DNA from: Gammaproteobacteria bacterium
Lineage (GTDB): Bacteria; Pseudomonadota; Gammaproteobacteria; Steroidobacterales; Woeseiaceae
Assembly (NCBI GenBank): GCA_029862045.1
Contig: JAOTYE010000003.1
Coordinates: 124,001 to 188,000, forward strand
Direction of reading: 5' to 3'
DNA: 64,000 nucleotides
The notes under the pieces were generated by a model that ran no database searches, was not told where the DNA came from, and saw only the letters and a program-made list of their open reading frames with translations. Below are positions 1 through 64,000 of this stretch, piece by piece; within the stretch, counting starts at the first letter, position 1; each line of letters starts with the position of its first letter. Made by a program: the position numbers and the translations under genes.

Positions 1-280
1 CCTTGCCGCTAGCCCTGGCATAGCCCGACGCCATGAAGCCGGCGCCTTGTTCGTTGGCTGGAACGACAAGCGGCATCGGCGCCTTGTCGTCGGCAGTCTT
101 ATGCGTATCGTTGTAGCGAAACACGGCGTCGTAGGTCGGCAGGATCGCGCCGCCGCTATAGCCAAAGATCGTATCGACACCCTCGTCGGCCAGTACCTGC
201 ACGACTATATCTGCACCGGTCATACGGGTGCCCGCGAGCGGGTGCTCGGGTACTTTTGCGCCTCTGGCCTGATCTTTCAC
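1..280 (-). CDS. ilvB: Acetolactate synthase large subunit, N-terminal part (cut by window edge)
   Basis: This is the ThDP-dependent catalytic subunit that condenses pyruvate with pyruvate or 2-ketobutyrate in valine, leucine and isoleucine synthesis. Only about 93 residues are in the window. The translation contains MTGADIVVQVLADEGVDTIF, the YSGGAILPTYDAVF stretch and PANEQGAGFMASGYARASGK; the Glu of NEQ is the conserved ThDP-activating glutamate. I chose the GTG at 280 because the family usually has 15-20 residues before the RMTGAD motif; the ATG at 223 is the alternative, and neither has a strong ribosome binding site. It is read away from ilvN, an unusual arrangement for these two subunits. 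Confidence 0.9.
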   Translation of the reverse strand, partial: MKDQARGAKVPEHPLAGTRMTGADIVVQVLADEGVDTIFGYSGGAILPTYDAVFRYNDTHKTADDKAPMPLVVPANEQGAGFMASGYARASGK

Positions 281-424
281 TGCGTCGCTTGATGTTTCGT
301 AAGTACCGGATTTTCGGCGAGTGTTTACTAATTTTTATTGCATTGCAATACTCGATCAACTGGGCCACCATCCGCGGAATGCAGTACCGCGTTAGTTTCA
401 ACTGAATGTTTTGAGCGAGATACC
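281..424. promoter_or_regulatory. Divergent ilvB/ilvN intergenic region with a palindrome
   Basis: This 144-bp gap separates two divergently read genes and must carry both promoters. It holds a perfect 15-bp inverted repeat, TATTGCATTGCAATA, at 336-350 in an AT-rich stretch. The symmetry and the position suggest a shared operator. I cannot name the regulator, and I see no clear leader peptide or attenuator hairpin. Confidence 0.45.
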
Positions 425-946
425 ATGCGACACGCAATTTCAGTCCTTTTGCAGAATGAAGTCGGTGCACTGACACGGATGACCGGGATGTTCTCGTCTC
501 GCGGCTATAACATTGATTCGCTCAACGTTGCGCCGACCGACGACCCGACCGTATCTCGCGTAACGATTGTGATTTCGGGTTCGGATGCGGCGATCGGGCA
601 ACTCAATTCGCAGCTCGCGAAACTCGTCGATGTCGTCAACATTCACGATATGACGCTCGGCGATCATTTCGAGCGGGAGTTGGCGATCGTAAAGCTCAAA
701 CTGGCAACGGGCGGTCTCGTAAAGGCGCTTGCGTTCGCCAGGAAACATGGCGCCGAGATTCTCGACGAGGCCCAGATCAGCTACACGATTCAGCTGACCG
801 GGCGTGTGCATGAGATCGACGATTTTGTCGTTGAGGCCGGACGGATCGGCGAGCTATCGGCTGTCGCGCGCAGCGGTAGCGTCGCCGTCTCGAAAGGAGA
901 GGTGACGCTGTCGTCATTTGACGCGCACCATCATTTGTCGGCGTAG
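425..946 (+). CDS. ilvN: Acetolactate synthase small (regulatory) subunit
   Basis: Regulatory subunit that binds the large subunit, raises its activity and confers feedback inhibition by branched-chain amino acids. The 173-residue protein has the N-terminal ACT domain (AISVLLQNEVGALTRMTGMF, SRGYNIDSLNV) followed by the C-terminal ALS_ss domain (ELAIVKLKLA). Length is normal for the IlvH/IlvN family. The ATG at 425 begins exactly at the conserved MRHAISVLLQNE; a GAG lies upstream. An in-frame upstream ATG at 338 would add non-conserved residues and fall in the presumed operator. It stops 3 bp before proB, so the two may be co-transcribed. Confidence 0.95.
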   Translation: MRHAISVLLQNEVGALTRMTGMFSSRGYNIDSLNVAPTDDPTVSRVTIVISGSDAAIGQLNSQLAKLVDVVNIHDMTLGDHFERELAIVKLKLATGGLVKALAFARKHGAEILDEAQISYTIQLTGRVHEIDDFVVEAGRIGELSAVARSGSVAVSKGEVTLSSFDAHHHLSA

Positions 947-949
947 TTC

Positions 950-2077
950 ATGTCCGGGTTCGTGTTATCCGAATTTCCCCGTCTTGTCATCAAGGTCGGT
1001 TCGTCGCTCCTGATCGACGATGACGGCCATGTGCACCGACGCTGGCTCGAAGGGCTGGCCGAAGACATTTCGATATTGCAGGGCAATGGCCACGAAGTAT
1101 TGATTGTCTCCTCCGGTGCGATTGCTATCGGTAGCACTGTTCTCAATATCAACAAGCGCCGGGCACGGCTCGAAGATCTGCAGGCCGCCGCCGCAGCAGG
1201 CCAGGTTCAGCTCGTCTACGCGTATCAGGAAGCCCTGCGGCTCAATGGCATATTGGCGGCACAAGTTCTGTTGACGCCCGAGGACACCGAGAATCGCCGC
1301 CGCTTCCTCAATGCGCGGGGAACGCTCGAGAAACTGCTTGAACATTCCGTTGTCCCGATCATCAACGAAAACGATACCGTAGCGACAGAGGAGATTCGCT
1401 ACGGAGACAATGACCGTCTCGCGGCCCGGGTCGCACAAATGGTGATGGCCGACGCGCTGATCTTGTTGTCTGATGTTGATGGGCTGTATACGGCAGATCC
1501 GCGTAGCGAGGCCACCGCGGAACATATCCCCGAAATACGTAAGATAACGGACGAAGTGCAGAGTATCGCCGGCGAAACACGATCCGATATCGGCAGCGGC
1601 GGCATGGCGACAAAAGTCCAGGCAGCACGTATTGCGACGCATGCGGGTTGTTCGACGGTAATCGCCAGCGGTGCGACTGATCGAGCGCTCCAGGCGCTCG
1701 CCACCGGCGGCACGTGCACGGTTTTTCGCGCTGAAGGAACTCCGGCCGCGGCACGTAAACAATGGTTGGCGGGCGTTCTCGAGGTGTGCGGTGAACTCAA
1801 GCTCGATGACGGTGCTGTCAACGCGCTCAATGACGGCAAAAGCCTGTTGCCAGTTGGCGTTGTGCAGGTTGTCGGCCGCTTTGAACGCGGCGATGTGGTC
1901 GCACTTGTGGATGCCGCTGGCAACACGGTTGGGCGCGGCCTGGCCGAGTACTCCGCCGAGGAGGCCGGATTACTCGCGGGCTGTCGTTCGGCGGAAATTG
2001 AAGCACGGCTTGGCTACAGGGGACGGTCCGTCATGGTCCATCGCGACGAACTGGTATTGTTTGGCAATGATCGCTGA
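950..2077 (+). CDS. proB: Glutamate 5-kinase
   Basis: First step of proline synthesis, phosphorylating glutamate to gamma-glutamyl phosphate in the cytoplasm. The 375-residue protein has an amino-acid kinase domain (VIKVGSSLL near residue 13, [39 protein letters not shown]) and a C-terminal PUA domain ([14 protein letters not shown] onward), the standard two-domain architecture and length. It starts 3 bp after ilvN and its last 11 bp overlap proA, so proB and proA are probably translationally coupled. Confidence 0.97.
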
Positions 2078-3329
2078 CAGCAAAGTCATGGACGCGATGG
2101 GTGCCGGAGCCCGCCGCGCGGCTGCCGCACTGGCGTTGACGAGCAATGACGCGCGCAACCGCGCGTTGTTGGCGGCGGCAAACGCGATACGCAAACAAAG
2201 CGATGAGATTCTCTCGGCCAATGCGATCGATATGGCCGCAACCGCAGAGCGTGGCCTGAGCGACGCAATACTCGATCGCTTGATGCTCGACGCAGAGCGT
2301 ATCGAAGGCATGGCAGCCGGGATCGAGGCCGTGGCCGAATTGCATGATCCGCTGGGGCGCGTCATTGCCGAGTGGGACCGGCCTAACGGGCTGTCGATAC
2401 AGCGTGTGACCGTACCGCTTGGAGTGATCGGAATTATCTACGAGAGTCGGCCGAACGTTACTGCCGATGCGGCCGCACTGTGCCTCAAGTCGGGCAATGC
2501 CGCGATCCTGCGCGGCGGATCCGAGAGTTTTCATTCGAGTCAGGCTATTTACCAATGCTTGCGCGGAGGCCTGACCGAAGCCGGCGTCGACGCGGATGCA
2601 GTACAGATGGTGCCGACGACGGATCGCGCAGCCGTAGGCTATATGCTGTCGTCGATGGGCGAGTGGCTCGATGTCGTCGTGCCGCGCGGTGGCAAGAGCC
2701 TGATCAAACGAGTCCAGGATGAGGCGCGCGTGCCGGTGATCGGGCATCTGGAGGGCATATGCCATGTCTATCTGCATGAGGCCGCTGACAATGAAATGGC
2801 GCGTGACATCGTGCTGAACGCGAAGATGCGGCGTACCGGGATTTGTGGTGCTGCTGAAACCGTGCTCGTCGATCGCGCTGCAGCCGAACGATTGCTGCCT
2901 GACGTGGCGAGAGCGCTCAGCGATGCGGGTTGTGAAATAAGAGGTGATGCTGCGGTTCGCGCAATCGTGCCAACCGCTGTTGCGGCGTCCGAGGAGGATT
3001 GGTCAACCGAATACCTGGACGCGATTATCTCCATTCGTGTCGTTGACGACATCGAGCAGGCAATCCGGCACATCGCACATTTCGGCTCGGGACATACGGA
3101 GAGCATTGTTACCGCTAATGCTCTGGCCGCGGAGCGATTTTTCCGTGACGTCGACAGCGCTATCGTGCTGCACAACGCGTCAACGCAATTTGCAGATGGT
3201 GGCGAGTTCGGCATGGGTGCCGAGATCGGTATCGCGACGGGTCGCGTGCATGCGCGGGGGCCTGTCGGAGCGGATCAACTCACGAGCTACAAGTACGTCG
3301 TTCGCGGTAGCGGGCAAACCAGGTCCTGA
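2067..3329 (+). CDS. proA: Glutamate-5-semialdehyde dehydrogenase (gamma-glutamyl phosphate reductase)
   Basis: Second step of proline synthesis: NADPH-dependent reduction of gamma-glutamyl phosphate. The 420 residues show the family signatures [35 protein letters not shown], the catalytic cysteine in [10 protein letters not shown], and a C-terminal [20 protein letters not shown]. The open frame continues upstream through proB, but conserved sequence begins near [12 protein letters not shown], so I place the start at the ATG at 2067; the ATG at 2088 is an alternative. The stop shares one base with the glpD start (TGATG), implying coupled translation. Confidence 0.97.
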
Positions 3330-4918
3330 TGTCGACTGCGCCTGCGCCATTTGATGTCGCCATCATCGGCGCCGGAATCAACGGCGCGGGCATCGCACGC
3401 GACGCGGCTCTCAGGGGTTTGCGCGTCATTGTTCTCGAAATGAACGACATGTGCAGCGGCACATCAGCCATATCGAGCCGTCTGATTCATGGTGGTCTTC
3501 GGTATCTGGAATACGGAGAAATACCGCTGGTTCACGAGTCGCTGCGCGAACGAATCACATTGCGCGATATCGCTGCGCACCTCGTCAGTCCGATTCGGAT
3601 TTGTATTCCGATTTATGAGTCCGCAAAGCGCGGCCCATTACTGATCCGGCTCGGCATGATTGCCTACGACTTGCTGTCCGTGGGTAAGACCGTGCCGGGA
3701 CACGACATGCTAAGTCGCAGTGAGGCCATCGCGAACGAGCCGGGTCTCGAGAAAGAAGGGCTGCGTGGCGCCGCGCGTTACTACGATGCCCAGGTGACGT
3801 TTGCGGAACGACTCGTACTCGAGAATCTTCTGGCGGCCCGCTCAGCGGGTGCCGAGATCAATACCTACAGCCAGGTTACGAGTGTCAATATTGCGCACGG
3901 CTCGGTTACCGGGCTGGAGTACACGGACAACCTGACCGGAGAGTCGCACGAGGTTGCAGTAAGAATCGTCATTAACGCAGCCGGGCCATGGGTCGATCAG
4001 GTACTGACTGCAACCGGCAAAGCAACGCAACGGTTCATCGGCGGCACGAAAGGTAGCCACATTGTTGTGGGCGCGTTTGCTGGCGCACCGGATGATGCCT
4101 ACTACGTAGAGGCGGCAGCGGATGGCCGGCCATTCTTTATCATTCCGTGGAACGGTCTGTACCTGATCGGCACGACCGATATTCGTTATTCAGGCGACCT
4201 TGCCGAGATTCGGGCGAGTCAGCCCGAGGTCGACTACCTGCTCAATGAAACCAACCGCGTGTTTCCGCAAGCGAAGCTTGGCACGGACGACATTCATTAC
4301 GCGTATGCCGGCGTGCGACCGCTGCCACGGCGCGACAAGGGGCCAGAATCGTCGATCACTCGCCGTCATATCATCAAGAAGAACCGCAAGATCGCACGCG
4401 GCCTCGTCTCGATCATAGGTGGCAAACTGACGACGTATCGCAATCTCGCCGAACAAACCGTCAATCGCCTGGGCAAGATGCTTGGCCGCAAGCTGCCTGC
4501 ATGCCGAACTCAGGACACCAAGCTGCCGGGTGCATATCGCCTGGACGAGGCTCGAGAGATGCTTGAGTCAACACAGGGCCTGTCCGCCCGGGGTGTCGAT
4601 CGTTTGCTCAGTATCTACGGCGGGCGTGCTATCGATCTCATCGAGTTCGCGAGCGCAGAGCCGCTGCTACAAAAGACAATTGATGCAGAACAATCCGTGC
4701 TCGCGGCCGAAATAGTATTCGCAATTCGCGAAGAAATGGCGCGCACGCTCATCGATATCGTGCATCGCAGGCTGATGCTCGGACTGAACGCGGATCAAGG
4801 CCGGCCTCTGTATGAAATGTTGGCGGTTATCGCGGCGGACGAATTTGGCTGGAGCGATAGCGAACGCCACTCGCAGATCATGTCCTTGCACGCCTACAGC
4901 GATTCACTCGGCGTGTAA
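3329..4918 (+). CDS. glpD: Aerobic glycerol-3-phosphate dehydrogenase (FAD)
   Basis: Membrane-associated flavoprotein that oxidises glycerol-3-phosphate to dihydroxyacetone phosphate and feeds electrons to quinone. At 529 residues it has the FAD-binding GAGINGAG near residue 11, SSRLIHGGLRYLE, and FIIPWNGLYLIGTTDI and GKLTTYRNLAE regions typical of GlpA/GlpD, plus the C-terminal DAO_C domain. It overlaps proA by one base, so it looks like the third gene of the proBA operon; no glpK or glpR is nearby. Its last 25 bp overlap the 3' end of the convergent receptor gene. Confidence 0.94.
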   Translation: MSTAPAPFDVAIIGAGINGAGIARDAALRGLRVIVLEMNDMCSGTSAISSRLIHGGLRYLEYGEIPLVHESLRERITLRDIAAHLVSPIRICIPIYESAKRGPLLIRLGMIAYDLLSVGKTVPGHDMLSRSEAIANEPGLEKEGLRGAARYYDAQVTFAERLVLENLLAARSAGAEINTYSQVTSVNIAHGSVTGLEYTDNLTGESHEVAVRIVINAAGPWVDQVLTATGKATQRFIGGTKGSHIVVGAFAGAPDDAYYVEAAADGRPFFIIPWNGLYLIGTTDIRYSGDLAEIRASQPEVDYLLNETNRVFPQAKLGTDDIHYAYAGVRPLPRRDKGPESSITRRHIIKKNRKIARGLVSIIGGKLTTYRNLAEQTVNRLGKMLGRKLPACRTQDTKLPGAYRLDEAREMLESTQGLSARGVDRLLSIYGGRAIDLIEFASAEPLLQKTIDAEQSVLAAEIVFAIREEMARTLIDIVHRRLMLGLNADQGRPLYEMLAVIAADEFGWSDSERHSQIMSLHAYSDSLGV

Positions 4919-6990
4919 CGAATCTCGGCGAACACCTCACGCCCGCGCCCCGGAAAGTAGCGATAGTCGCCGAACGCGTAGTCGGCCCGGTCGGCGATAT
5001 CCTTATCCGTAATATTGTTGACACGCAGTATGAGGTTAAGTTTGGGTGACAGTCGCACGCCGGCGCGAAAATTCGCGATCGAATGTCCTGGATAGCGAAA
5101 TCGGTTTTCGGCGTCGAGGTAATACTCGCCAATAGCGGTCCATTGCAGGCCGGTGTTGAACGCGTCACCCGGTTCAAACTCCAATTCGACACTGCCGAGC
5201 CAGCGCGGCGCCGTATCCACATCTGTGCCGGAAACAAAGGTCTCGCCGCGCAGCGCAACGACGTCGAAATCGTAGCGGTGGCGGGCATAACTGGCGTCGA
5301 CGGCCAGAGACCAGCCAGGACCTAATTGCCAGTTGCTGGCAACTTCAATGCCATGATGTTCGCTGCGTGCGCCGGTTACGTTGAATCCATCTGCATCGCG
5401 AAAGATGCTGTCGCGTTTTTGCATTGCGAACAACGCGATGTCGACTGACAGGCCTTGCCGGTTCCTGCGCACACCGACTTCAAACGCATCGACACGTTCG
5501 GAGTCCAGGTCTGCGACCTGTTGGCCGCTCTGCAATCGATACAATTCGGTCGTCTGCGGCGCGCGGAAACCGCGCGAGAGTGTGGCGAACAGATTGGTCG
5601 ATTCGTCAAGCTGATAGGTCAGGGATAGCTTCGGCGCAAGATAGCTGAAACTGTCGCTGCGATCGGCCGGTCGCGAGTACAGGCAGCCGCCGAAACCGCA
5701 CACGGTGCCATCGTCGCGCGAGTTACCAGTCAGCATGCGGTTTTTGTAGTCATATCGCAGATACTCGGCGCGCAATCCGGCAGCAAAGGTCAGTTTCTCA
5801 CTCAGCTCGTACTCTGTTTGCACGTACGGGGCGACGCCGAAACTTGTCGCGTCGTAGTCGTAGTGGTCGCCTGCCGGACGCGTTGCGACCAGGAAGGCGG
5901 ATCCCTCGGTCGGCCCGTCCTGGTATTGTCTGAGAAACATGTCGGACCATTCGATGTCCACACCGAGAATAGTCCGTCGCGTCGAATCACCAAACGTAGC
6001 CATCGTGATCAGGCCTGCGCTGACATGACCGTTTTCTTCGACTGGCTGCCCGGGCAGGAAGTGCTGCAGAAAGCGCATGTCCGAATGACGCACGTAAGGC
6101 CGCAAGTCGAGGTCAAAATATTTGAGTGTACGCGTCCAGATGCCGTAAAGACGCTGGCTCGAAGCTTCGCGAAATGCCTCGGGATTTGGATTGCTGCGAT
6201 TGATGGCCGGATCTTTGTAGGCGTTCTCACCGAGAATGAACCCCGCGGTCTCCTGATTCAGGTCGGTCGCCGAAAATCCGACTGTGAATTCGCCGTCGGG
6301 TAACGCCCAGTTGCGCTTTACGTGCAATTTGCCTTGCCGGTAGCCTGAGTCATCACGAAAGCCGCCGTCATCGGCTAGCACGATCGAAGCCAGCCAGGGC
6401 GATTCGTTATCGAATGGCAGGTCGGCGCGTGCACGGAAATAGTTATGCGCCCCAACCTCGAGTGCGGCCATCGGCGTCCTGGCGGACCGCGGCATCGGCA
6501 TCAGGACATTGACGATGCCGTGCAGCGCGTTCGAGCCGTACAATGCATTGCCTGGTCCACGAATAACTTCAATCGAGCGCGCCTGCTCCGTATTGATCTC
6601 AAACAACGAATTGACGTTGCAGAAGCCGGCCGGTCGAATCGGGATGCCGTCCTCCAGAAACAGGAAAGCACCACAGGATCCGCCGCCTGTCAGTATCGGT
6701 GAGCGAATTGCCGTCAGGTGTTCCTGGCCGCTGCCGCGGCTTAGCCACACCCCGGAGACACGGTTCAGGAGCTCGTGAATGTGCTGATGCTGGACATCTG
6801 AAATCGTCGCGGCGTCCAGACGATCGATGTTCCCCGCGTGCATGATTCTGGGTTGTTCCCGGCGCAGACTCGTGACAACTAATTCACTGATCGTCTCGCT
6901 ATCGATAATCTGTGCGCTGGCAGGCAGCCAGAACATAAGCAGCGTGGTCAGCCACAGTTTGCTGTAGATTTCTCGAAAGCGTGGTCGCAT
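4894..6990 (-). CDS. TonB-dependent outer-membrane receptor
   Basis: A 698-residue TonB-dependent receptor for active uptake across the outer membrane; the substrate is not evident. There is a signal peptide (LTTLLMFWLPASAQ), a TonB-box-like SELVVTSLR, a plug domain (IHELLNRVSGVWLSRG, IEVIRGPGNALYGSNALHGI) and a beta-barrel C-terminus (SRGFRAPQTTELY, INNITDKDIADRADYAFG-like strands). I chose the ATG at 6990, preceded by GGAGA; ATG 7014 and GTG 7023 are also in frame. No transporter or enzyme partner is adjacent. It is divergent from the patatin gene and convergent with glpD. Confidence 0.9.
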   Translation of the reverse strand: MRPRFREIYSKLWLTTLLMFWLPASAQIIDSETISELVVTSLRREQPRIMHAGNIDRLDAATISDVQHQHIHELLNRVSGVWLSRGSGQEHLTAIRSPILTGGGSCGAFLFLEDGIPIRPAGFCNVNSLFEINTEQARSIEVIRGPGNALYGSNALHGIVNVLMPMPRSARTPMAALEVGAHNYFRARADLPFDNESPWLASIVLADDGGFRDDSGYRQGKLHVKRNWALPDGEFTVGFSATDLNQETAGFILGENAYKDPAINRSNPNPEAFREASSQRLYGIWTRTLKYFDLDLRPYVRHSDMRFLQHFLPGQPVEENGHVSAGLITMATFGDSTRRTILGVDIEWSDMFLRQYQDGPTEGSAFLVATRPAGDHYDYDATSFGVAPYVQTEYELSEKLTFAAGLRAEYLRYDYKNRMLTGNSRDDGTVCGFGGCLYSRPADRSDSFSYLAPKLSLTYQLDESTNLFATLSRGFRAPQTTELYRLQSGQQVADLDSERVDAFEVGVRRNRQGLSVDIALFAMQKRDSIFRDADGFNVTGARSEHHGIEVASNWQLGPGWSLAVDASYARHRYDFDVVALRGETFVSGTDVDTAPRWLGSVELEFEPGDAFNTGLQWTAIGEYYLDAENRFRYPGHSIANFRAGVRLSPKLNLILRVNNITDKDIADRADYAFGDYRYFPGRGREVFAEIRYTPSESL

Positions 6991-7060
6991 GCGGTCTCCA
7001 GGCAGGCGCGCCATTATAATCACCTCAAATCAGATCGTCCTGGACATAAAAGAGTTGCCG

Positions 7061-9271
7061 ATGAGAATCCGAATCGTTTTACGCCGCACGCATTGCGCGA
7101 TTGCGGTGATCTTGCTGCTGGCCACCACGATTTCCCATGCGGAACGGCCTCGAATAGGGCTCGTGCTCGGCGGCGGCGGCGCGCGCGGCGCGGCTCATAT
7201 TGGTGTGCTGCGTGAACTCGAGCGGCATCGTGTACCGATCGACGCGATCGCCGGTACGAGCATGGGTGCGATTGTAGGCGGCCTGTATGCGTCCGGAATG
7301 AGTCCGGATGATCTCGAAGAGGTCGTTGTGACACTTGACTGGGCGGATGCATTGTCCGACAAACCGGCACGCACGGATTTGAGTTTCAGACGCAAACAGG
7401 ATGATGCGAAGTATCCGATCAATCTCGAACTTGGTTTGCGCGACAGTGAATTATTGCTGCCCATGGGAGTGATTCAAGGTCAGAAGCTGGATCTGATTTT
7501 GCGCGAGCTGACAATCGATGTCTCGCATATTTCTGATTTCGACGAACTGCCCATTCCGTTCCGGGCGATTGCGACGGACATAGAGCGCGGCGAAGCCTAT
7601 GTGATGAGGCAGGGCGACCTTGCCCAAGCGATTCGCGCGAGTATGTCGGTGCCGGGAGTGTTCGCACCGCTCAGGCTCGACGATCGCTTGCTTGTTGATG
7701 GTGGCATCGTTGGCAATCTGCCGATCAACGTCATCCGCGAAATGGATGTCGACATCGTCATCGCAGTCGATGTCGAATTTCCGCTCTATTCGGGCGCAGA
7801 ACTCAACTCGGCACTGACGATCTCGGAACAGATGCTAACGATCCTGATTCGCAAGGAAACGCTGCGGCAAATCGACACGCTCGGCGACGAGGACGTACTT
7901 ATCCGCCCTGAACTGGGCACCTTCGCGTCGTCCGATTTCGGCCAGATAAAGCAGACGATCGAGCCGGGAGTGAGTGCCACAGCGGCAAAGTCGGAGCAAC
8001 TGCAACAGTTCTCGGTCGACGAACAGCAATACTCGGAGTATCTGGCACAACGGGCCCGGATACCGGCGATCGACACTACGTTAGCGTTTGTCCGGGTCGC
8101 TGATGACAGTCGACTGTCGCGCGAGATACTTGAGTCACATCTCGATGCAGAAGCCGGTGATGCAATCAACACAAAACGCCTGGCCGACGATGCCGAACAT
8201 CTCTATGGCCTGAATCTCTATGAGCAGGTCAGCTACGAGCTCGTTGAGGAGAATGGCGCGACTGGCGTTGAATTCCGGGCACGTTCCAAGAGTTGGGGAC
8301 CCAATGTCCTGCAATTCGCCGTGACCCTCGAAAATGACTTCGAGGGCTCAACCGCATTCAATGTGGCAACCCGCCTGACAATGGCTGGGCTGAACCCGCG
8401 CGGTGCCGAATGGCAGTCCGACCTGCAGCTCGGCACGGATCCTCTGCTGTTGTCCGAGTTCTATCAGCCGTTCGGCAGCGCCGCGCGCTTTTTTGTCGCG
8501 CCGAGGATCGACCTGAGGCAATTCAATATCAATGCATTCGTTGCGGATGACGCTATTGCGCGCTATCGCGTGTCCGCAACCGAGCTTGGTCTTGATTTTG
8601 GTGCTGAGATTGCTTCGTTCGGTGAATTTCGTATCGGCACCTTTCACGGCACCGGCAGAGGCAGGGTGAAAGTTGGTGATCCCTCGATACCTAATATCGA
8701 TTTTGATACGGGTGGCACTCTGACCCGACTGCGCTTCGATACGCGCGACGATGCTCGATTCCCTCGTAGCGGTATTCGTGCTGACGTGAATTGGCGGCAA
8801 TCACTACCCGGGCTCGGCGCTGACGAGCGTTTTGATACTGTCGCATCGGAGATCGACGCAACCTGGAGCCACGGCAAGAGCAGCTTGCAGCTTGGCCTGG
8901 GTTACGCGACGACCATCAACTCCAAGGATTCGATTCAGGATTTCTTTCCACTCGGAGGCTTTTTACGTCTTTCGGGGCTCGAGCGCGGCGAGATTAGCGG
9001 TCCACATGCGGCACTGGCCAAGCTTGTGTACTACCGCCGCGTCGGTGAATCAGCAGGCGGCTTGTTTGACGTGCCGATCTATCTTGGTGTTTCGGTCGAG
9101 GCCGGAAATGTCTGGCAGTCTCGCTCGGACATCAGTTTCGATTCCGCGCAAATCAATGGCAGTGTGTTTGCGGGACTCGACACGATAATCGGGCCGGTCT
9201 ATCTCGCCGCGGGGTTTGCAGAGGGCGGCCGCTCCAATTTCTATCTGTTTTTCGGATCGCCACCGCGCTAA
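7061..9271 (+). CDS. Patatin-like phospholipase with POTRA and outer-membrane barrel (PlpD-type, type Vd secretion)
   Basis: This 736-residue protein has a signal peptide (AVILLLATTISHA), a patatin domain with oxyanion motif GGGGARG (about 37-43), nucleophile Ser67 in GTSMG and Asp213 in VDGG, then a POTRA-like segment and a C-terminal surface-antigen barrel (FDTRDDARFPRSGIRADVNW, final FYLFFGSPP). This is the domain order and near-exact length of Pseudomonas PlpD, the type Vd autotransporter. Expected role: a lipase anchored in, or released from, the outer membrane. The ATG at 7061 sits just before the signal peptide; the open frame extends further upstream but lacks a better start. Confidence 0.92.
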   Translation: MRIRIVLRRTHCAIAVILLLATTISHAERPRIGLVLGGGGARGAAHIGVLRELERHRVPIDAIAGTSMGAIVGGLYASGMSPDDLEEVVVTLDWADALSDKPARTDLSFRRKQDDAKYPINLELGLRDSELLLPMGVIQGQKLDLILRELTIDVSHISDFDELPIPFRAIATDIERGEAYVMRQGDLAQAIRASMSVPGVFAPLRLDDRLLVDGGIVGNLPINVIREMDVDIVIAVDVEFPLYSGAELNSALTISEQMLTILIRKETLRQIDTLGDEDVLIRPELGTFASSDFGQIKQTIEPGVSATAAKSEQLQQFSVDEQQYSEYLAQRARIPAIDTTLAFVRVADDSRLSREILESHLDAEAGDAINTKRLADDAEHLYGLNLYEQVSYELVEENGATGVEFRARSKSWGPNVLQFAVTLENDFEGSTAFNVATRLTMAGLNPRGAEWQSDLQLGTDPLLLSEFYQPFGSAARFFVAPRIDLRQFNINAFVADDAIARYRVSATELGLDFGAEIASFGEFRIGTFHGTGRGRVKVGDPSIPNIDFDTGGTLTRLRFDTRDDARFPRSGIRADVNWRQSLPGLGADERFDTVASEIDATWSHGKSSLQLGLGYATTINSKDSIQDFFPLGGFLRLSGLERGEISGPHAALAKLVYYRRVGESAGGLFDVPIYLGVSVEAGNVWQSRSDISFDSAQINGSVFAGLDTIIGPVYLAAGFAEGGRSNFYLFFGSPPR

Positions 9272-9278
9272 CCGCGCA

Positions 9279-9527
9279 CTATCGCACGATTTTTTCGAGG
9301 GTTTGGCTCGGCGTATCCGATTGTCTGTAGTAGCCGTGGCGTATTGCCATCTGCTCGAAGGCGCTGTCGCGATCGACTTCGCTCGGATACCAATGCAGCG
9401 TCTCCCAGTCGTCACCGAGAATTTTTCGCAGCGTGTCGCCCGATGGCAGCGTCACCCGAATTCCATAACGCCGCTCGGCGCCGGCGCCGGCTGGATCCAC
9501 GAGATTGTGTAGATGGCAGTAGTCCAT
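9279..9527 (-). CDS. Small conserved protein of unknown function
   Basis: An 82-residue soluble protein without recognisable catalytic motif, rich in aromatic residues (LGDDWETLHWYPSEVDRD, MAIRHGYYRQSD, ending LEKIVR). The pattern of an YGIRV strand followed by DWE-x-HWY resembles a small uncharacterised gammaproteobacterial protein, but I cannot name a family with certainty. It lies directly downstream of the kinase-like gene in the same orientation. The start is uncertain: ATG 9527 fits the conserved-looking N-terminus, while GTG 9566 would overlap the kinase stop by 17 bp. Convergent with the patatin gene. Confidence 0.6.
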   Translation of the reverse strand: MDYCHLHNLVDPAGAGAERRYGIRVTLPSGDTLRKILGDDWETLHWYPSEVDRDSAFEQMAIRHGYYRQSDTPSQTLEKIVR

Positions 9528-9549
9528 GGCGCGGCAGTATACCGAAACT

Positions 9550-10203
9550 TCAGCTGCGGTCACCACGATCGGCGGCGCCCTCGCGGTCTTCCCACCCTAG
9601 CAGCCGCCGTGTGATGAACATGTATATCGGTTTCAAGGTTGACATATAGACGCGTGATGGCAGCGAGGGGTTGTCGAGGATAGCGAGTTCGCGTTGCGTT
9701 AAACGCTGCGGGCAATAGCTCCGCTTGTGTTTGAGCAGATGACGCAAGTCCTCGTAGGCCAGCAAGCGAAACAGGCGGCCCCGTCGCGGTGCGAACCAGG
9801 CGAGCTGAAAGTCAATGAATGCTGGCGAACCATCGTCGCGAACCAGCAAGTTCGGCTCTTTCGCAAGATCGTTGTGCACCATGCCGAGCGCATGCAGTCG
9901 TCGCAGCAGCCTGGCTGCCGCATCGAAATACCCGGGATCGCGCGGTTTGGCGTGGTGCATTGGTGTACCTGGCAGGAAGCTTCGGGTCAGGCGATCGGGT
10001 TCGGTCGCCATGAGATGCGGCACGCCGTCGAGATCACCGAGGGCCGCGAGCACACCTGCCTCGCGACGCAGCAATCGGCGCGCGAGCCAGCGTATCCAGC
10101 CGCTTGCGACGCTTGAATCACGCACGATACGCAGTTCTTCGCCCGCGCCAAGTTGTCGGATTTCGCCGAACAGGTCCTTTTTGAGCAGCTGCGAATCAGC
10201 CAT
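9550..10203 (-). CDS. Lipopolysaccharide kinase (Kdo kinase/InaA)-like protein
   Basis: A 217-residue protein-kinase-fold enzyme. Motifs are the catalytic loop HALGMVHNDLAKEPNLLV (HND in place of HRD) and the metal-binding FIDFQLAWF (DFQ in place of DFG), with FLPGTPMH upstream. These fit the Kdo kinase/RIO-like small-kinase group that phosphorylates lipid A core sugars. The glycine-rich loop is weak (RQLGAGEELRIV). The C-terminus has a basic, hydrophobic stretch (LKPIYMFITRRLLG) that could dock on the membrane. The start is ATG 10203, divergent from the large ATPase gene 36 bp away. The substrate is inferred, not shown. Confidence 0.75.
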   Translation of the reverse strand: MADSQLLKKDLFGEIRQLGAGEELRIVRDSSVASGWIRWLARRLLRREAGVLAALGDLDGVPHLMATEPDRLTRSFLPGTPMHHAKPRDPGYFDAAARLLRRLHALGMVHNDLAKEPNLLVRDDGSPAFIDFQLAWFAPRRGRLFRLLAYEDLRHLLKHKRSYCPQRLTQRELAILDNPSLPSRVYMSTLKPIYMFITRRLLGWEDREGAADRGDRS

Positions 10204-10239
10204 TGTGGGAGAATACAGCAGCGCGCCGCTCTGAGATCA

Positions 10240-13200
10240 ATGATGACCGGGAATTCCGACGAAAAGGCGCCTGGCGCCGAACGCTCCAGGCTCGACACGA
10301 CGGGCGAATTTTTCAGCGTCGGCACCCCGCTGCACGCCGTTCGCGCCGGCTACGTGCGTCGCGCCGCCGATGATGTTCTCTACGAAACACTCGTCGCCGG
10401 TCGCTACGCACACATCATCGCGCCGGATCGCAGCGGCAAATCGAGCCTGGTCGCTGCAACCGCCGCGCGATTGGAAAATAACGGTTTCAAAGTCGCGATT
10501 CTGGACCTCGAGCAGATCGGTGTTCGTGACGCGGGTGGAGATGCCGGTCGCTGGTACTATAGCGTCGCATACAGGCTGTTGCGTCAGTTGCGCATCCGAG
10601 TCGATTTGCAGTCGTGGTGGCAGGACAAATCGATACTAAGTAATCGTCAGCGTCTCGTTGAATTCTATTCAGAGGTCGTTTTGCGCAACGTGCAGGAACG
10701 TGTCGTCGTGTTCGTCGACGAGATTCAATGCATCGGCGATTTGCCGTTCGCTGATCAATTGCTTGCCAGCATCCGCGCTGCACACAATGCGCGAGCCACC
10801 GATCCGGAGTTTTCGCGGTTGTCGTTCGTACTGCTCGGCGAATGCGATCCGCTGAGCCTGCTCGATGAACCAGAGCTGTCGCCGTTCAATATTACGCAAC
10901 CCGTCGCACTGGGCGATTTTTCTCGGGCGGACCTGGACCTTTATACGACTGAGCTGAACATGTCGCCGGACAACGCGACGGCCGCGCTGGATCGCATCTA
11001 CTACTGGACAGGCGGGCAACCCTATCTGTCACAAAAACTCGCCCGTTCGATCTCCCGTGAACAGCCGGCTGGTGATATCTCTGAGAATGTAGATCGCATT
11101 GCGACACTGCAGCTGGCAGGTCGTGCTGCGCTGCACAGCGAACCTCACATGAGTCACATCCACCGCGAGGTGGTCAATGACAAGAAGCGCTGCGAGGCGC
11201 TGCTGAACCTGTATGGCCGAATTCGCAAGGGAATCGAAGTGACCGCAGACTTCGGTTCTCCGATACAACGTCGACTAATCGCGATCGGGCTTATCGTGAT
11301 AGATGAGGAGGGTAATCTCGCAGTTCGGAATCGTCTTTACCGAGCCGTTTTCACCGCGCGCTGGGCGAACGAGAATCTGAAGATCAATTGGCGCACGCCA
11401 GCCATCGCGGCTGTAGTACTGCTGGTTATCATTGCTTTGCCGTTCTGGTATACGCAGCTGCTGCCAAAGACCTATGTCAAGGTGTTGACGTCTGACACAG
11501 TGGCCTTGGAGGTGGCGCAAGAAGCCTTTGTCAATATGCGTTCGTTTCCGGGTCATGTGGCTGCTGCAGACAATCTGTACCGGAGTTTTTTGAAGAATCG
11601 CGCAAAACTGTCGACTGATGTGGCACAAATTTCGGTGATTGCGAATATGGCCTCGGACTTACCTGACGCGGGACGATTGCCGGACGAATTGCGGGCCGGC
11701 TTCTGGGACATGCGGGTTCGTGATGCGAGGCGCGCAGAGCGCCGCGACGACGCATTGTTCGCGTCACTCGAGTCACTGGTCCTTTCGACGCCGCAACGCC
11801 GCAACTCGTCGGCGATGTTGCTTGCCGACGACTATCCATTACTGCTCGCCAGCCTTGCCGACAATGAGCAAACCGAGGTTGTTTTCAATCCTGACAATTT
11901 GTTGTTGACCGCGACGCGCGGTGCAGAAGTGTCGCAATGGTCGTTGCAACCACAAGGACTGCAGCGTCGCGAAGAATGGGTGATAACGGCGCTCGAGGTG
12001 TCGCCGCTCGTACGACGCGTGATCGTGGACCAGCAAGGAACGGCCAGCCGCATTGGTTTGACGCTCAATCTGAGTCACGCGCGCGCTGCCGATTTGCGTA
12101 TTAAGGTTATCGCCCCTTCGGGCAGAGCTGTGGAGGTCTATCCGAACGTGGAGCGCGCGTCGCCGAACGAGGACCTGCGCATACCGGCTACGCAGCTGCG
12201 GGAACTCGTCGGCGAGCCACTCAACGGCACCTGGAGTCTGAGTGTTCGCGATGAGGAACTTGGTGTTGGGGGGCGACTGGTTGGATGGAATCTCAATCTC
12301 AATTCGCAGGGACTGGTCGAAGATTTTCAGCGCGGCCTGAATATTCCCGATCCTGTCGAAACCGGGACGGATAACCTGTGGCTCAGTTCTGACGGCCGTT
12401 TTGCTGTTGCGCGAGCAATGCAGAGTGACAGTGCCAGGGTTTGGGACCTTGCGTTCGCCAAGCCGGTGCGCGCTGTGGCGGTCAATGAGCTTGAGCAGTT
12501 GATCGGCCTGAGTGCCGGTGCGCGCCTGCTCGTTACTGCGACACAGGACACGGTCAATCTGTGGGACACCGCGACAGGTAAACGTGTAGCGATGTTGCCC
12601 GTAGGCGCTGCCAGTACGTCATCGGTGTTAACCACTGACGGAGCACACTTACTCGTGCAGCGTCGCAGCGATAGTGATACGACGTTCGAACTCTGGTCAC
12701 TGGACAGTGCGTCGATTGGCGCGAAACTCGAGATCGCCGGTACACCAGCCCTTGTTTCTGTCGATTCCAGCGGCAGTCGGATCGCGATCGCCGACTATGA
12801 TCGAGCCGTGCGCGTGTGGGATTTTCGCGATGGTTCCCTGCTCGCCCAAATTGATCTTGCGGCACAACCGAGCGAGATAACCCTCGCCGCAAGTGGTCAG
12901 GTCCTCGGCGCGGTTTTCGGCGAAGAAGGCGTATCGTTGTGGCGCATGGATCGACCACCGCAGCCGCTGCTGGAGGAATTTGGCGAGGGTCGATGGCAGC
13001 TCGCATTCTCGCCGTCCGGCAGCAAGGCACTTGTGGGCAGGTCCGGACAGGGATTTCAAGTCTATGACAGCGCGGACGGACGATTGCTTGGTCCGCGCAT
13101 CCGATCAGCCGGCGCTCGAGACAAGACCAGTCTGCTGGCGTTTAGTGCAGATGAGCAAATCATTGTAACCGGTGGCGCAGATAGCGCAGCCCGTTTCTGG

Positions 13201-14055
13201 CGTGCGCCGAAGTTGCCGGCAGAAAGCGATACGAGCAACGATGCGGCGGGCGATTCGATCTGGCCACCATCGGGCGATGCGGTCGCGGTATCAACTCCGG
13301 ATGCAGCGACGATTATCATCGGCGATCAGCGAGGCAACGTACACATGTTGGCCGCCGACCTGAGGCGAGAAGCGCTCGTGGCCAAAAGTCAGGAGGTCAG
13401 TTTCTTTGGGCACAGCGTCGAGGTGCGACGCCTGGAGGTCAGCGCCGACGGCGCATTAGTCGCGAGTGCGGCTGCCGACAATTCGCTGCGGATTTGGAAT
13501 ACGGCCGACGGTTTGCCGAGGCCGTTCATTGGCTCTATCGTGGGTGATCCCATCGACAGGCTCGCGTTCTCGCCCGAGTCCGCACTGCTTGGCGTTCTAA
13601 ACGGCAACAGCGCAGAGGTAATCGACACGACAACGGGCACAACGCTCACGCGCTTCGATCTTGGTGAACGGCACAATGGCATGGCGTTCGCGGACAGAGA
13701 TCACCTGTATTTGGGTAGTGAATCCGGCGCCTTGCGCGTGATCGTGCGAGGATCCGGAGACAGCTGGGATGTGCAGACATTGTGGCAAAGCGATGTAGCC
13801 ATCCGATGGCTTGAGGCGTCGCCGCGCTCACAGTTTCTGGTGCTGGTCGATCAGAACAACCTGGCACAGCAGTTCAGCCTTGCAGAAGGTCGCATTGGTG
13901 AAATGGTGCTGCACCTGCCGAGCGCAGTGGAGGAGGTTACATTCACACCCGGAGGATTGCGTGTTCTGTCCGAACGTCGAACTGGATTCACCGCGCGAGT
14001 TCATCCCGTGCAGGCCTGGTCTGGATTGATGCACTGCTCGCGCCAAAGGCACTGA
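10240..14055 (+). CDS. Transmembrane AAA_35-like ATPase with P/Homo B domain and WD40 propeller
   Basis: Large multidomain protein, 1271 residues in this frame. Residues 1-340 form an AAA-like ATPase resembling the AAA_35 family: Walker A DRSGKSSLV (Lys67) and Walker B VVVFVDEIQ (Asp160/Glu161). One TM helix lies near 388-408 (IAAVVLLVIIALPFWYTQLL), after basic residues, so the rest should be periplasmic. Residues about 583-690 read as a proprotein-convertase P domain (LTLNLSHARAADLRIKVIAP, NGTWSLSVRDEELGVGGRLV). From about 713 on there are WD40-type repeats (NLWDTATGKRVA, VRVWDFRDGSLLAQ, SLRIWNTADGLP). The ATG at 10240 follows a GAG. The frame ends abruptly at 14055, and sequence after 14013 looks coding in another frame. 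Function unknown; STAND-like signalling is my inference. Confidence 0.82.
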   Translation: MMTGNSDEKAPGAERSRLDTTGEFFSVGTPLHAVRAGYVRRAADDVLYETLVAGRYAHIIAPDRSGKSSLVAATAARLENNGFKVAILDLEQIGVRDAGGDAGRWYYSVAYRLLRQLRIRVDLQSWWQDKSILSNRQRLVEFYSEVVLRNVQERVVVFVDEIQCIGDLPFADQLLASIRAAHNARATDPEFSRLSFVLLGECDPLSLLDEPELSPFNITQPVALGDFSRADLDLYTTELNMSPDNATAALDRIYYWTGGQPYLSQKLARSISREQPAGDISENVDRIATLQLAGRAALHSEPHMSHIHREVVNDKKRCEALLNLYGRIRKGIEVTADFGSPIQRRLIAIGLIVIDEEGNLAVRNRLYRAVFTARWANENLKINWRTPAIAAVVLLVIIALPFWYTQLLPKTYVKVLTSDTVALEVAQEAFVNMRSFPGHVAAADNLYRSFLKNRAKLSTDVAQISVIANMASDLPDAGRLPDELRAGFWDMRVRDARRAERRDDALFASLESLVLSTPQRRNSSAMLLADDYPLLLASLADNEQTEVVFNPDNLLLTATRGAEVSQWSLQPQGLQRREEWVITALEVSPLVRRVIVDQQGTASRIGLTLNLSHARAADLRIKVIAPSGRAVEVYPNVERASPNEDLRIPATQLRELVGEPLNGTWSLSVRDEELGVGGRLVGWNLNLNSQGLVEDFQRGLNIPDPVETGTDNLWLSSDGRFAVARAMQSDSARVWDLAFAKPVRAVAVNELEQLIGLSAGARLLVTATQDTVNLWDTATGKRVAMLPVGAASTSSVLTTDGAHLLVQRRSDSDTTFELWSLDSASIGAKLEIAGTPALVSVDSSGSRIAIADYDRAVRVWDFRDGSLLAQIDLAAQPSEITLAASGQVLGAVFGEEGVSLWRMDRPPQPLLEEFGEGRWQLAFSPSGSKALVGRSGQGFQVYDSADGRLLGPRIRSAGARDKTSLLAFSADEQIIVTGGADSAARFWRAPKLPAESDTSNDAAGDSIWPPSGDAVAVSTPDAATIIIGDQRGNVHMLAADLRREALVAKSQEVSFFGHSVEVRRLEVSADGALVASAAADNSLRIWNTADGLPRPFIGSIVGDPIDRLAFSPESALLGVLNGNSAEVIDTTTGTTLTRFDLGERHNGMAFADRDHLYLGSESGALRVIVRGSGDSWDVQTLWQSDVAIRWLEASPRSQFLVLVDQNNLAQQFSLAEGRIGEMVLHLPSAVEEVTFTPGGLRVLSERRTGFTARVHPVQAWSGLMHCSRQRH

Positions 14056-14273
14056 ACAGCGCGCGGATGGTGTTTGGCGATCCCGCCACGGACAATGCCG
14101 CGGCGTTGGGTAATCACGTCTTTCTGCCGGTCGCGGGTGACGGTTTCGCGCAGCTAGAAGAGCTGGGTTTCGCCGTTGTACGCGGCCCGGGTCTGTTTGG
14201 TAACAAGGACCAGTTGCTTGAGGAATGGCGCCGCAAACTCGCCGTTGGCGAGATTGCCCGAGCTGCAGACTAG
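14013..14273 (+). other. Out-of-frame continuation of the WD40 ATPase (probable frameshift)
   Basis: Reading in the -1 frame from about 14013 gives GLVWIDALLAPKALNSARMV and about 65 more residues ending GEIARAAD, stopping at 14273, 4 bp into the end of the convergent gene. The region upstream of the only ATG (14067) already looks coding, and the joined reading VHPVQ-GLVWIDAL is a natural end of a propeller strand. One base missing near 14013 would restore a protein of about 1343 residues. There is no classic slippery heptamer, so an indel or assembly error is more likely than programmed frameshifting. A separate 68-residue gene from ATG 14067 is the alternative. Confidence 0.55.
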
Positions 14274-16153
14274 CGTTCGTCGCCGCGCAACGTCCTGACG
14301 AGTAATTCCAGCCTTGCCGCCGTTACGTCTCTTGCGGGAACCGCCTCACCAACGGTAATCGGAACCCGGGCGAACAGGCGCCCAGGGACTTTGCGCAGGC
14401 CGCCGCCTTTCCGGCGGCTGAACCAACTGCCCCACAACCTCCCCAGTGCGATTGGGACTACGGGAACTGCGCGACGCGCGATAACTTTCTCTATGCCCGG
14501 TCGAAATCGCTGAATCCTGCCATCGCGGGTGATCGCGCCCTCCGGAAAAATGCACACGATATTGCCAGCCTCGAGTTCCTCATCGACGCGTTCGAACGCC
14601 TCGTTCATCAACTGCTCATTTTCCATTGCTCCTGCGATGGGTATCGCTCTCATGTGCTCGAAAAAAAATCGCAACAATGGAATCTGAAATATCCGGTAAT
14701 ACATGACAAATCGCATCGGCCTCTTTATCGATCCGGCCAGCAAAATAGGATCCATATAACTGACGTGATTACAAACGACTACGGCGGGTCCCTTGTCGGG
14801 TACGTTTTCGAGCCCGGTCGGACGTATTCGATAGAACAGACTGATCAACAGCCAGGCCAGGAATCGCATGAGGAATTCGGGTAACAACGAATAGATGTAA
14901 ACGGCAACGACGACGTTCAGTGCTGCGAGCAGAAGAAACAACTCAGGTATCGAAAACCCAAGATTGAGAACGGCGAGTGACAGAACAGACGCCACGACCA
15001 TGAAGATCGAGTTGATGATGTTGTTCGCTGCGATGATTCGCGACAGGTGTTTGCGTTTCGATCGTCTTTGAATGAGCGCATAAAGCGGCACGCTATAGAA
15101 GCCACCAAATGCGCCAAGTAAACTCAAGTCGAGCAGAATCCGCCAGCTGCCCGGCCGTGCGAGGAATTCGCTGACCGACGATACCTGAACGCTGCTGGTG
15201 ACGGGCTGCGCGAAGTACAGGTCAATCGCAAACAGGCTGAGACCAATTGAGCCGAAAGGCACCAGACCGAGTTCGATGCGATGTCCCGACATGCGTTCGC
15301 AAAGCAAAGAGCCAATGCCGACGCCAATCGCAAACGCGACGAGCAAGCTTGTGGTGATCACCTCATTACCATTGAGTATGTCGAGCGTATACGCCGGTAC
15401 CTGTAACGTCATCACGGAGCCGAAGAACCAAAACCACGATATGCCCAGAATCGACAAGAAGACGCTGCGCTCCTCGCGTGCAAAGCCGACGATACGCCAG
15501 GTTTCGGCCCAGGCGTTCCAGCTAATTCGGAGCCCGGGATCGACGGCGCGTGTGGTCGGTACCTGGCGGCTGGCAATAAAACCGAATATCGCGAACGCGA
15601 CAAGACAGGCCGACAGAATTGTCTGATTGAGCGAATCGATCGCAACAGTCAGTCCACCGATAATCAGGCCAAGAATGATAGCGATATAGGTTCCAGCCTC
15701 GACGAGTGCGTTGCCACCAATGAGTTCCTCTGTGGCGAGTTGTTGCGGCAAGTAGGCGTATTTGACCGGACCGAACAGCGTTGACTGGCACCCCATCAGG
15801 AACAACACGAATAGCAATAGCGGGTAGCTTTTCGTCAGGAACGCATAAGCGGCGATCAGCATCAGTCCAATTTCGAGCAGCTTGATGCGCCGCATCAGGA
15901 CGGACTTTTCGTATTTGTCGGCCAACTGGCCGGCAGTCGCGGAGAAAAGGAAGAACGGCAGGATAAAAAGTGCTCCAGCCACATTTGCGAGTTGGCTGTG
16001 GTTCATCCCGAGGACGAGAACGCCCTGGAATGTGATCAGAATTACGAGACCGTTGCGAAAAACGTTGTCGTTGAGTGCGCCGAGGAACTGGGTAATGAAA
16101 AAAGGTAAGAAGCGGCGCTGGCCGAGTAGCGAAAACTGGCTCGATTCTGTCAC
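14270..16153 (-). CDS. MFS transporter fused to 1-acylglycerol-3-phosphate-type acyltransferase (LplT/Aas-like)
   Basis: A 627-residue fusion. The first 400 or so residues are an MFS transporter of the LplT kind (FITQFLGALNDNVFRNGLVI, then repeated hydrophobic helices). The C-terminal 210 are a PlsC acyltransferase with catalytic NHVSYMD and FPEGAITRDG motifs. In Aas-type proteins an acyl-ACP synthetase domain follows; here it is absent. A role in flipping and re-acylating lysophospholipids at the inner membrane is the family inference. I chose GTG 16153, which starts just before the conserved region; a TTG at 16219 would add 22 unlikely residues. Confidence 0.9.
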   Translation of the reverse strand: MTESSQFSLLGQRRFLPFFITQFLGALNDNVFRNGLVILITFQGVLVLGMNHSQLANVAGALFILPFFLFSATAGQLADKYEKSVLMRRIKLLEIGLMLIAAYAFLTKSYPLLLFVLFLMGCQSTLFGPVKYAYLPQQLATEELIGGNALVEAGTYIAIILGLIIGGLTVAIDSLNQTILSACLVAFAIFGFIASRQVPTTRAVDPGLRISWNAWAETWRIVGFAREERSVFLSILGISWFWFFGSVMTLQVPAYTLDILNGNEVITTSLLVAFAIGVGIGSLLCERMSGHRIELGLVPFGSIGLSLFAIDLYFAQPVTSSVQVSSVSEFLARPGSWRILLDLSLLGAFGGFYSVPLYALIQRRSKRKHLSRIIAANNIINSIFMVVASVLSLAVLNLGFSIPELFLLLAALNVVVAVYIYSLLPEFLMRFLAWLLISLFYRIRPTGLENVPDKGPAVVVCNHVSYMDPILLAGSIKRPMRFVMYYRIFQIPLLRFFFEHMRAIPIAGAMENEQLMNEAFERVDEELEAGNIVCIFPEGAITRDGRIQRFRPGIEKVIARRAVPVVPIALGRLWGSWFSRRKGGGLRKVPGRLFARVPITVGEAVPARDVTAARLELLVRTLRGDER

Positions 16154-16329
16154 GTCGATCGCTGTCCTTATGCTGCAAGCCGCGCCACTATAGCTCGAAA
16201 ATCGTGGTTTCAAGGTCAAAAACTGCGAACTCGCGCCATTTCACATAGTCACCGCGGTGCTATGATGCGGGGCTGCAGGATGCTGAAATATATACCATTT
16301 AATCAATTCCGGGATCGCCGACGGCTAAT

Positions 16330-16923
16330 ATGAAGAATCGTGTGTCAATGCTGCTTTGCGGGCTTGCCCTCGTTACCGGTTGTGCAGAGGAACCAAAACC
16401 TCGCTCGGTGACCGAGTTCGTTGAGAATCCGAACGTGCTCGAGGCTGCCATGGTCCGCTGTGCGCAGAATCGTTCCGAGTCCCGTTATGATGCCGAGTGC
16501 GTCAATGCGCGGCAGGCAGTGTCGATCATCGAGGCCAAAGATGAACGAGCGCGTCGAGATGCGTTCGAGGCGCAGTCGGACAGGAAGCGCGAAGCACTGC
16601 GCCGGACACAGCGAGCGGCCGCCGAAGCTCGTCGCCGTTCAGCCGAGGCTGAACGCTTGCGTAAGGAGGCGGCATACCTCGCCCAGTTCGGCGAGCCGCC
16701 ACCCGCGCCAGATGGGGAGTCCGCAGGGGACGAGGCGGCAACAAATGCGCCAAGCATGGTCATTCCCGAGGCTGGCGAAAATTCGGATGCAACTGCTGCG
16801 CCAGTTGCATCACCGCCGGCGTCTGACGGCGGCAATGCGCCTGCTGCGGAGTCTGAACCGGCAAGCGACCTCGACGCTATTCGCGAGGAATTGCGCAAGC
16901 GCAACGAAGAATCCGGTAATTGA
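16330..16923 (+). CDS. EexN-like lipoprotein with coiled coil
   Basis: A 197-residue lipoprotein with signal peptide and lipobox LVTGC (Cys18). The next 40 residues (SVTEFVENPNVLEAAMVRCA, then DAECVNARQAV) match the pattern of the EexN family of small lipoproteins: an E(F/Y)xxNP start and two spaced cysteines. Then come a strongly charged Arg/Ala/Glu coiled coil (about residues 60-115) and a low-complexity Ala/Pro/Glu tail. EexN was named for plasmid entry exclusion, but nothing conjugative is nearby, so an envelope-structural role is as likely. Monocistronic, convergent with mscS. Confidence 0.7.
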   Translation: MKNRVSMLLCGLALVTGCAEEPKPRSVTEFVENPNVLEAAMVRCAQNRSESRYDAECVNARQAVSIIEAKDERARRDAFEAQSDRKREALRRTQRAAAEARRRSAEAERLRKEAAYLAQFGEPPPAPDGESAGDEAATNAPSMVIPEAGENSDATAAPVASPPASDGGNAPAAESEPASDLDAIREELRKRNEESGN

Positions 16924-16934
16924 CCGGGTAGTAT

Positions 16935-18008
16935 CTAGGCGGTGTCCGGCATCGTACGCACGTGAAGATCGCGCTGCGGGAACGGGATTTCGATGTTATT
17001 AGCAGCGAACGCTTTATAGACCGAGCAACCCAGTTCGTGTCGTAAGCGCCCACGGTCGACCGGCTTGGCAATCCAGCACAGCAACTCAAAATCGATGCTC
17101 GAATCTCCGAACTGCCGAAATCTGACGCGCGGTGCGGGGTCGCTGCAAATGCCCGGGTTATCGGCGGCAACTTGCTCCAGTGTCGCAACAACATGGTCGA
17201 TATCCGAGCCATAGGCGGCGCCAACAGCGATTCGAATACGGTGTTTTTGTGACGGCCCGCCGGCCTCATTAATGATCTTGCTATTGCCAATGACGCCATT
17301 CGGGATCGTGATCTCGACGTCATCGCGCGTCAGGATTCTGGTGCTGCGCAATCCGATATGCGTGACAACTCCGCGCTCGCCGGCCTCGAGAATGATGAAG
17401 TCGCCGGTCTTGTAGGGCGCATCCATTATGATAGACACGCCTGCGAACAGGTTTGACAACGTGTCCTTGGCGGCGAAGCTGAGCGCCAAACCGACGATAC
17501 CGGCAGATGCAACCCAGGCCGTGACATTGATGTCCCAGGCCAGGAACACGAAATAGATAGCCAGCGCGAACAGGACGACCTTGAACACGTTCTGTATCAG
17601 CGTAAGCATCCCTGTTTGGACGAGCTTGCTGTTACGATTGCGCCGCGCAGTCTGAACCAGGACGTCCGTCAATTGACGGAGCATGTTGTACCAGACGACA
17701 ACCGCGATTGTTTTTAAGACGCCGAGCGTGATGAACTCCGGCGCGTCGGGCATCTGCAGACGTTGCGTAGCCAGACTAAGACCCAACAGCACGAATGAGA
17801 GGAATATCGGTCGATGCAGCAGGCCGACCAGACGATCGTCCACAGTCGTTTTCGAGCGCTTGGCAATATTGCCGATCGTTCTCGACAGGATCCAATCAGC
17901 AACTTTGCCAAACAGTATGAAGGCCACGGCGATCGCCAGCGCCTGAAGGTATGCGTTCGGACCGATCAGTTCGGCCAGCTGCTGAACCTGTTCGATCATC
18001 TTGTTCAA
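16935..18008 (-). CDS. Small-conductance mechanosensitive channel (MscS family)
   Basis: Inner-membrane channel of 357 residues that opens under membrane tension to release osmolytes. Four or so N-terminal hydrophobic segments precede the pore-lining helix (VTAWVASAGIVGLALSFAAK, DTLSNLFAGVSIIMD) and the soluble beta domain (YKTGDFIILEAGERGVVTHI, RSTRILTRDDVEITIPNG). The C-terminal alpha/beta domain ends at EIPFPQRDLHVR, a standard MscS ending. It lies 18 bp downstream of the SYLF gene on the same strand and is probably co-transcribed with it. Confidence 0.92.
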   Translation of the reverse strand: MNKMIEQVQQLAELIGPNAYLQALAIAVAFILFGKVADWILSRTIGNIAKRSKTTVDDRLVGLLHRPIFLSFVLLGLSLATQRLQMPDAPEFITLGVLKTIAVVVWYNMLRQLTDVLVQTARRNRNSKLVQTGMLTLIQNVFKVVLFALAIYFVFLAWDINVTAWVASAGIVGLALSFAAKDTLSNLFAGVSIIMDAPYKTGDFIILEAGERGVVTHIGLRSTRILTRDDVEITIPNGVIGNSKIINEAGGPSQKHRIRIAVGAAYGSDIDHVVATLEQVAADNPGICSDPAPRVRFRQFGDSSIDFELLCWIAKPVDRGRLRHELGCSVYKAFAANNIEIPFPQRDLHVRTMPDTA

Positions 18009-18026
18009 CGCGGACTGGCGGGCCGA

Positions 18027-18839
18027 TCAGTCGTTCGGATCGTATTCGTCTTGGCCGGAGTCGGGCATGCCGAAGGTCCGGACATTCGGCGGCGCGTCAT
18101 CGGCAGCCCGTGGACCGGATGTTGTGCCGGCCTGCATGCCGGGCTTGGTGGCCAGGCGAGCTGTTTGCGCCGACAGGATCTGTACAAACTCGTTGGCAAT
18201 GTCTGGCGCGATATTCGGCGAGCTGACGAAGATCTTTTCCGGCGTCATCGATGACGATCCATAGAACGCGGAATTCGCTTTGCGGTCCATCGTAACGCCA
18301 GCGCCCTCAAACGCGACGCCGGCAAACAAACCGCGGCTGCGCGAATACGAGACCACCTCTGCCTGGAACTGAATATCGGTTGTGAGGGATGCGTGTCGGC
18401 CTACCGGTCCAGCCGCGACTGAGGCGTCTGCGCCGAGTGTCAGTTTGCCGTTCGCAATATTCTCGACGCCCTTGCGCGTCTTGAACACGAGTATTACGTC
18501 TGTCGATTGCGCACCAACTTGCCAGCCGATGCTGCCGCCCGTCATCGTAATGAACGCGGGGTTGCTCCACGAATTGTCGTCCTGACGAACGACGATGATG
18601 CCCCGTCCACGACGCGCGCCGATGCCAAAGCCGACTTTGACCACATTAGGTATGACCGCCACGGCATAGGCTCTCGAGAGCAGCCATGGGGGAATGGCCT
18701 TCTCCGGAATACGGAGTAACTGGTCGATAACGTCAGCGGCATCCCCGACGCGCCGTTCTTCCCGGGTGGCGGCAAACGCTGGCATTGCCAGTGCAAGCCC
18801 TAGCATGACAAGGAATGCCTTACGTGATCTGTCGCTCAT
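18027..18839 (-). CDS. SYLF (Ysc84-type) domain protein, exported
   Basis: A 270-residue exported protein with a signal peptide (AFLVMLGLALAMPAFA) and a SYLF domain: AYAVAVIPNVVKVGFGIGAR, GRGIIVVRQDDNSWSNPAFI, GGSIGWQVGAQSTDVILVF and SRGLFAGVAFEGAGVTMD. SYLF domains bind lipids; bacterial versions are mostly uncharacterised envelope proteins. A polar Asp/Pro/Gly tail follows. ATG 18839 is preceded by a GAGCGAG stretch and starts at the signal peptide; ATG 18863 is an alternative adding eight residues. Followed closely by mscS. Confidence 0.88.
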   Translation of the reverse strand: MSDRSRKAFLVMLGLALAMPAFAATREERRVGDAADVIDQLLRIPEKAIPPWLLSRAYAVAVIPNVVKVGFGIGARRGRGIIVVRQDDNSWSNPAFITMTGGSIGWQVGAQSTDVILVFKTRKGVENIANGKLTLGADASVAAGPVGRHASLTTDIQFQAEVVSYSRSRGLFAGVAFEGAGVTMDRKANSAFYGSSSMTPEKIFVSSPNIAPDIANEFVQILSAQTARLATKPGMQAGTTSGPRAADDAPPNVRTFGMPDSGQDEYDPND

Positions 18840-18942
18840 TTTCTCGCTCAACTTATCGCTCATGGGTACATAGAGGGGCAATTGCAGTAGGAGTTCAATG
18901 ATACGCCAATTCGAGACGCGCCTCAGTCTCGTCAGGGTTGCG

Positions 18943-20880
18943 CTACCGGTTGATGAGAATCGGCGGCAATGGACAGTCAAGGCTCGCGCAGATCGCCCGT
19001 ATCAATTCCGCCTCGGCCACGCTCAGTGTCTTGTCTGACATGACGACCGCCGTGACGGCTTTTAGCAGCATCTGCTTACCGTCGCCGTTGAGCGACAGCA
19101 GCATTTCGAGGCTCTTGTCGAGGACGGCGACCGAGTACTTGTGGTCGGCCTCATACGCGAAATCGCGGCCCCATTTGCCGAAAACTGAAATACCAGCAGC
19201 GTAAGCGCGTCTGCGCTCCGCATCATCCGTGTGGCCATGCCTGGCAACAACGCGCAGCAGGTCTGCTGCCGCGAGGCGCACGGGTTCGCGTGCCGCACGA
19301 CGACGTTTCTGGCGGCCCGACGGGTCGTTCGCCTGGCCGAGATTACTCACGAGAATTCGGTAAAAGCAGTATTCGTAAAGATCAATTTCGCCGTCGACTT
19401 CGATCAGACGCCCCGCGAGATCGATCAGGTAGCTTAACTGCGGTGCGGGGCGGAGTTTCAGCGCAGGGAACGCTATTCCCATGAGCGGCAGCCGATACTC
19501 CGCGCCGGTGTTCGAGATCTCGTCGTAGTACTGGCGAATCAGCTGCGTGCGTTCGCGACCGAGCTGTTCCTCGGTCAGCACTAACTGGCGCTCAGTGACG
19601 CGGCCGCTGCCATCAAGGATCAGAGCGACGACCAGCAGGTAGGCCAGCTCATGCGAATGCGCGGCGTCGTAGAGCAGTTCCGGGACTGATTGTCGTAGAT
19701 GTGACGCGAATTCGACGTGCTCGGTTTCGGGATCGCCGACCATTTCGGCAATCGATTCTGACAACGCAGCTGCCGTGCCGCCTGCGAGCGCTGTCGTGAT
19801 ACCTGCATGTGCGCCCGAGGCGCGCACGCCGTCGTCGATAGTCGGGCGCGTGCGCAAATCGACGGCCGGGTAGTCACTCGCTTTGAAGTGTGGGTCCAGC
19901 GCCTGAATTCGTTCGGTCAGTGGCGGGTGCGTCGCGAACATGCCGCTCAGCCTGGAGCCGGTACCAAACAACATATGACTGACTTCCTCGGGATCTGTCG
20001 CCCGCAAAAATGAGCTGCCACCGTATCCACCGATCTTCTTCAGGGCATTTGCCAGACCTTCGGTTTGCCGCGTAAATTGCACCGCCGAGGCATCCGCGAG
20101 GTATTCGCGCTGTCTGGAGACGCCGGCCTTGATTACCCGGGCGCAGAACACGCCCACGGCGCCGAGAATAGTGAGGCCGAGGCCGATGATCAGAATCGCG
20201 CCAGCGCCTTTGCCGCGGCGGGACATGGCGAATCCGGTGTGGCGGCCACCGCGCAGAATCATGCGGCCGATCAGTCCGAGTACCATGATGCCGAACAACA
20301 CGCCCATCAAACGAATATTGAGTCGCATGTCGCCATTCAGTACGTGGCTGAACTCATGACCGATTACGCCTTGCAGCTCATTGCGGTCGAGCAGCTCCAG
20401 CGCGCCTCGGGTGACTGCAATCGCGGCATCGCCCGGCGCATAGCCGGCGGCGAATGCATTGATGCCGCTCTCTTGCTCGAGGACATAGATATCCGGCACC
20501 GGCATGCCGGATGCGATGGCCATTTCCTCGACGACATTGCGCAGCCTGCGACGCAGCGGGTCCTGTACGTTTGGCGGCACCAGGGTGCCGCCCATGTCTG
20601 TCGCGACGCGGCCGCCGCCGTCTGACAGGGCGGCCGTCTTATATGCGGTCGCGCCGAATATGAAAAGCGTCACGAACGCAGCGACACCGATCAGAAATGG
20701 ATAATAGTCACGAACGTATCTGGCAGAATCTATGCCCCGCCCCATGTCCGTAGATAAGAACAGCGCAGCTCCGATGATGAAGGTAATACCGACAACGATC
20801 AGCGCTGTCGCAAGAACATAGACAAAAACAAGCCGCCGCGTTGTGCGGTGGGCCTGATCCTGGGCATCAAAGAAATTCAA
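18943..20880 (-). CDS. M48-family membrane metallopeptidase (HtpX-like) with TerB-like C-terminal region
   Basis: A 645-residue zinc peptidase. Two TM helices (residues about 18-42 and 60-78) precede the catalytic core with zinc site HEFSHVLNGD (near residue 174), further TM segments, and the third ligand region in SRQREYLADASAV. The HtpX core ends near residue 320. The last 300 residues are extra, and two stretches, LAGRLIEVDGEIDLYEYCFY and VVMSDKTLSVAEAELIRAIC, resemble TerB-like helical repeats. It follows lemA by 6 bp, the common LemA/M48 pairing. Probable role: quality control of membrane proteins. Confidence 0.9.
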   Translation of the reverse strand: MNFFDAQDQAHRTTRRLVFVYVLATALIVVGITFIIGAALFLSTDMGRGIDSARYVRDYYPFLIGVAAFVTLFIFGATAYKTAALSDGGGRVATDMGGTLVPPNVQDPLRRRLRNVVEEMAIASGMPVPDIYVLEQESGINAFAAGYAPGDAAIAVTRGALELLDRNELQGVIGHEFSHVLNGDMRLNIRLMGVLFGIMVLGLIGRMILRGGRHTGFAMSRRGKGAGAILIIGLGLTILGAVGVFCARVIKAGVSRQREYLADASAVQFTRQTEGLANALKKIGGYGGSSFLRATDPEEVSHMLFGTGSRLSGMFATHPPLTERIQALDPHFKASDYPAVDLRTRPTIDDGVRASGAHAGITTALAGGTAAALSESIAEMVGDPETEHVEFASHLRQSVPELLYDAAHSHELAYLLVVALILDGSGRVTERQLVLTEEQLGRERTQLIRQYYDEISNTGAEYRLPLMGIAFPALKLRPAPQLSYLIDLAGRLIEVDGEIDLYEYCFYRILVSNLGQANDPSGRQKRRRAAREPVRLAAADLLRVVARHGHTDDAERRRAYAAGISVFGKWGRDFAYEADHKYSVAVLDKSLEMLLSLNGDGKQMLLKAVTAVVMSDKTLSVAEAELIRAICASLDCPLPPILINR

Positions 20881-20886
20881 CAGGGA

Positions 20887-21477
20887 CTAGGTAAACTTAA
20901 CGTCAGGTGCCTCGCGCTTCTCTTCAGTGTCAATTTCCAGGAAGCTGGCTAACTCAAAGCTGAAGAATCCGGCAATGACGTTATTCGGAAAATTTTGCGC
21001 CGAATTATTGTATTGCAGGACCGAATCGTTGAATGCCTGCCGGGAGAAGGCGACCTTGTTTTCGGTGCTGGCGAGTTCCTCCTGGAACTGCATCATGTTT
21101 TGATTTGCCTTGAGATCAGGATAAGCTTCCGACAAGGCAAATAGTCGACCGAGTGCGCTGGTCAAGGTGCCTTCTCTGGCGCCAAGATCCTTGATCGCCT
21201 GGGCATTCGCAGGATCGGCCTTGGCAGTCTCGAGACTTGATGCTGCGGCATTCCGTGCAGTGATGACGGCTTCGAGCGTTTCGCGCTCGTGTTTCATGTA
21301 GCCTTTGACGGCTTCGATGAGGTTTGGAATCAGGTCGTAGCGCCGAGTCAGCTGGACGTCAATTTGAGCAAATGCGTTCTTGACGCGATTGCGTTCGTTG
21401 ATCAGCCTGTTGTATATGCCGATCCCCCAGAACACAATTGCGGCTAGGATCGCCAGGAATACCAGGAATGAAGTCAC
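20887..21477 (-). CDS. lemA: LemA family protein
   Basis: A 196-residue membrane-anchored helical protein. One N-terminal TM helix (FLVFLAILAAIVFWGIGIYN) is followed by the LemA signature NAFAQIDVQLTRRYDLIPNL and a long helical bundle ending SFLEIDTEEKREAPDVKF. The start is GTG 21477, chosen for the strong AAGGAG seven bases upstream and because it begins at the TM helix. It is the first gene of a lemA-M48 peptidase pair. Its start overlaps the start of divergent apbE by about 10 bp. Confidence 0.94.
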   Translation of the reverse strand: MTSFLVFLAILAAIVFWGIGIYNRLINERNRVKNAFAQIDVQLTRRYDLIPNLIEAVKGYMKHERETLEAVITARNAAASSLETAKADPANAQAIKDLGAREGTLTSALGRLFALSEAYPDLKANQNMMQFQEELASTENKVAFSRQAFNDSVLQYNNSAQNFPNNVIAGFFSFELASFLEIDTEEKREAPDVKFT

Positions 21478-22520
21478 TGTCCCGCTCCTTGTCGAAAAGT
21501 CAGATCTGGAAGCATAACGCTCGCGTAAAGCGAACTCTAGCAATCGTGGCGATCTTCGTGATTTCAATACCAGCGGGCGCAGAGTGGGTGGGCGACGCCA
21601 GGCCCCTGATGGGCACCGAAGTCAGCGTTTTGTTGTGGCACGACGATCCCGTGCTCGGTGAACAGATTGTTGAACAAGTGTTTGCCGAGGCTGAGCGCAT
21701 CGACAAGCTCATGAGTACCTATATCGAGGACAGCCGCATATCGGATATCAATCGCCGTGCAGCGAGCGAGCCCGTCGTCGCGGGCGATGAGCTGTTCCTG
21801 ATCATCCGCCGCTCACTCGACATTTCTGTCCTGACGCTCGGCGCATTCGATATTACTTACGACAGCGTTGGGCAGCACTACGATTTCCGCAATCACCAGC
21901 GGCCGGATGAGGCGACCGTTGAGGCTGAGCGTCGACATATCGATTATCGTTTTGTGGAGCTGGATCAGGCTGCCGGTACGGTCCGTTTCACGGAGGACGG
22001 CGTCCGCATCAATCTCGGCGGTATCGCAAAAGGCTACGTCGTCGAACGAGGTGTCGACATCCTGCGTATGCGCGGTGTGCATAACGCCATCGTTACGGCA
22101 GGCGGGGACTCGCGGCTGCTTGGTGACCGTCGCGGACAGCCCTGGATGGTGGGTATTCGCGATCCGCGCAATGACGGACAGGTCGCCATTTCCATACCGC
22201 TGGAGGATGAAGCCATATCCACCTCGGGCGACTATGAGCGCTACTTCGAAGAAGGTGACGTCCGTTATCACCATATTATTCAGCCGAATACCGGCGCACC
22301 GGCGAGCGGAGTGCACAGCGCTACGGTATTCGGCCCGGATGCCGTCATCACCGATGCATTGTCCACCTCGGTATTCGTCATGGGTGTCGACCAGGGACTG
22401 CGACTGATTGCAACGCTGCCGGATTACGAGAGCATCGTCATCGACGCGGCAGGCCGCATTTTTTACTCTGACGGGCTGCAACAACCCGAAGCGCAATCGT
22501 TCGATACACCTGACCCGTAG
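21468..22520 (+). CDS. apbE: FAD:protein FMN transferase
   Basis: Periplasmic flavin transferase that attaches FMN from FAD to Thr/Ser of target proteins such as Nqr/Rnf subunits. The 350 residues include a signal peptide (LAIVAIFVISIPAGAEW), the RPLMGTEVSVLL start of the mature domain, INLGGIAKGYVVERGVDILR, AIVTAGGDSRLLG and the metal-site region FGPDAVITDALSTSVFVMG. Length and motifs are normal. The ATG at 21468 is the best start; AGGA lies 12 bp upstream. No nqr or rnf genes are in the window, so its flavoprotein target is elsewhere. Confidence 0.92.
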   Translation: MKSLSRSLSKSQIWKHNARVKRTLAIVAIFVISIPAGAEWVGDARPLMGTEVSVLLWHDDPVLGEQIVEQVFAEAERIDKLMSTYIEDSRISDINRRAASEPVVAGDELFLIIRRSLDISVLTLGAFDITYDSVGQHYDFRNHQRPDEATVEAERRHIDYRFVELDQAAGTVRFTEDGVRINLGGIAKGYVVERGVDILRMRGVHNAIVTAGGDSRLLGDRRGQPWMVGIRDPRNDGQVAISIPLEDEAISTSGDYERYFEEGDVRYHHIIQPNTGAPASGVHSATVFGPDAVITDALSTSVFVMGVDQGLRLIATLPDYESIVIDAAGRIFYSDGLQQPEAQSFDTPDP

Positions 22521-22928
22521 GCGCGCTCCTGCGGGTCACGAAAAAGCATCGGATTGTCGCTGAAGAGAGACGGATATTCACTTTAAATTCAGCCAGATAG
22601 CTCTATCATAGGAGTTCTGCTGGCGGTACATTTACGCGTCCTGCCGGTGGCCAGGGCAGAGTCTTGAGAGCAGCCGAAAATACCTGGCAAAAAGAACGAT
22701 TTAACGTAATCTGTAACGATTTCGCGGCACAACTGTCTCACCGAGACGCAGAAAAGGCAGGGTTTTAGCGGCATCGAGCGCCGCGGCAGGTTGCCATTAT
22801 GTTGCGATAAGACCGGCCATTTGTGACCGTCATCACGGCCTCAACACGGCCCGGGCTGTCAACATGCGATGGCGAGTTGTGCCGTATCAGGACATGGATG
22901 AAACCTGGATGACAAAACAAGGAAAGAG
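22521..22928. other. Non-coding gap before the thioredoxin-like gene
   Basis: About 400 bp without a convincing gene. A 61-codon open frame on the minus strand (22589-22774) has no start context or recognisable sequence. The region must hold the promoter for the thioredoxin-like gene and perhaps the downstream operon. I see no riboswitch motif and no strong terminator hairpin. Confidence 0.4.
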
Positions 22929-23429
22929 ATGATGAAAGTGAAGAATTTCTTACTGGGTCTTGGATTTAGCGTTTTTGCCGCAACCAGTCTGGCGTCGTCC
23001 GGACTCACGGGACGGCCCGCGCCGGATTTTGCACTGAAAAGTTCCTCGGGTGAAAACCTGCGGCTCTCCGAACATCGTGGCGATGTTGTCATGGTCAATT
23101 TCTGGGCGACCTGGTGCGGCCCATGCCGACAGGAGATGCCGCTCCTCGATGAATTGTATTCGCGTTATGAGCGAGTCGGGTTCAGCCTGCTCGGCGTCAA
23201 CATTGATGACAATTCCAGCAAGGCCTTGAAAATGGTCTCGGAACTTGGTGTCAGTTTCCCGGTGCTGTTCGATTCGCGCAAGGAAGTCAGCAAGTTATAC
23301 GAAGTTGAGGCCATGCCAGTCACTGTACTTATCGATCGCGAAGGCACAGTCCGTTACGTGCACCACGGCTACAAGCCCGGCTACGAAGAGAAATACCTTG
23401 ATCAAATCCGATCTTTGCTGAGGGAGTAG
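22929..23429 (+). CDS. TlpA/ResA-type periplasmic thioredoxin-like protein
   Basis: A 166-residue exported thiol-disulfide protein. The signal peptide (LGLGFSVFAATSLA) is followed by the RPAPDFALKSSSGENLRLSE entry typical of AhpC/TSA-Redoxin folds, active site WATWCGPC (Cys63, Cys66) and the cis-Pro in EAMPVTVLIDREG. It should reduce or oxidise envelope thiols, as in cytochrome c maturation. ATG 22929 follows AAGGAAAGAG. It lies 31 bp upstream of the TPR/Exb operon in the same direction and may be its first gene. Confidence 0.92.
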   Translation: MMKVKNFLLGLGFSVFAATSLASSGLTGRPAPDFALKSSSGENLRLSEHRGDVVMVNFWATWCGPCRQEMPLLDELYSRYERVGFSLLGVNIDDNSSKALKMVSELGVSFPVLFDSRKEVSKLYEVEAMPVTVLIDREGTVRYVHHGYKPGYEEKYLDQIRSLLRE

Positions 23430-23460
23430 CCGGGTCATATCGGTTCGCAGGAGAGTAGTT

Positions 23461-24030
23461 TTGTCAAAACGATTACTAATCAGTCTCGTCGTCAGCATGC
23501 TGCTGGCATTGAATGTGCCGTCGATCGCACAGGAGACTGCGCCAATGGATGCCGCCGCCGCTGAGGCTGAGTCCCGTGGCGAGTTCCGCAGTCTCGATGA
23601 GGACGTTCAGGACCTGAAGAAGCAGGTCCTCGATCTCAATCGAGACCTGTTCCTGCTTGAGGAAGAACTGCTGTTTCCGGCGAACTCGCAGGTCGCGTTC
23701 TTCATATCGATGGATGTCGGCGAGTACTTCGAACTCGATTCAGTGAATCTCAAAATCGATGGTAAGGAAGTGGCGAACTACTTGTACACGGAGCGCGAAG
23801 CCGGAGCGCTGGTTCGTGGCGGCGTGCATCGCGTGCATATGGCGAACCTCAAGACCGGCGACCATGAGCTGATCGCCGTTTTCACGGGCACGGGCCCGCA
23901 CGTGCGCGATTATCGGCGTGGCGCGACCGTGACGTTCAACAAGGGAATCGGCGCAAAGTACATGGAGCTCGAAATTACTGATCGTGTGAAAAAGCAGCAG
24001 CCTGAATTCGAAATCAAGGAATGGGAGTGA
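23461..24030 (+). CDS. Exported coiled-coil/beta protein at the head of the Exb-TPR operon
   Basis: A 189-residue exported protein: signal peptide (ISLVVSMLLALNVPSIAQ), a short acidic coiled coil (SLDEDVQDLKKQVLDLNRDL), then a beta-rich domain (FFISMDVGEYFELDSVNLKI, GGVHRVHMANLKTGDHELIA, HVRDYRRGATVTFNKG). I do not recognise a named family. The start is TTG 23461, preceded by GGAGAG at good spacing, with no better ATG. Three bases separate it from the next gene, so it belongs to the ExbB/ExbD/TonB-like operon and is probably a periplasmic component. Confidence 0.8.
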   Translation: MSKRLLISLVVSMLLALNVPSIAQETAPMDAAAAEAESRGEFRSLDEDVQDLKKQVLDLNRDLFLLEEELLFPANSQVAFFISMDVGEYFELDSVNLKIDGKEVANYLYTEREAGALVRGGVHRVHMANLKTGDHELIAVFTGTGPHVRDYRRGATVTFNKGIGAKYMELEITDRVKKQQPEFEIKEWE

Positions 24031-24033
24031 TCG

Positions 24034-25902
24034 TTGCGGCATCGCTCCTCTATTGTCGTCGCGCTGTGTCTACTACTAATAGCGGCAGTGCAGCCGGTTC
24101 AAGCGGCTAAGGACGGTCCCGACCCGATCGTCGTCAAGGACCCGCATTATGGCGAGGTCCTTTTCTACTTCTATCAGGAAGATTATTTTCCGGCGATCGT
24201 GCGCCTGTTGGCGGCACAGGACCAGTCGCGTCTTGATGAGCATCTTGATCAGGCCGAACTGCTGTTGGGCGGTCTGTTTCTGTCCTACGGTCATCATCTC
24301 GAGGCCGCCAAGATCTTCGAACGGCTGCTCGCAGACAATGTAGATACGGAAATTCGAGACCGAACGTGGTTCTTTCTTGCCAAGATCTGGCTGCAACGCG
24401 GTTACATCGATGAGTCGCAAAAAGCGTTATCGAGTCTCAGCGATAATCTGCCGGAAAATCTGTGGCGAGAGGCGCAGATGCTGCAGTCACAACTTTATAT
24501 CAACAGTGGTCAATACGACCGGGCCATTGCGCTGTTGCAGGAATGGAAAGGCAAGACCGAGTGGGCAAGCTATGCGAAATTCAACCTCGGTGTCGCGCTG
24601 GTCCGAAGCGGCCATGTCGATGCGGCCGCGTTGATTCTCGATGAGCTCGGCGACCTGAATCCTTTCAACGACGAACTGACCTCGTTGCGTGACAAGGCAA
24701 ATCTCGCGCTTGGATACTCGTTGTTGCAGGATGGCCAACCGCTGGCCGCAAAGGAACCCCTGCAGCGTGTCAGGCTCGAGGGGCCGTTTTCGAACAAGGC
24801 ATTACTTGGCGTTGGCTGGGCGGACGCCGAAGTCGAAAACTATCGGCGCGCACTCGTACCATGGATGGAATTGCGGGGCCGCGATCTTCTCGACTCGGCG
24901 GTGCAAGAATCCATGCTGGCGATTCCCTACGCACTCGCCAAGCTCGATTCGATCAGCCAGGCCGCCGATCATTATCTCAATGCGATCGAGGCTTTTTACG
25001 AAGAGATCAATCGCATCGATCATACGATCGGTTTCATCGAATCCGGCGAGATCTTCGAGGAGTTTCTGGCCGATGATCCTCTCGATAGCACGGGCTGGTA
25101 CTGGCGGCTGGAAGAACTGCCTGAAGGTCCCGAGGCCCGCTATCTTTATCACCTGCTGGCGACCCACGAGTTTCAGGAGGGTCTGAAAAACTATCGTGAT
25201 CTGTATTATTTGCATGACAACCTGGACCAATGGCAGGAGAGTGTCGGCGTCTACGCGAACATGCTCGAAACTCGTCTGCAGGCATACAACGAGCGTCTAC
25301 CGAGGGTAGAAGCTGCTCTTGCCCGGGCTGACCTTGATGGCATGGTCGATCGCAAGCTCGAATTCGACTCGCTGTTGAATGATATCGAGCAAAGCAACGA
25401 TTGGCTTGCGCTTGCCACCAAGCGCGAATTCGAAATGTGGGGCGAGATCGCCGGGCTCGAGAATACGCCGGCATTGGTGGCGAACATTCCTGAAGCGGAC
25501 GAGGTTAGCGATAAGATTCTATTGTTGAAAGGCGTTCTGCAATGGCGGCTGGAACGCGATTTCAAGGATCGCCTGTGGCGTATACGTCGTGATGTGCGCA
25601 AGACCGGAGAAGCATTGGTCGAAACACAGAGGTCCCGTCGGCAGATCGACGACACGATGCGTAATGAACCGTTGCGATTCGAGGACCTGAGTTCACGGGT
25701 CTACGGACTTGGGCCGCGTCTCGATGGCATGAAACTGCGCGTAGGCGAGACATTGGCCGAGCAGCGGTCATTCCTGCAGTCGATCGCGGTAGGCGAGTTA
25801 CAGGCACAAAAGCAACGTCTGGATATTTACACAGTGCAGGCGCGATTCGCACTCGCAGCAATTTATGACCTTGCTGCTACGGTCGGCGAGGCAGGCGAAT
25901 GA
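24034..25902 (+). CDS. Exported TPR-type helical repeat protein
   Basis: A 622-residue periplasmic protein with a signal peptide (VVALCLLLIAAVQPVQA) and a helical-repeat body. TPR-like segments include GHHLEAAKIFERLLADNVDT, SGQYDRAIALLQEWKGKTEW and LALGYSLLQDGQPLAAKEPL. The C-terminal third is charged and probably coiled coil (RDVRKTGEALVETQRSRRQI). The start is TTG 24034 with GGGAG upstream. Its stop overlaps the next start as ATGA. Likely a scaffold of the envelope complex energised by the downstream ExbB/ExbD pair. Confidence 0.85.
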   Translation: MRHRSSIVVALCLLLIAAVQPVQAAKDGPDPIVVKDPHYGEVLFYFYQEDYFPAIVRLLAAQDQSRLDEHLDQAELLLGGLFLSYGHHLEAAKIFERLLADNVDTEIRDRTWFFLAKIWLQRGYIDESQKALSSLSDNLPENLWREAQMLQSQLYINSGQYDRAIALLQEWKGKTEWASYAKFNLGVALVRSGHVDAAALILDELGDLNPFNDELTSLRDKANLALGYSLLQDGQPLAAKEPLQRVRLEGPFSNKALLGVGWADAEVENYRRALVPWMELRGRDLLDSAVQESMLAIPYALAKLDSISQAADHYLNAIEAFYEEINRIDHTIGFIESGEIFEEFLADDPLDSTGWYWRLEELPEGPEARYLYHLLATHEFQEGLKNYRDLYYLHDNLDQWQESVGVYANMLETRLQAYNERLPRVEAALARADLDGMVDRKLEFDSLLNDIEQSNDWLALATKREFEMWGEIAGLENTPALVANIPEADEVSDKILLLKGVLQWRLERDFKDRLWRIRRDVRKTGEALVETQRSRRQIDDTMRNEPLRFEDLSSRVYGLGPRLDGMKLRVGETLAEQRSFLQSIAVGELQAQKQRLDIYTVQARFALAAIYDLAATVGEAGE

Positions 25903-28715
25903 TCATTCGCCTCAGCAGTGTGATACTGATAGCGGCTCTGTTGGCGGTAACGCCTGCCGAGGCCGAAAAGATCAAGAAAAAAGATACGATAAGGAGCCTC
26001 GAAAAGAAAAGCGTCGAGATTCGAACCGGCAAGGTGATCGTCGATAGCACCGACCTTGCACGCGACAACTACCGTGCGTTTCTCGATCTCGTGTCCGACG
26101 ATCCGGATTTGCGCGCCGAGGCAATGCGAAGACTTGGCGACCTTGAGCTCGACGCGACCGAAGCGGAGCAACTCACGGCAAACATCGATTCGCTGAATCA
26201 TGCCAGCTTTAACAATGCCGTCCAGTTGTACCAGCAATTGCTTGAGGCATATCCCGATTATCGACGCAATGACACGGTGCTGTATCAGTTGGCGCGTGCG
26301 TACGAGATGGGTGGTCGAAACGATGACGCGCTGGTAGTTCTCAACGAACTTATCGCAAAGTTTCCCAATACGCTGCTGATCGACGAAGTGCAGTTTCGCC
26401 GCGGCGAAATGCTGTTTATTCGCAAGGATTACAACGACGCCGAGATGGCCTATCGGGACGTCATCGAGTTTGGCGAAGAGTCACGGTTTTACGAGCAGTC
26501 CTTGTACAAACTTGGCTGGGCGCAATTCAAGCTTGCCTGGCATGAGGACAGCCTCGGGCCGTTTTTCGAGTTACTTGATCGCAAGATCAAGAACATCAAA
26601 TTGCAAGAAGGTGAGAACCGGCTCGAGCAACTGAGTCGACCGAACCAGGAACTCGTCGAGGACACATTCCGAGTCCTGAGTATTAGCTTCTCTTACATGG
26701 AAGGAGCTGAGAGCATCAGCAAATTCCTCGAACAGCGCGGTCGTCCCGAGTACAGCTACGTTATCTACATGAATCTCGGTGACCTGTATCTCGAGAAAGA
26801 ACGCTTTGTCGATGCAGCGGAAACCTACGAGGCATTCGTTGCGCAGGATCCGTATCACCCGAAGTCACCGCTGCTGCAGGTTGAAGTTATCGAAGCCTAT
26901 AAGCGCGGTGGTTTTCCAAGTCTCGTACTCGAAGGCAAGAAAGGATTCGTCGAACGTTACGGAATGGATGGTGATTTCTGGGTGCGCAATCCGCGCGAAG
27001 AGAATACGGCAGTCGCAGCACATCTCAAAGCCAATCTGAATGACCTGGCCCAGTACTATCACGCTGAAGCACAGCGTGACGGCAAGCAACGCGATTATCG
27101 CGAAGCTGCCCAGTACTACCGCAAGTACCTTGCGTACTTCCCGGGCGAGCCTGACAGTGCCAATACCAACTTCCTGCTCGCCGAGATCCTGTTCGAGAGC
27201 AAGCAATTCAAAGATGCGACGATTGAATATGAGCGCACGGCCTACGACTATCCGCGGCACGAGCGTTCAGCGGAGGCCGCGTATGCCGCGATCCTGTCGT
27301 ATCGGGAACACGAACAAGAACTTAGAGCTGGCGCCAAGTCCGAATGGCACAAACGTTATCTCGACAGTGGTCTGAAGTTCGCCGATACGTATCCGGACCA
27401 TCCCGAGTCGGGTGCCGTATTGGCGACAGTTGCCGAAGACCTGTTTGCACAAGGCGAGTTCGATCTGGCGATTGCGGTCGGACAGGCGGTCGTCGCAAAG
27501 CAACCCGCCGTCGAGGCGTCACTGGCGCGCACCGCATGGACGGTTATCGCGCATTCACAGTTCGACCTGCTGCATTTCGCCGCGGCCGAAAGCGCCTATT
27601 ACAAGCTGCGGACCTTTACGCCGGCTGACGACCAGGAGGCGGGCCAGGAGATCAAAGACCGCATCGCGTCGTCAATTTACAGGCAAGGTGAAATGGCACG
27701 CAATGCCGGTGATCTCGAAACTGCTGTCACACACTTCACACGCCTGGGTCAAGCTGTTCCGGATTCTGATATTCGGATTACGGCCGAATACGACGCGGCC
27801 GCGGCGCTGATCAATCTTGCAGCCTGGGACCGGGCGTCGGGCGTACTTGAGAAGTTCCGCAGGGATTATCCTGACAGCGAATTTGCAGATGACGTAACGC
27901 AGAAGCTCGCGGTTACCTACCTGAACTCCGGCCGAGCGGACGAAGCTGCGAGTGAGTTCGAGCGCATCGCGGCTACCGAGTCGAGCACCGACGACGTACG
28001 ACGCGAGGCGCTGTGGAAAGCTGCCGACCTCTATAAGGGCAGCGGCAGCATGAGCAGCGAACAACGTGTGCTCGGCAACATCGTCGCGCAATACCCGAAC
28101 CCAATGTCCGAATCGATTGAAGCCCGATTCCGCCTGCTCGAGATCTCGAGAGCGGTCGGTGATGACGGGGCCGTGACGGCGCGGCTCGAGGAACTCGTCC
28201 GTGTGGACGCCACGGCAGGATCGCAGCGTTCTGATCGAACACGGTACCTGGCTGCAACGGCGTCTCTTGAACTGGCTGAACCCGTACTCAGGCGCTTTAC
28301 GGTGGTCAAGCTGAATCAACCCTTGGCCGAGAGCATGAAGCTCAAACGTTCGCTAATGGAAGACGTCATCGAGGTCTATACAAATGCGGCGGATTACGGC
28401 GTTGCCGAAGTGACGACGGCAGCGACATTCCGGCTCGGTGAGGTCTACGAGCAATTCAGTACGGATCTGATGGAATCGGAACGACCATCCGACCTCGATG
28501 AGGCGGCGCTTGAGCAATATGAGCTGTTGCTCGAGGAACAGATGTTTCCATTCGAAGAAAAGGCAATTGACTTATACAAGGCGAACGCCGATCGCACGCC
28601 GGACGGCGTGTACGACGAATGGGTCAGGAAAAGTTTTGCACGACTCGCCGGTCTGATGCCGGCGCGATACGCGAAAGTGGAACGCAGTGAAGATGTGGTT
28701 ACAGCGCTATACTAG
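25899..28715 (+). CDS. Large exported tetratricopeptide-repeat protein (GltE-like)
   Basis: A 938-residue periplasmic protein: signal peptide (SVILIAALLAVTPAEA) and many TPR units across the whole length, for example YQLARAYEMGGRNDDALVVL, MNLGDLYLEKERFVDAAETY, NFLLAEILFESKQFKDATIE and EYDAAAALINLAAWDRASGV. Such proteins accompany TolQR-like motors in Myxococcus Agl-Glt gliding clusters and in similar operons of Gammaproteobacteria. It is translationally coupled on both sides: ATGA overlap upstream, and 29 bp overlap with the next gene. Confidence 0.88.
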   Translation: MIIRLSSVILIAALLAVTPAEAEKIKKKDTIRSLEKKSVEIRTGKVIVDSTDLARDNYRAFLDLVSDDPDLRAEAMRRLGDLELDATEAEQLTANIDSLNHASFNNAVQLYQQLLEAYPDYRRNDTVLYQLARAYEMGGRNDDALVVLNELIAKFPNTLLIDEVQFRRGEMLFIRKDYNDAEMAYRDVIEFGEESRFYEQSLYKLGWAQFKLAWHEDSLGPFFELLDRKIKNIKLQEGENRLEQLSRPNQELVEDTFRVLSISFSYMEGAESISKFLEQRGRPEYSYVIYMNLGDLYLEKERFVDAAETYEAFVAQDPYHPKSPLLQVEVIEAYKRGGFPSLVLEGKKGFVERYGMDGDFWVRNPREENTAVAAHLKANLNDLAQYYHAEAQRDGKQRDYREAAQYYRKYLAYFPGEPDSANTNFLLAEILFESKQFKDATIEYERTAYDYPRHERSAEAAYAAILSYREHEQELRAGAKSEWHKRYLDSGLKFADTYPDHPESGAVLATVAEDLFAQGEFDLAIAVGQAVVAKQPAVEASLARTAWTVIAHSQFDLLHFAAAESAYYKLRTFTPADDQEAGQEIKDRIASSIYRQGEMARNAGDLETAVTHFTRLGQAVPDSDIRITAEYDAAAALINLAAWDRASGVLEKFRRDYPDSEFADDVTQKLAVTYLNSGRADEAASEFERIAATESSTDDVRREALWKAADLYKGSGSMSSEQRVLGNIVAQYPNPMSESIEARFRLLEISRAVGDDGAVTARLEELVRVDATAGSQRSDRTRYLAATASLELAEPVLRRFTVVKLNQPLAESMKLKRSLMEDVIEVYTNAADYGVAEVTTAATFRLGEVYEQFSTDLMESERPSDLDEAALEQYELLLEEQMFPFEEKAIDLYKANADRTPDGVYDEWVRKSFARLAGLMPARYAKVERSEDVVTALY

Positions 28716-29352
28716 TCTGCCCATGCGGCTGCTGATACCTGCCACCATCCTGGTTGTGGCGGGCTGTGCGTCGTCGGAACCAAAATCTACGGCAGCCGGC
28801 AAGCCGGTTGCCGAGGAAGTCTCTGGCGGGCAGGCGGTGCCGTCGCCGGAAATTCCCGCACAGGCCCAAACGCTGTTTGAGCAGGCCGTTGCCGTCATGG
28901 CATCGGGTGATTTCCTCGACGCCGAGCTGCGGCTCAAGGATTTCCTGCTCCGATACCCGGCGTTTCCGGGCGTGCATGTCAATCTTGCGATCATTCATTC
29001 GCAAAACGGCAATGACGAGGCGGCTCAGGCCGCTATCGACGAGGCTCTGGCGCTAAACCCCGAGCATCCGGCCGCATTGAACCAGCAGGGCATGCTACTT
29101 CGCAGAAATGGCAAATTTATTGAAGCAGAAGCCGCATATTTGAAGGCCGTCACAGCGTCGCCCGATTACGCCTTGGCACACTACAACCTTGGCGTTCTGA
29201 ATGAACTGTATTTGCAGCGCCTCGATGCCGCACTGCAGCATTTTGAGATTTATCAGCAACTGACCGGTGGCGACAAACAGGTCGAGAAGTGGATTGCAGA
29301 TCTGAGGCGCCGCGTGGCGGCGAATCAGCGCACGGCAAACGTGGCGGAATAA
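28687..29352 (+). CDS. TPR lipoprotein
   Basis: A 221-residue lipoprotein with signal sequence and lipobox VVAGC (Cys27 from the GTG start). Behind a Ser/Pro-rich linker are three to four TPRs (AVMASGDFLDAELRLKDFLL, GNDEAAQAAIDEALALNPEH, NGKFIEAEAAYLKAVTASPD). GTG 28687 has GGAA at good spacing and overlaps the preceding gene by 29 bp; ATG 28693 and ATG 28723 are alternatives that keep the lipobox. Probably a membrane-anchored partner of the large TPR protein, in the same operon. Confidence 0.86.
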   Translation: MKMWLQRYTSLPMRLLIPATILVVAGCASSEPKSTAAGKPVAEEVSGGQAVPSPEIPAQAQTLFEQAVAVMASGDFLDAELRLKDFLLRYPAFPGVHVNLAIIHSQNGNDEAAQAAIDEALALNPEHPAALNQQGMLLRRNGKFIEAEAAYLKAVTASPDYALAHYNLGVLNELYLQRLDAALQHFEIYQQLTGGDKQVEKWIADLRRRVAANQRTANVAE

Positions 29353-29357
29353 CAGAC

Positions 29358-29864
29358 ATGGATACTCAAAAAGTCACAGTATTCGGGCCCGGATTCATGC
29401 GGGCCATTCTGTTGGCGTCGTTTGCCACTTTTGCTCTGGCCCAGGAAGGCACAGACGATGGGCTGGAACCGAGAGTTAATACCTCGGCGGCGGAAGAGTT
29501 CGAACCGAGCGTAGACACTTCCGCCGAACTTGAGCCAGCGGTCGATACGTCTGGCGTGATCGAAGAAGAGCGAGAGGCAGTGGAACCGGGTGTCACATCT
29601 GCAGTGTTGGCGGCCGATGTGACGCGGCGACAGAGTGGTTCGCAGGTGATGGACAGGCTGGAACTTGGCCGCACCGAGATTACGGGTAACCAGGAGCTGC
29701 CAAAGGTGTTGTACATCGTGCCCTGGCAAAAGTCGGATCCGGGTGACCTGATGGGACGGCCGGTCAACACGTTGTTGGATGAGGTGTTGGCGCCGCTCGA
29801 CAGAGAAGAATTTGTACGACAGGTCGATTACTACGGCGACCTGTATGAAGGGCAAGACGAGTAG
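29358..29864 (+). CDS. Exported repeat protein of the Exb operon, unknown function
   Basis: A 168-residue exported protein with signal peptide (FMRAILLASFATFALAQ). The mature N-terminus holds three near-repeats of (L/F)EPxV(N/D)TS: LEPRVNTSA, FEPSVDTSA and LEPAVDTSG. The C-terminal half is more ordered (TEITGNQELPKVLYIVPWQK, MGRPVNTLLDEVLAPLDREE). I do not recognise a family. ATG 29358 lies 6 bp after the TPR lipoprotein stop. The acidic repeats may be a flexible linker in the envelope complex. Confidence 0.78.
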   Translation: MDTQKVTVFGPGFMRAILLASFATFALAQEGTDDGLEPRVNTSAAEEFEPSVDTSAELEPAVDTSGVIEEEREAVEPGVTSAVLAADVTRRQSGSQVMDRLELGRTEITGNQELPKVLYIVPWQKSDPGDLMGRPVNTLLDEVLAPLDREEFVRQVDYYGDLYEGQDE

Positions 29865-29869
29865 TACGA

Positions 29870-29910
29870 GCCCGCCCCGGCGGGCGATATTGATAAGCGG
29901 CTTCGGCCGC
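29870..29910 (+). other. Two tandem hairpins inside the Exb operon
   Basis: Between the repeat-protein stop and exbB lie two perfect stem-loops: GCCCGC-CCCG-GCGGGC at 29870-29885 and GCGGC-TTCG-GCCGC at 29897-29910. The second has the very stable UUCG tetraloop. Neither is followed by a T-tract, so they look more like mRNA processing or stability elements than a terminator. Confidence 0.6.
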
Positions 29911-29939
29911 GAATGAAATGTTCTTAGAGGAGCAAGACA

Positions 29940-30581
29940 ATGGGCACATTTGTGCGATTTTTTCAGGATGGCGGTCCGTTCATGTACCCAATCCTGTTCG
30001 TATTCGCATTCGGCGTCGCGATCGCGATCGAGCGCTGGATGTATCTGACACTGTCGGGCGCTAGCAATCGCTCTTTATGGAAGAAAATTGTACCGTCCTT
30101 AAAGGCCGGTAACTTCCAGGAAGCAGCTCAGCACACGGCCAAATCGAAGGCAGCTATCGGCTCGATTCTGACCTACGGCCTGTACCGTGTGAAGTCTGCG
30201 CGTCGCCGTGACGATATCGAGAAGGCGATGGAAGAAAGCCTGATGGAAGTCATGCCACGGCTTGAACGGCGTACGCACTATCTTGCGACACTTGCCAACA
30301 TTGCGACACTGCTTGGCCTGCTCGGCACGATTATCGGTCTGATCAACGCATTTACAGCAGTGTCGAATGCCAATCCGGCCGATAAAGCTGACATGTTGTC
30401 GGCCTCGATCTCGGTCGCGATGAACACTACTGCTTTTGGTCTGATGGCCGCTATCCCGTTGCTGCTGGTTCACGCGCTGTTGCAGACGAAAACGAATCAG
30501 CTCGTTGACAGCCTTGAGATGGCGAGCGTGAAGTTCCTGAACGCTGTCACAGAACGCCAGTTGAAGACTGCCGGAGCCTAA
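29940..30581 (+). CDS. exbB: MotA/TolQ/ExbB proton channel family protein
   Basis: Inner-membrane stator subunit of 213 residues that conducts protons with ExbD/TolR partners. TM1 is at about residues 15-35 (MYPILFVFAFGVAIAIERWM), and TM2/TM3 carry the family signature ATLANIATLLGLLGTIIGLI and SISVAMNTTAFGLMAAIPLL. The cytoplasmic loop between has the basic RVKSARRRDDIEKAMEE. ATG 29940 follows AGAGGAG. It is followed within 2 bp by two exbD genes and a TonB-like gene, so it powers a four-component motor. Confidence 0.93.
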   Translation: MGTFVRFFQDGGPFMYPILFVFAFGVAIAIERWMYLTLSGASNRSLWKKIVPSLKAGNFQEAAQHTAKSKAAIGSILTYGLYRVKSARRRDDIEKAMEESLMEVMPRLERRTHYLATLANIATLLGLLGTIIGLINAFTAVSNANPADKADMLSASISVAMNTTAFGLMAAIPLLLVHALLQTKTNQLVDSLEMASVKFLNAVTERQLKTAGA

Positions 30582-30583
30582 AC

Positions 30584-31096
30584 ATGATTCGCAGCCGTAA
30601 ACGCGGTCGTCACTTCAATCATGAGACGGCCGAACTCAATATCACGGCATTTATGAATCTGATGGTGATTCTGGTTCCGTTCCTGCTGATCACAGCGGTG
30701 TTCTCGCGTTTGGCGATTCTACAATTGAATCTGCCAGGCTCCTCTACCGAGCCCGTGGATCCGCAGGACCAGACGTTTCAACTGGAAGTTACCGTCCGCT
30801 CGGACAAAATCGAGGTCGGTGACCGAAATCAGGGAAGACTGGGCGTGTACCCGAACTCTGTTGACGGATACAACTATGATGCTTTGAGCCAAAAGCTTAC
30901 GGTCATCAAGAAAGGTTATCCGACGAAGACGGATGCGGCCATTCTCCTCGAGTCGGACATACCGTACGACGTACTCGTGCAGGTAATGGACCGAGTGCGC
31001 GTGAGTGTGTCGGTCGAGGAGGAAGAGATCGTTCGAAAAGATCTGTTCCCGGATATTTCGATCGGCGATGCGCCAGTCCTGGACGGGGGTGCCTGA
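30584..31096 (+). CDS. exbD: ExbD/TolR family protein with Asn at the proton-carrier position
   Basis: A 170-residue single-span stator protein: a basic cytoplasmic N-terminus, a TM helix (FMNLMVILVPFLLITAVFSR) and a periplasmic domain (LLESDIPYDVLVQVMDRVRV). In ExbD the TM helix has a protonatable Asp (Asp25 in E. coli). Here residue 25, in AFMNLMV, is Asn. The helix also has an unusual Pro (VPF). It may therefore be a structural or regulatory subunit rather than a proton carrier. It lies 2 bp after exbB. Confidence 0.88.
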   Translation: MIRSRKRGRHFNHETAELNITAFMNLMVILVPFLLITAVFSRLAILQLNLPGSSTEPVDPQDQTFQLEVTVRSDKIEVGDRNQGRLGVYPNSVDGYNYDALSQKLTVIKKGYPTKTDAAILLESDIPYDVLVQVMDRVRVSVSVEEEEIVRKDLFPDISIGDAPVLDGGA

Positions 31097-31099
31097 GCG

Positions 31100-31624
31100 A
31101 TGGTCAAGTCGGGTCGCGCAAAACGGATGGCGAAGCACCACAAGCGCCATAGTGCTGGAACGCTGAATCTCGTATCGCTGATGGACATCTTCACGATTCT
31201 GGTTTTCTTCCTGCTCGTGAATTCATCGGACGTCGAGGTGTTGCCGAACGCGAAGGACTTGCAATTGCCGGAGTCCATCGCTGAGGACAAGGCGAAGGAA
31301 ACAGTCGTTATCCTGATCAGCGATATTGACATCATTGTTCAGGGCGAGCCCGTCGCGAAGGTCGCAGATGTATTGCGAACCAAGGGCAATGACATTCCGG
31401 CGTTGCGTGAGGCGCTGAAGTCTCAGAATGACCGCGTTTTGCGGCGCGAAGCACAGGACGATATCGCAGGTCGTGAAGTCACGATCATGGGTGACAAGGA
31501 TATTCCGTACAGGTTGCTGAAGAAGGTAATGGCGACCTGTACGGCGTCGGACTACGGTCAGATTTCGCTGGCGGTACTGCAGAAGAGCTCGGATGAGCTC
31601 GATGATTTGCAGGCTGCGCGTTAA
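31100..31624 (+). CDS. exbD: ExbD/TolR family protein with canonical Asp
   Basis: The second ExbD paralogue, 174 residues. The TM helix VSLMDIFTILVFFLLVNSSD keeps the proton-carrying Asp29 missing from its neighbour. The basic N-terminus (AKRMAKHHKRHSAG) fits a cytoplasmic start; the periplasmic part contains LPESIAEDKAKETVVILISD and DKDIPYRLLKKVMATCTASD. It lies 3 bp after the first exbD. Paired TolR-like subunits with one TolQ-like subunit also occur in Myxococcus AglQ/AglS/AglR. Confidence 0.9.
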   Translation: MVKSGRAKRMAKHHKRHSAGTLNLVSLMDIFTILVFFLLVNSSDVEVLPNAKDLQLPESIAEDKAKETVVILISDIDIIVQGEPVAKVADVLRTKGNDIPALREALKSQNDRVLRREAQDDIAGREVTIMGDKDIPYRLLKKVMATCTASDYGQISLAVLQKSSDELDDLQAAR

Positions 31625-31657
31625 TCGGGACAGGGATAGAGTTTAGGAGCCCCGGAA

Positions 31658-32611
31658 TTGGATTTACCGTTCTATAGAGAGTACGAACTGCCATGGACTG
31701 CAGGCGCAGGCCAGGAAAGGAAGTTCCAGCGTCTGCTCGGAATCGTGTTCCTGGTGACACTCGCGCTCAGTCTTGTCTGGCCGTTTCTCCCGACGCCCGA
31801 GCGCGATCCCAACGAGGTGGAGGAAATTCCGCCGCGTATTGCGAAGCTGTTGCTCGAGCAAAGGCCACCGCCACCTCCTCCGCCAAAACCGAAAGAGCCT
31901 GAACCTGAGCCCGAGCCGGAGGCAGAGCCTGAGAAGGTCGTAGAAAATGAGCCAGAGCCCGAGCCAGAGCCGATTCCCGAGCCTGAACCCGTACCCGATC
32001 GGGCGGAGATTGCACGCGAACAGGCGCAAGCGGCATTTATGCCATTCGCGGAAGACCTTGCTGATCTTGTCGATCAGGACCTGCTCGACAAGGTCGCGGA
32101 TGATCGCCCGCTATCGGCAAGAGTAGGCGAAGCTGAGCGCAATCAACGCTCAATGATTACGTCCAAGGTTGGTACCGCGTCAGGCGGTATCAATACAGCC
32201 AATATGAGCCGCAACACGGGCGGAACGGGAATTGCGGGCCGATCTACGACGAAGGTCGCCAGTCCTGTCGCCGGCATCGGTCCGGCCGGTGGAGCACGTC
32301 GTTCCGGCACGAGCGGCAAGGCTTCGCGCTCACGTGAAGAAATCGAACTCGTTTTCGACAAGAACAAGGGTGCGATCTTCGCTCTCTACAACCGCGCTTT
32401 GCGCAGTGACCCATCACTCGAAGGCAAGCTTGTGTTACGTCTGACGATTGCACCGAATGGCGCCGTCACGTTCTGCGAGGTTGTGTCCAGTGAACTCGGC
32501 GATTCCGAGCTTGAACGCAAGCTTGTACAGCGCATCAAGTTGTTCCGTTTCGAAGCCAAAGACGTCGAACCGATAACGACCACCAAGCCGATCGACTTCT
32601 TCCCAGCGTAA
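31658..32611 (+). CDS. TonB-like energy transducer with AgmX/PglI-type C-terminal domain
   Basis: A 317-residue protein with one N-terminal TM helix (LLGIVFLVTLALSLVWPFL), a long periplasm-spanning Pro/Glu tract (RPPPPPPPKPKEPEPEPE onward, residues 69-113), a Gly/Ser/Thr-rich linker and a C-terminal domain (LEGKLVLRLTIAPNGAVTFC, LERKLVQRIKLFRFEAKD) of the AgmX/PglI type. The start is TTG 31658 with AGGAG at good spacing. It is the last gene of the operon and should carry the motion of the ExbB/ExbD motor to the outer-membrane side. AgmX/GltJ-type proteins are known from Myxococcus gliding machinery. Confidence 0.88.
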   Translation: MDLPFYREYELPWTAGAGQERKFQRLLGIVFLVTLALSLVWPFLPTPERDPNEVEEIPPRIAKLLLEQRPPPPPPPKPKEPEPEPEPEAEPEKVVENEPEPEPEPIPEPEPVPDRAEIAREQAQAAFMPFAEDLADLVDQDLLDKVADDRPLSARVGEAERNQRSMITSKVGTASGGINTANMSRNTGGTGIAGRSTTKVASPVAGIGPAGGARRSGTSGKASRSREEIELVFDKNKGAIFALYNRALRSDPSLEGKLVLRLTIAPNGAVTFCEVVSSELGDSELERKLVQRIKLFRFEAKDVEPITTTKPIDFFPA

Positions 32612-32615
32612 CGAC

Positions 32616-32700
32616 GGCCTGCGACCGCGGGACTTGCGCAACCTCATGGCTCGCGATGTTGAGCTTTACTTCGGTTGCGCAAGTCCCGCGGCCACAGGCC
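32616..32700. repeat. Long hairpin repeat, copy A
   Basis: A perfect 19-bp inverted repeat (32625-32643 with 32673-32691), extended by an outer 6-bp arm (GGCCTG with CAGGCC), encloses a 29-nt loop. The loop begins TCATGGCTCGC and ends GCTTTACTTC. The same 11 and 10 bases, around 8 variable ones, form the loop of a second hairpin at 56393-56467, although the stems differ. It lies 5 bp after the TonB-like gene and could also terminate the operon, but no T-tract follows. Confidence 0.8.
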
Positions 32701-32813
32701 GATTAGTATTCGTCGTGGTGGCGCATGCGCAGACTCCCCGGATCATCCGTCTTTGCAACGGACGTTGTGCGATCTTATGCTGTGGGACAAGTAGGTTCCT
32801 GGGGACCAGTCGA

Positions 32814-33917
32814 ATGCAAAAGCCGCTGCTGCGTACAGTCGCGATGTCACTGCTATTGCTCGCTATCGGGCCAGCCAGTGCAGATACGGAACTCGATCAG
32901 CTCGTCGAGCAGGCCGGCGTGAAAGCGGGTGATGTTGCGATGCGGGATCGGCCGGGCTGGACGGAGCCACGCAAGATAATCGTCCGCGACATTCCGGGCT
33001 TCTACGATGTTGTTGCGGGTTCCACACCCGGCATAGAACTGGTCAGGGTAAGAACTGAAGATGAGGCGCTTCGCCATGCGGTGGACGCCGACGCGATCAT
33101 GGGTTTTTGTTCTGAGCGACTCGTGGCCGCAGCGCCGAAGGTGATGTGGATGCAGATATTTAGCGCCGGCGCTGATCGATGCCTGGCATTGGAACGCGTC
33201 GCTTCGGGGGATATCGTGCTAACGAATATGCAGAAGATGTCGTCGCCCGTAATCGCGGAGCACGTCACGGCGCTGGTGCTGGCCCTGGCGCGGAACCTGG
33301 GCCCGTACAGCAAGGCGATGGCGGCGGGCGATTGGCAGCGTGGGTCGGGCATGACCTCCGGTATGCAGTCAATCGGTGGCAAGACGGTGCTCGTACTCGG
33401 TCTCGGTGGCATCGGCACCGAATCCGCAAGGCGGCTGGCGGCGCTGGATATGAGTGTGCTCGCGACACGTCGCAGTTCCCGCGAGGGCCCGGAGTTTGTC
33501 GACTACGTCGGTTTGTCGAGCGAGCGTTTCGAACTCGCGGCGCAAGCCGACTTCATTGTCAACGCTCTGCCACTGACGGCGGAAACGACCGGGATACTCG
33601 ATGCCGAGTTCTTTGCGGCCGCGAAGCGCGGCGCCCATTTCGTCAATGTCGGGCGCGGCAAAACGGTTGTTACAAGTGACCTTGTTGCGGCACTCGAAAG
33701 CGGTCAGATTGCCGGCGCAGGGCTTGACGTGACAGATCCCGAGCCGTTGCCGCGCGACCATGCACTTTGGCAGATGAGCAATGTCATCGTTACACCGCAT
33801 GTCGCGGGACGCGGCGGCAACAGAATACGGCATGGCATCCTGGCAAAGGAGAATCTGCGACGATTCGTTGCGGGCGATGCGCTGCTGAATGTCGTAAATC
33901 CGGAACTTGGATATTGA
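32814..33917 (+). CDS. D-2-hydroxyacid dehydrogenase with N-terminal signal peptide
   Basis: A 367-residue NAD(P)-dependent dehydrogenase. The Rossmann motif VLVLGLGGIGTESA and catalytic Arg (VNVGRGK), Glu (DPEPLP) and His (VTPHVAG) place it in the D-isomer 2-hydroxyacid dehydrogenase family. Its N-terminus, RTVAMSLLLLAIGPASAD, reads as a cleavable signal peptide, odd for a pyridine-nucleotide enzyme. ATG 32814 has GGGGA upstream. An internal ATG in DVAMRDRPGW could give a cytoplasmic form. It stands alone after the hairpin repeat. Confidence 0.88.
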   Translation: MQKPLLRTVAMSLLLLAIGPASADTELDQLVEQAGVKAGDVAMRDRPGWTEPRKIIVRDIPGFYDVVAGSTPGIELVRVRTEDEALRHAVDADAIMGFCSERLVAAAPKVMWMQIFSAGADRCLALERVASGDIVLTNMQKMSSPVIAEHVTALVLALARNLGPYSKAMAAGDWQRGSGMTSGMQSIGGKTVLVLGLGGIGTESARRLAALDMSVLATRRSSREGPEFVDYVGLSSERFELAAQADFIVNALPLTAETTGILDAEFFAAAKRGAHFVNVGRGKTVVTSDLVAALESGQIAGAGLDVTDPEPLPRDHALWQMSNVIVTPHVAGRGGNRIRHGILAKENLRRFVAGDALLNVVNPELGY

Positions 33918-33935
33918 GAAGACTCGCAAGGAGGA

Positions 33936-34163
33936 CTAGCGGCAGATCTTGTAGCGCTTCGCGCGCAGCTCGCGCAACTGAGATTCATAGCGTTCGCCTT
34001 GCGCGCGCGTGTAACCGGATCGCATCTTTGATTCGATCGTGCGAATCTTCTCCTTGACGACCGCACACTCCGCCTTGTCGCATTTGTTGTGAGCGCTTGC
34101 GGGCGGCTGGGCCGCAAGCAGCAGCAGCAGCGGCAGCAGGGGCATCCATGTGGGTGGCTTCAT
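33936..34163 (-). CDS. Small exported cysteine-containing protein
   Basis: A 75-residue protein with a strong signal peptide (MPLLPLLLLLAAQPPASA) and a short, highly charged mature part with three cysteines (HNKCDKAECAVVKEKIRTIE, ending RAKRYKICR). The middle is probably one helix. ATG 34163 has GGAGA at ideal spacing. The open frame runs further upstream on this strand, antisense to the glycosylase gene, but the signal peptide and ribosome site fix the start here. Unknown function. Confidence 0.72.
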   Translation of the reverse strand: MKPPTWMPLLPLLLLLAAQPPASAHNKCDKAECAVVKEKIRTIESKMRSGYTRAQGERYESQLRELRAKRYKICR

Positions 34164-34220
34164 CGTTTTCTCCGTAATGGAGAGATTATGATGACGCGCT
34201 GAATAAGAGGGGAGTCGATA

Positions 34221-34739
34221 ATTCAGGCAAAGGAACAAGAAACGAGCATCGCGTCGTCGAGTGGTTTTCCGCCGGTTGCCCGGGCGGATGCGCGTATCCT
34301 GATTCTCGGTAGCTTGCCCGGGCAGCGCTCGTTGCGTGTCGGGCAGTATTACGCACATCCGCAGAACGCTTTCTGGAAAATAATGCGCGAAATCACGGGC
34401 GCCGCAGGGTCCTACGAGCAGCGCTGTGATGTGCTTCTCGAATACGGTGTTGCGCTGTGGGACGTTCTCGCGGAATCCGTTCGCCCGGGCAGCATGGACG
34501 CGCATATTGCGATGGAGACCGCAGAAGTTAATGATTTCAAGAGTTTTTTTGCAATGCACCGCGCCATCCAGCTGGTCGGCTTCAACGGCAAGAAAGCCGC
34601 CCAGATCTTCCGGCGATTCGTTGTGCTTGATGACGCGGTCGGAGCGAGGCAATTTGAGACCTTGCCGTCGACGAGCCCAGCTTATGCTTCAATGGCGTAC
34701 GCACAAAAACTCTCGAAGTGGCGCACGGTCATTACCTAA
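34221..34739 (+). CDS. Hypoxanthine/uracil-DNA glycosylase (UDG family 6), AUU start
   Basis: Base-excision repair enzyme that removes deaminated bases (hypoxanthine). The 172 residues contain ADARILILGSLPGQRSL, YYAHPQNAFWKIMREI with the conserved Asn, and the late motif LPSTSPAYASM, all diagnostic of the DNA-deoxyinosine glycosylase group. Family members start some 15 residues before the FPPVARADAR motif. In this frame there is no ATG, GTG or TTG between the stop at 34200-34202 and TTG 34314, which lies past the active-site motif. ATT 34221 follows GGGGAG by six bases, so I take it as the start. Confidence 0.82.
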   Translation: MQAKEQETSIASSSGFPPVARADARILILGSLPGQRSLRVGQYYAHPQNAFWKIMREITGAAGSYEQRCDVLLEYGVALWDVLAESVRPGSMDAHIAMETAEVNDFKSFFAMHRAIQLVGFNGKKAAQIFRRFVVLDDAVGARQFETLPSTSPAYASMAYAQKLSKWRTVIT

Positions 34740-34757
34740 CAAGAACAGGAGAAGACG

Positions 34758-35125
34758 ATGATTGGTTACGTGACCATCGGCACGAACAAATTTGATGAGG
34801 CCGCGAAGTTCTATGATGAATTGTTTGCAATGGTGGGTGCCGGTCGAGCGATGGAGGGTGATACATTCATCGCCTGGTCAACCGGACCAACAGCGCCGGC
34901 CGTCTCGATCACCAAACCGTTCAACAATGAGGCGGCAACGGTTGGCAACGGAGTGATGGTGGCGATCGTGATGGATGCGCCGGACAAAGTCGATGCGTTT
35001 CACGCCAGGGCAATCGAACTCGGCGGCACCGATGAAGGGGCACCTGGCGCCCGTTTCGGCAATTTCTACGCCGGCTATTTTCGCGACCTGGATGGCAACA
35101 AGCTGAATGCATTCTGTATTACGCA

Positions 35126-35129
<4 letters not shown>
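34758..35129 (+). CDS. VOC (glyoxalase/dioxygenase) superfamily protein
   Basis: A 123-residue single-domain VOC protein: MIGYVTIGTNKFDEAAKFYD, and the C-terminal YFRDLDGNKLNAFCI typical of metal-binding VOC folds (DxxGNxL). It resembles lactoylglutathione-lyase-like proteins whose substrate is unknown. ATG 34758 follows AGGAG. Its stop overlaps the start of the MAPEG gene (TTGA), so the pair is translationally coupled, perhaps in a shared detoxification role. Confidence 0.85.
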
Positions 35130-35835
<706 letters not shown>

Positions 35836-35886
35836 CTAGCAATACAAACAGCGTATGTGTACAAAGAAAAAAGCACCGACCAGTTA

Positions 35887-36921
35887 ATGCTGATGGCGAC
35901 TATTGTCTCGAATCTCAAAGAGCCAGAAGGGCTGCGCTACAATGGCGCCGCCGTGCTGTACTCTGTCGCCGGCTACCTGGCCGGCTTTACCGGACTCTTT
36001 TATCCCGCCTGGCCCGTCAATGTGCTCGCGACGCTGCTGCTTGCCCACGCAATGACGATTGCCGCATATCTGATCCATGATTGCGGCCACAACCTGGTTT
36101 TCAAGCGCGGCCAGAACAATGCGCGCCTCGGCAGGTTCATGAGCTGGATCTGTGGTGCGGCATATGGCACGTACGAGGACATGCGTTACAAACACTTTCG
36201 GCACCATGTTGATAATGATGATGTGGTTTGGTTTGAATACGACGAGTTCTTCGAGAAGCACCCAATAGTATTGCGCGCCACGCGGTTTCTGGAGTGGTTC
36301 TATATTCCGGCGCACGACCTGATCATGCACTTCATCATGGTCTTCACGTCATTCATCATTCCTCAACGTCGTGATCAGCGTTCGCGCAACGTCGTGGTAA
36401 TACTGATTCGTGGCAGCCTGTTCATCGCGCTGTTGCTTTTCTTCCCAAGAGCGGCGCTGCTCTATGTGATTGCCTACATGCTAATGATGCACGTGCTGCG
36501 CTTCACGGATGCCTTGCAGCACGACTACCCCTATAACGCGACGCTGTTTCAATACGTGCAGCCACCACACAAGGGCGATTTCGACTGGGAGCAAGAGCAC
36601 ACGTTCAGTGTGCCGCTGTCATTGCGCTATCCGCGAATCAATTGGCTGACCCTGAATTTCGGCTATCACAACGCCCATCATTCGAACATGAATGTGCCGT
36701 GGTATCGACTACCGAGGCTGCACCAGGAGTTGACCGGTGGCGATCCCGAAAAGGTCATTCCCCTCGCGTCGCAGCTCAGGCTCTATCACCGCAATCGCGC
36801 GCTTAGAGTCAGCAATCCGCAAACCGACGACTATCCACAGGGTGGCGATTACCTGCGCTACGCTCGGCTGGGCGAAGGACCGATAGGCGGCAACGCGGCA
36901 TCGTTTTTGACCTCGTTTTAA
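35887..36921 (+). CDS. Membrane fatty-acid desaturase family protein
   Basis: A 344-residue integral membrane di-iron enzyme. The three histidine boxes are HDCGHN, HFRHH and HNAHHS, spaced as in fatty-acid desaturases, with paired hydrophobic segments between (GYLAGFTGLFYPAWPVNVLA, SLFIALLLFFPRAALLYVIA). Substrate could be acyl lipids or carotenoids. The start is uncertain: ATG 35887 is taken here; ATG 35893 and ATG 35833 are in frame, and none has a clear ribosome site. The gene is divergent from the PII gene. Confidence 0.88.
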   Translation: MLMATIVSNLKEPEGLRYNGAAVLYSVAGYLAGFTGLFYPAWPVNVLATLLLAHAMTIAAYLIHDCGHNLVFKRGQNNARLGRFMSWICGAAYGTYEDMRYKHFRHHVDNDDVVWFEYDEFFEKHPIVLRATRFLEWFYIPAHDLIMHFIMVFTSFIIPQRRDQRSRNVVVILIRGSLFIALLLFFPRAALLYVIAYMLMMHVLRFTDALQHDYPYNATLFQYVQPPHKGDFDWEQEHTFSVPLSLRYPRINWLTLNFGYHNAHHSNMNVPWYRLPRLHQELTGGDPEKVIPLASQLRLYHRNRALRVSNPQTDDYPQGGDYLRYARLGEGPIGGNAASFLTSF

Positions 36922-36953
36922 TGACATTCTGAGTTGCCAAAAGGGGATTTGAG

Positions 36954-37331
36954 ATGAGTGATTCCAACGAAGTAGGCAAGATTGGCTGGATCGATATGAC
37001 GGTCGACGACGCGCCCGGCGTGCGTGACTTCTATAAAGCCGTCGTCGGTTGGGAGACTGATGATGTGGACACGGGCGGCTACAGCGACTACGTCATGAAG
37101 ATGCCGGTGTCGGGTGAGGGCGTAGCGGGTGTTTGTCACGCGCGTGGCAGCAACGCGGAGCTGCCGTCCGGGTGGCTGATTTACATCGTCGTGGCTTATG
37201 TCGAAGCAAGCGCGGCCGCCTGCACCTCGAACGGTGGCAGAATAGTTGTCGAACCGCGCGGACTTGCCGGTGGCCGATTCTGCGTGGTTGCAGATCCGGG
37301 TGGATCCATTGCGGCGCTTTATCAACCGTAA
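36954..37331 (+). CDS. VOC superfamily protein
   Basis: A 125-residue glyoxalase-fold protein: IGWIDMTVDDAPGVRDFYKA, VVGWETDDVDTGGYSDYVMK and GGRFCVVADPGGSIAALYQ match the VOC group annotated as predicted enzymes related to lactoylglutathione lyase. ATG 36954 follows AAGGGG at good spacing. It lies 31 bp upstream of the LuxR-type regulator in the same direction and may share its transcript. Substrate unknown. Confidence 0.85.
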   Translation: MSDSNEVGKIGWIDMTVDDAPGVRDFYKAVVGWETDDVDTGGYSDYVMKMPVSGEGVAGVCHARGSNAELPSGWLIYIVVAYVEASAAACTSNGGRIVVEPRGLAGGRFCVVADPGGSIAALYQP

Positions 37332-37362
37332 ATCGGGCGATATCTGACATAAGGACGATCCT

Positions 37363-38157
37363 GTGAGGACCCGTTTTGATGCGCCCGAGTGGCAAAACGC
37401 TGTTGCGACACTCATTCGCAGCGGTGACGCCCTTGCAACCTGTAATGCGCTGGTCGCAGCGATCGGCCTTGTAGTCGATCACGAGGGCACCTGTCTGCTT
37501 GCGTTTCATGAAGATGCACCGCCCGATATTGTCCACCACACACTCGAACCGGCCGGTGCCAGGCACTACCTCGATCGGTATCTGGCCGGCCCTTACCTGC
37601 TGGATCCGCTGTATCAACTCGCATTACGTGATGACAAGCCGTCTCTGTGCCGGTTTCGGGACCAGACGCCCGATCGGTTTCGTTCGAGTGAGTACTACCG
37701 GCAGTATTGTGAGCGAACGCACCTCCTTGATGAAATGGATTTTCTGCTCGACGTGTCGGATCGCAGTACATTGGCACTTGTCGTGGGCCGCCGGGAGAAG
37801 ATGTTCACCAAAGCGGAACTCGATCGACTCAGCCTTATTGAGCAGATCGTGCACGCGGCCATGCGCAATATCTGGGAGCGATGGCCGAAAGGTCAGAGCG
37901 TCTATGAACGTGACGACAGCTTGCACCGGCGACTGACCCAATGCTTCGAAAATTTCGGCGAAGCGTTGCTGACAGACAGAGAGCGCGAAATAACCCAGCT
38001 GCTGTTACGAGGCCATTCGGCGAAGTCGATCGCGCACGAGTTGCAGATCGCACCCGGGACGGTCATGGTGCACAAGCGCAACCTGTTCGCAAAACTCGGC
38101 ATTACGTCCCAATACGAGCTGTTTTCGCGATTTATCGAGGATCTGTCGCGCTCCTGA
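37363..38157 (+). CDS. LuxR-family transcriptional regulator
   Basis: A 264-residue regulator. The C-terminal 60 residues are a LuxR/GerE helix-turn-helix ([40 protein letters not shown]). The N-terminal 190 residues form an alpha/beta sensor region ([40 protein letters not shown]) without an autoinducer-domain signature that I can identify. GTG 37363 has AAGGA at ideal spacing. It lies just upstream of liuA in the same direction and could control it, though that is only positional inference. Confidence 0.88.
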
Positions 38158-38239
38158 GGACCGATACCTGCCTTATGGTATTCATCTGATCCCCGCAATT
38201 GGGACAATCAAATACCCTCATTTTCAGGCTGTATCGCTT

Positions 38240-39391
38240 ATGTTGGATTTCGATTTTGGTCTTGGCGAAGAAATTGACCTGTTGCGGGAGACGGTGCATG
38301 CGTTTGCGACAGACAGGATTGCGCCGCGGGCGTCTGATATCGATGCTGATAACGAGTTTCCCCGCGACTTGTGGCCGGAGCTTGGCGAACTGGGTTTGCT
38401 GGGTATTACGGTCGCGGAAGAGTACGGTGGCGCCGGACTCGGATATCTCGCACACGTCGTTGCGATGGAGGAAATCAGCAGGGCGTCGGCGTCGATCGGC
38501 CTGTCGTATGGGGCACATTCCAATCTCTGCGTGAACCAATTGCACCGCTGGGGCAGCGAAGAGCAGCGAGCAAGGCACCTGCCTGCGCTCGTTTCCGGCG
38601 AGCACCTCGGTGCCCTGGCGATGAGCGAGCCTGGTGCGGGCTCCGACATCATGAGCATGCGCACAAGCGCAGTCCGTGACGGTGATGACTACATTCTGAA
38701 CGGTTCCAAAATGTGGATCACGAATGCGCCGCAGGCGGACGTGCTGATCGTTTATGCAGTCACTGACGCTGACAGCGGCCGACTTAGTGCGTTTGTTGTC
38801 GAGCGCGGTACTCCGGGCCTTTCGACACCGCAAAAACTCGACAAGCTGGGTATGCGCGGCTCGGACACCAGCGAGGTGCTGTTCGAGGACTGTCGCGTGC
38901 CCGTTGCCAATCTGCTTGCAAGCGAAGGCAAGGGCGCTGCGATATTGATGAGCGGTCTCGATTACGAGCGCCTCGTCCTCGCGGGCGGCCCATTGGGAAT
39001 CATGCGCTCGTGCATGGACATCGTCTTGCCCTACGTTCACGATCGCAAGCAATTTGGCCAGGCAATCGGAGAGTTTCAGCTGATGCAGGGCAAGATCGCC
39101 GACATGTATACGGCGATGAACAGTTGTCGCGCCTACGTGTACGCGGTAGCGCAAGCGACCGATCGCGAACAGACTACCCGTTTCGATGCAGCAGGCTGTA
39201 TTCTGGTCGCTGCAGAGAAAGCGACGTGGATGGCGTGCGAGACTATCCAGGCACTCGGCGGCAATGGTTACATCAACGAGTATCCGGCCGGGCGCCTGCT
39301 TCGCGACGCCAAACTCTACGAAATCGGTGCCGGCACGAGTGAGATACGGCGCATGTTGATCGGCCGCGAGTTATTTAATGCCAGTAATTGA
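38240..39391 (+). CDS. liuA: Isovaleryl-CoA dehydrogenase
   Basis: FAD enzyme of leucine degradation converting isovaleryl-CoA to 3-methylcrotonyl-CoA. The 383 residues have the ACAD signatures [34 protein letters not shown] and the C-terminal [20 protein letters not shown]. The catalytic base fits the isovaleryl-CoA type: [17 protein letters not shown] carries the Glu in helix G (YERLVL). It overlaps liuB by 14 bp, and liuA-liuB adjacency supports the assignment. Confidence 0.94.
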
Positions 39392-40988
39392 AACCAAGAT
39401 CGATCGCGATTCGGAGGACTTTCAACAGAACTCGGCCGCCAACACGGCGCTGGCCGAAGACCTCCGCGAAGTCAGAGATCAGATTCTGACGGGCGGATCC
39501 GCACGCTCGCGCGAGCGCCACCTCGTACGTGGCAAATTGTTGCCACGTGATCGCATTGACACATTGATCGACGATGGATCTCCGTTTCTCGAAATCGGCA
39601 TGCTGGCGGCGCACGGTGTGTACGGTGACGACGTGCCCGCCGCGGGTCTAATTGCCGGTGTCGGCCGTGTCAACGACGTCGAATGCATGATCGTAGCCAA
39701 CGACGCGACCGTGAAAGGCGGTACTTACTATCCGCTAACCGTAAAGAAGCACCTTCGTGCCCAGGAGATCGCCGAACAAAATCGTCTGCCGTGCATCTAT
39801 CTCGTCGACTCGGGCGGTGCGTTCCTGCCGCGCCAGGACGAGGTATTTCCCGACCGTGACCACTTCGGCCGTATCTTCTATAACCAGGCACGCATGTCAG
39901 CAAAGGGCATTGCGCAAATCGCGGCGGTGATGGGGTCTTGCACCGCGGGAGGCGCGTACGTCCCTGCGATGTGCGACGAGGCGATAATTGTCCGCAATCA
40001 GGGCACGATCTTTCTCGGTGGGCCGCCGCTGGTCAAAGCGGCGACGGGCGAAATCGTCGATGCCGAATCATTGGGTGGCGGCAGCGTCCATTCGCGAATC
40101 TCGGGCGTCACCGATCATCTGGCCGACGACGACACGCACGCATTGATGATCGCCCGCGAAATCGTCGCCAATCTGAATTTGTCGAAGCGCGTCGACCTGA
40201 AACTCCGCGAACCAGTGGATCCCGAGTATCCTCCCGATGATATTTACGGCATCGTGTCACGTGAATACCGTTTCCCGTACGACGTACGCGAGGTGATCGC
40301 ACGTATCGTGGATGGCTCCGAGTTTCAGGAGTTCAAGAAGCTCTACGGATCTACGCTCGTTTGTGGTTTTGCGCACGTCGACGGCTGTCCGGTTGGTATC
40401 GTCGCGAACAACGGCATATTGTTTATGGAATCCGCGCAAAAAGGCGCGCACTTCATACAACTGTGTAATCGCCGCGGTATCCCGCTCGTATTCTTGCAGA
40501 ACATCACCGGCTTTATGGTGGGCAAGCGCGTCGAACATGCCGGTATTGCGAAAGAGGGTGCGAAGATGGTCAATGCCGTGGCGACGGCGACCGTACCGAA
40601 ATTCACGGTCGTTATTGGCGGATCATTCGGTGCCGGCAACTACGCGATGTGCGGTCGAGCGTATAACCCGCGCATGATCTGGATGTGGCCAAACGCGCGC
40701 ATTTCGGTTATGGGCGGAGAACAGGCAGCCATCGTGCTAGCGACGGTCAAGCGCGAGGGACTCGAGTCGCGAGGTGACGAGTGGACCGAAGAACAGCAGG
40801 CCGAGTTCGAGTCCAGCATTCGTGATCAGTACGAATCGCAGGGGCATCCTTATTATGCGAGTGCGCGGCTGTGGGATGACGGCGTCATCGATCCGGTCGA
40901 TACCCGCAAGGTACTGGCGCTCGGACTGTCGGCAGCCATGAATCGGCCGCGCGACGACGAGACGCCGTTCGGTATTTTCAGAATGTAG
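39378..40988 (+). CDS. liuB: Methylcrotonyl-CoA carboxylase beta subunit (carboxyltransferase)
   Basis: The 536-residue carboxyltransferase of the biotin-dependent enzyme that carboxylates 3-methylcrotonyl-CoA in leucine catabolism. Motifs are [59 protein letters not shown] and [20 protein letters not shown]. Length and the coupling to liuA fit. The biotin-carrying alpha subunit (liuD) and liuC/liuE, usually next door, are absent from this window, so the holoenzyme needs a distant partner. Confidence 0.95.
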
Positions 40989-41047
40989 CTCCCTGAACCG
41001 GGTCGTCCATGCGGTATGATGGCCGTTCGACTTGGGAGCGAATATTC

Positions 41048-41119
41048 ATGTCAACACGCGAAGGCAAATCGCTGTTTGCCACGGGCGATTGTCGCGGCAA
41101 CGAGGGTAAGCCTCGGTGA
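41048..41119 (+). CDS. Possible 23-codon leader peptide
   Basis: A short open frame, ATG to TGA, preceded by GGGAG at workable spacing, encodes 23 residues (MSTREGKSLFATG... ending GKPR). Its stop overlaps the GTG start of the phosphotransferase as GTGA, so its translation could couple to the next gene. It contains a GGCAAA-TCGCTG-TTTGCC stem-loop. There is no run of a regulatory amino acid. It may be only a chance frame. Confidence 0.3.
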   Translation: MSTREGKSLFATGDCRGNEGKPR

Positions 41120-42183
41120 GTACTCGGCAGGAGCAAAACACGGGTACTCGTGACGTCGCCGAGGCGCATCGATTCGATGTTGGCCAACTCGAAGAATACA
41201 TGGCATCGCATGTGGAGAGCTTTCGCGGGCCGCTCGAGGTCAGCCAGTTCAAAGGTGGCCAGTCCAATCCGACCTACCTGCTCGAAGCGGATTCCGGCAA
41301 CTACGTGTTGCGCCGCAAGCCGCCCGGCAAACTCCTGCAGTCCGCGCATGCCGTCGATCGGGAGTACCGTATTATCAGCGCGTTGTATGGCGCCGATTTT
41401 CCGGTGCCGCGCCCGTATGTGTTGTGTGAAGACGATGAGGTCATCGGCACGATGTTCTTCATCATGGAATACGTTGACGGCCGAATATTCTGGGAGCTGG
41501 ACTTGCCGCATGCGAATTCCGCGGGTCGCGCGGCGCTGTATGACAACGTCAACGAGACGATCGCCAGGCTGCACAGCTTCGATTACGAGGCCCTTGGGCT
41601 CGAGGACTACGGCAAACCAGGCAACTATTTTACGCGACAGGTATCACGCTGGAGCGGCCAATACCGCGCGTCGGAGACCGGTCAGATTGAATCGATGGAC
41701 GCGCTCATGGAGTGGTTGCCTGAGAATATTCCGGATGATGAGTCCGCCGGAATCGTCCATGGCGACTTTCGCCTCGACAACATGATCGTGCACCCAGTCG
41801 AACCCAGAGTCATCGCGGTACTCGACTGGGAACTCTCAACAATCGGCCATCCGCTCGCCGACTTCACGTATCACCTGATGGCCTGGCAAATGCCGGAGAT
41901 CGGCATCGGTTCGACGGGTCTGCTCGACAAGGACCTGGCCGGGTTGGGAATACCTGACGAGGACGCGTACACGGCACTGTATTGCGAACGTACCGGACGA
42001 ACAGAGGGCATCGCAAATCGCAACTTTTACTCGGCCTTTAATTTCTTTCGATTGGCGGCTATCTTGCAAGGCATTGCGGGACGCGTTCGCGACGGCACGG
42101 CGGCAAGTGCCCATGCGGCGCAGGCAGTGAAAGCCGTCTCCCCACTGGCGGAACTGGGTTGGCAATACGCAACTCGCGGTTGA
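41116..42183 (+). CDS. ACAD10/11-like phosphotransferase (APH fold)
   Basis: A 355-residue kinase-fold protein. The sequence FKGGQSNPTYLLEADSGNYV, RRKPPGKLLQSAHAVDREYR, catalytic VHGDFRLDNMI and metal-site LDWELSTIGHPLADF is that of the aminoglycoside-phosphotransferase domain in mammalian ACAD10/ACAD11. A bacterial relative, LvaA, phosphorylates 4-hydroxyacyl-CoA in levulinate catabolism. Placement among acyl-CoA dehydrogenases and hydratases suggests an acyl-CoA kinase here too. GTG 41116 is the only suitable start. Confidence 0.88.
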   Translation: MSTRQEQNTGTRDVAEAHRFDVGQLEEYMASHVESFRGPLEVSQFKGGQSNPTYLLEADSGNYVLRRKPPGKLLQSAHAVDREYRIISALYGADFPVPRPYVLCEDDEVIGTMFFIMEYVDGRIFWELDLPHANSAGRAALYDNVNETIARLHSFDYEALGLEDYGKPGNYFTRQVSRWSGQYRASETGQIESMDALMEWLPENIPDDESAGIVHGDFRLDNMIVHPVEPRVIAVLDWELSTIGHPLADFTYHLMAWQMPEIGIGSTGLLDKDLAGLGIPDEDAYTALYCERTGRTEGIANRNFYSAFNFFRLAAILQGIAGRVRDGTAASAHAAQAVKAVSPLAELGWQYATRG

Positions 42184-42206
42184 ATCCTATTGGTATCAGG
42201 AAATTC

Positions 42207-43064
42207 ATGACACTTAATTACGACGAGCTGATGGCGACATCGGTCGACGATCTTCAGCTCAGTTACGCTGACACTGAGACGATGCTCTACGCGCAGAGCA
42301 TCGGTTTCGGGCGTGACCCGCTTAACCTTAAAGAACTACCGTACGTCTACGAGCAGGGGCGCCCGTTGCGCACGGTACCGTCAATGGCCAGCATACTTGT
42401 ACCGGACATGTTTCCGCCGGATCTTGGCTGGGACTTCACGCAAGTGCTGCACGCTGAGCAGCGCTTGCACCTGCATCGTCCTCTGCCTGCCGCGGCCGAA
42501 CTGCTGGTAAACAAGCGCATTGTCGATGTCTATGATCGTGGGCCGAAACGTGGCGCCATGATTCTGTTCGAGGCGGAAGGGCGGCTTGCGAAAGACGATA
42601 CCGCTATTTTTACGCTCGGCATGACGGTCATTGCGCGTGGCGACGGCGGGTTCGGCGGCGTAAGCGGGTCCGGGCCGGCGCCGCACCGCGCGCCGCGGCG
42701 TGATCCTGATCTTTACTGCGAGAGTGGCACGCGCGTCGACCAGGCATTGCTTTTTCGACTAAACGGAGACCGAAATCCGCTACATGCCGATCCATCGACG
42801 GCAACAGCGGCAGGATTTCAGGTGCCGATATTGCATGGGCTTTGCACCTATGGCATCGCATGCGGTGCGATTTTGCGGACCATCTGTGACTACGACTACA
42901 CCTTGATCGAGGCATTCGACGCGCGTTTTTCGTCTCCGGTAATGCCCGGTGATACGATCAGGACCGACATGTGGCAGGACGGCAATATCGTGTCCTTCCG
43001 ATGCACAGCGATAGAGCGCGACGTCATGGTGTTGCGCAATGGAAAGTGTACTTTGGCAACCTAG
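42207..43064 (+). CDS. MaoC-like double hot-dog dehydratase
   Basis: A 285-residue protein with two hot-dog domains, as in peroxisomal multifunctional enzyme hydratase 2. The second half carries the catalytic LNGDRNPLHADPSTATAAGF and VPILHGLCTYGIA motif of (R)-specific enoyl-CoA hydratases. The first half is the non-catalytic hot dog. ATG 42207 follows AGGA. It follows the phosphotransferase by 23 bp and overlaps the region before the next hydratase by a few codons only if longer starts are used there. Confidence 0.88.
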   Translation: MTLNYDELMATSVDDLQLSYADTETMLYAQSIGFGRDPLNLKELPYVYEQGRPLRTVPSMASILVPDMFPPDLGWDFTQVLHAEQRLHLHRPLPAAAELLVNKRIVDVYDRGPKRGAMILFEAEGRLAKDDTAIFTLGMTVIARGDGGFGGVSGSGPAPHRAPRRDPDLYCESGTRVDQALLFRLNGDRNPLHADPSTATAAGFQVPILHGLCTYGIACGAILRTICDYDYTLIEAFDARFSSPVMPGDTIRTDMWQDGNIVSFRCTAIERDVMVLRNGKCTLAT

Positions 43065-43077
43065 CTGGATACCCCTG

Positions 43078-43869
43078 ATGAGTGAACCGGTAACACTGTC
43101 GATCGATGGCCACATCGCGCAGGTGATGCTGAACAGACCTGACAAGGCCAACGCGCTCAACCTGGAGATGTTTGACGCGCTTGGCGACGCCGGCAAGAAA
43201 CTGGCGTCCGATCGATCGCTGCGCGCCGTAATCCTGCATGGTGCCGGCGCCAATTTTTGCGCGGGCATCGATGTTGACCTGTTTCGGCAAGGCGATGTGA
43301 TCGTCGACGCACAATCAATGGCGCCCGTCGCCCCGTCACCCGCCAACCGCTTTCAGCGCGCGGCCTATGCCTGGCGCGAGCTGCCGATTCCGGTCATTTG
43401 CGCCATAACGGGCGTCGCCTATGGTGGGGGCCTGCAAATCGCGCTCGGTGCCGATCTGCGGTACGCAGCAGGCGATGCGCGCCTGTCGATCATGGAGATC
43501 AAATGGGGTCTGATTCCTGATATGGCCATCAGCACGACCTTGCGGGATATTCTGCCGGTCGACCGCGTCAAGGAACTCGCCTGGTCGGGAAGACCTGTAG
43601 GAGGCGAGGAAGCGCTGCGATTGGGTATCGTCACGGCGCTGCACGACGATCCGCTGGGCGCGGCCAAGGAGATGGCAACAGCACTCTGCGCGAAATCGCC
43701 CGACGCAATCCGATCAATGAAACGACTGTTCAACGCCGCCTGGCAGATGCCGGAGGCCGATGCCCTGGCGCTGGAAGCGAAACTCCAGATGGGCGTTTTT
43801 GGCAAGCAGAATCAGCTCGAGGCTGTGATGGCGAACATTGAGAAGCGTGTGCCGGATTTCAGAGATTGA
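43078..43869 (+). CDS. Enoyl-CoA hydratase/isomerase family protein
   Basis: A 263-residue crotonase. Motifs: VMLNRPDKANALNLEMFDAL, the oxyanion-hole AVILHGAGANFCAGID and ITGVAYGGGLQIALGADLR, and SIMEIKWGLIPDMAISTTLR. The usual first catalytic Glu position in the GGxxLAxxxD helix region is not obvious, while an Asp/Glu late in the fold is present, so isomerase or hydrolase activity is possible. ATG 43078 starts at the domain; a longer frame from 43039 would overlap the MaoC gene. Confidence 0.88.
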   Translation: MSEPVTLSIDGHIAQVMLNRPDKANALNLEMFDALGDAGKKLASDRSLRAVILHGAGANFCAGIDVDLFRQGDVIVDAQSMAPVAPSPANRFQRAAYAWRELPIPVICAITGVAYGGGLQIALGADLRYAAGDARLSIMEIKWGLIPDMAISTTLRDILPVDRVKELAWSGRPVGGEEALRLGIVTALHDDPLGAAKEMATALCAKSPDAIRSMKRLFNAAWQMPEADALALEAKLQMGVFGKQNQLEAVMANIEKRVPDFRD

Positions 43870-43877
43870 TTGGTCTC

Positions 43878-43909
43878 AGTTCCGATCGGAACTAAGCCTG
43901 TCCCGGGAC
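43878..43909. repeat. Two adjacent perfect palindromes
   Basis: AGTTCCGATCGGAACT (43878-43893) is a perfect 16-bp palindrome. GTCCCGGGAC (43900-43909) is a perfect 10-bp palindrome beginning 7 bp later. They fill the short gap after the crotonase gene. The second resembles the stem core of the hairpin at 56393-56467 (CTGTCCGGGACAG), so it may be a decayed relative, or both may be binding sites. Confidence 0.5.
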
Positions 43910-43943
43910 GGTCCAATCCACATAATGTGGTCGAAGTGCTGTA

Positions 43944-44660
43944 GTGAGTGAGTTGGCAAGAATACTGACAGTTTCTCTGGCGGCGATTGTGTGTCTGCAA
44001 TTCTCGCTTGCCGGCGCGCAGACAACGACCACATTTCCCGGTGTGCCGATCAGTTCCAAGACTCTGCGCGTGCAGGATCAGGCCGAAAAGGTCTATCAGC
44101 GGACAGACTACGAGCGCGCATTCTTTATCTATCGCAATGAACTAGCCCCAATCGGCGACAAATACGGCCAGTACATGGTCGGCTTCATGTACCTGGCTGG
44201 AAAGGGTGTGCCCGAGGATCGGGTTGTTGCATCAGCCTGGTATCGACTGGCCGCGGAGCGTGGCATCAAGGAATTCGACAAGGCTCGGGACCGACTCATG
44301 GTGACCTTGGACGATGCGCAGCAGGCTCGCTCTGATCTGCTATTCATTCAGTTACGCAAGCAATACGGTGATCTGGCGTTGCTGATGAAAGCCGTAGAGG
44401 CCGACTACGAGTTGCTCGAAGCTCGCACAGGGTCGCGGCTGTCACGTGATAGCAGTTCCCTGACGATCATCAGTCCAAGTCGCCCGGGCTCCGCAACGTC
44501 GGGTGCGGAATATTACCGCCAAATTCATAATCGGATTCAGTCTCGGCTTGAGTACATCGCCCGACACTCGAACGTCGAAATCACCGATTTTAATATCGAA
44601 AATGTCGATCTGGCTTCGATCGAAGCGCAGCTCGGCGAGCATCTCGATACACTGGACTAG
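43944..44660 (+). CDS. Exported Sel1-like repeat protein
   Basis: A 238-residue exported protein with signal peptide (LTVSLAAIVCLQFSLAGAQ). The middle holds Sel1-type repeats (YERAFFIYRNELAPIGDKYG, QYMVGFMYLAGKGVPEDRVV, ASAWYRLAAERGIKEFDKAR). The C-terminal third is helical without a named domain. Sel1 proteins are envelope or secreted adaptors. GTG 43944 is the start. Its 3' end overlaps that of the convergent tetR gene by 4 bp. Confidence 0.82.
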   Translation: MSELARILTVSLAAIVCLQFSLAGAQTTTTFPGVPISSKTLRVQDQAEKVYQRTDYERAFFIYRNELAPIGDKYGQYMVGFMYLAGKGVPEDRVVASAWYRLAAERGIKEFDKARDRLMVTLDDAQQARSDLLFIQLRKQYGDLALLMKAVEADYELLEARTGSRLSRDSSSLTIISPSRPGSATSGAEYYRQIHNRIQSRLEYIARHSNVEITDFNIENVDLASIEAQLGEHLDTLD

Positions 44661-45253
44661 CGGCTGACTTTTTCCAGCCCTCTAGACAGGACACCGGGAA
44701 ACTCGGCAACGATCTTTTCCGCCATCTTTGTGTCGCCGTGATACCACTTCGGAATCCAGTTAATCGAGCCCATGATTGCGTTGCCGGTCATGCGCACGTC
44801 GCAACTATGGATGCTGCCGTCAGCGATACCGTGCTCGAGAATTTTCTCAAAGTTCAGACTGTGTTGTCTCGAGACCTCGAGGACCTCGTCGCGATGTTCG
44901 GGCTTGAGTGACGGAATCTCACTCATGATCGCAATTGGCCCGCGTTCGCCGACCATGATCTCGATGTGGTAACGCAGATACTGCCGCACCTGGCAAATTC
45001 CATTGCCACCCTCGGCCACCGCCCGTTGCATGGCTTCGCGGCCCACGTCGGCAGCGCGCACGTAGCACAGGTAGACGAGTTCTTCCTTGTTGCGCACATA
45101 GTAGTAAAGGGCAGGGTCGGTCAGACCAAGCATGTCAGCGACGTTCTTCAATGATGTACCGCTGTAGCCTTTTTGGTTAAAGCAATGGGCCGCTGCCTTG
45201 AGTACGCGATCGCGCTGTGCCTGAAAGCGGGTTTCGTCGGGATTTCGGGCCAT
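44657..45253 (-). CDS. TetR-family transcriptional regulator
   Basis: A 198-residue repressor. The N-terminal helix-turn-helix is AAAHCFNQKGYSGTSLKNVA, DMLGLTDPALYYYVRNKEEL; the ligand-binding C-terminus (HIEIMVGERGPIAIMSEIPS, GNAIMGSINWIPKWYHGD) fits the acyl-CoA-responsive TetR group. It is divergent from icmF with a 20-bp palindrome between, so it probably represses icmF and itself and responds to an acyl-CoA. ATG 45253 is used; TTG 45259 is an alternative. Confidence 0.9.
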   Translation of the reverse strand: MARNPDETRFQAQRDRVLKAAAHCFNQKGYSGTSLKNVADMLGLTDPALYYYVRNKEELVYLCYVRAADVGREAMQRAVAEGGNGICQVRQYLRYHIEIMVGERGPIAIMSEIPSLKPEHRDEVLEVSRQHSLNFEKILEHGIADGSIHSCDVRMTGNAIMGSINWIPKWYHGDTKMAEKIVAEFPGVLSRGLEKVSR

Positions 45254-45318
45254 AATCAATCCGTTCCTGCGCGCGCCTTGTGCGCACTCTGCACTTGAGA
45301 TTTTCTCGAATCTGGATT

Positions 45319-45338
45319 ATTTTAATCTAGATTAAAAT
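45319..45338. promoter_or_regulatory. Palindromic operator between tetR and icmF
   Basis: The 20-bp sequence ATTTTAATCTAGATTAAAAT is a perfect inverted repeat in the 175-bp gap between the divergent tetR and icmF genes. Its length and symmetry are those of a TetR-dimer operator. It is the only such palindrome in the gap. Binding by the adjacent TetR protein is inference. Confidence 0.7.
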
Positions 45339-45428
45339 TTTTTCAAGAGCAAAACTTGTTGATTTTTAAGGAAATCCCGCCGAAGAGAAGGGGTCTCCTG
45401 CTGTGTTTTGCGCGGAGAATGAGATCCG

Positions 45429-48400
45429 ATGAGTACCGCAGCGAGTGATCTGCCCCGCAAACCCCTAGCCCGCGAACAGGCGCCATTGCGCTTTGTGACG
45501 GCCGCGTCGCTTTTTGACGGCCACGACGCCGCGATCAATATCATGCGCCGCCTGATTCAGGCACAGGGTGTCGAGGTTATTCACCTGGGCCACAATCGCA
45601 GTGTCGACGATATCGTTCGCGCAGCTATTCAGGAGGATGCCGACGGCATCGCCGTCAGTTCCTATCAGGGCGGCCACACCGAGTTCTTCCGCTACATGGT
45701 TGATCGCCTGCGCGAGCTGGGTGCGGAGCACATCAAGGTGTTCGGTGGCGGCGGTGGCACGATCACGCCGGCAGAGATCGACAATCTTATGGACTACGGC
45801 GTCGAGCGCATCTACCACCCGAACGATGGTATGGAGCTCGGTCTCGAAGACATGATTCGGGATCTCGTGGAGAGGACCGCAACCGGACGGCGCCAGACCG
45901 TGTCGCCGAAAACGGTTAGCCCGGATCACACCACCGACATTGCGGGCATGATCTCGGCGATCGAAGAGGGAGCCTTCGATGACGCCGCGCTCGCCAGGCT
46001 GCGTAAGGAATGGAAGATGCAGGCGGGTCAGGTTCCGGTCATCGGTATTACGGGAACGGGCGGCGCCGGCAAGAGCAGCGTGACCGATGAGGTGCTTAAT
46101 CGTTACCTGTCCTGCTTCCCGGACATTCGTATTGCCGTGCTTGCGGTCGACCCGACACGCCGCCGCACCGGCGGGGCGTTACTCGGCGACCGCATTCGCA
46201 TGAATACGCTGCGCTCGGAACAGATATTCATGCGCTCGATCGCAACGCGACGCCAGCATCTGGCAACCAGTGAGATGCTGGGCGACCACATCCTGTTCCT
46301 GAAGTCACTGGGATTCGATCTCGTTATCGTCGAAACGGCGGGCATTGGCCAGAGCGACAGCGAGATCGTCGATCTGGTGGACTATTCGGTCTATGTCATG
46401 ACGAGCGAGTACGGGGCGGCGAGTCAGCTCGAGAAAATCGACATGCTCGATTTCGCTGATCTGATCGTGCTCAACAAGTATGACAAGCGTGGTGCCGAAG
46501 ACGCACTCAGAGACATCCGTAAGCAGTGGAAACGCAATCACACGGCCTTCGATACTGCAGATGATGACATTCCGGTTTACCCGAGTATCGCAAGCCAGTT
46601 TAACGACCCAGGCATCAGCTACATGTATGCCGAACTGTGCCGCCGCGTTGTCGATAAAATCGGCCTCGACAAGAACAAATGGACGCCAGACATCGACACC
46701 TCGGTCAGGGAGCCTCGTGCAATGGCGATGATTCCGGGTGCACGGATACGCTATCTGGCAGAGATCGCAGAACAAGGGCGTGCGATCAACGGCGGTATCG
46801 ACAAGCAGGCCGAAATCGCCAGCCGCGTGCAGCATCTGTACGAGGCGCTCAAGTCGATCGAAGACCCACAACTGCCTGAAGAATTGAGCGCCTATCAGCC
46901 TGTCGCGCTGACAGAAGGTGGTGATCAAAGTTTGCTGGTTCTCAGGCAACGCTATCAGGAGGCCTTTAACGATCTGACGGCCGAGTCGATACGACTGCTC
47001 AAGGAGTGGCCAGGGCGCAAGCAAAGCGTTCGCTCCGAGAAATACAGCTACACCGTTCGCGATCGCGAGATCACAGGCAATAATTATCGCGAGAGCTTGA
47101 GTCACCAGAGGATTCCCAAGGTCGCAGCACCTGACTACAAGGACTGGGGCGAGTTGCTCGTATTCCTGTCAAAGGAGAATCTGCCGGGTGGCTATCCCTA
47201 CACGGGCGGTGTCTTCCCGTACCGGCGGCTTGGCGAGGACCCAACACGCATGTTCGCGGGCGAGGGCACTCCCGAACGTACCAACCGTCGTTTCCACTAC
47301 TTGTCGCTCGGGCAGGACGCTGCGCGGCTGTCGACGGCTTTTGATTCTGTGACTTTATACGGCGAGGACCCGCACGAGCGGCCTGACATCTACGGTAAGG
47401 TCGGCAACTCGGGTGTATCGATCGCGTCCATTGACGACATGAAGAAGTTGTATTCGGGTTTCGACCTTTGTTTGCCGACAACGTCAGTATCGATGACGAT
47501 TAATGGGCCGGCACCAATGATCCTCGCTTTCTTCATGAACAGCGCTATCGATCAACAAGTCGAAAAACACCTGCGAGAGACGGGTAAATGGGAAGCGGCA
47601 AGCAAGAAGATCGATAAGTACTTCAAAGGCAGGAATCGGCCGCATTACGTGGGTGAACTGCCGCCCGGCAACGACGGTCTTGGGCTCGGTTTGCTCGGCA
47701 TTTCGGGCGACAAAGTTATCGACAAGGAGACCTACGCGCGCATTCGCAAGGAAACGCTGGCGATGGTGCGCGGTACGGTGCAGGCGGATATCCTCAAAGA
47801 GGACCAGGCACAGAATACCTGCATCTTCTCGACCGAATTTGCGATGAAGATGATGGGCGACGTACAGCAGTACTTCATCGAAAACAACGTTCGTAACTAC
47901 TACAGCATTTCGATCAGCGGTTATCACATCGCCGAGGCCGGCGCGAATCCGATCAGCCAGCTCGCATTTACACTGGCCAATGGCTTCACGATCGTCGAGT
48001 ACTACCTCGCGCGTGGCATGGACATCAACGACTTTGCGCCTAACCTGAGTTTCTTTTTCTCGAACGGCATGGATCCCGAATACACTGTTATCGGCCGCGT
48101 TGCCCGGCGCATATGGGCACGAGCAATGCGCGACCGTTACGGTGCGAGCGCGCGATCGCAAATGCTCAAGTACCATGTGCAGACGTCAGGCCGCAGCCTG
48201 CATGCGCAGGAAATCAGTTTCAACGATATTCGCACGACCTTGCAGGCCTTATACGCGCTGTTCGACAACTGCAACAGCCTGCATACGAATGCGTTCGACG
48301 AGGCGATCACGACACCGACCGAACAGTCGGTACGTCGCGCGGTGGCGATTCAGATGATCATCTCGCGCGAGTTAGGACTCAATTTCTGTGAGAACCCATG

Positions 48401-48872
48401 GCAAGGCTCGTTCATCGTCAATGAACTGACCGATCTCGTCGAAGAAGCGGTTTACCAGGAGTTCGAACGCATCTCGGAGCGAGGTGGCGTCCTGGGCGCG
48501 ATGGATACGATGTACCAACGCGGCAAGATCCAGGAAGAGAGCCTCTACTACGAAAGCAAGAAGCACGACGGTTCGTTGCCGCTAATTGGCGTCAATACGT
48601 TTCTGCCGAAGGAGGGGCAGGAGGACGAGGTTCACGAGCTCGAGCTAATACGCTCGAGCGAAGCCGAAAAGGACGACCAGATTCGTCACGTCAGAGCCTT
48701 CCAAAAAACGCATGGCGACGAGAGTCCAGGTGCTCTTGCGAGCTTGCAAACAGCTGCCAGGGAACGCAGCAACGTGTTCGCGGAACTCATGGAAACAGTC
48801 AAATACAATTCACTTGGCCAGATATCGAACGCGCTGTATCACGTTGGCGGCGAATACCGCCGCAATATGTAA
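45429..48872 (+). CDS. icmF: Fused isobutyryl-CoA mutase (cobalamin-dependent) with G-protein chaperone
   Basis: A 1147-residue fusion that interconverts isobutyryl-CoA and n-butyryl-CoA, and in some bacteria pivalyl- and isovaleryl-CoA. The N-terminal B12-binding domain has [16 protein letters not shown] with the axial His32. The central MeaI-type GTPase has GTGGAGKSS (Lys215), and the C-terminal TIM-barrel mutase domain has [17 protein letters not shown] and [20 protein letters not shown]. This is the exact IcmF architecture and length. It is first in a run of co-directional acyl-CoA genes and faces the TetR operator. Confidence 0.97.
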
Positions 48873-48884
48873 CAGGAGCTCTGC

Positions 48885-49658
48885 ATGAGCGATCTCGTCA
48901 ACTACGAACAAGACGGCGCGGTTGTCGTCATTACGATTAACCGCCCGGATGCGATGAACGCGTTTACGACAGAACTGTCGCTGGCGTTGCAGTTGGCGCT
49001 CGAGAAAGCGCACAACGATGATTCGGTCAGGGCTGTGGTTCTGACGGGTGAAGGCCGCTGTTTCAGTGCGGGAGCGGACCTCAAGAGTGGTTTCGAGGGC
49101 CGGCCTGTATCGGGCAAGTTGCAATACGAGTACCGGCCTGTGCTATCCGCCATTGCATTGATGCCAAAGCCCGTGATCTCCGCAATTCCGGGTTCGGCGG
49201 CCGGCATCGGCATGTCGACGGCCCTGTATTGCGACCTCGTAATCATGGCGGACAACGCGTTCTTGTTGTCACCGTTTGCGACGATTTCGCTGGTCCCTGA
49301 TGGCGGGCTTAACTGGATCCTGGTCAGGCAGTTGGGCTACCACCGCGCCTATCAGTTGAGTGTTGAGTCCGAGCGGATCCCCGCAGAGCGATGTGTCGAG
49401 CTTGGCCTCGCCAACAAAGCTGTACCAGCCGATGAGTTGCAGAGCGCAGCATTGGCATGGGCACAGAGTCTTGCTAAGCGGGCGCCGATGTCGCTGGCTG
49501 CAACCAAAAAAGTCATGCGCCACGCCATGGACAACGACTGGGCCAGTTCATTCAACCTCGAAGCCGAATGGCAGCAGGCGCTGGCCGGCAGCGAGGACAA
49601 TCGCGAAGGCGTAAAAGCCTTTTTCGAAAAACGCGAAGCCAAATTCAAGGGCAGGTAA
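48885..49658 (+). CDS. Enoyl-CoA hydratase
   Basis: A 257-residue crotonase: VVVITINRPDAMNAFTTELS, the oxyanion-hole AVVLTGEGRCFSAGADLKSG and ISAIPGSAAGIGMSTALYCD, and PFATISLVPDGGLNWILVRQ. It follows icmF by 12 bp with CAGGAG upstream. Next to an acyl-CoA dehydrogenase and a 3-hydroxyisobutyrate dehydrogenase it fits hydration of methacrylyl-CoA or crotonyl-CoA. The Asp in VPDGG occupies the place of the second catalytic residue. Confidence 0.9.
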   Translation: MSDLVNYEQDGAVVVITINRPDAMNAFTTELSLALQLALEKAHNDDSVRAVVLTGEGRCFSAGADLKSGFEGRPVSGKLQYEYRPVLSAIALMPKPVISAIPGSAAGIGMSTALYCDLVIMADNAFLLSPFATISLVPDGGLNWILVRQLGYHRAYQLSVESERIPAERCVELGLANKAVPADELQSAALAWAQSLAKRAPMSLAATKKVMRHAMDNDWASSFNLEAEWQQALAGSEDNREGVKAFFEKREAKFKGR

Positions 49659-49659
49659 C

Positions 49660-50841
49660 GTGGAAAGAACAGTATTCGAGGAAGAACATGAAATGTTTCG
49701 CGATTCCGTGCGGAGCTTCATGAAAAATGAAATCGGACCCAATAGCGACAAATGGCACGAGCAGGGCATCGTCGATCGCGAAGCGTTTCTCAAAGCGGGC
49801 GAAATGGGTCTGCTACTCATGTGGGCCGACGAGCAATACGGTGGCGCCGGTGTCAATGATTTTCGCTATGAGCAGATCCTGATTGAGGAAAACGCCCGGC
49901 ACGGTGACGTCGGTTTCTTCATGACCTTGCACAGTCGCCTGGTCGGTCCGTACATCGGCGAGCTGGGCACCGCAGAGCAAAAGGCACGCTGGTTGCCGAA
50001 GTGTATTTCGGGTGAGCATATTCTGGCAGTTGCAATCACCGAGCCGGGCGCTGGCAGCGACGTCGCAGGCATTCGCACAAAGGCCGAAGACAAAGGGGAC
50101 CACTTTCTGTTGAACGGCTCGAAGACGTTTATCTCTAATGGCATCCTTGCCGATCTCGTTGTCGTAGTCGCCAAAACAGATCCCGCTAGTCGTCACGGCC
50201 TGTCTCTGTTCGTGGTTGAACGTGGCATGGAAGGCTTCGAGCGTGGCACGAATATGAAGAAGATGGGCATGAAGAGCCAGGACACAGCCGAGTTATTCTT
50301 CAATAACGTCAAAGTACCCAAAGAAAACCTGCTCGGCGAGCTCCATCGTGGCTTCTATCAGCTGATGCACTTCCTCGCCGAAGAGCGGTTGCTCGGGGCA
50401 TGTGGATATATCGCGAATGCAGAAGCGGCATTCAACCTGACGCTTGAATACGTCAACGAACGTAAGTTGTTTGGCAAAGCGCTTGCAGACTTTCAGAACA
50501 CGCGCTTCAAGTTAGCGGACATGCGTACCGAGATCGACGTCGGTTACGCGTTTATTGATCGCTGCGTCGAAGCACATGATAAAGGTGAGTTATCAGCCGA
50601 TGATGCAGCTAAAGCGAAACTATGGACCAGCGAGCTCGAGGCGCGCGTAACAGATGAATGCGTGCAGCTACACGGCGGCAACGGTTACATGGATGAGTAT
50701 CCGATCAGCCGCATGTACACGGCCGCAAGAGTCTCGCGGATCTATGCGGGCAGTTCGGAAGTCATGCGCGAGATCATCGCGCGCTCGATCGGCCTCGACC
50801 CTCGAAAGAAGCAGAAGAAGCCGCAGCAAGACGCGGCTTGA
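49660..50841 (+). CDS. Acyl-CoA dehydrogenase
   Basis: A 393-residue ACAD flavoenzyme: AITEPGAGSDVAGIRTKAED, NGSKTFISNGILADLVVVVA, QDTAELFFNNVKVPKENLLG and QLHGGNGYMDEYPISRMYTA, with the catalytic Glu expected at GGNGYMDE-proximal or helix positions. It probably oxidises a short or branched acyl-CoA such as isobutyryl- or butyryl-CoA in this cluster, although the sequence alone does not fix chain length. GTG 49660 directly follows the hydratase stop. Confidence 0.92.
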   Translation: MERTVFEEEHEMFRDSVRSFMKNEIGPNSDKWHEQGIVDREAFLKAGEMGLLLMWADEQYGGAGVNDFRYEQILIEENARHGDVGFFMTLHSRLVGPYIGELGTAEQKARWLPKCISGEHILAVAITEPGAGSDVAGIRTKAEDKGDHFLLNGSKTFISNGILADLVVVVAKTDPASRHGLSLFVVERGMEGFERGTNMKKMGMKSQDTAELFFNNVKVPKENLLGELHRGFYQLMHFLAEERLLGACGYIANAEAAFNLTLEYVNERKLFGKALADFQNTRFKLADMRTEIDVGYAFIDRCVEAHDKGELSADDAAKAKLWTSELEARVTDECVQLHGGNGYMDEYPISRMYTAARVSRIYAGSSEVMREIIARSIGLDPRKKQKKPQQDAA

Positions 50842-50843
50842 TC

Positions 50844-51707
50844 ATGCGCGTCTCATTCATCGGCCTTGGCGTCATGGGTTATCCCATGGCCGGCTATCTC
50901 GCGAAAAGTGGTCACGAAGTCGTTGTTTACAACCGGACAACGACCAAAGCTGAAAAGTGGTGCGAAGAGTTTGGCGGTTCTTCAGCGGCGACACCTGCGG
51001 CGGCGGCACAAGGGGCCGACATCGTCTTTAGCTGCGTTGGCAACGATGATGATGTTCGCGATGTAATTCTCGGCGACGATGGCGCCATATGTGGCATGTC
51101 ATCGGGCTCGATAGTTGTCGATCACACGACGGCGTCGGCGACCCTGGCCCGCGAAATCCACGGCATCGCAGCTGAAAAATCGATCGGTTTTCTCGATGCG
51201 CCGCTATCGGGTGGTCAGGCCGGCGCCGAGAACGGCCAGCTGACGATCATGGTCGGCGGTGACGAAGAGGTTTTCGACCGTGCTGCCCCAGTGATGGACT
51301 GCTATGCTAAAGCAATCACTCTCATCGGGCCGGTCGGCAGCGGCCAGCTGGCGAAGATGGTTAATCAAATCTGCATCGCGGGCGTGGTCCAGGGACTGGC
51401 CGAAGGCCTGCACTTTGCCAGTCGAGCAGGACTCGATTCTGCCAGGGTCATTGAGGCTATCTCGAAAGGCGCAGCGCAATCCTGGCAAATGGAAAATCGT
51501 TGGGAAACGATGACCGCGGGCAAATTTGATTTCGGTTTTGCTGTGGACTGGATGCGCAAGGATCTGGCGATCGCCATTGAGGAAGCGAAGCACAACGGCG
51601 CAAACCTCGAAATGACCGAGCTCGTCGATCGCTTCTATGCCGAAGTGCAGGCCCTTGGCGGCAAGCGCTGGGATACCTCGAGTCTGATCGCTCGACTCGA
51701 AAAATAG
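50844..51707 (+). CDS. mmsB: 3-hydroxyisobutyrate dehydrogenase family protein
   Basis: A 287-residue NAD(P)-dependent beta-hydroxyacid dehydrogenase: Rossmann motif FIGLGVMGYPMAGYLAKSGH, substrate motif DAPLSGGQAGAENGQLTIMV and catalytic Lys in GSGQLAKMVNQICIAGVVQG. In valine catabolism it oxidises 3-hydroxyisobutyrate to methylmalonate semialdehyde; the neighbouring genes support that, but 2-hydroxymethylglutarate-type or tartronate relatives share the motifs. ATG 50844 is used; TTG 50838 would overlap the upstream stop. Confidence 0.85.
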   Translation: MRVSFIGLGVMGYPMAGYLAKSGHEVVVYNRTTTKAEKWCEEFGGSSAATPAAAAQGADIVFSCVGNDDDVRDVILGDDGAICGMSSGSIVVDHTTASATLAREIHGIAAEKSIGFLDAPLSGGQAGAENGQLTIMVGGDEEVFDRAAPVMDCYAKAITLIGPVGSGQLAKMVNQICIAGVVQGLAEGLHFASRAGLDSARVIEAISKGAAQSWQMENRWETMTAGKFDFGFAVDWMRKDLAIAIEEAKHNGANLEMTELVDRFYAEVQALGGKRWDTSSLIARLEK

Positions 51708-51711
51708 GCAA

Positions 51712-52836
51712 ATGGGCCCTCTGCACGGTTTCAAGATCGTCGAAATCGCCGGCATCGGTCCTGGTCAGTTTTGCGGTATGTTACTGGCTGACATGGGCGC
51801 GCAACTTATCCGCGTTGGTCGGCTCGCAAACACCGACCCCGGCGTCGAAATTCCGGCTCAATTCAACCTGATGAATCGCGGTCGGCCGACAATTGTTGCC
51901 GATCTGAAGTCGCGGAAGGGTGTCGATCTTGTCCTCCGTCTTTGCGAGGATGCGGACGCGATCTTCGAGGGTTTTCGACCCGGTGTGATGGAGAAATTCG
52001 GGCTGGGTCCGGGCGAGTGTGCGGCACGCAATAAACGCATCGTCTACGGTCGCATGACGGGGTGGGGCCGGGACGGTCCGCTCGCGAATTCAGCCGGACA
52101 CGACACCAATTACATCGCTTTGGCCGGGGCACTCAATTGCATTGGCCAGGCCGATCGTGCGCCGCCGGTTCCGCTGAACCTGATCGGTGATTTCGGTGGC
52201 GGCGCGTTGTATCTCGCTATGGGCATGCTTGCGGCGATGCTCGAAGCGGGCAAATCAGGGCAGGGCCAAGTTGTCGATGCGGCTATGGTCGACGGTGTTG
52301 CATCGATGCTGACGATGTTCTACGGACTGATGGCCGGTGGCCTGTGGACGGATCACCGCCACAGCAACCTGCTGGATGGCGGCGCTCCGTTTGTCAGATG
52401 CTATGCGACGAGTGACAATAAGTATGTCGCCGTTTGCGCGATCGAGCCACGCTTCTTCAAGGCGTTGCTCGAGTCAATGGCGATTAGCGAGATTACGCCG
52501 GGTGAGCAGTACAGTACGCACAGCTGGCCCGAGCATGAAGCGATCTTCGAGACGGCGTTTAAATCCAGGACTCGCGATGAATGGTGCGACATTCTGGATA
52601 AAGCCGATACCTGCGTGGCACCGGTGTTGTCGCTGTCCGAAGCTCCTGCGCATGAACACAATGCGGCCCGCGGTACATTTGTTGATGTCAACGGCATACA
52701 ACAACCTGGTCCCGCACCCAGATTCTCCAGGACGCCGTCCGAGATTCAGCACGGCCCGGTCGATCCAGGCTTCGACGATCATGGTGTGTTAACACGGTGG
52801 GGTCTGAGCGACGCAGAAATTCGAGTGCTGCTATAA
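51712..52836 (+). CDS. CaiB/BaiF (alpha-methylacyl-CoA racemase-like) protein
   Basis: A 374-residue class III CoA-transferase fold: FKIVEIAGIGPGQFCGMLLA, LADMGAQLIRVGR, YGRMTGWGRDGPLANSAGHD with the His/Asp pair of racemases, YIALAGALNCIGQ, and FVRCYATSDNKYVAVCAIEP. The AGHDTNYIALAGAL stretch is typical of alpha-methylacyl-CoA racemase (AMACR), which would fit branched-chain acyl-CoA oxidation. Its stop codon lies inside the TATAAT of the next promoter. Confidence 0.87.
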   Translation: MGPLHGFKIVEIAGIGPGQFCGMLLADMGAQLIRVGRLANTDPGVEIPAQFNLMNRGRPTIVADLKSRKGVDLVLRLCEDADAIFEGFRPGVMEKFGLGPGECAARNKRIVYGRMTGWGRDGPLANSAGHDTNYIALAGALNCIGQADRAPPVPLNLIGDFGGGALYLAMGMLAAMLEAGKSGQGQVVDAAMVDGVASMLTMFYGLMAGGLWTDHRHSNLLDGGAPFVRCYATSDNKYVAVCAIEPRFFKALLESMAISEITPGEQYSTHSWPEHEAIFETAFKSRTRDEWCDILDKADTCVAPVLSLSEAPAHEHNAARGTFVDVNGIQQPGPAPRFSRTPSEIQHGPVDPGFDDHGVLTRWGLSDAEIRVLL

Positions 52837-52837
52837 T
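52829..52837 (+). promoter_or_regulatory. Extended -10 promoter of the thiamine operon
   Basis: TGCTATAAT is a perfect extended -10 element. It covers the TAA stop of the upstream gene. Transcription from it would begin near 52844, just at the 5' side of the TPP aptamer. No good -35 is visible, as expected for extended -10 promoters. Confidence 0.65.
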
Positions 52838-52845
52838 TCATGTCT

Positions 52846-52924
52846 CACAGGGGTGGCCTTAAGGCCTGAGATCCTAAACGGGAACCCTTAGAACCTGACC
52901 CGGGTAATGCCGGCGTAGGAAGGG
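52846..52924 (+). promoter_or_regulatory. TPP riboswitch (THI box)
   Basis: The RNA has all conserved TPP-aptamer blocks in order: GGGGTGG, CTGAGA, ACCCTT, GAACCTGA, CCGGGTAATGCCGGCGTAGGAAGGGA. The last bases double as the Shine-Dalgarno sequence, five bases before the receptor ATG at 52929. TPP binding should therefore hide the ribosome site and block translation when thiamine is plentiful. Confidence 0.95.
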
Positions 52925-52928
52925 AACA

Positions 52929-55007
52929 ATGAAGAATCGATCCCATTCGCGGCGTCTCGCCATTATTGCCGTATTTTTTTTCGCGTTACCGGTTGTCAGC
53001 TGGTCAGAAGATGCGATCGACGAGATCGTCGTCAGCGCAGACTTTCGCGAGCGCGCAGCAAGCGAATTGCCCGCGAGCATCACTGTTCTCGACAGTGAAG
53101 AGATCCAGAGCATGGCCGTGCAGCACTTCGAAGAACTCGTCAATGCCATTCCGAACCTGAACTGGTCCGGCGATGGACATCGGGCCCGTTACTTTCAGAT
53201 TCGTGGTGTCGGAGAACTCGAGCAGTATCAGGGCGCACCGAACCCGTCGGTCGGTTTCCTGATCGACGACATCGACTTTAGCGGCATTGGCACGGTCGCG
53301 ACGCTATTCGACATGCAGCAGGTCGAGGTATTGCGCGGTCCGCAGGGAACACGCTATGGGGCGAACGCACTGGCAGGCCTCATTTACATGCGCAGCGCAT
53401 TGCCGACACCGGACTTCGAGGGCGGCGCAGAGTTGACAATCGGTGACGATGGTACGTTCGCCGGCGGCGTCGCACTGGGCGGCGGAATCGGTGCAGACGA
53501 TCGTTTGATGTATCGGCTCAGCGCACATCACCATCAGAGCAACGGATTTCGAGACAATCGGTACTTCAATCGTGACGATACAAACGGGCGGGAGGAGACG
53601 ACGGTCCGCGGGCGAATGCGTTGGTCGGACGGTGATCGCTGGCAAGTCGATCTGGCGGCGGTATTTGCCAACGTGAACAACGGCTACGATGCGTTCGCGC
53701 TCGATAACAGTCTCACAATGCTGTCGGACAAGCCCGGTAAGGACGCGCAGGAAAGTATCGGTGCTTCGGTCAGGGTCGAGTTTTCAGGGCTGGCGAATGC
53801 GACACTGACCTCGATAACAAGTGTTGCCGATTCCGATATCGAATTCAGCTACGACGCGGACTGGGGCAACGATGACAGCTGGGCGCCTGTTACCTACGAC
53901 TATATTTCAATTAGCGATCGTCAGCGCACGACCTTGAGCCAGGAATTCCGGCTTGCAGCGACGAATTGGCTCGTTGGTGTCTATGCCATGCGACTCGAAG
54001 ATGAGCTGGTCACCGTCAATCTCGGTGATTACTACGATCCATTCTACGACTTTGCAGACAGCCTAGATGACACGTTTGGCAGCGACTATGACGCAACGAA
54101 TTTCGCCGCGTTCGGCCAATACGATCATGACATCGGCAATGCAAGCCGCGTCAGCTTTGGTCTGCGTGCCGAGCGACGCACGACAGACTACGGCGACACG
54201 GCGGGTCTTATCGCGGACCCCGCCGAATCGATGTTCGGCGGTGAGCTGACTTTCATCCATTACCACTCTGATTCGATCACGAGTTTTGTCAGTTTGTCGA
54301 AGGGCTATAAGGCGGGTGGTTTTAATCTCGGCTTGGTACCGGACGATCGTCGCGAGTTCGGTGCCGAGGAACTCTGGAATCTCGAGGCTGGAATCAAGTC
54401 TTCGTTGCTTGATGGCACACTGCTACTCAATGCAGCTATCTTCGTTAGCCGCCGGGATGATCAACAGGTCAGGACCTCATTTCAACTCATACCCGGCGAT
54501 CCGGCATCGTTCGTGTTCTTTACCGACAATGCGGCCAAGGGTGAAACCGTCGGCTTCGAGGCCGACATCCGTTGGACTCCGAGCGACGCGTGGATGGTCT
54601 ATGCCAATATTGGTTTGCTCGATGCGAGCTTTGACAAATTCGAAACGCCGCAGGTTGACCTGAGTGGGCGCGCACAGGCACATGCGCCGGATTATACGTT
54701 GGCCGTTGGCGCCAGCTACCGGCACCCAAGTGGCGTATTCGCACGAATTGACATGTCCGCGCGCGACGATTTCTACTTCGACGTCAGCCACGACCAGATA
54801 TCCGACCCTTACGAACTCGTCAATGCTCGCCTTGGCTATCAGGCCAGCTCCTGGTCGGTTAATCTCTGGGCGCGCAACCTGTTCGATGAAAAGTACGCGG
54901 TTCGTGGGTTCTATTTCGGTAACGAGCCGCCCGATTTCCCGAATACCTTGTACACCCGGCTCGGCGACCCGCGACAGATGGGCGTTACCTTCGCGAAGGA
55001 CTTTTGA
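52929..55007 (+). CDS. TonB-dependent receptor, probable thiamine receptor
   Basis: A 692-residue outer-membrane receptor: signal peptide (LAIIAVFFFALPVVSWS), TonB box-like DEIVVSADFRER, plug domain (FEELVNAIPNLNWSGDGHRA, QVEVLRGPQGTRYGANALAG) and barrel to LGDPRQMGVTFAKDF with terminal Phe. The TPP riboswitch directly upstream, and the transporter and kinase overlapping downstream, make thiamine or a precursor the likely ligand. It overlaps the next gene by 4 bp. Confidence 0.93.
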   Translation: MKNRSHSRRLAIIAVFFFALPVVSWSEDAIDEIVVSADFRERAASELPASITVLDSEEIQSMAVQHFEELVNAIPNLNWSGDGHRARYFQIRGVGELEQYQGAPNPSVGFLIDDIDFSGIGTVATLFDMQQVEVLRGPQGTRYGANALAGLIYMRSALPTPDFEGGAELTIGDDGTFAGGVALGGGIGADDRLMYRLSAHHHQSNGFRDNRYFNRDDTNGREETTVRGRMRWSDGDRWQVDLAAVFANVNNGYDAFALDNSLTMLSDKPGKDAQESIGASVRVEFSGLANATLTSITSVADSDIEFSYDADWGNDDSWAPVTYDYISISDRQRTTLSQEFRLAATNWLVGVYAMRLEDELVTVNLGDYYDPFYDFADSLDDTFGSDYDATNFAAFGQYDHDIGNASRVSFGLRAERRTTDYGDTAGLIADPAESMFGGELTFIHYHSDSITSFVSLSKGYKAGGFNLGLVPDDRREFGAEELWNLEAGIKSSLLDGTLLLNAAIFVSRRDDQQVRTSFQLIPGDPASFVFFTDNAAKGETVGFEADIRWTPSDAWMVYANIGLLDASFDKFETPQVDLSGRAQAHAPDYTLAVGASYRHPSGVFARIDMSARDDFYFDVSHDQISDPYELVNARLGYQASSWSVNLWARNLFDEKYAVRGFYFGNEPPDFPNTLYTRLGDPRQMGVTFAKDF

Positions 55008-55627
55008 CAGAGTCGGAGATGCAAAACCTTGTGAGCAATTTGCTGCAGCAAGCGCGGGAATTTTCCCCACTTGAAATTGTCGCTGTGGTGATGGCCCTGA
55101 TGTACCTGCTGCTCGCGATCCGGCAGAACATCTGGTGCTGGTTCGGCGCTGGCATCAGTACGGTGATTTACGTGTACTTGTTCTTTGACGCGAAGCTGTA
55201 TATGCAGTCGGTGCTCAACGCGTTTTATTTCGCGATGGCGATCTATGGCTGGACGGTCTGGCGACGCGGCCGCATAGACGACGAGGAGCTGCCGGTTGTA
55301 CGCTGGCCCATAGCGACTCATGGCTATGCAATCGTGGCCATTGTTGCCGCAGGCGCGATCAATGGCTACCTTCTGAGTATGCAGACCAACGCCGAGCACG
55401 CCTACGTCGACGCCGTAATCGCATGGGCCGCCATCTGGGCCACGTTTCTCGTCGCACGAAAGGTCCTTGAAAACTGGTGGTACTGGCTGGTCATCGATAT
55501 CGCCTCGATCGTCATCTACTGGTCGCGTGATTTGCAGCTGACGTCCGTTCTGTTCACCGTCTACGTCGTGTTGATTCCATTTGGGTTGATTAGCTGGACA
55601 CGATCCTGGCGCGAGGCTCAGGCATGA
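55004..55627 (+). CDS. pnuT: PnuC-family transporter, probable thiamine uptake (PnuT)
   Basis: A 207-residue inner-membrane protein with seven or so TM helices and the PnuC-family segments MYLLLAIRQNIWCWFGAGIS, YVYLFFDAKLYMQSVLNAFY, YGWTVWRRG and ENWWYWLVIDIASIVIYWSR. PnuC carries nicotinamide riboside; PnuT relatives under TPP riboswitches carry thiamine. The start is TTG 55004 with AAGGA, overlapping the receptor stop as TTGA. Transport by metabolic trapping would need the kinase downstream. Confidence 0.92.
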   Translation: MTESEMQNLVSNLLQQAREFSPLEIVAVVMALMYLLLAIRQNIWCWFGAGISTVIYVYLFFDAKLYMQSVLNAFYFAMAIYGWTVWRRGRIDDEELPVVRWPIATHGYAIVAIVAAGAINGYLLSMQTNAEHAYVDAVIAWAAIWATFLVARKVLENWWYWLVIDIASIVIYWSRDLQLTSVLFTVYVVLIPFGLISWTRSWREAQA

Positions 55628-56379
55628 GCGTGCGGAACACGCCCGAGTCCGTCCTGATGACTATTCCCGGCTGGGAACAAGCGACCTGCGAACAGCTGAC
55701 AGGTGGTTTAACGAACCAAACATACCTTGTTGACCGGGGCGACATACGCGCCGTACTCAAGATCGATGATGGCCCCAGGTCCGCGCCATACAACCGCCGT
55801 GACCAGGAGGCGCAGGTGCAAACCACAGCCGCAAGAAGCGGGCTTGCCAGCCCGGTGCTGGTCGTGCGCGACAATATCTACATGACTGAATACCTGGACG
55901 GCAAAGTCTGGACGGATGATTCGCTGCTCGATAACTCAAATCTGGTTCAGCTTGCACGGGCACTCCGGAAGCTACACGCATTACCGCTGACAGGCCGCAG
56001 CTTCGACGCACGTGCGGCAGCTCGAAGCTACGCCGCGAGAATAGACTCGGTTGACGCGAATCTGACACGTGATTGCTTGCAACTGATTGAGTCAATGCCG
56101 CGGCTGCAAAATGTCTGCTGCTGCCACAACGATCTGGTGGTTGGCAATATCATTGCGACGCCAGACGTTCGTTTTCTCGACTGGGAATATGCTTGCGACA
56201 ATGATCCGTTCTTCGACCTGGCGACTGTCGTGGCGCACCATCGAATGTCGCCCGAGCGGACGACTTTCCTCCTGGATGCCTACTTCGACGGTGACGGCAG
56301 GCGTTGGCAGGAGCATCTGAACACAATGGTGCGTTTCTATAACGCATTGTTATGGTTATGGTTGAAGTCCAGATCATAG
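55624..56379 (+). CDS. Thiamine/choline kinase-like phosphotransferase
   Basis: A 251-residue APH-fold kinase: TGGLTNQTYLV, catalytic CHNDLVVGNIIATP and metal-site FLDWEYACDNDPFFDLATVV, as in choline kinase and ThiK. It overlaps the transporter stop by 4 bp in the TPP-riboswitch operon, so phosphorylation of incoming thiamine to trap it is the likely job. It is the last gene; a long hairpin repeat begins about 14 bp after its stop. Confidence 0.9.
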   Translation: MSVRNTPESVLMTIPGWEQATCEQLTGGLTNQTYLVDRGDIRAVLKIDDGPRSAPYNRRDQEAQVQTTAARSGLASPVLVVRDNIYMTEYLDGKVWTDDSLLDNSNLVQLARALRKLHALPLTGRSFDARAAARSYAARIDSVDANLTRDCLQLIESMPRLQNVCCCHNDLVVGNIIATPDVRFLDWEYACDNDPFFDLATVVAHHRMSPERTTFLLDAYFDGDGRRWQEHLNTMVRFYNALLWLWLKSRS

Positions 56380-56392
56380 GACTGCGGCCGGA

Positions 56393-56467
56393 CCTGTCCG
56401 GGACAGTCCTCATCTTCATGGCTCGCTGCGCTGCGCTTTACTTCCGATGAGAACTGTCCCGGACAGG
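56393..56467. repeat. Long hairpin repeat, copy B
   Basis: A 22-bp inverted repeat with one mismatch (56393-56414 with 56446-56467) encloses a 31-nt loop that contains the same outer bases as copy A at 32616-32700: TCATGGCTCGC, eight variable bases, GCTTTACTTC. The stem sequence (CCTGTCCGGGACAG...) is unrelated to that of copy A. It sits between two convergent genes and could act as a bidirectional terminator. Confidence 0.82.
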
Positions 56468-56470
56468 CTC

Positions 56471-57262
56471 CTACCAGGCGTTTCGTAGCTCGCGTAGTTT
56501 CAGGAAAACGGTTCGTGCGTCCGGATTGTCGCCAATTTCCGGGAACTGTTCCTGCAAGCGCGCAATAACGGATGGGCTGTCGAGCCGGAAAAACGTGTTC
56601 ACCTCGCGCTCTTGTGCAAGAGTCGTGACGAGCGCATCGTTCGGGTCCTGACTCTCGTAATCGCTAAGCATCTGCCGTGCTGTTTCGTTGTCAGGCTCGC
56701 GGTCCATCGTGAATTGCAGGTTATTGATCAGATAGTCGTGCCCGGGATAGATCAGGGTGTCGTCGCCGAGTTTGCCGAGTTGCTCGTGAAACGTGTCATA
56801 CAGTTCACTCGGGTGGCCGCCGTTATGGCAGTTGCCCGCGCCGGCATTGAATAGCGTGTCGCCGCTGAACAGGGCAGGCTGATCGGTCTTCGATAACAGG
56901 CAGATATGACTCATCGTGTGGCCCGGCGTGTCCAGGCATTCAAGGTCGACGGTCGTGCCGACTTTGATGACATCGCCAGCGCCGACACCGCGGCTCATGT
57001 TCGGAATTCGGTCTTTGGCGTTGGCGTGGGCGATGATCGTCGCTCCTGTCGCCTTGACCATTGCCGTGTTACCACCCGTGTGGTCGCCGTGCTCGTGGGT
57101 ATTGAGTATCTGCGTGATCGTCCAGCCATGTTTTTCGGCCGCAGCCAGGCATTTGCTGAAATCGAGCGGGTCGATGGCCAGGGCGTCGCCTGTTTCGGGA
57201 CACGTGAGCAGATAGTTGAAGTTGCGATACGCATTGCCAGTCCAGACTTGCTCAACGATCAT
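56471..57262 (-). CDS. gloB: Hydroxyacylglutathione hydrolase (glyoxalase II)
   Basis: A 263-residue metallo-beta-lactamase-fold hydrolase of S-lactoylglutathione. The binuclear metal motif is NTHEHGDHTGG (His56, His58, Asp60, His61), followed by LDTPGHTMSH, LFSGDTLFNAGAG and YPGHDYLINN, and a C-terminal helical domain ending FLKLRELRNAW typical of GloB. Length matches. Its ATG overlaps the stop of the amidohydrolase by 4 bp, so it is third in the MATE-amidohydrolase-gloB operon. Confidence 0.93.
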   Translation of the reverse strand: MIVEQVWTGNAYRNFNYLLTCPETGDALAIDPLDFSKCLAAAEKHGWTITQILNTHEHGDHTGGNTAMVKATGATIIAHANAKDRIPNMSRGVGAGDVIKVGTTVDLECLDTPGHTMSHICLLSKTDQPALFSGDTLFNAGAGNCHNGGHPSELYDTFHEQLGKLGDDTLIYPGHDYLINNLQFTMDREPDNETARQMLSDYESQDPNDALVTTLAQEREVNTFFRLDSPSVIARLQEQFPEIGDNPDARTVFLKLRELRNAW

Positions 57263-58932
57263 TGTTGTTCTCCTTGTGCCGCATCAAACACGCGTCTTCC
57301 TGCAACCCACGTCTCGAGAACCTGGATGTCGTCGATCTCGGACGCCGGTATTTCGAAGTAGTCACGGTCAATAATAATAAAATCCGCCCATTTTCCGGGC
57401 TCGAGGCTGCCAAGACGATCTTCCTGATGTGCGGCATAAGCCGCGGCCAGCGTAAATGAATGCAAGGCTTCGGCCCGACTCAATGCCTGATCGGCGTACC
57501 AACCGCCAGCCGGTTCGCCGCCGCGGCTTTGTCGTGTCACTGCGGCGTACAAGCCGTGCCAGGGGTTCGCCAGTTCGACCGGAAAGTCCGAGCCGCTCGC
57601 GATTATGGCCCCCGACTCGAGTAGGCGGCGCCAGGCGTACCCGCCTTTGATACGCTCCGGGCCGATTCGATCCTCCGCCATGTTCATATCACTTGTGGCG
57701 TGCGTCGGCTGCATCGATGCGATCACGCCGAGTTGCGCAAAGCGAGGAATGTCATCGAGCGTGATGATCTGCGCATGTTCAACTCGATTGCGTAATGTTG
57801 ACGGTTCACCACCTTGCACTTTGTCGAATGTATCCAGTGCCAGGCGGTTTCCCAGATCACCGATCGCGTGGATACCGACCTGAAATCCCATGTCATTGGC
57901 TTTCTTCGTGAAATCGAATAGCTCGCCCGCAGTCCAAAACGCCAGGCCACGATTCTCGACGTCGTCGGAGTAAGGCTCGATCATTGCAGCACCGCGACTG
58001 CCGAGCGCGCCATCTGCGTATAGCTTGACGGCCGCAATATCGAGTTTGCCGTTGCCATAGCCTCTGAGTGGCCTGGCCATTGCATCGAGATTGGCGCCAG
58101 CATCACTGAGCATCGCGTAGATACGCAGGTCGAGTTCGTCATCGTCGGCCATCGACATGTACACCTCGGCCTCACGAACGCTGATGCCGGCGTCATGTAC
58201 ACCCGTCATGCCGAGTGACAGCAGATAGCTGCCTGCTTGTAGATAAGCGATGCGGATGTCGTCTTTGTCCGGCGGTGGGATGTGCGGTGTAACCAGGCCC
58301 ATCGCCTTGTCGATCAAAATACCGGTAGCTTTGCCGGAGTCATCGCGCGCGATCTTGCCGCCAATCGGATCAGGCGTGTCGTCATCGATGCCGGCTAGCT
58401 GCATCGCTTTGCTGTTCGCCCAGCCTGCATGGCCATCGATGCGTCGCAGCCAGACAGGGCGGTCGCTTTCCACCGCGTCGATATCGGCCGCTGTCGGGAA
58501 CTCCTTGACAGGCCACAGAACCTGATTCCAGCCGCGTCCTTGTATCCAACTTGAGTGTGGTACGGACTCTGAATACTCGGCTATTTGTCGGAGAGCCGCA
58601 CGTAGTGAAGTCGATCCTGAGAGATCCAGGCTCCTCGCAAGAAACCCCAGGCCATACATGTGCGCGTGCGCATCCGTCAGGCCGGGCAATACGGTGCGGC
58701 CCTTGCCATCAATACGGTTGGCCTCGGGATACTCCTTGAGTAATGTTTCGTCACCCGTGGCAATGACCTTGCCGCCCTCCGAGAAGACCAAAACACTGAA
58801 CTCCCGGATGCCTGTTGCCGTCGATGTGTAAGCGTTGACGTCATGCAACAGCGTATCGGCCACGACCCAACCCGCGGCAAGCGTGAAGCACGTCCCGACA
58901 AGGACCAATTTGAGTAGTAATCGCATTCTCAT
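57259..58932 (-). CDS. Exported amidohydrolase (YtcJ-like)
   Basis: A 557-residue metal-dependent hydrolase with a signal peptide (LLLKLVLVGTCFTLAAGWVV), so probably periplasmic. Motifs are LPGLTDAHAHMYGLGFLARS, RIDGHAGWANSKAM, YADGALGSRGAAMIEPYSD, HAIGDLGNRLALDTF and SGSDFPVELANPWHGLYAAV, all of the Amidohydro_3/YtcJ family. Substrate unknown. ATG 58932 overlaps the MATE stop as ATGA; ATG 58926 is possible. Confidence 0.9.
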   Translation of the reverse strand: MRMRLLLKLVLVGTCFTLAAGWVVADTLLHDVNAYTSTATGIREFSVLVFSEGGKVIATGDETLLKEYPEANRIDGKGRTVLPGLTDAHAHMYGLGFLARSLDLSGSTSLRAALRQIAEYSESVPHSSWIQGRGWNQVLWPVKEFPTAADIDAVESDRPVWLRRIDGHAGWANSKAMQLAGIDDDTPDPIGGKIARDDSGKATGILIDKAMGLVTPHIPPPDKDDIRIAYLQAGSYLLSLGMTGVHDAGISVREAEVYMSMADDDELDLRIYAMLSDAGANLDAMARPLRGYGNGKLDIAAVKLYADGALGSRGAAMIEPYSDDVENRGLAFWTAGELFDFTKKANDMGFQVGIHAIGDLGNRLALDTFDKVQGGEPSTLRNRVEHAQIITLDDIPRFAQLGVIASMQPTHATSDMNMAEDRIGPERIKGGYAWRRLLESGAIIASGSDFPVELANPWHGLYAAVTRQSRGGEPAGGWYADQALSRAEALHSFTLAAAYAAHQEDRLGSLEPGKWADFIIIDRDYFEIPASEIDDIQVLETWVAGRRVFDAAQGEQQ

Positions 58933-60251
58933 ACCTCGATCCGCTGCCACTTGCGGCCGCGCCACATCGTCATGAATAACCACGCCTGAAGTGTGCGGCT
59001 AACGCCCTGCCATAGCCACACCCCAAGAAGCCCAAACCCCATTACAGGCCCGATAACATACGCGAGTGGCAGGAACAGCAGCCATTGTGTGCCGACGCTG
59101 ACCGACATCACACGGCGGGCGTCGCCGGCGCCCAACATGCCGTGCATGAAGGCAAAGCCGATTGCCTCGATCGGCATCGTCAGACCCATGATGCGCATGG
59201 GCCAACGTGCCAGATCGCGGGTCGATTCTTCGTGTATGAAAACCGATGACACGAGATCGGGCACGAGCCACATGGGCAAGCCCAACACCGTCAACAGGGT
59301 AACGGTAACCTTGGCGACATCCCACGCCCACTGATACGCGTCGTCCGGTTCCCGTTTGCCCAATGCCTGTCCTACGAGCGTTGCACAGGCGAGTCCTAAG
59401 CCAAGACCCGGCAGGATGGCGAACAACAACACGGTAACGAGTACGTTGGCGGCGGCCAGCTCCGGTGTGCCGATTCTGCCGATGATCCAGAACATCGTGA
59501 CCAGGCCGGCGGCAAAGAACAGTTGTTGCAAGCCGGCCGGGATGGAGACCCTGACCAGCGAGGCCGTTTCAGCACGCGTGGCCAGGCAACGCAGGAAGCC
59601 ATCCTTGCGCACGTGTTTCAGGCCGAGATAGAAGTAAACCATCGTGCCAACGGCCATCGAAATGGCGCTTGCCATGCCGGCGCCGGTAACGCCCAGCTCC
59701 GGGGCTCCGAAGTTGCCGAATATCAGCGCGTAGTTGAGGACGATATTGGTGGCATGCATGAATATCAGCGTCGTCATATACAGGCGCGACAGGTCCAGTG
59801 CGTTCCAATAGCCACGGAAGGCGAAATTCATGCCGACAAACACGATCGCCCCAAGACGCCATTCGACGTATGGCACGCCGCGCTCGATCACGGCCGGATC
59901 CGAATTCAGAAACGGATACACGGGTTCGGCAAGCTGAATCAGCACCAAAGAGAATATCGGCGCGACGATTATTACGAGCACCAGCGCCGCATTCAGAATC
60001 GCGGCAGCACGCTCAGGCCGACCCTCGCCTTTTCTGCGCGCCGCGCTGCTTTGCACGCCGGTGGAAATGCCGAGAATCAGTGCCTGGCACATGAACACAA
60101 CGAAGCCGCCAAGACCAACGGCTGCCAGCGCGGCATCGCCAAGGAAGCCCACCATCGCCGTATCGACAATATTGAGCAGATTCTGCGATACCATGCCCCC
60201 GATGATCGGCAGGGCCAGGCTTAGGATTCGATTACGCCGGGCCAGGTCCAT
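58929..60251 (-). CDS. MATE family efflux transporter (DinF-like)
   Basis: A 440-residue inner-membrane antiporter with twelve expected TM helices. MATE features are SLALPIIGGMVSQNLLNIVD, TAMVGFLGDAALAAVGLGGF, GISTGVQSSAARRKGEGRPE and the second-half GLACATLVGQALGKREPDDA. It exports cationic drugs or metabolites with Na+ or H+. It heads a three-gene operon with an exported amidohydrolase and glyoxalase II. It is divergent from the CxxC protein 38 bp away. Confidence 0.92.
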   Translation of the reverse strand: MDLARRNRILSLALPIIGGMVSQNLLNIVDTAMVGFLGDAALAAVGLGGFVVFMCQALILGISTGVQSSAARRKGEGRPERAAAILNAALVLVIIVAPIFSLVLIQLAEPVYPFLNSDPAVIERGVPYVEWRLGAIVFVGMNFAFRGYWNALDLSRLYMTTLIFMHATNIVLNYALIFGNFGAPELGVTGAGMASAISMAVGTMVYFYLGLKHVRKDGFLRCLATRAETASLVRVSIPAGLQQLFFAAGLVTMFWIIGRIGTPELAAANVLVTVLLFAILPGLGLGLACATLVGQALGKREPDDAYQWAWDVAKVTVTLLTVLGLPMWLVPDLVSSVFIHEESTRDLARWPMRIMGLTMPIEAIGFAFMHGMLGAGDARRVMSVSVGTQWLLFLPLAYVIGPVMGFGLLGVWLWQGVSRTLQAWLFMTMWRGRKWQRIEV

Positions 60252-60289
60252 ACTATTTTTTTCTACCCCTGTTTATTTGATCGGACTCA

Positions 60290-60907
60290 GTGGCCAAGAC
60301 AATGACCTGGATTTCAACTATCTCATATGACGACGCGAGCGGGGCGCTACGGCGCTTGTATGACCGCATAAAGGGCCCGGACAATAACGTCGATAACATC
60401 ATGCTTGCACACAGCCTGCGGCCGCACTCGATGGAAGGGCACATGACGCTTTACAAGTACGTGCTGCACCACCCACGCAATACGCTGTCGAAGTCATACC
60501 TGGAGACCATCGGTGTGTACGTCAGCCTGCTGAATCAGTGCCACTACTGCGTAAACCACCATTTTGCCGGCTTGTCACGGCTGCTGGCCGATGATGAGCG
60601 GGCAGCAGAGATACGGCACGCGTTCGAGGACAGAAACCCCGCTGCCGCATTCTCGGGCCGCGAACTAGCCGGGTTGAAGTACGCAGAACGTCTGACAAAG
60701 GGCGCGTCAGATCTCTCGGCGCAGGATATCGAAGATTTGCGCGGCGCAGGTTTCGATGACGGCGAGATCCTCGAACTGAACCAGGTCACCGCCTATTTCG
60801 CCTACGCTAACCGCACGGTGCTTGGTCTCGGCATCGATACGGATGGCGATATCATTGGCCTGTCGCCCGGTGATGCAGACGATCCCGGCAACTGGAGCCA
60901 TCAATAG
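60290..60907 (+). CDS. Peroxidase-related/carboxymuconolactone decarboxylase family protein
   Basis: A 205-residue AhpD-like protein. The redox motif is LNQCHYCVNHHFAGLSRLL (CxxC with a following His pair), preceded by a helical region ETIGVYVSL and followed by LAGLKYAERLTKGASDLSAQ and the FAYANRTVLGLGI tail of the uncharacterised-peroxidase-related group. Expected function: thiol-based peroxide reduction. GTG 60290 has CGGA upstream; ATG 60302 is an alternative. Confidence 0.88.
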   Translation: MAKTMTWISTISYDDASGALRRLYDRIKGPDNNVDNIMLAHSLRPHSMEGHMTLYKYVLHHPRNTLSKSYLETIGVYVSLLNQCHYCVNHHFAGLSRLLADDERAAEIRHAFEDRNPAAAFSGRELAGLKYAERLTKGASDLSAQDIEDLRGAGFDDGEILELNQVTAYFAYANRTVLGLGIDTDGDIIGLSPGDADDPGNWSHQ

Positions 60908-61141
60908 GGAGTTCTCAGGCGCGGCTGTCGCCTGGCCAAAATGTTGCTCTTGTGCAACAAATAACGACGAAGCTCCCGAGTTTGCCGTGGAAAGTGTCTA
61001 AAGAATTGACAAAACGCGGTATTTCTGCGAACTTTTGAGCTCGAAAGCGTAGCCTTTCAGCAACAATCAGGCGGCGCTACGAATTGCAGGACACCTTCAG
61101 GTACGGCTTGGCGGGGGATTCAGGGGGCCAGGAACCACGTG

Positions 61142-61969
61142 CTAACGTTGGTTAAAAAGCGGCTTCGCAAGAAGCCGCTTTCTTGTGTCCATCCAATCTG
61201 CAAGTGCCGCCGCGATCTCTGTCGCCGAATCTTCCTGTATAAAATGAATGCCGGGTACCGTGACCTCGGACTGATTGGGAAACGTGCGGCAGAATTCTCG
61301 CTGCGGGCCCGTCAAAATGGCGCCGGGCTCGGCGTTGATCGGTATCTGTCGCGGCCAGGTGAGCGTTGGGCGCCGGTCTTCGCCGGGACGCGTAAACGGC
61401 TTGCGATAAGCATCCATTTCCTCGGTCGTTAGTTCGCGGATGACGGATCCAGGCAACACCCGCTCGACGAAGAGATTCTTTTCGAGAATCATCTGCTCCC
61501 CGGCTGCGGAGCGAAACGCCTGAAAAATGTCTCTCGCGGCATCCGGCCACGTTTCCCAGGTGACCGGACATACGATGCCTTCCATATAGGCGATGCCACT
61601 CACCTTGTCTGCGTGCTGACGGGCCCAGTCGAAGCCGAGCGCCGATCCCCAGTCGTGGATAACGAAGGTTACGTTGTCGCGGACACCGAGTGCTTCCCAC
61701 GCCGCGAACAGGTAGTCACGCTGCTCGGCGTAGCGATAGCGATCCGGACCCGACGGTTCGAGCTTGTCCGATTCACCCATACCGATCAGGTCAACCGCGA
61801 TACAGCGGCCGTGGCCCGCAAGCGCGGGCATGATGTTGCGCCACAGATAGGACGACGTCGGGTTACCGTGCTGAAACACGATCGGATCCCCGTTACCCAT
61901 TTCGAAATAGGCCATGCGTTTGCCACGAATATCGAGGTATTGCTGCGGAGGTAAAGCTGTTGAAGTCAT
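61142..61969 (-). CDS. Haloalkane dehalogenase
   Basis: A 275-residue alpha/beta hydrolase close to subfamily HLD-II (LinB type). Halide-binding Asn36 in [12 protein letters not shown], nucleophile Asp106 and Trp107 in [14 protein letters not shown], Glu130 and the base His242 in [12 protein letters not shown] are all present at family spacing. It hydrolyses carbon-halogen bonds of haloalkanes. The last 10 or so residues ([14 protein letters not shown]) extend past the usual end and are encoded by a terminator hairpin. Confidence 0.92.
61154..61180 (-). terminator. Intrinsic terminator inside the dehalogenase coding end
   Basis: On the minus strand AAGCGGCTTC-TTGC-GAAGCCGCTT forms a perfect 10-bp stem, followed by TTT then AACC, giving a T5 run at the stem foot. 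It lies within the last codons of the dehalogenase, so transcription would stop close to the TAG at 61142. A plus-strand role is less likely because only one more T follows. Confidence 0.75.
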
Positions 61970-62050
61970 GGATGCGAACCCTGCCGTGCTGATAATTGGA
62001 TTGTGCTCTGCTACATTGATTCGTCACAAGAATAACGACTGCGGGGCCAT

Positions 62051-62308
62051 ATGCATACCAAGAATCGGCTGGCTTACTGGCGCGCCAATCTGCGGCTCGT
62101 CGCTATCTGCCTCGCAATCTGGTTCGTTTGTTCTTACGGCTTCGGCGTGCTGTTTGTCGAACAACTAAACCACGTCCGATTCGGCGGTTTTCAGCTTGGT
62201 TTTTGGTTTGCGCAGCAAGGCTCCATCTACATCTTCGTCGCGCTGATCTTCTTCTATGCCTGGCGCATGAATCGCATGGACAAAAAGTACGATGTGCACG
62301 AAGACTGA
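62051..62308 (+). CDS. DUF4212 protein, small subunit of a sodium/solute symporter
   Basis: An 85-residue membrane protein with two TM helices (LRLVAICLAIWFVCSYGFGV and FWFAQQGSIYIFVALIFFYA) and the conserved YWRANLRL start and FAQQGSIYIFV core of the DUF4212/symporter small-subunit family. A gene of this type regularly precedes an acetate/solute permease, as here (10 bp gap). ATG 62051 is the start. Confidence 0.9.
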   Translation: MHTKNRLAYWRANLRLVAICLAIWFVCSYGFGVLFVEQLNHVRFGGFQLGFWFAQQGSIYIFVALIFFYAWRMNRMDKKYDVHED

Positions 62309-62317
62309 CTTACGGCT

Positions 62318-64000
62318 ATGACTCTTCAGGCACTGACCTATATCGTCGTTGGACTCAGCTTCGTGCTGTACATCGGTATCGCCATCTGGTCGCGTGCGCA
62401 CAATACCGGCGACTTCTACATCGCGGGCAGGGGCGTATCGCCGATCGCCAATGGAATGGCAACGGCGGCCGACTGGATGAGCGCGGCATCCTTTATTTCA
62501 ATGGCCGGCCTGATCGCATTCCTCGGCTACGATGGTTCGGTGTACCTGATGGGCTGGACCGGCGGGTATGTGCTGCTCGCTCTGCTGCTCGCGCCTTATC
62601 TGCGCAAGTTCGGCAAGTTCACGGTTCCCGAATTCATCGCCGAACGCTATTACTCGAAGACGGCGCGCATCGTTGCCGTCATCTGCCTCATATTCATTTC
62701 GTTCACGTACGTCGCCGGGCAGATGCGCGGCGTCGGCATCGTCTTTTCGCGGTTTCTCGAAGTCGACGTCACGGTCGGACTCCTGATCGGGATGGGCGTC
62801 GTGTTCGTTTATGCCGTACTTGGCGGCATGAAAGGCATCACCTACACGCAGGTCGCGCAATACTGTGTCCTGATATTTGCGTACACGGTGCCCGCAGTTT
62901 TTATTGCGATTCAGATTACAGGCAATCCGATTCCGCAGCTCGCGTTCGGCAGCGAGGTGGCGGACACGGGAACCGCGTTGCTCGACAAACTCGACGATAT
63001 CGTCACATCGCTGGGGTTCAATCAGTACACATCGGGCACGAAAAGCAGGATCGACGTCTTTTGCATCACGATGGCATTGATGGTCGGAACGGCCGGCCTG
63101 CCGCATGTCATCGTCCGCTTCTTCACGGTGCCAAAGGTCCGCGATGCACGCCTGTCGGCCGGCTACGCATTGCTGTTCATCGCAATTCTGTACACGACCG
63201 CGCCCGCTGTAGGCTCCATGGCCCGTTACAACCTGATCAATACGATCCAGCCCGGCGAGGTCGGCAGCGCCGACGGTAATCTGGCCTACGATGAGCGGCC
63301 AGGCTGGCTCGACACCTGGCAGCAGACAGGGCTCGTCAGGTTTGACGATCGCAATGGCGACGGCCGCATTCAGTACTACAACGATGCCAACCCGGATTTT
63401 GCGCCACAGGCTGCCGACTACGGCTGGGAAGGAAATGAACTCAGCGTTGACCGCGACATCATGGTACTCGCGAACCCGGAGATTGCGGGATTACCGAACT
63501 GGGTGATCGCGCTCGTCGCCGCGGGCGGCATAGCAGCGGCGCTATCCACGGCGGCCGGGCTTTTGCTCGTGATCTCCGCGGCAGTGTCGCATGATCTGAT
63601 CAAAGGCATCTTCGTGCCGCACATCTCTGAGCGGCACGAATTGCTCGCGAGTCGTGTTGCCGCCGCTTTCGCGATTGCGGTCGCGGGATACCTGGGTTTC
63701 GATCCGCCCGGCTGGGTCGCGCAGGTTGTTGCCTTCGCGTTCGGCCTTGCCGCAGCATCACTATTTCCGGTCATCCTGCTCGGTATTTTCTTCAAACGCG
63801 TCAATAAACAGGGCGCCATTGCTGGCATGCTCACGGGATTGTTGTTCACGTACGGATACATCGAGTATTTCAAGGGTCTGTTCCTGAAGTGGATGGGTTC
63901 GCCGTGGGGCGAGAATGTGGCCGAGCACTGGTTGTTTGGCATATCACCTGAAGGCATCGGGGTTGTCGGCATGGGCCTGAATTTCGTTGTCGCGATTTCC
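62318..64000 (+). CDS. Sodium:solute symporter, large subunit (cut by window edge)
   Basis: 561 residues of an SSS-family transporter (acetate permease-like, VC_2705 type) are in the window; the frame is still open at 64000. It starts ATG 62318 (MTLQALTYIVVGLSFVLYIG) and has NTGDFYIAGRGVSPIANGMA, AADWMSAASFISMAGLI, GTAGLPHVIVRFFTVPKVRD and AAGGIAAALSTAAGLLLVIS. A soluble insert near residue 340 contains an EF-hand-like loop, DRNGDGRIQYYN. It follows the small subunit by 10 bp and probably imports a short carboxylate with sodium. Confidence 0.92.
   Translation, partial: MTLQALTYIVVGLSFVLYIGIAIWSRAHNTGDFYIAGRGVSPIANGMATAADWMSAASFISMAGLIAFLGYDGSVYLMGWTGGYVLLALLLAPYLRKFGKFTVPEFIAERYYSKTARIVAVICLIFISFTYVAGQMRGVGIVFSRFLEVDVTVGLLIGMGVVFVYAVLGGMKGITYTQVAQYCVLIFAYTVPAVFIAIQITGNPIPQLAFGSEVADTGTALLDKLDDIVTSLGFNQYTSGTKSRIDVFCITMALMVGTAGLPHVIVRFFTVPKVRDARLSAGYALLFIAILYTTAPAVGSMARYNLINTIQPGEVGSADGNLAYDERPGWLDTWQQTGLVRFDDRNGDGRIQYYNDANPDFAPQAADYGWEGNELSVDRDIMVLANPEIAGLPNWVIALVAAGGIAAALSTAAGLLLVISAAVSHDLIKGIFVPHISERHELLASRVAAAFAIAVAGYLGFDPPGWVAQVVAFAFGLAAASLFPVILLGIFFKRVNKQGAIAGMLTGLLFTYGYIEYFKGLFLKWMGSPWGENVAEHWLFGISPEGIGVVGMGLNFVVAIS

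Follow-up and report, generated by a model that had tools for sequence, protein, structure and literature searches.

In a 64,000-nt stretch of gammaproteobacterial DNA (the window) we found a gene whose product joins, in this order, an AAA_35 ATPase, one transmembrane (TM) helix, a helical segment and WD40 propellers whose first blade is followed by an inserted P domain. STAND switches are known chiefly from work on immune and cell-death machines of the cytoplasm. The window protein resembles such switches, which elsewhere control immunity and cell death, in a form that crosses the membrane. The explanation that we favour, and to which we give an even chance, is that of a STAND switch which crosses the inner membrane once, senses the periplasm with an Apaf-1-like double propeller and acts through a separate cytoplasmic effector. 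If this is true, STAND activation could be driven from outside the cytoplasm, a whole environmental bacterial order would use an unrecognised envelope-to-cytoplasm signalling route, and the P domain would gain a use outside proteases.

Domain order of the window protein

The features of the locus are listed below by position in the window and strand.

9279..9566, minus strand: small gene of 95 aa, the commonest neighbour, widespread without the ATPase gene
9550..10203, minus strand: divergent small kinase-like gene of the PRK09188/PRK12274 type, below both curated cut-offs
10240..14055, plus strand: STAND-TM-propeller ORF, 1271 aa in the window, with its final 28 residues frameshifted
10306..11382, plus strand: STAND/AAA_35 ATPase with nucleotide-binding, helical and winged-helix domains, residues ~23-381 (PF14516, AlphaFold2, fold matches)
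10420..10443, plus strand: Walker A, residues 61-68, with G66 and K67 in 85/85 aligned sequences
10702..10722, plus strand: Walker B, residues 155-161, with D160 in 85/85 and E161 in 56/85
11014..11022, plus strand: GxP motif, residues 259-261, with G259 and P261 in 85/85
11392..11490, plus strand: TM helix, residues 385-417 (AlphaFold2 model), hydrophobic core 389-407
11506..11853, plus strand: juxtamembrane helical domain, residues 423-538, predicted periplasmic (AlphaFold2 model)
11875..11967, plus strand: first propeller blade, ahead of the P domain, residues ~546-576 (AlphaFold2 models)
12049..12300, plus strand: P (Homo B) domain, residues 604-687 (PF01483)
12310..13218, plus strand: rest of the first beta-propeller, residues ~691-993 (transferred from a relative's model)
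13261..14273, plus strand: second beta-propeller with the tail, starting near residue 1008 and spanning the frameshift (transferred from a relative's model)
13968..14273, plus strand: C-terminal stretch homologous to the relatives in another frame, with a frameshift near 13968 relative to them

The initial annotation had drawn one protein over 10240-14273. However, the frame that begins at 10240 reaches a stop at 14055 and the C-terminus lies in another frame: the sequence of the relatives is lost from the 10240 frame after residue 1243 and continues in the other frame to 14273. Complete relatives measure 1318-1401 aa, with start codons picked by script; the exception is L091, with 1217 aa. 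The HMM searches that had been proposed as a check were run, and all three models scored above their cut-offs in the window protein: AAA_35 (PF14516) with 87.5 bits (cut-off 27, residues 38-372), P_proprotein (PF01483) with 49.2 bits (cut-off 21, residues 604-687) and WD40 with 50.7 bits (cut-off 27). For the full-length relative L004, the complete Pfam list (22/22 families, E ≤ 0.001) contained AAA_35, P-domain and propeller families only. AlphaFold2 models of the window protein and of a relative were weak as to domain arrangement (pTM 0.58 and 0.48), which counts against the switch explanation.

The ATPase module belongs with STAND folds

AAA_35 was detected in 45/45 diverse relatives at E ≤ 0.001, and both the P-loop and the hhhhD Walker B of STAND NTPases are present, Lys67 and Asp160 being invariant in the 85 aligned sequences. 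In the Walker B pair named by the initial annotation, Asp160/Glu161, the first residue is invariant and the second is not. We take the GxP motif at residues 259-261, which follows the nucleotide-binding domain, to be a mark of STAND ATPases. The combination of an invariant Lys67, Asp160 and GxP with a Glu161 present in only 56/85 sequences would suit a nucleotide switch better than a motor.

Fold searches with the ATPase model recovered the archaeal proteins PABY2304 (2qen, Z 20.4, 3.9 Å, 305 aligned residues) and SSO1545 (2fna, Z 19.4, 4.1 Å, 304 aligned), the plant NLR RPP1 (7dfv, Z 17.8, 3.9 Å, 299 aligned), CED-4 (2a5y, Z 16.7, 4.5 Å, 305 aligned) and the human apoptosome (5juy, Z 15.7, 4.7 Å, 302 aligned). 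These STAND alignments started at residues 24-33 and ended at 372-381, with the winged helix included, and bear out the STAND-like character suggested by the initial annotation. Orc/Cdc6 proteins fell within the score range of Apaf-1 (1w5t, Z 16.4; 2qby, Z 15.5) and, since they are not STAND sensors, the fold alone is no proof of a signalling switch. Sequence searches of solved structures returned nothing for the ATPase half, nor for the P domain.

No effector domain was recognised in the window protein, and an N-terminal effector was likewise absent from the complete Pfam list of L004 (22/22 families, E ≤ 0.001). Since the window protein has room for only ~22 residues ahead of its ATPase, the effector is proposed to be a separate protein. 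The lack of a recognised effector, together with the variable Glu161, would also fit a static scaffold, that is, an ATPase that binds nucleotide without switching in a protein that merely anchors a periplasmic propeller platform. We consider this quite unlikely, given that Lys67, Asp160 and GxP are invariant in 85/85 sequences and that conservation within the protein is highest in the ATPase core (mean top-residue frequency of 0.65 vs 0.46 in the propeller).

Predicted membrane topology

The single TM helix of the initial annotation was recovered both as a lone hydrophobic segment (residues 389-407) and as a helix at residues 385-417 in the AlphaFold2 model. Hydropathy at the TM position was at least 1.6 in 82/85 aligned sequences; an additional hydrophobic segment elsewhere in 15/85 counts against the single-pass reading. 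Within 25 residues, the mean number of Lys plus Arg was 4.48 before the TM helix vs 1.68 after it; per sequence, these residues were more abundant before the helix in 78/85 cases and equal in 5/85. Cysteine was distributed even more unevenly, with 302 Cys among 34,561 residues before the helix vs 9 among 79,534 after it (0.011%), and of those nine, one lies in the frameshifted tail of the window protein and four form pairs spaced 36 residues apart in L069 and L091. As a calibration, from 2 to 10 proteins per class, chosen by motif, gave Cys contents of 0.19-0.67% (three envelope classes) and 0.77-1.18% (two cytosolic classes), so that the post-TM value is low even for exported proteins. The near-absence of Cys after the TM helix argues that this part is exported and, together with the charge bias, agrees with the cytoplasmic ATPase and periplasmic propeller and P domain predicted at the outset. 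Judged from the TM helix, the charge bias and the Cys depletion, the ATPase is probably cytoplasmic and everything after the TM helix probably periplasmic.

The P domain sits inside the first propeller

The P domain is kept in 84/85 aligned sequences and, at E ≤ 0.001, PF01483 was found in 44/45 diverse relatives, a set to which L091, the aligned sequence without a P domain, does not belong. L091 offers a natural P-domain deletion for asking what this domain contributes; L069, from the same genus, has the domain. The P domain was expected ahead of the propeller; its presence is confirmed but its position is not, for about one blade (residues ~546-576) precedes it. The AlphaFold2 model of a relative suggests that the WD40 region forms two tandem propellers, and it has eight strands where the P-domain jelly roll would be expected. 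When the exported half was searched with Foldseek, the top matches were other tandem WD40 proteins; full-length Apaf-1 (3sfz) was one of many, at rank 23 (E 3.2e-21, TMq 0.40). Propellers dominated this search, which therefore barely probed the P domain.

P domains were said to accompany proteases normally, and this agrees with our survey of other hosts, in which 15 of 19 candidate ORFs were Pfam-scanned and one of them, L126, had no P domain because the wrong frame had been used. Among the 10 other P-domain ORFs, eight contained a peptidase above cut-off, one only a weak peptidase match and one none, the latter being a piece that carries cadherin domains.

Distribution in Steroidobacterales

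Matches were found in 95/196 genomes of the order Steroidobacterales, at most three candidates being scored per genome. A single match occurred in 89 of the 95; in the six genomes with two, the matches were complementary fragments in five and overlapping ranges in one (G447). The order genomes that gave no match (101/196, or 74/146 of the good ones) count against our preferred explanation. In the class Gammaproteobacteria 3/369 genomes matched at E ≤ 1e-30, all of them from Steroidobacterales. An ATPase-TM-P profile matched 17/369 class genomes, full-length only in those three, and 14/299 phylum genomes, full-length only in the genome of the window; the class and phylum genomes are samples, with scoring limited to the first few candidates per genome, and a rare occurrence outside the order may have escaped. 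None of 120 matching plasmid records covered >80% of the query. A chance fusion, which the initial annotation had named as a possible refutation, is rejected because the architecture recurs in these 95 order genomes and the P domain is retained in nearly all aligned sequences.

We also weighed the idea of an immune sensor that would set off a defence response on detecting phage or predator molecules in the periplasm. In its favour, STAND ATPases and beta-propellers are components of bacterial conflict systems, and one paper predicts for one STAND target that its NACHT and lectin domains are periplasmic (PMC7159879, PMC10907252). Against it, the best PADLOC match of the window protein reached only E 0.03 (11.8 bits), no effector was recognised, the chromosomal neighbours are similar across the order with no island, and one pattern-based scan of viral contigs returned no relative. 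We therefore regard an immune role as very unlikely.

Gene neighbourhood

A divergent Kdo-kinase-like gene and a small protein had been noted next to the ATPase gene, and both genes exist. The kinase-like gene failed to reach any of the curated cut-offs given for it (Kdo PF06293, 12.1 bits against 21.3). The notion of a fixed partner was not supported, for the small gene is common without the ATPase gene and both genes persist at loci that lack it. The survey covered 96 of 101 loci, those with at least 1.4 kb upstream, in pooled counts from non-independent loci (L032/L076, L036/L093 and others are the same genome in two collections); in it, the small gene lay divergently within 3 kb upstream of the ATPase gene in 89/96 loci and the kinase-like gene in 61/96. 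The small gene was found in 159/196 order genomes vs 95/196 with the ATPase gene and in 38/369 class genomes, of which 34 belong to other orders, and one genome (G368) has the ATPase gene without it. Its wide occurrence without the ATPase gene led us to reject it as a dedicated partner; shared synteny accounts for the neighbourhood. We inspected 19 loci with the small gene and without the ATPase (11 in the order, 8 outside). In the order, 10/11 retain a nearby kinase, patatin, TonB-like or YSC84-like gene; among the 8 outside it, one has a weak kinase match ~4 kb away and the other seven none. No dedicated effector gene was found.

The neighbours also include patatin-Omp85 and MFS-acyltransferase genes. 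Other neighbours bear putative labels of our own: TonB-receptor-like, MscS-like and YSC84-like.

Such envelope and lipid neighbours would fit a cytoplasmic ATPase for envelope assembly or remodelling, one that powers or paces construction of a periplasmic structure held by the propeller/P-domain scaffold. ExeA/GspA are ATPase-TM-periplasmic proteins that serve the type II secretin, and the window protein has the same overall order of ATPase, one TM helix and periplasmic domains. ExeA/GspA-like ATPases carry a periplasmic peptidoglycan-binding domain; however, no such family appears in the complete Pfam list of L004 (22/22, E ≤ 0.001). In addition, Glu161 is replaced in 29/85 sequences, the best fold matches are STAND ATPases, and the envelope genes stay together without the ATPase in 9/11 such order loci, which retain a patatin, TonB-like or YSC84-like neighbour. 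Taking both sides into account, we consider an assembly role unlikely.

Proposed mechanism

Under the switch explanation, the propeller/P-domain part would bind an envelope ligand or a partner protein, and the signal would pass through the helical domain and the TM helix to the ATPase. The ATPase would then swap ADP for ATP and cluster in the plane of the membrane, and the clustered ATPases would recruit the separate cytoplasmic effector. In known STAND proteins the sensor touches the ATPase directly; the membrane would prevent such contact, and this counts against the switch explanation. A fuller version is put forward more tentatively, at somewhat less than an even chance: the protein may be a trans-envelope STAND receptor with an Apaf-1-like architecture split by the membrane, whose propellers and P domain read the periplasm while the STAND module fires inside, encoded by a core gene that keeps one neighbourhood in several families of one marine order and is not mobile defence, with its effector encoded elsewhere.

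Comparison with known systems

The ATPase fold, winged helix included, is common to the window protein, Apaf-1, CED-4 and plant NLRs; a helical domain and two WD40 propellers are further features of Apaf-1. Unlike these proteins, the window protein has no recognised CARD, CC or TIR effector, its TM helix lies between the winged helix and the helical domain, its sensor is predicted outside the cytoplasm and its P domain sits inside the first propeller. Membership among Apaf-1/NLR-type receptors is not given, the N-terminal effector being absent and the sensor predicted in another compartment. With the P-domain proteases (S8, M36, M6), which are normally secreted, the window protein shares the P domain, but it has no protease and carries this domain within a propeller.

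In the cyanobacterial AAA-like-WD40 proteins a related ATPase region is followed by WD40 repeats, as in the window protein. The Allocoleopsis franciscana protein WP_015186274.1 is 28.8% identical over 49% of the query. In contrast to the window family, it has no TM-like segment between ATPase and WD40 (the best 19-residue hydropathy, 1.53, falls inside the ATPase) and no P domain among the matches listed (25 of 64 Pfam families), and its Cys residues occur in both parts (4 in 420 and 6 in 651 residues).

The same order of STAND ATPase, one TM helix and WD40 is found in the nSTAND1-TM-WD40 proteins L206, L208 and L212, which belong to another STAND family, show a weak Cys bias and have no P domain among the matches listed (25 of 55-58 Pfam families each). 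L206 is a Streptomyces protein annotated as trypsin-like. Three of the four nSTAND1-type ORFs with at least 7 WD motifs have a TM helix; L205, a fifth ATPase-WD40 protein outside that motif filter, has none.

The initial annotation knew of no described system with this architecture, and we found no description of a STAND-TM-propeller architecture with a P domain in the open-licence literature; the broader STAND-TM-WD40 order is known in other bacteria, so what stands out is the P domain and the lack of an effector. New here are the inserted P domain, the absence of an effector and the inheritance as a core gene.

Domain content and reading frame

The locus comprises three genes (window positions):
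9279-9566, minus strand: gene of a small uncharacterised protein family, 95 aa, upstream of and divergent from the ATPase gene
9550-10203, minus strand: kinase-like gene, upstream and divergent
10240-14055, plus strand: ATPase gene

Pfam searches of the ATPase gene product identified AAA_35 (residues 38-372), P_proprotein (604-687) and WD40, each above its cut-off, and further propeller families below their own cut-offs among the best 25 of 31 families, confirming that the three domain types lie in one protein. The initial annotation had extended the ORF to 14273. Homologous sequence does reach that position, but the frame opened at 10240 is closed by a stop at 14055, giving a product of 1271 aa, whereas complete relatives measure 1318-1401 aa, except L091 (1217 aa). 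Alignment to most relatives stops near residue 1243 and resumes in a different frame, so that reading to 14273 crosses a frameshift. Thus, the window copy is frameshifted with respect to its relatives, either as a sequencing error or as a real lesion.

The ATPase resembles STAND proteins

Residues 1-567 were modelled with AlphaFold2 (mean pLDDT 80.6, pTM 0.58), and the model aligned with PABY2304 (Z 20.4, 3.9 Å, 305 residues), SSO1545 (Z 19.4, 4.1 Å, 304), RPP1 (Z 17.8, 3.9 Å, 299), CED-4 (Z 16.7, 4.5 Å, 305) and the human apoptosome (Z 15.7, 4.7 Å, 302), at sequence identities of 9-15%. These alignments span residues ∼24-381, taking in the winged helix; Orc/Cdc6 chains also aligned (Z 16.4 and 15.5). 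The modelled ATPase thus has a STAND fold. We aligned the window protein with 84 distinct relatives, obtained from 97 full-length translations. Lys67, Asp160 and the GxP residues were invariant in all 85 sequences and position 161 was Glu in 56, a pattern that would be more in keeping with a nucleotide-dependent switch than with a motor. The genome to which the window belongs carries a second, weak AAA_35/nSTAND-like ORF of 826 aa (L002, G000:C9:8571-8909), whose layout is reversed: TPR-resembling repeats and a TM-like segment, both named by eye, precede the ATPase.

The propellers and P domain are very probably periplasmic

As proposed, a single TM-like segment was predicted; it lies at residues 389-407, and hydropathy reached at least 1.6 at this position in 82 of the 85 sequences. 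Mean K+R in 25 residues was 4.48 before the TM and 1.68 after it (higher before in 78 sequences, equal in 5). The part preceding the TM contained 302 Cys in 34,561 residues and the part following it 9 in 79,534; these counts are not independent, because the sequences are related. Of these nine Cys, one belongs to the frameshifted tail of the window copy, four others are single and four form pairs spaced 36 residues in L069 and L091, which could be compatible with a disulphide. The anticipated topology, with a cytoplasmic ATPase and everything after the TM in the periplasm, is therefore very probable. An additional segment with hydropathy of at least 1.6 occurred elsewhere in 15 of the 85 sequences, and thus some relatives may have a second membrane contact.

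The exported half of a relative, L004 (957 residues), was modelled with AlphaFold2 at a pLDDT of 78.7 and a pTM of 0.48; in this model a helical domain is followed by one blade, eight strands at the P-domain site, the remaining first propeller and a second propeller (model residues ∼621-926) matching many WD40 structures (Z 23-26). The P domain had been placed before the propeller; it is present, but in this model one blade precedes it. Foldseek hits to the exported half were headed by tandem WD40 proteins, with full-length Apaf-1 at rank 23 (TMq 0.40). P domains usually accompany proteases, as the annotation had noted: among 10 other P-domain ORFs, a peptidase was above cut-off in 8, weak in 1 and absent in 1.

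The gene is conserved within the order

Of the 196 genomes searched from the order, 95 had a match (72 of 146 good genomes, 30 of 60 genera); with at most three candidates scored per genome, 89 of the 95 contained one match only. No full-length match outside the order was found in samples of 369 class and 299 phylum genomes. We infer that the order is Woeseiales, since named relatives belong to Woeseiaceae, a family within it, the others being labelled just Gammaproteobacteria or Proteobacteria. The P domain was kept in 84 of the 85 aligned sequences; in Pfam, AAA_35 matched 45/45 relatives and the P domain 44/45, a set that excludes L091. L091 lacks the P domain, as though excised, while L069 of the same genus retains it. 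At L091:7137-10790 the absence is clean and the propeller is otherwise retained. On this recurrence a chance fusion was rejected; the STAND-TM-propeller gene is conserved.

Neighbouring genes

The kinase-like gene scored 231 bits with PRK09188 (cut-off 490) and 204 bits with PRK12274 (cut-off 372). The 95-aa product had no match in Pfam, NCBIfam or PADLOC at E ≤ 1; G35, W59 and D84 were invariant in 40 of 40 aligned family members. The small gene, present at 89 of 96 loci, was a more constant neighbour than any other gene (61 loci for the kinase-like gene). Nevertheless, it occurred in 159 of the 196 genomes, commonly in those without the ATPase gene, and within the order its neighbourhood persisted at loci missing the ATPase gene. 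We therefore rejected it as a dedicated partner, and the expected conserved partner gene is not claimed. L160:4725-6356, from the 1.8-Mb genome of a relative, has neither the ATPase gene nor the kinase-like gene, and there the small gene comes directly after the MFS gene.

Proposed mechanism and comparison with known systems

Beyond this anatomy, every step that we propose is inferred. In the reading that we favour, the propellers and P domain would bind a periplasmic ligand or partner, the signal would be relayed via the helical domain and TM helix, and the STAND module would exchange nucleotide, cluster and recruit an effector encoded elsewhere. Rival readings of the protein are an ATPase for envelope assembly, an immune sensor and a static scaffold.

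The initial annotation knew of no described system with this architecture, and none was found in the parts available of the literature searched, which included PMC7159879, PMC10907252 and PMC8195603. However, the broader STAND-TM-WD40 order also exists outside this protein type: in L206, L208 and L212, proteins of other bacteria, nSTAND1 is followed by a TM and then by WD40 repeats. Unlike the window protein, the best ATPase-WD40 relative encoded on a plasmid lacks a TM. In Apaf-1, a STAND module is followed by a helical domain and two propellers. Compared part by part, through separate models of the ATPase and exported halves, the window protein type shares this order, but gains a membrane helix and carries no recognised effector.
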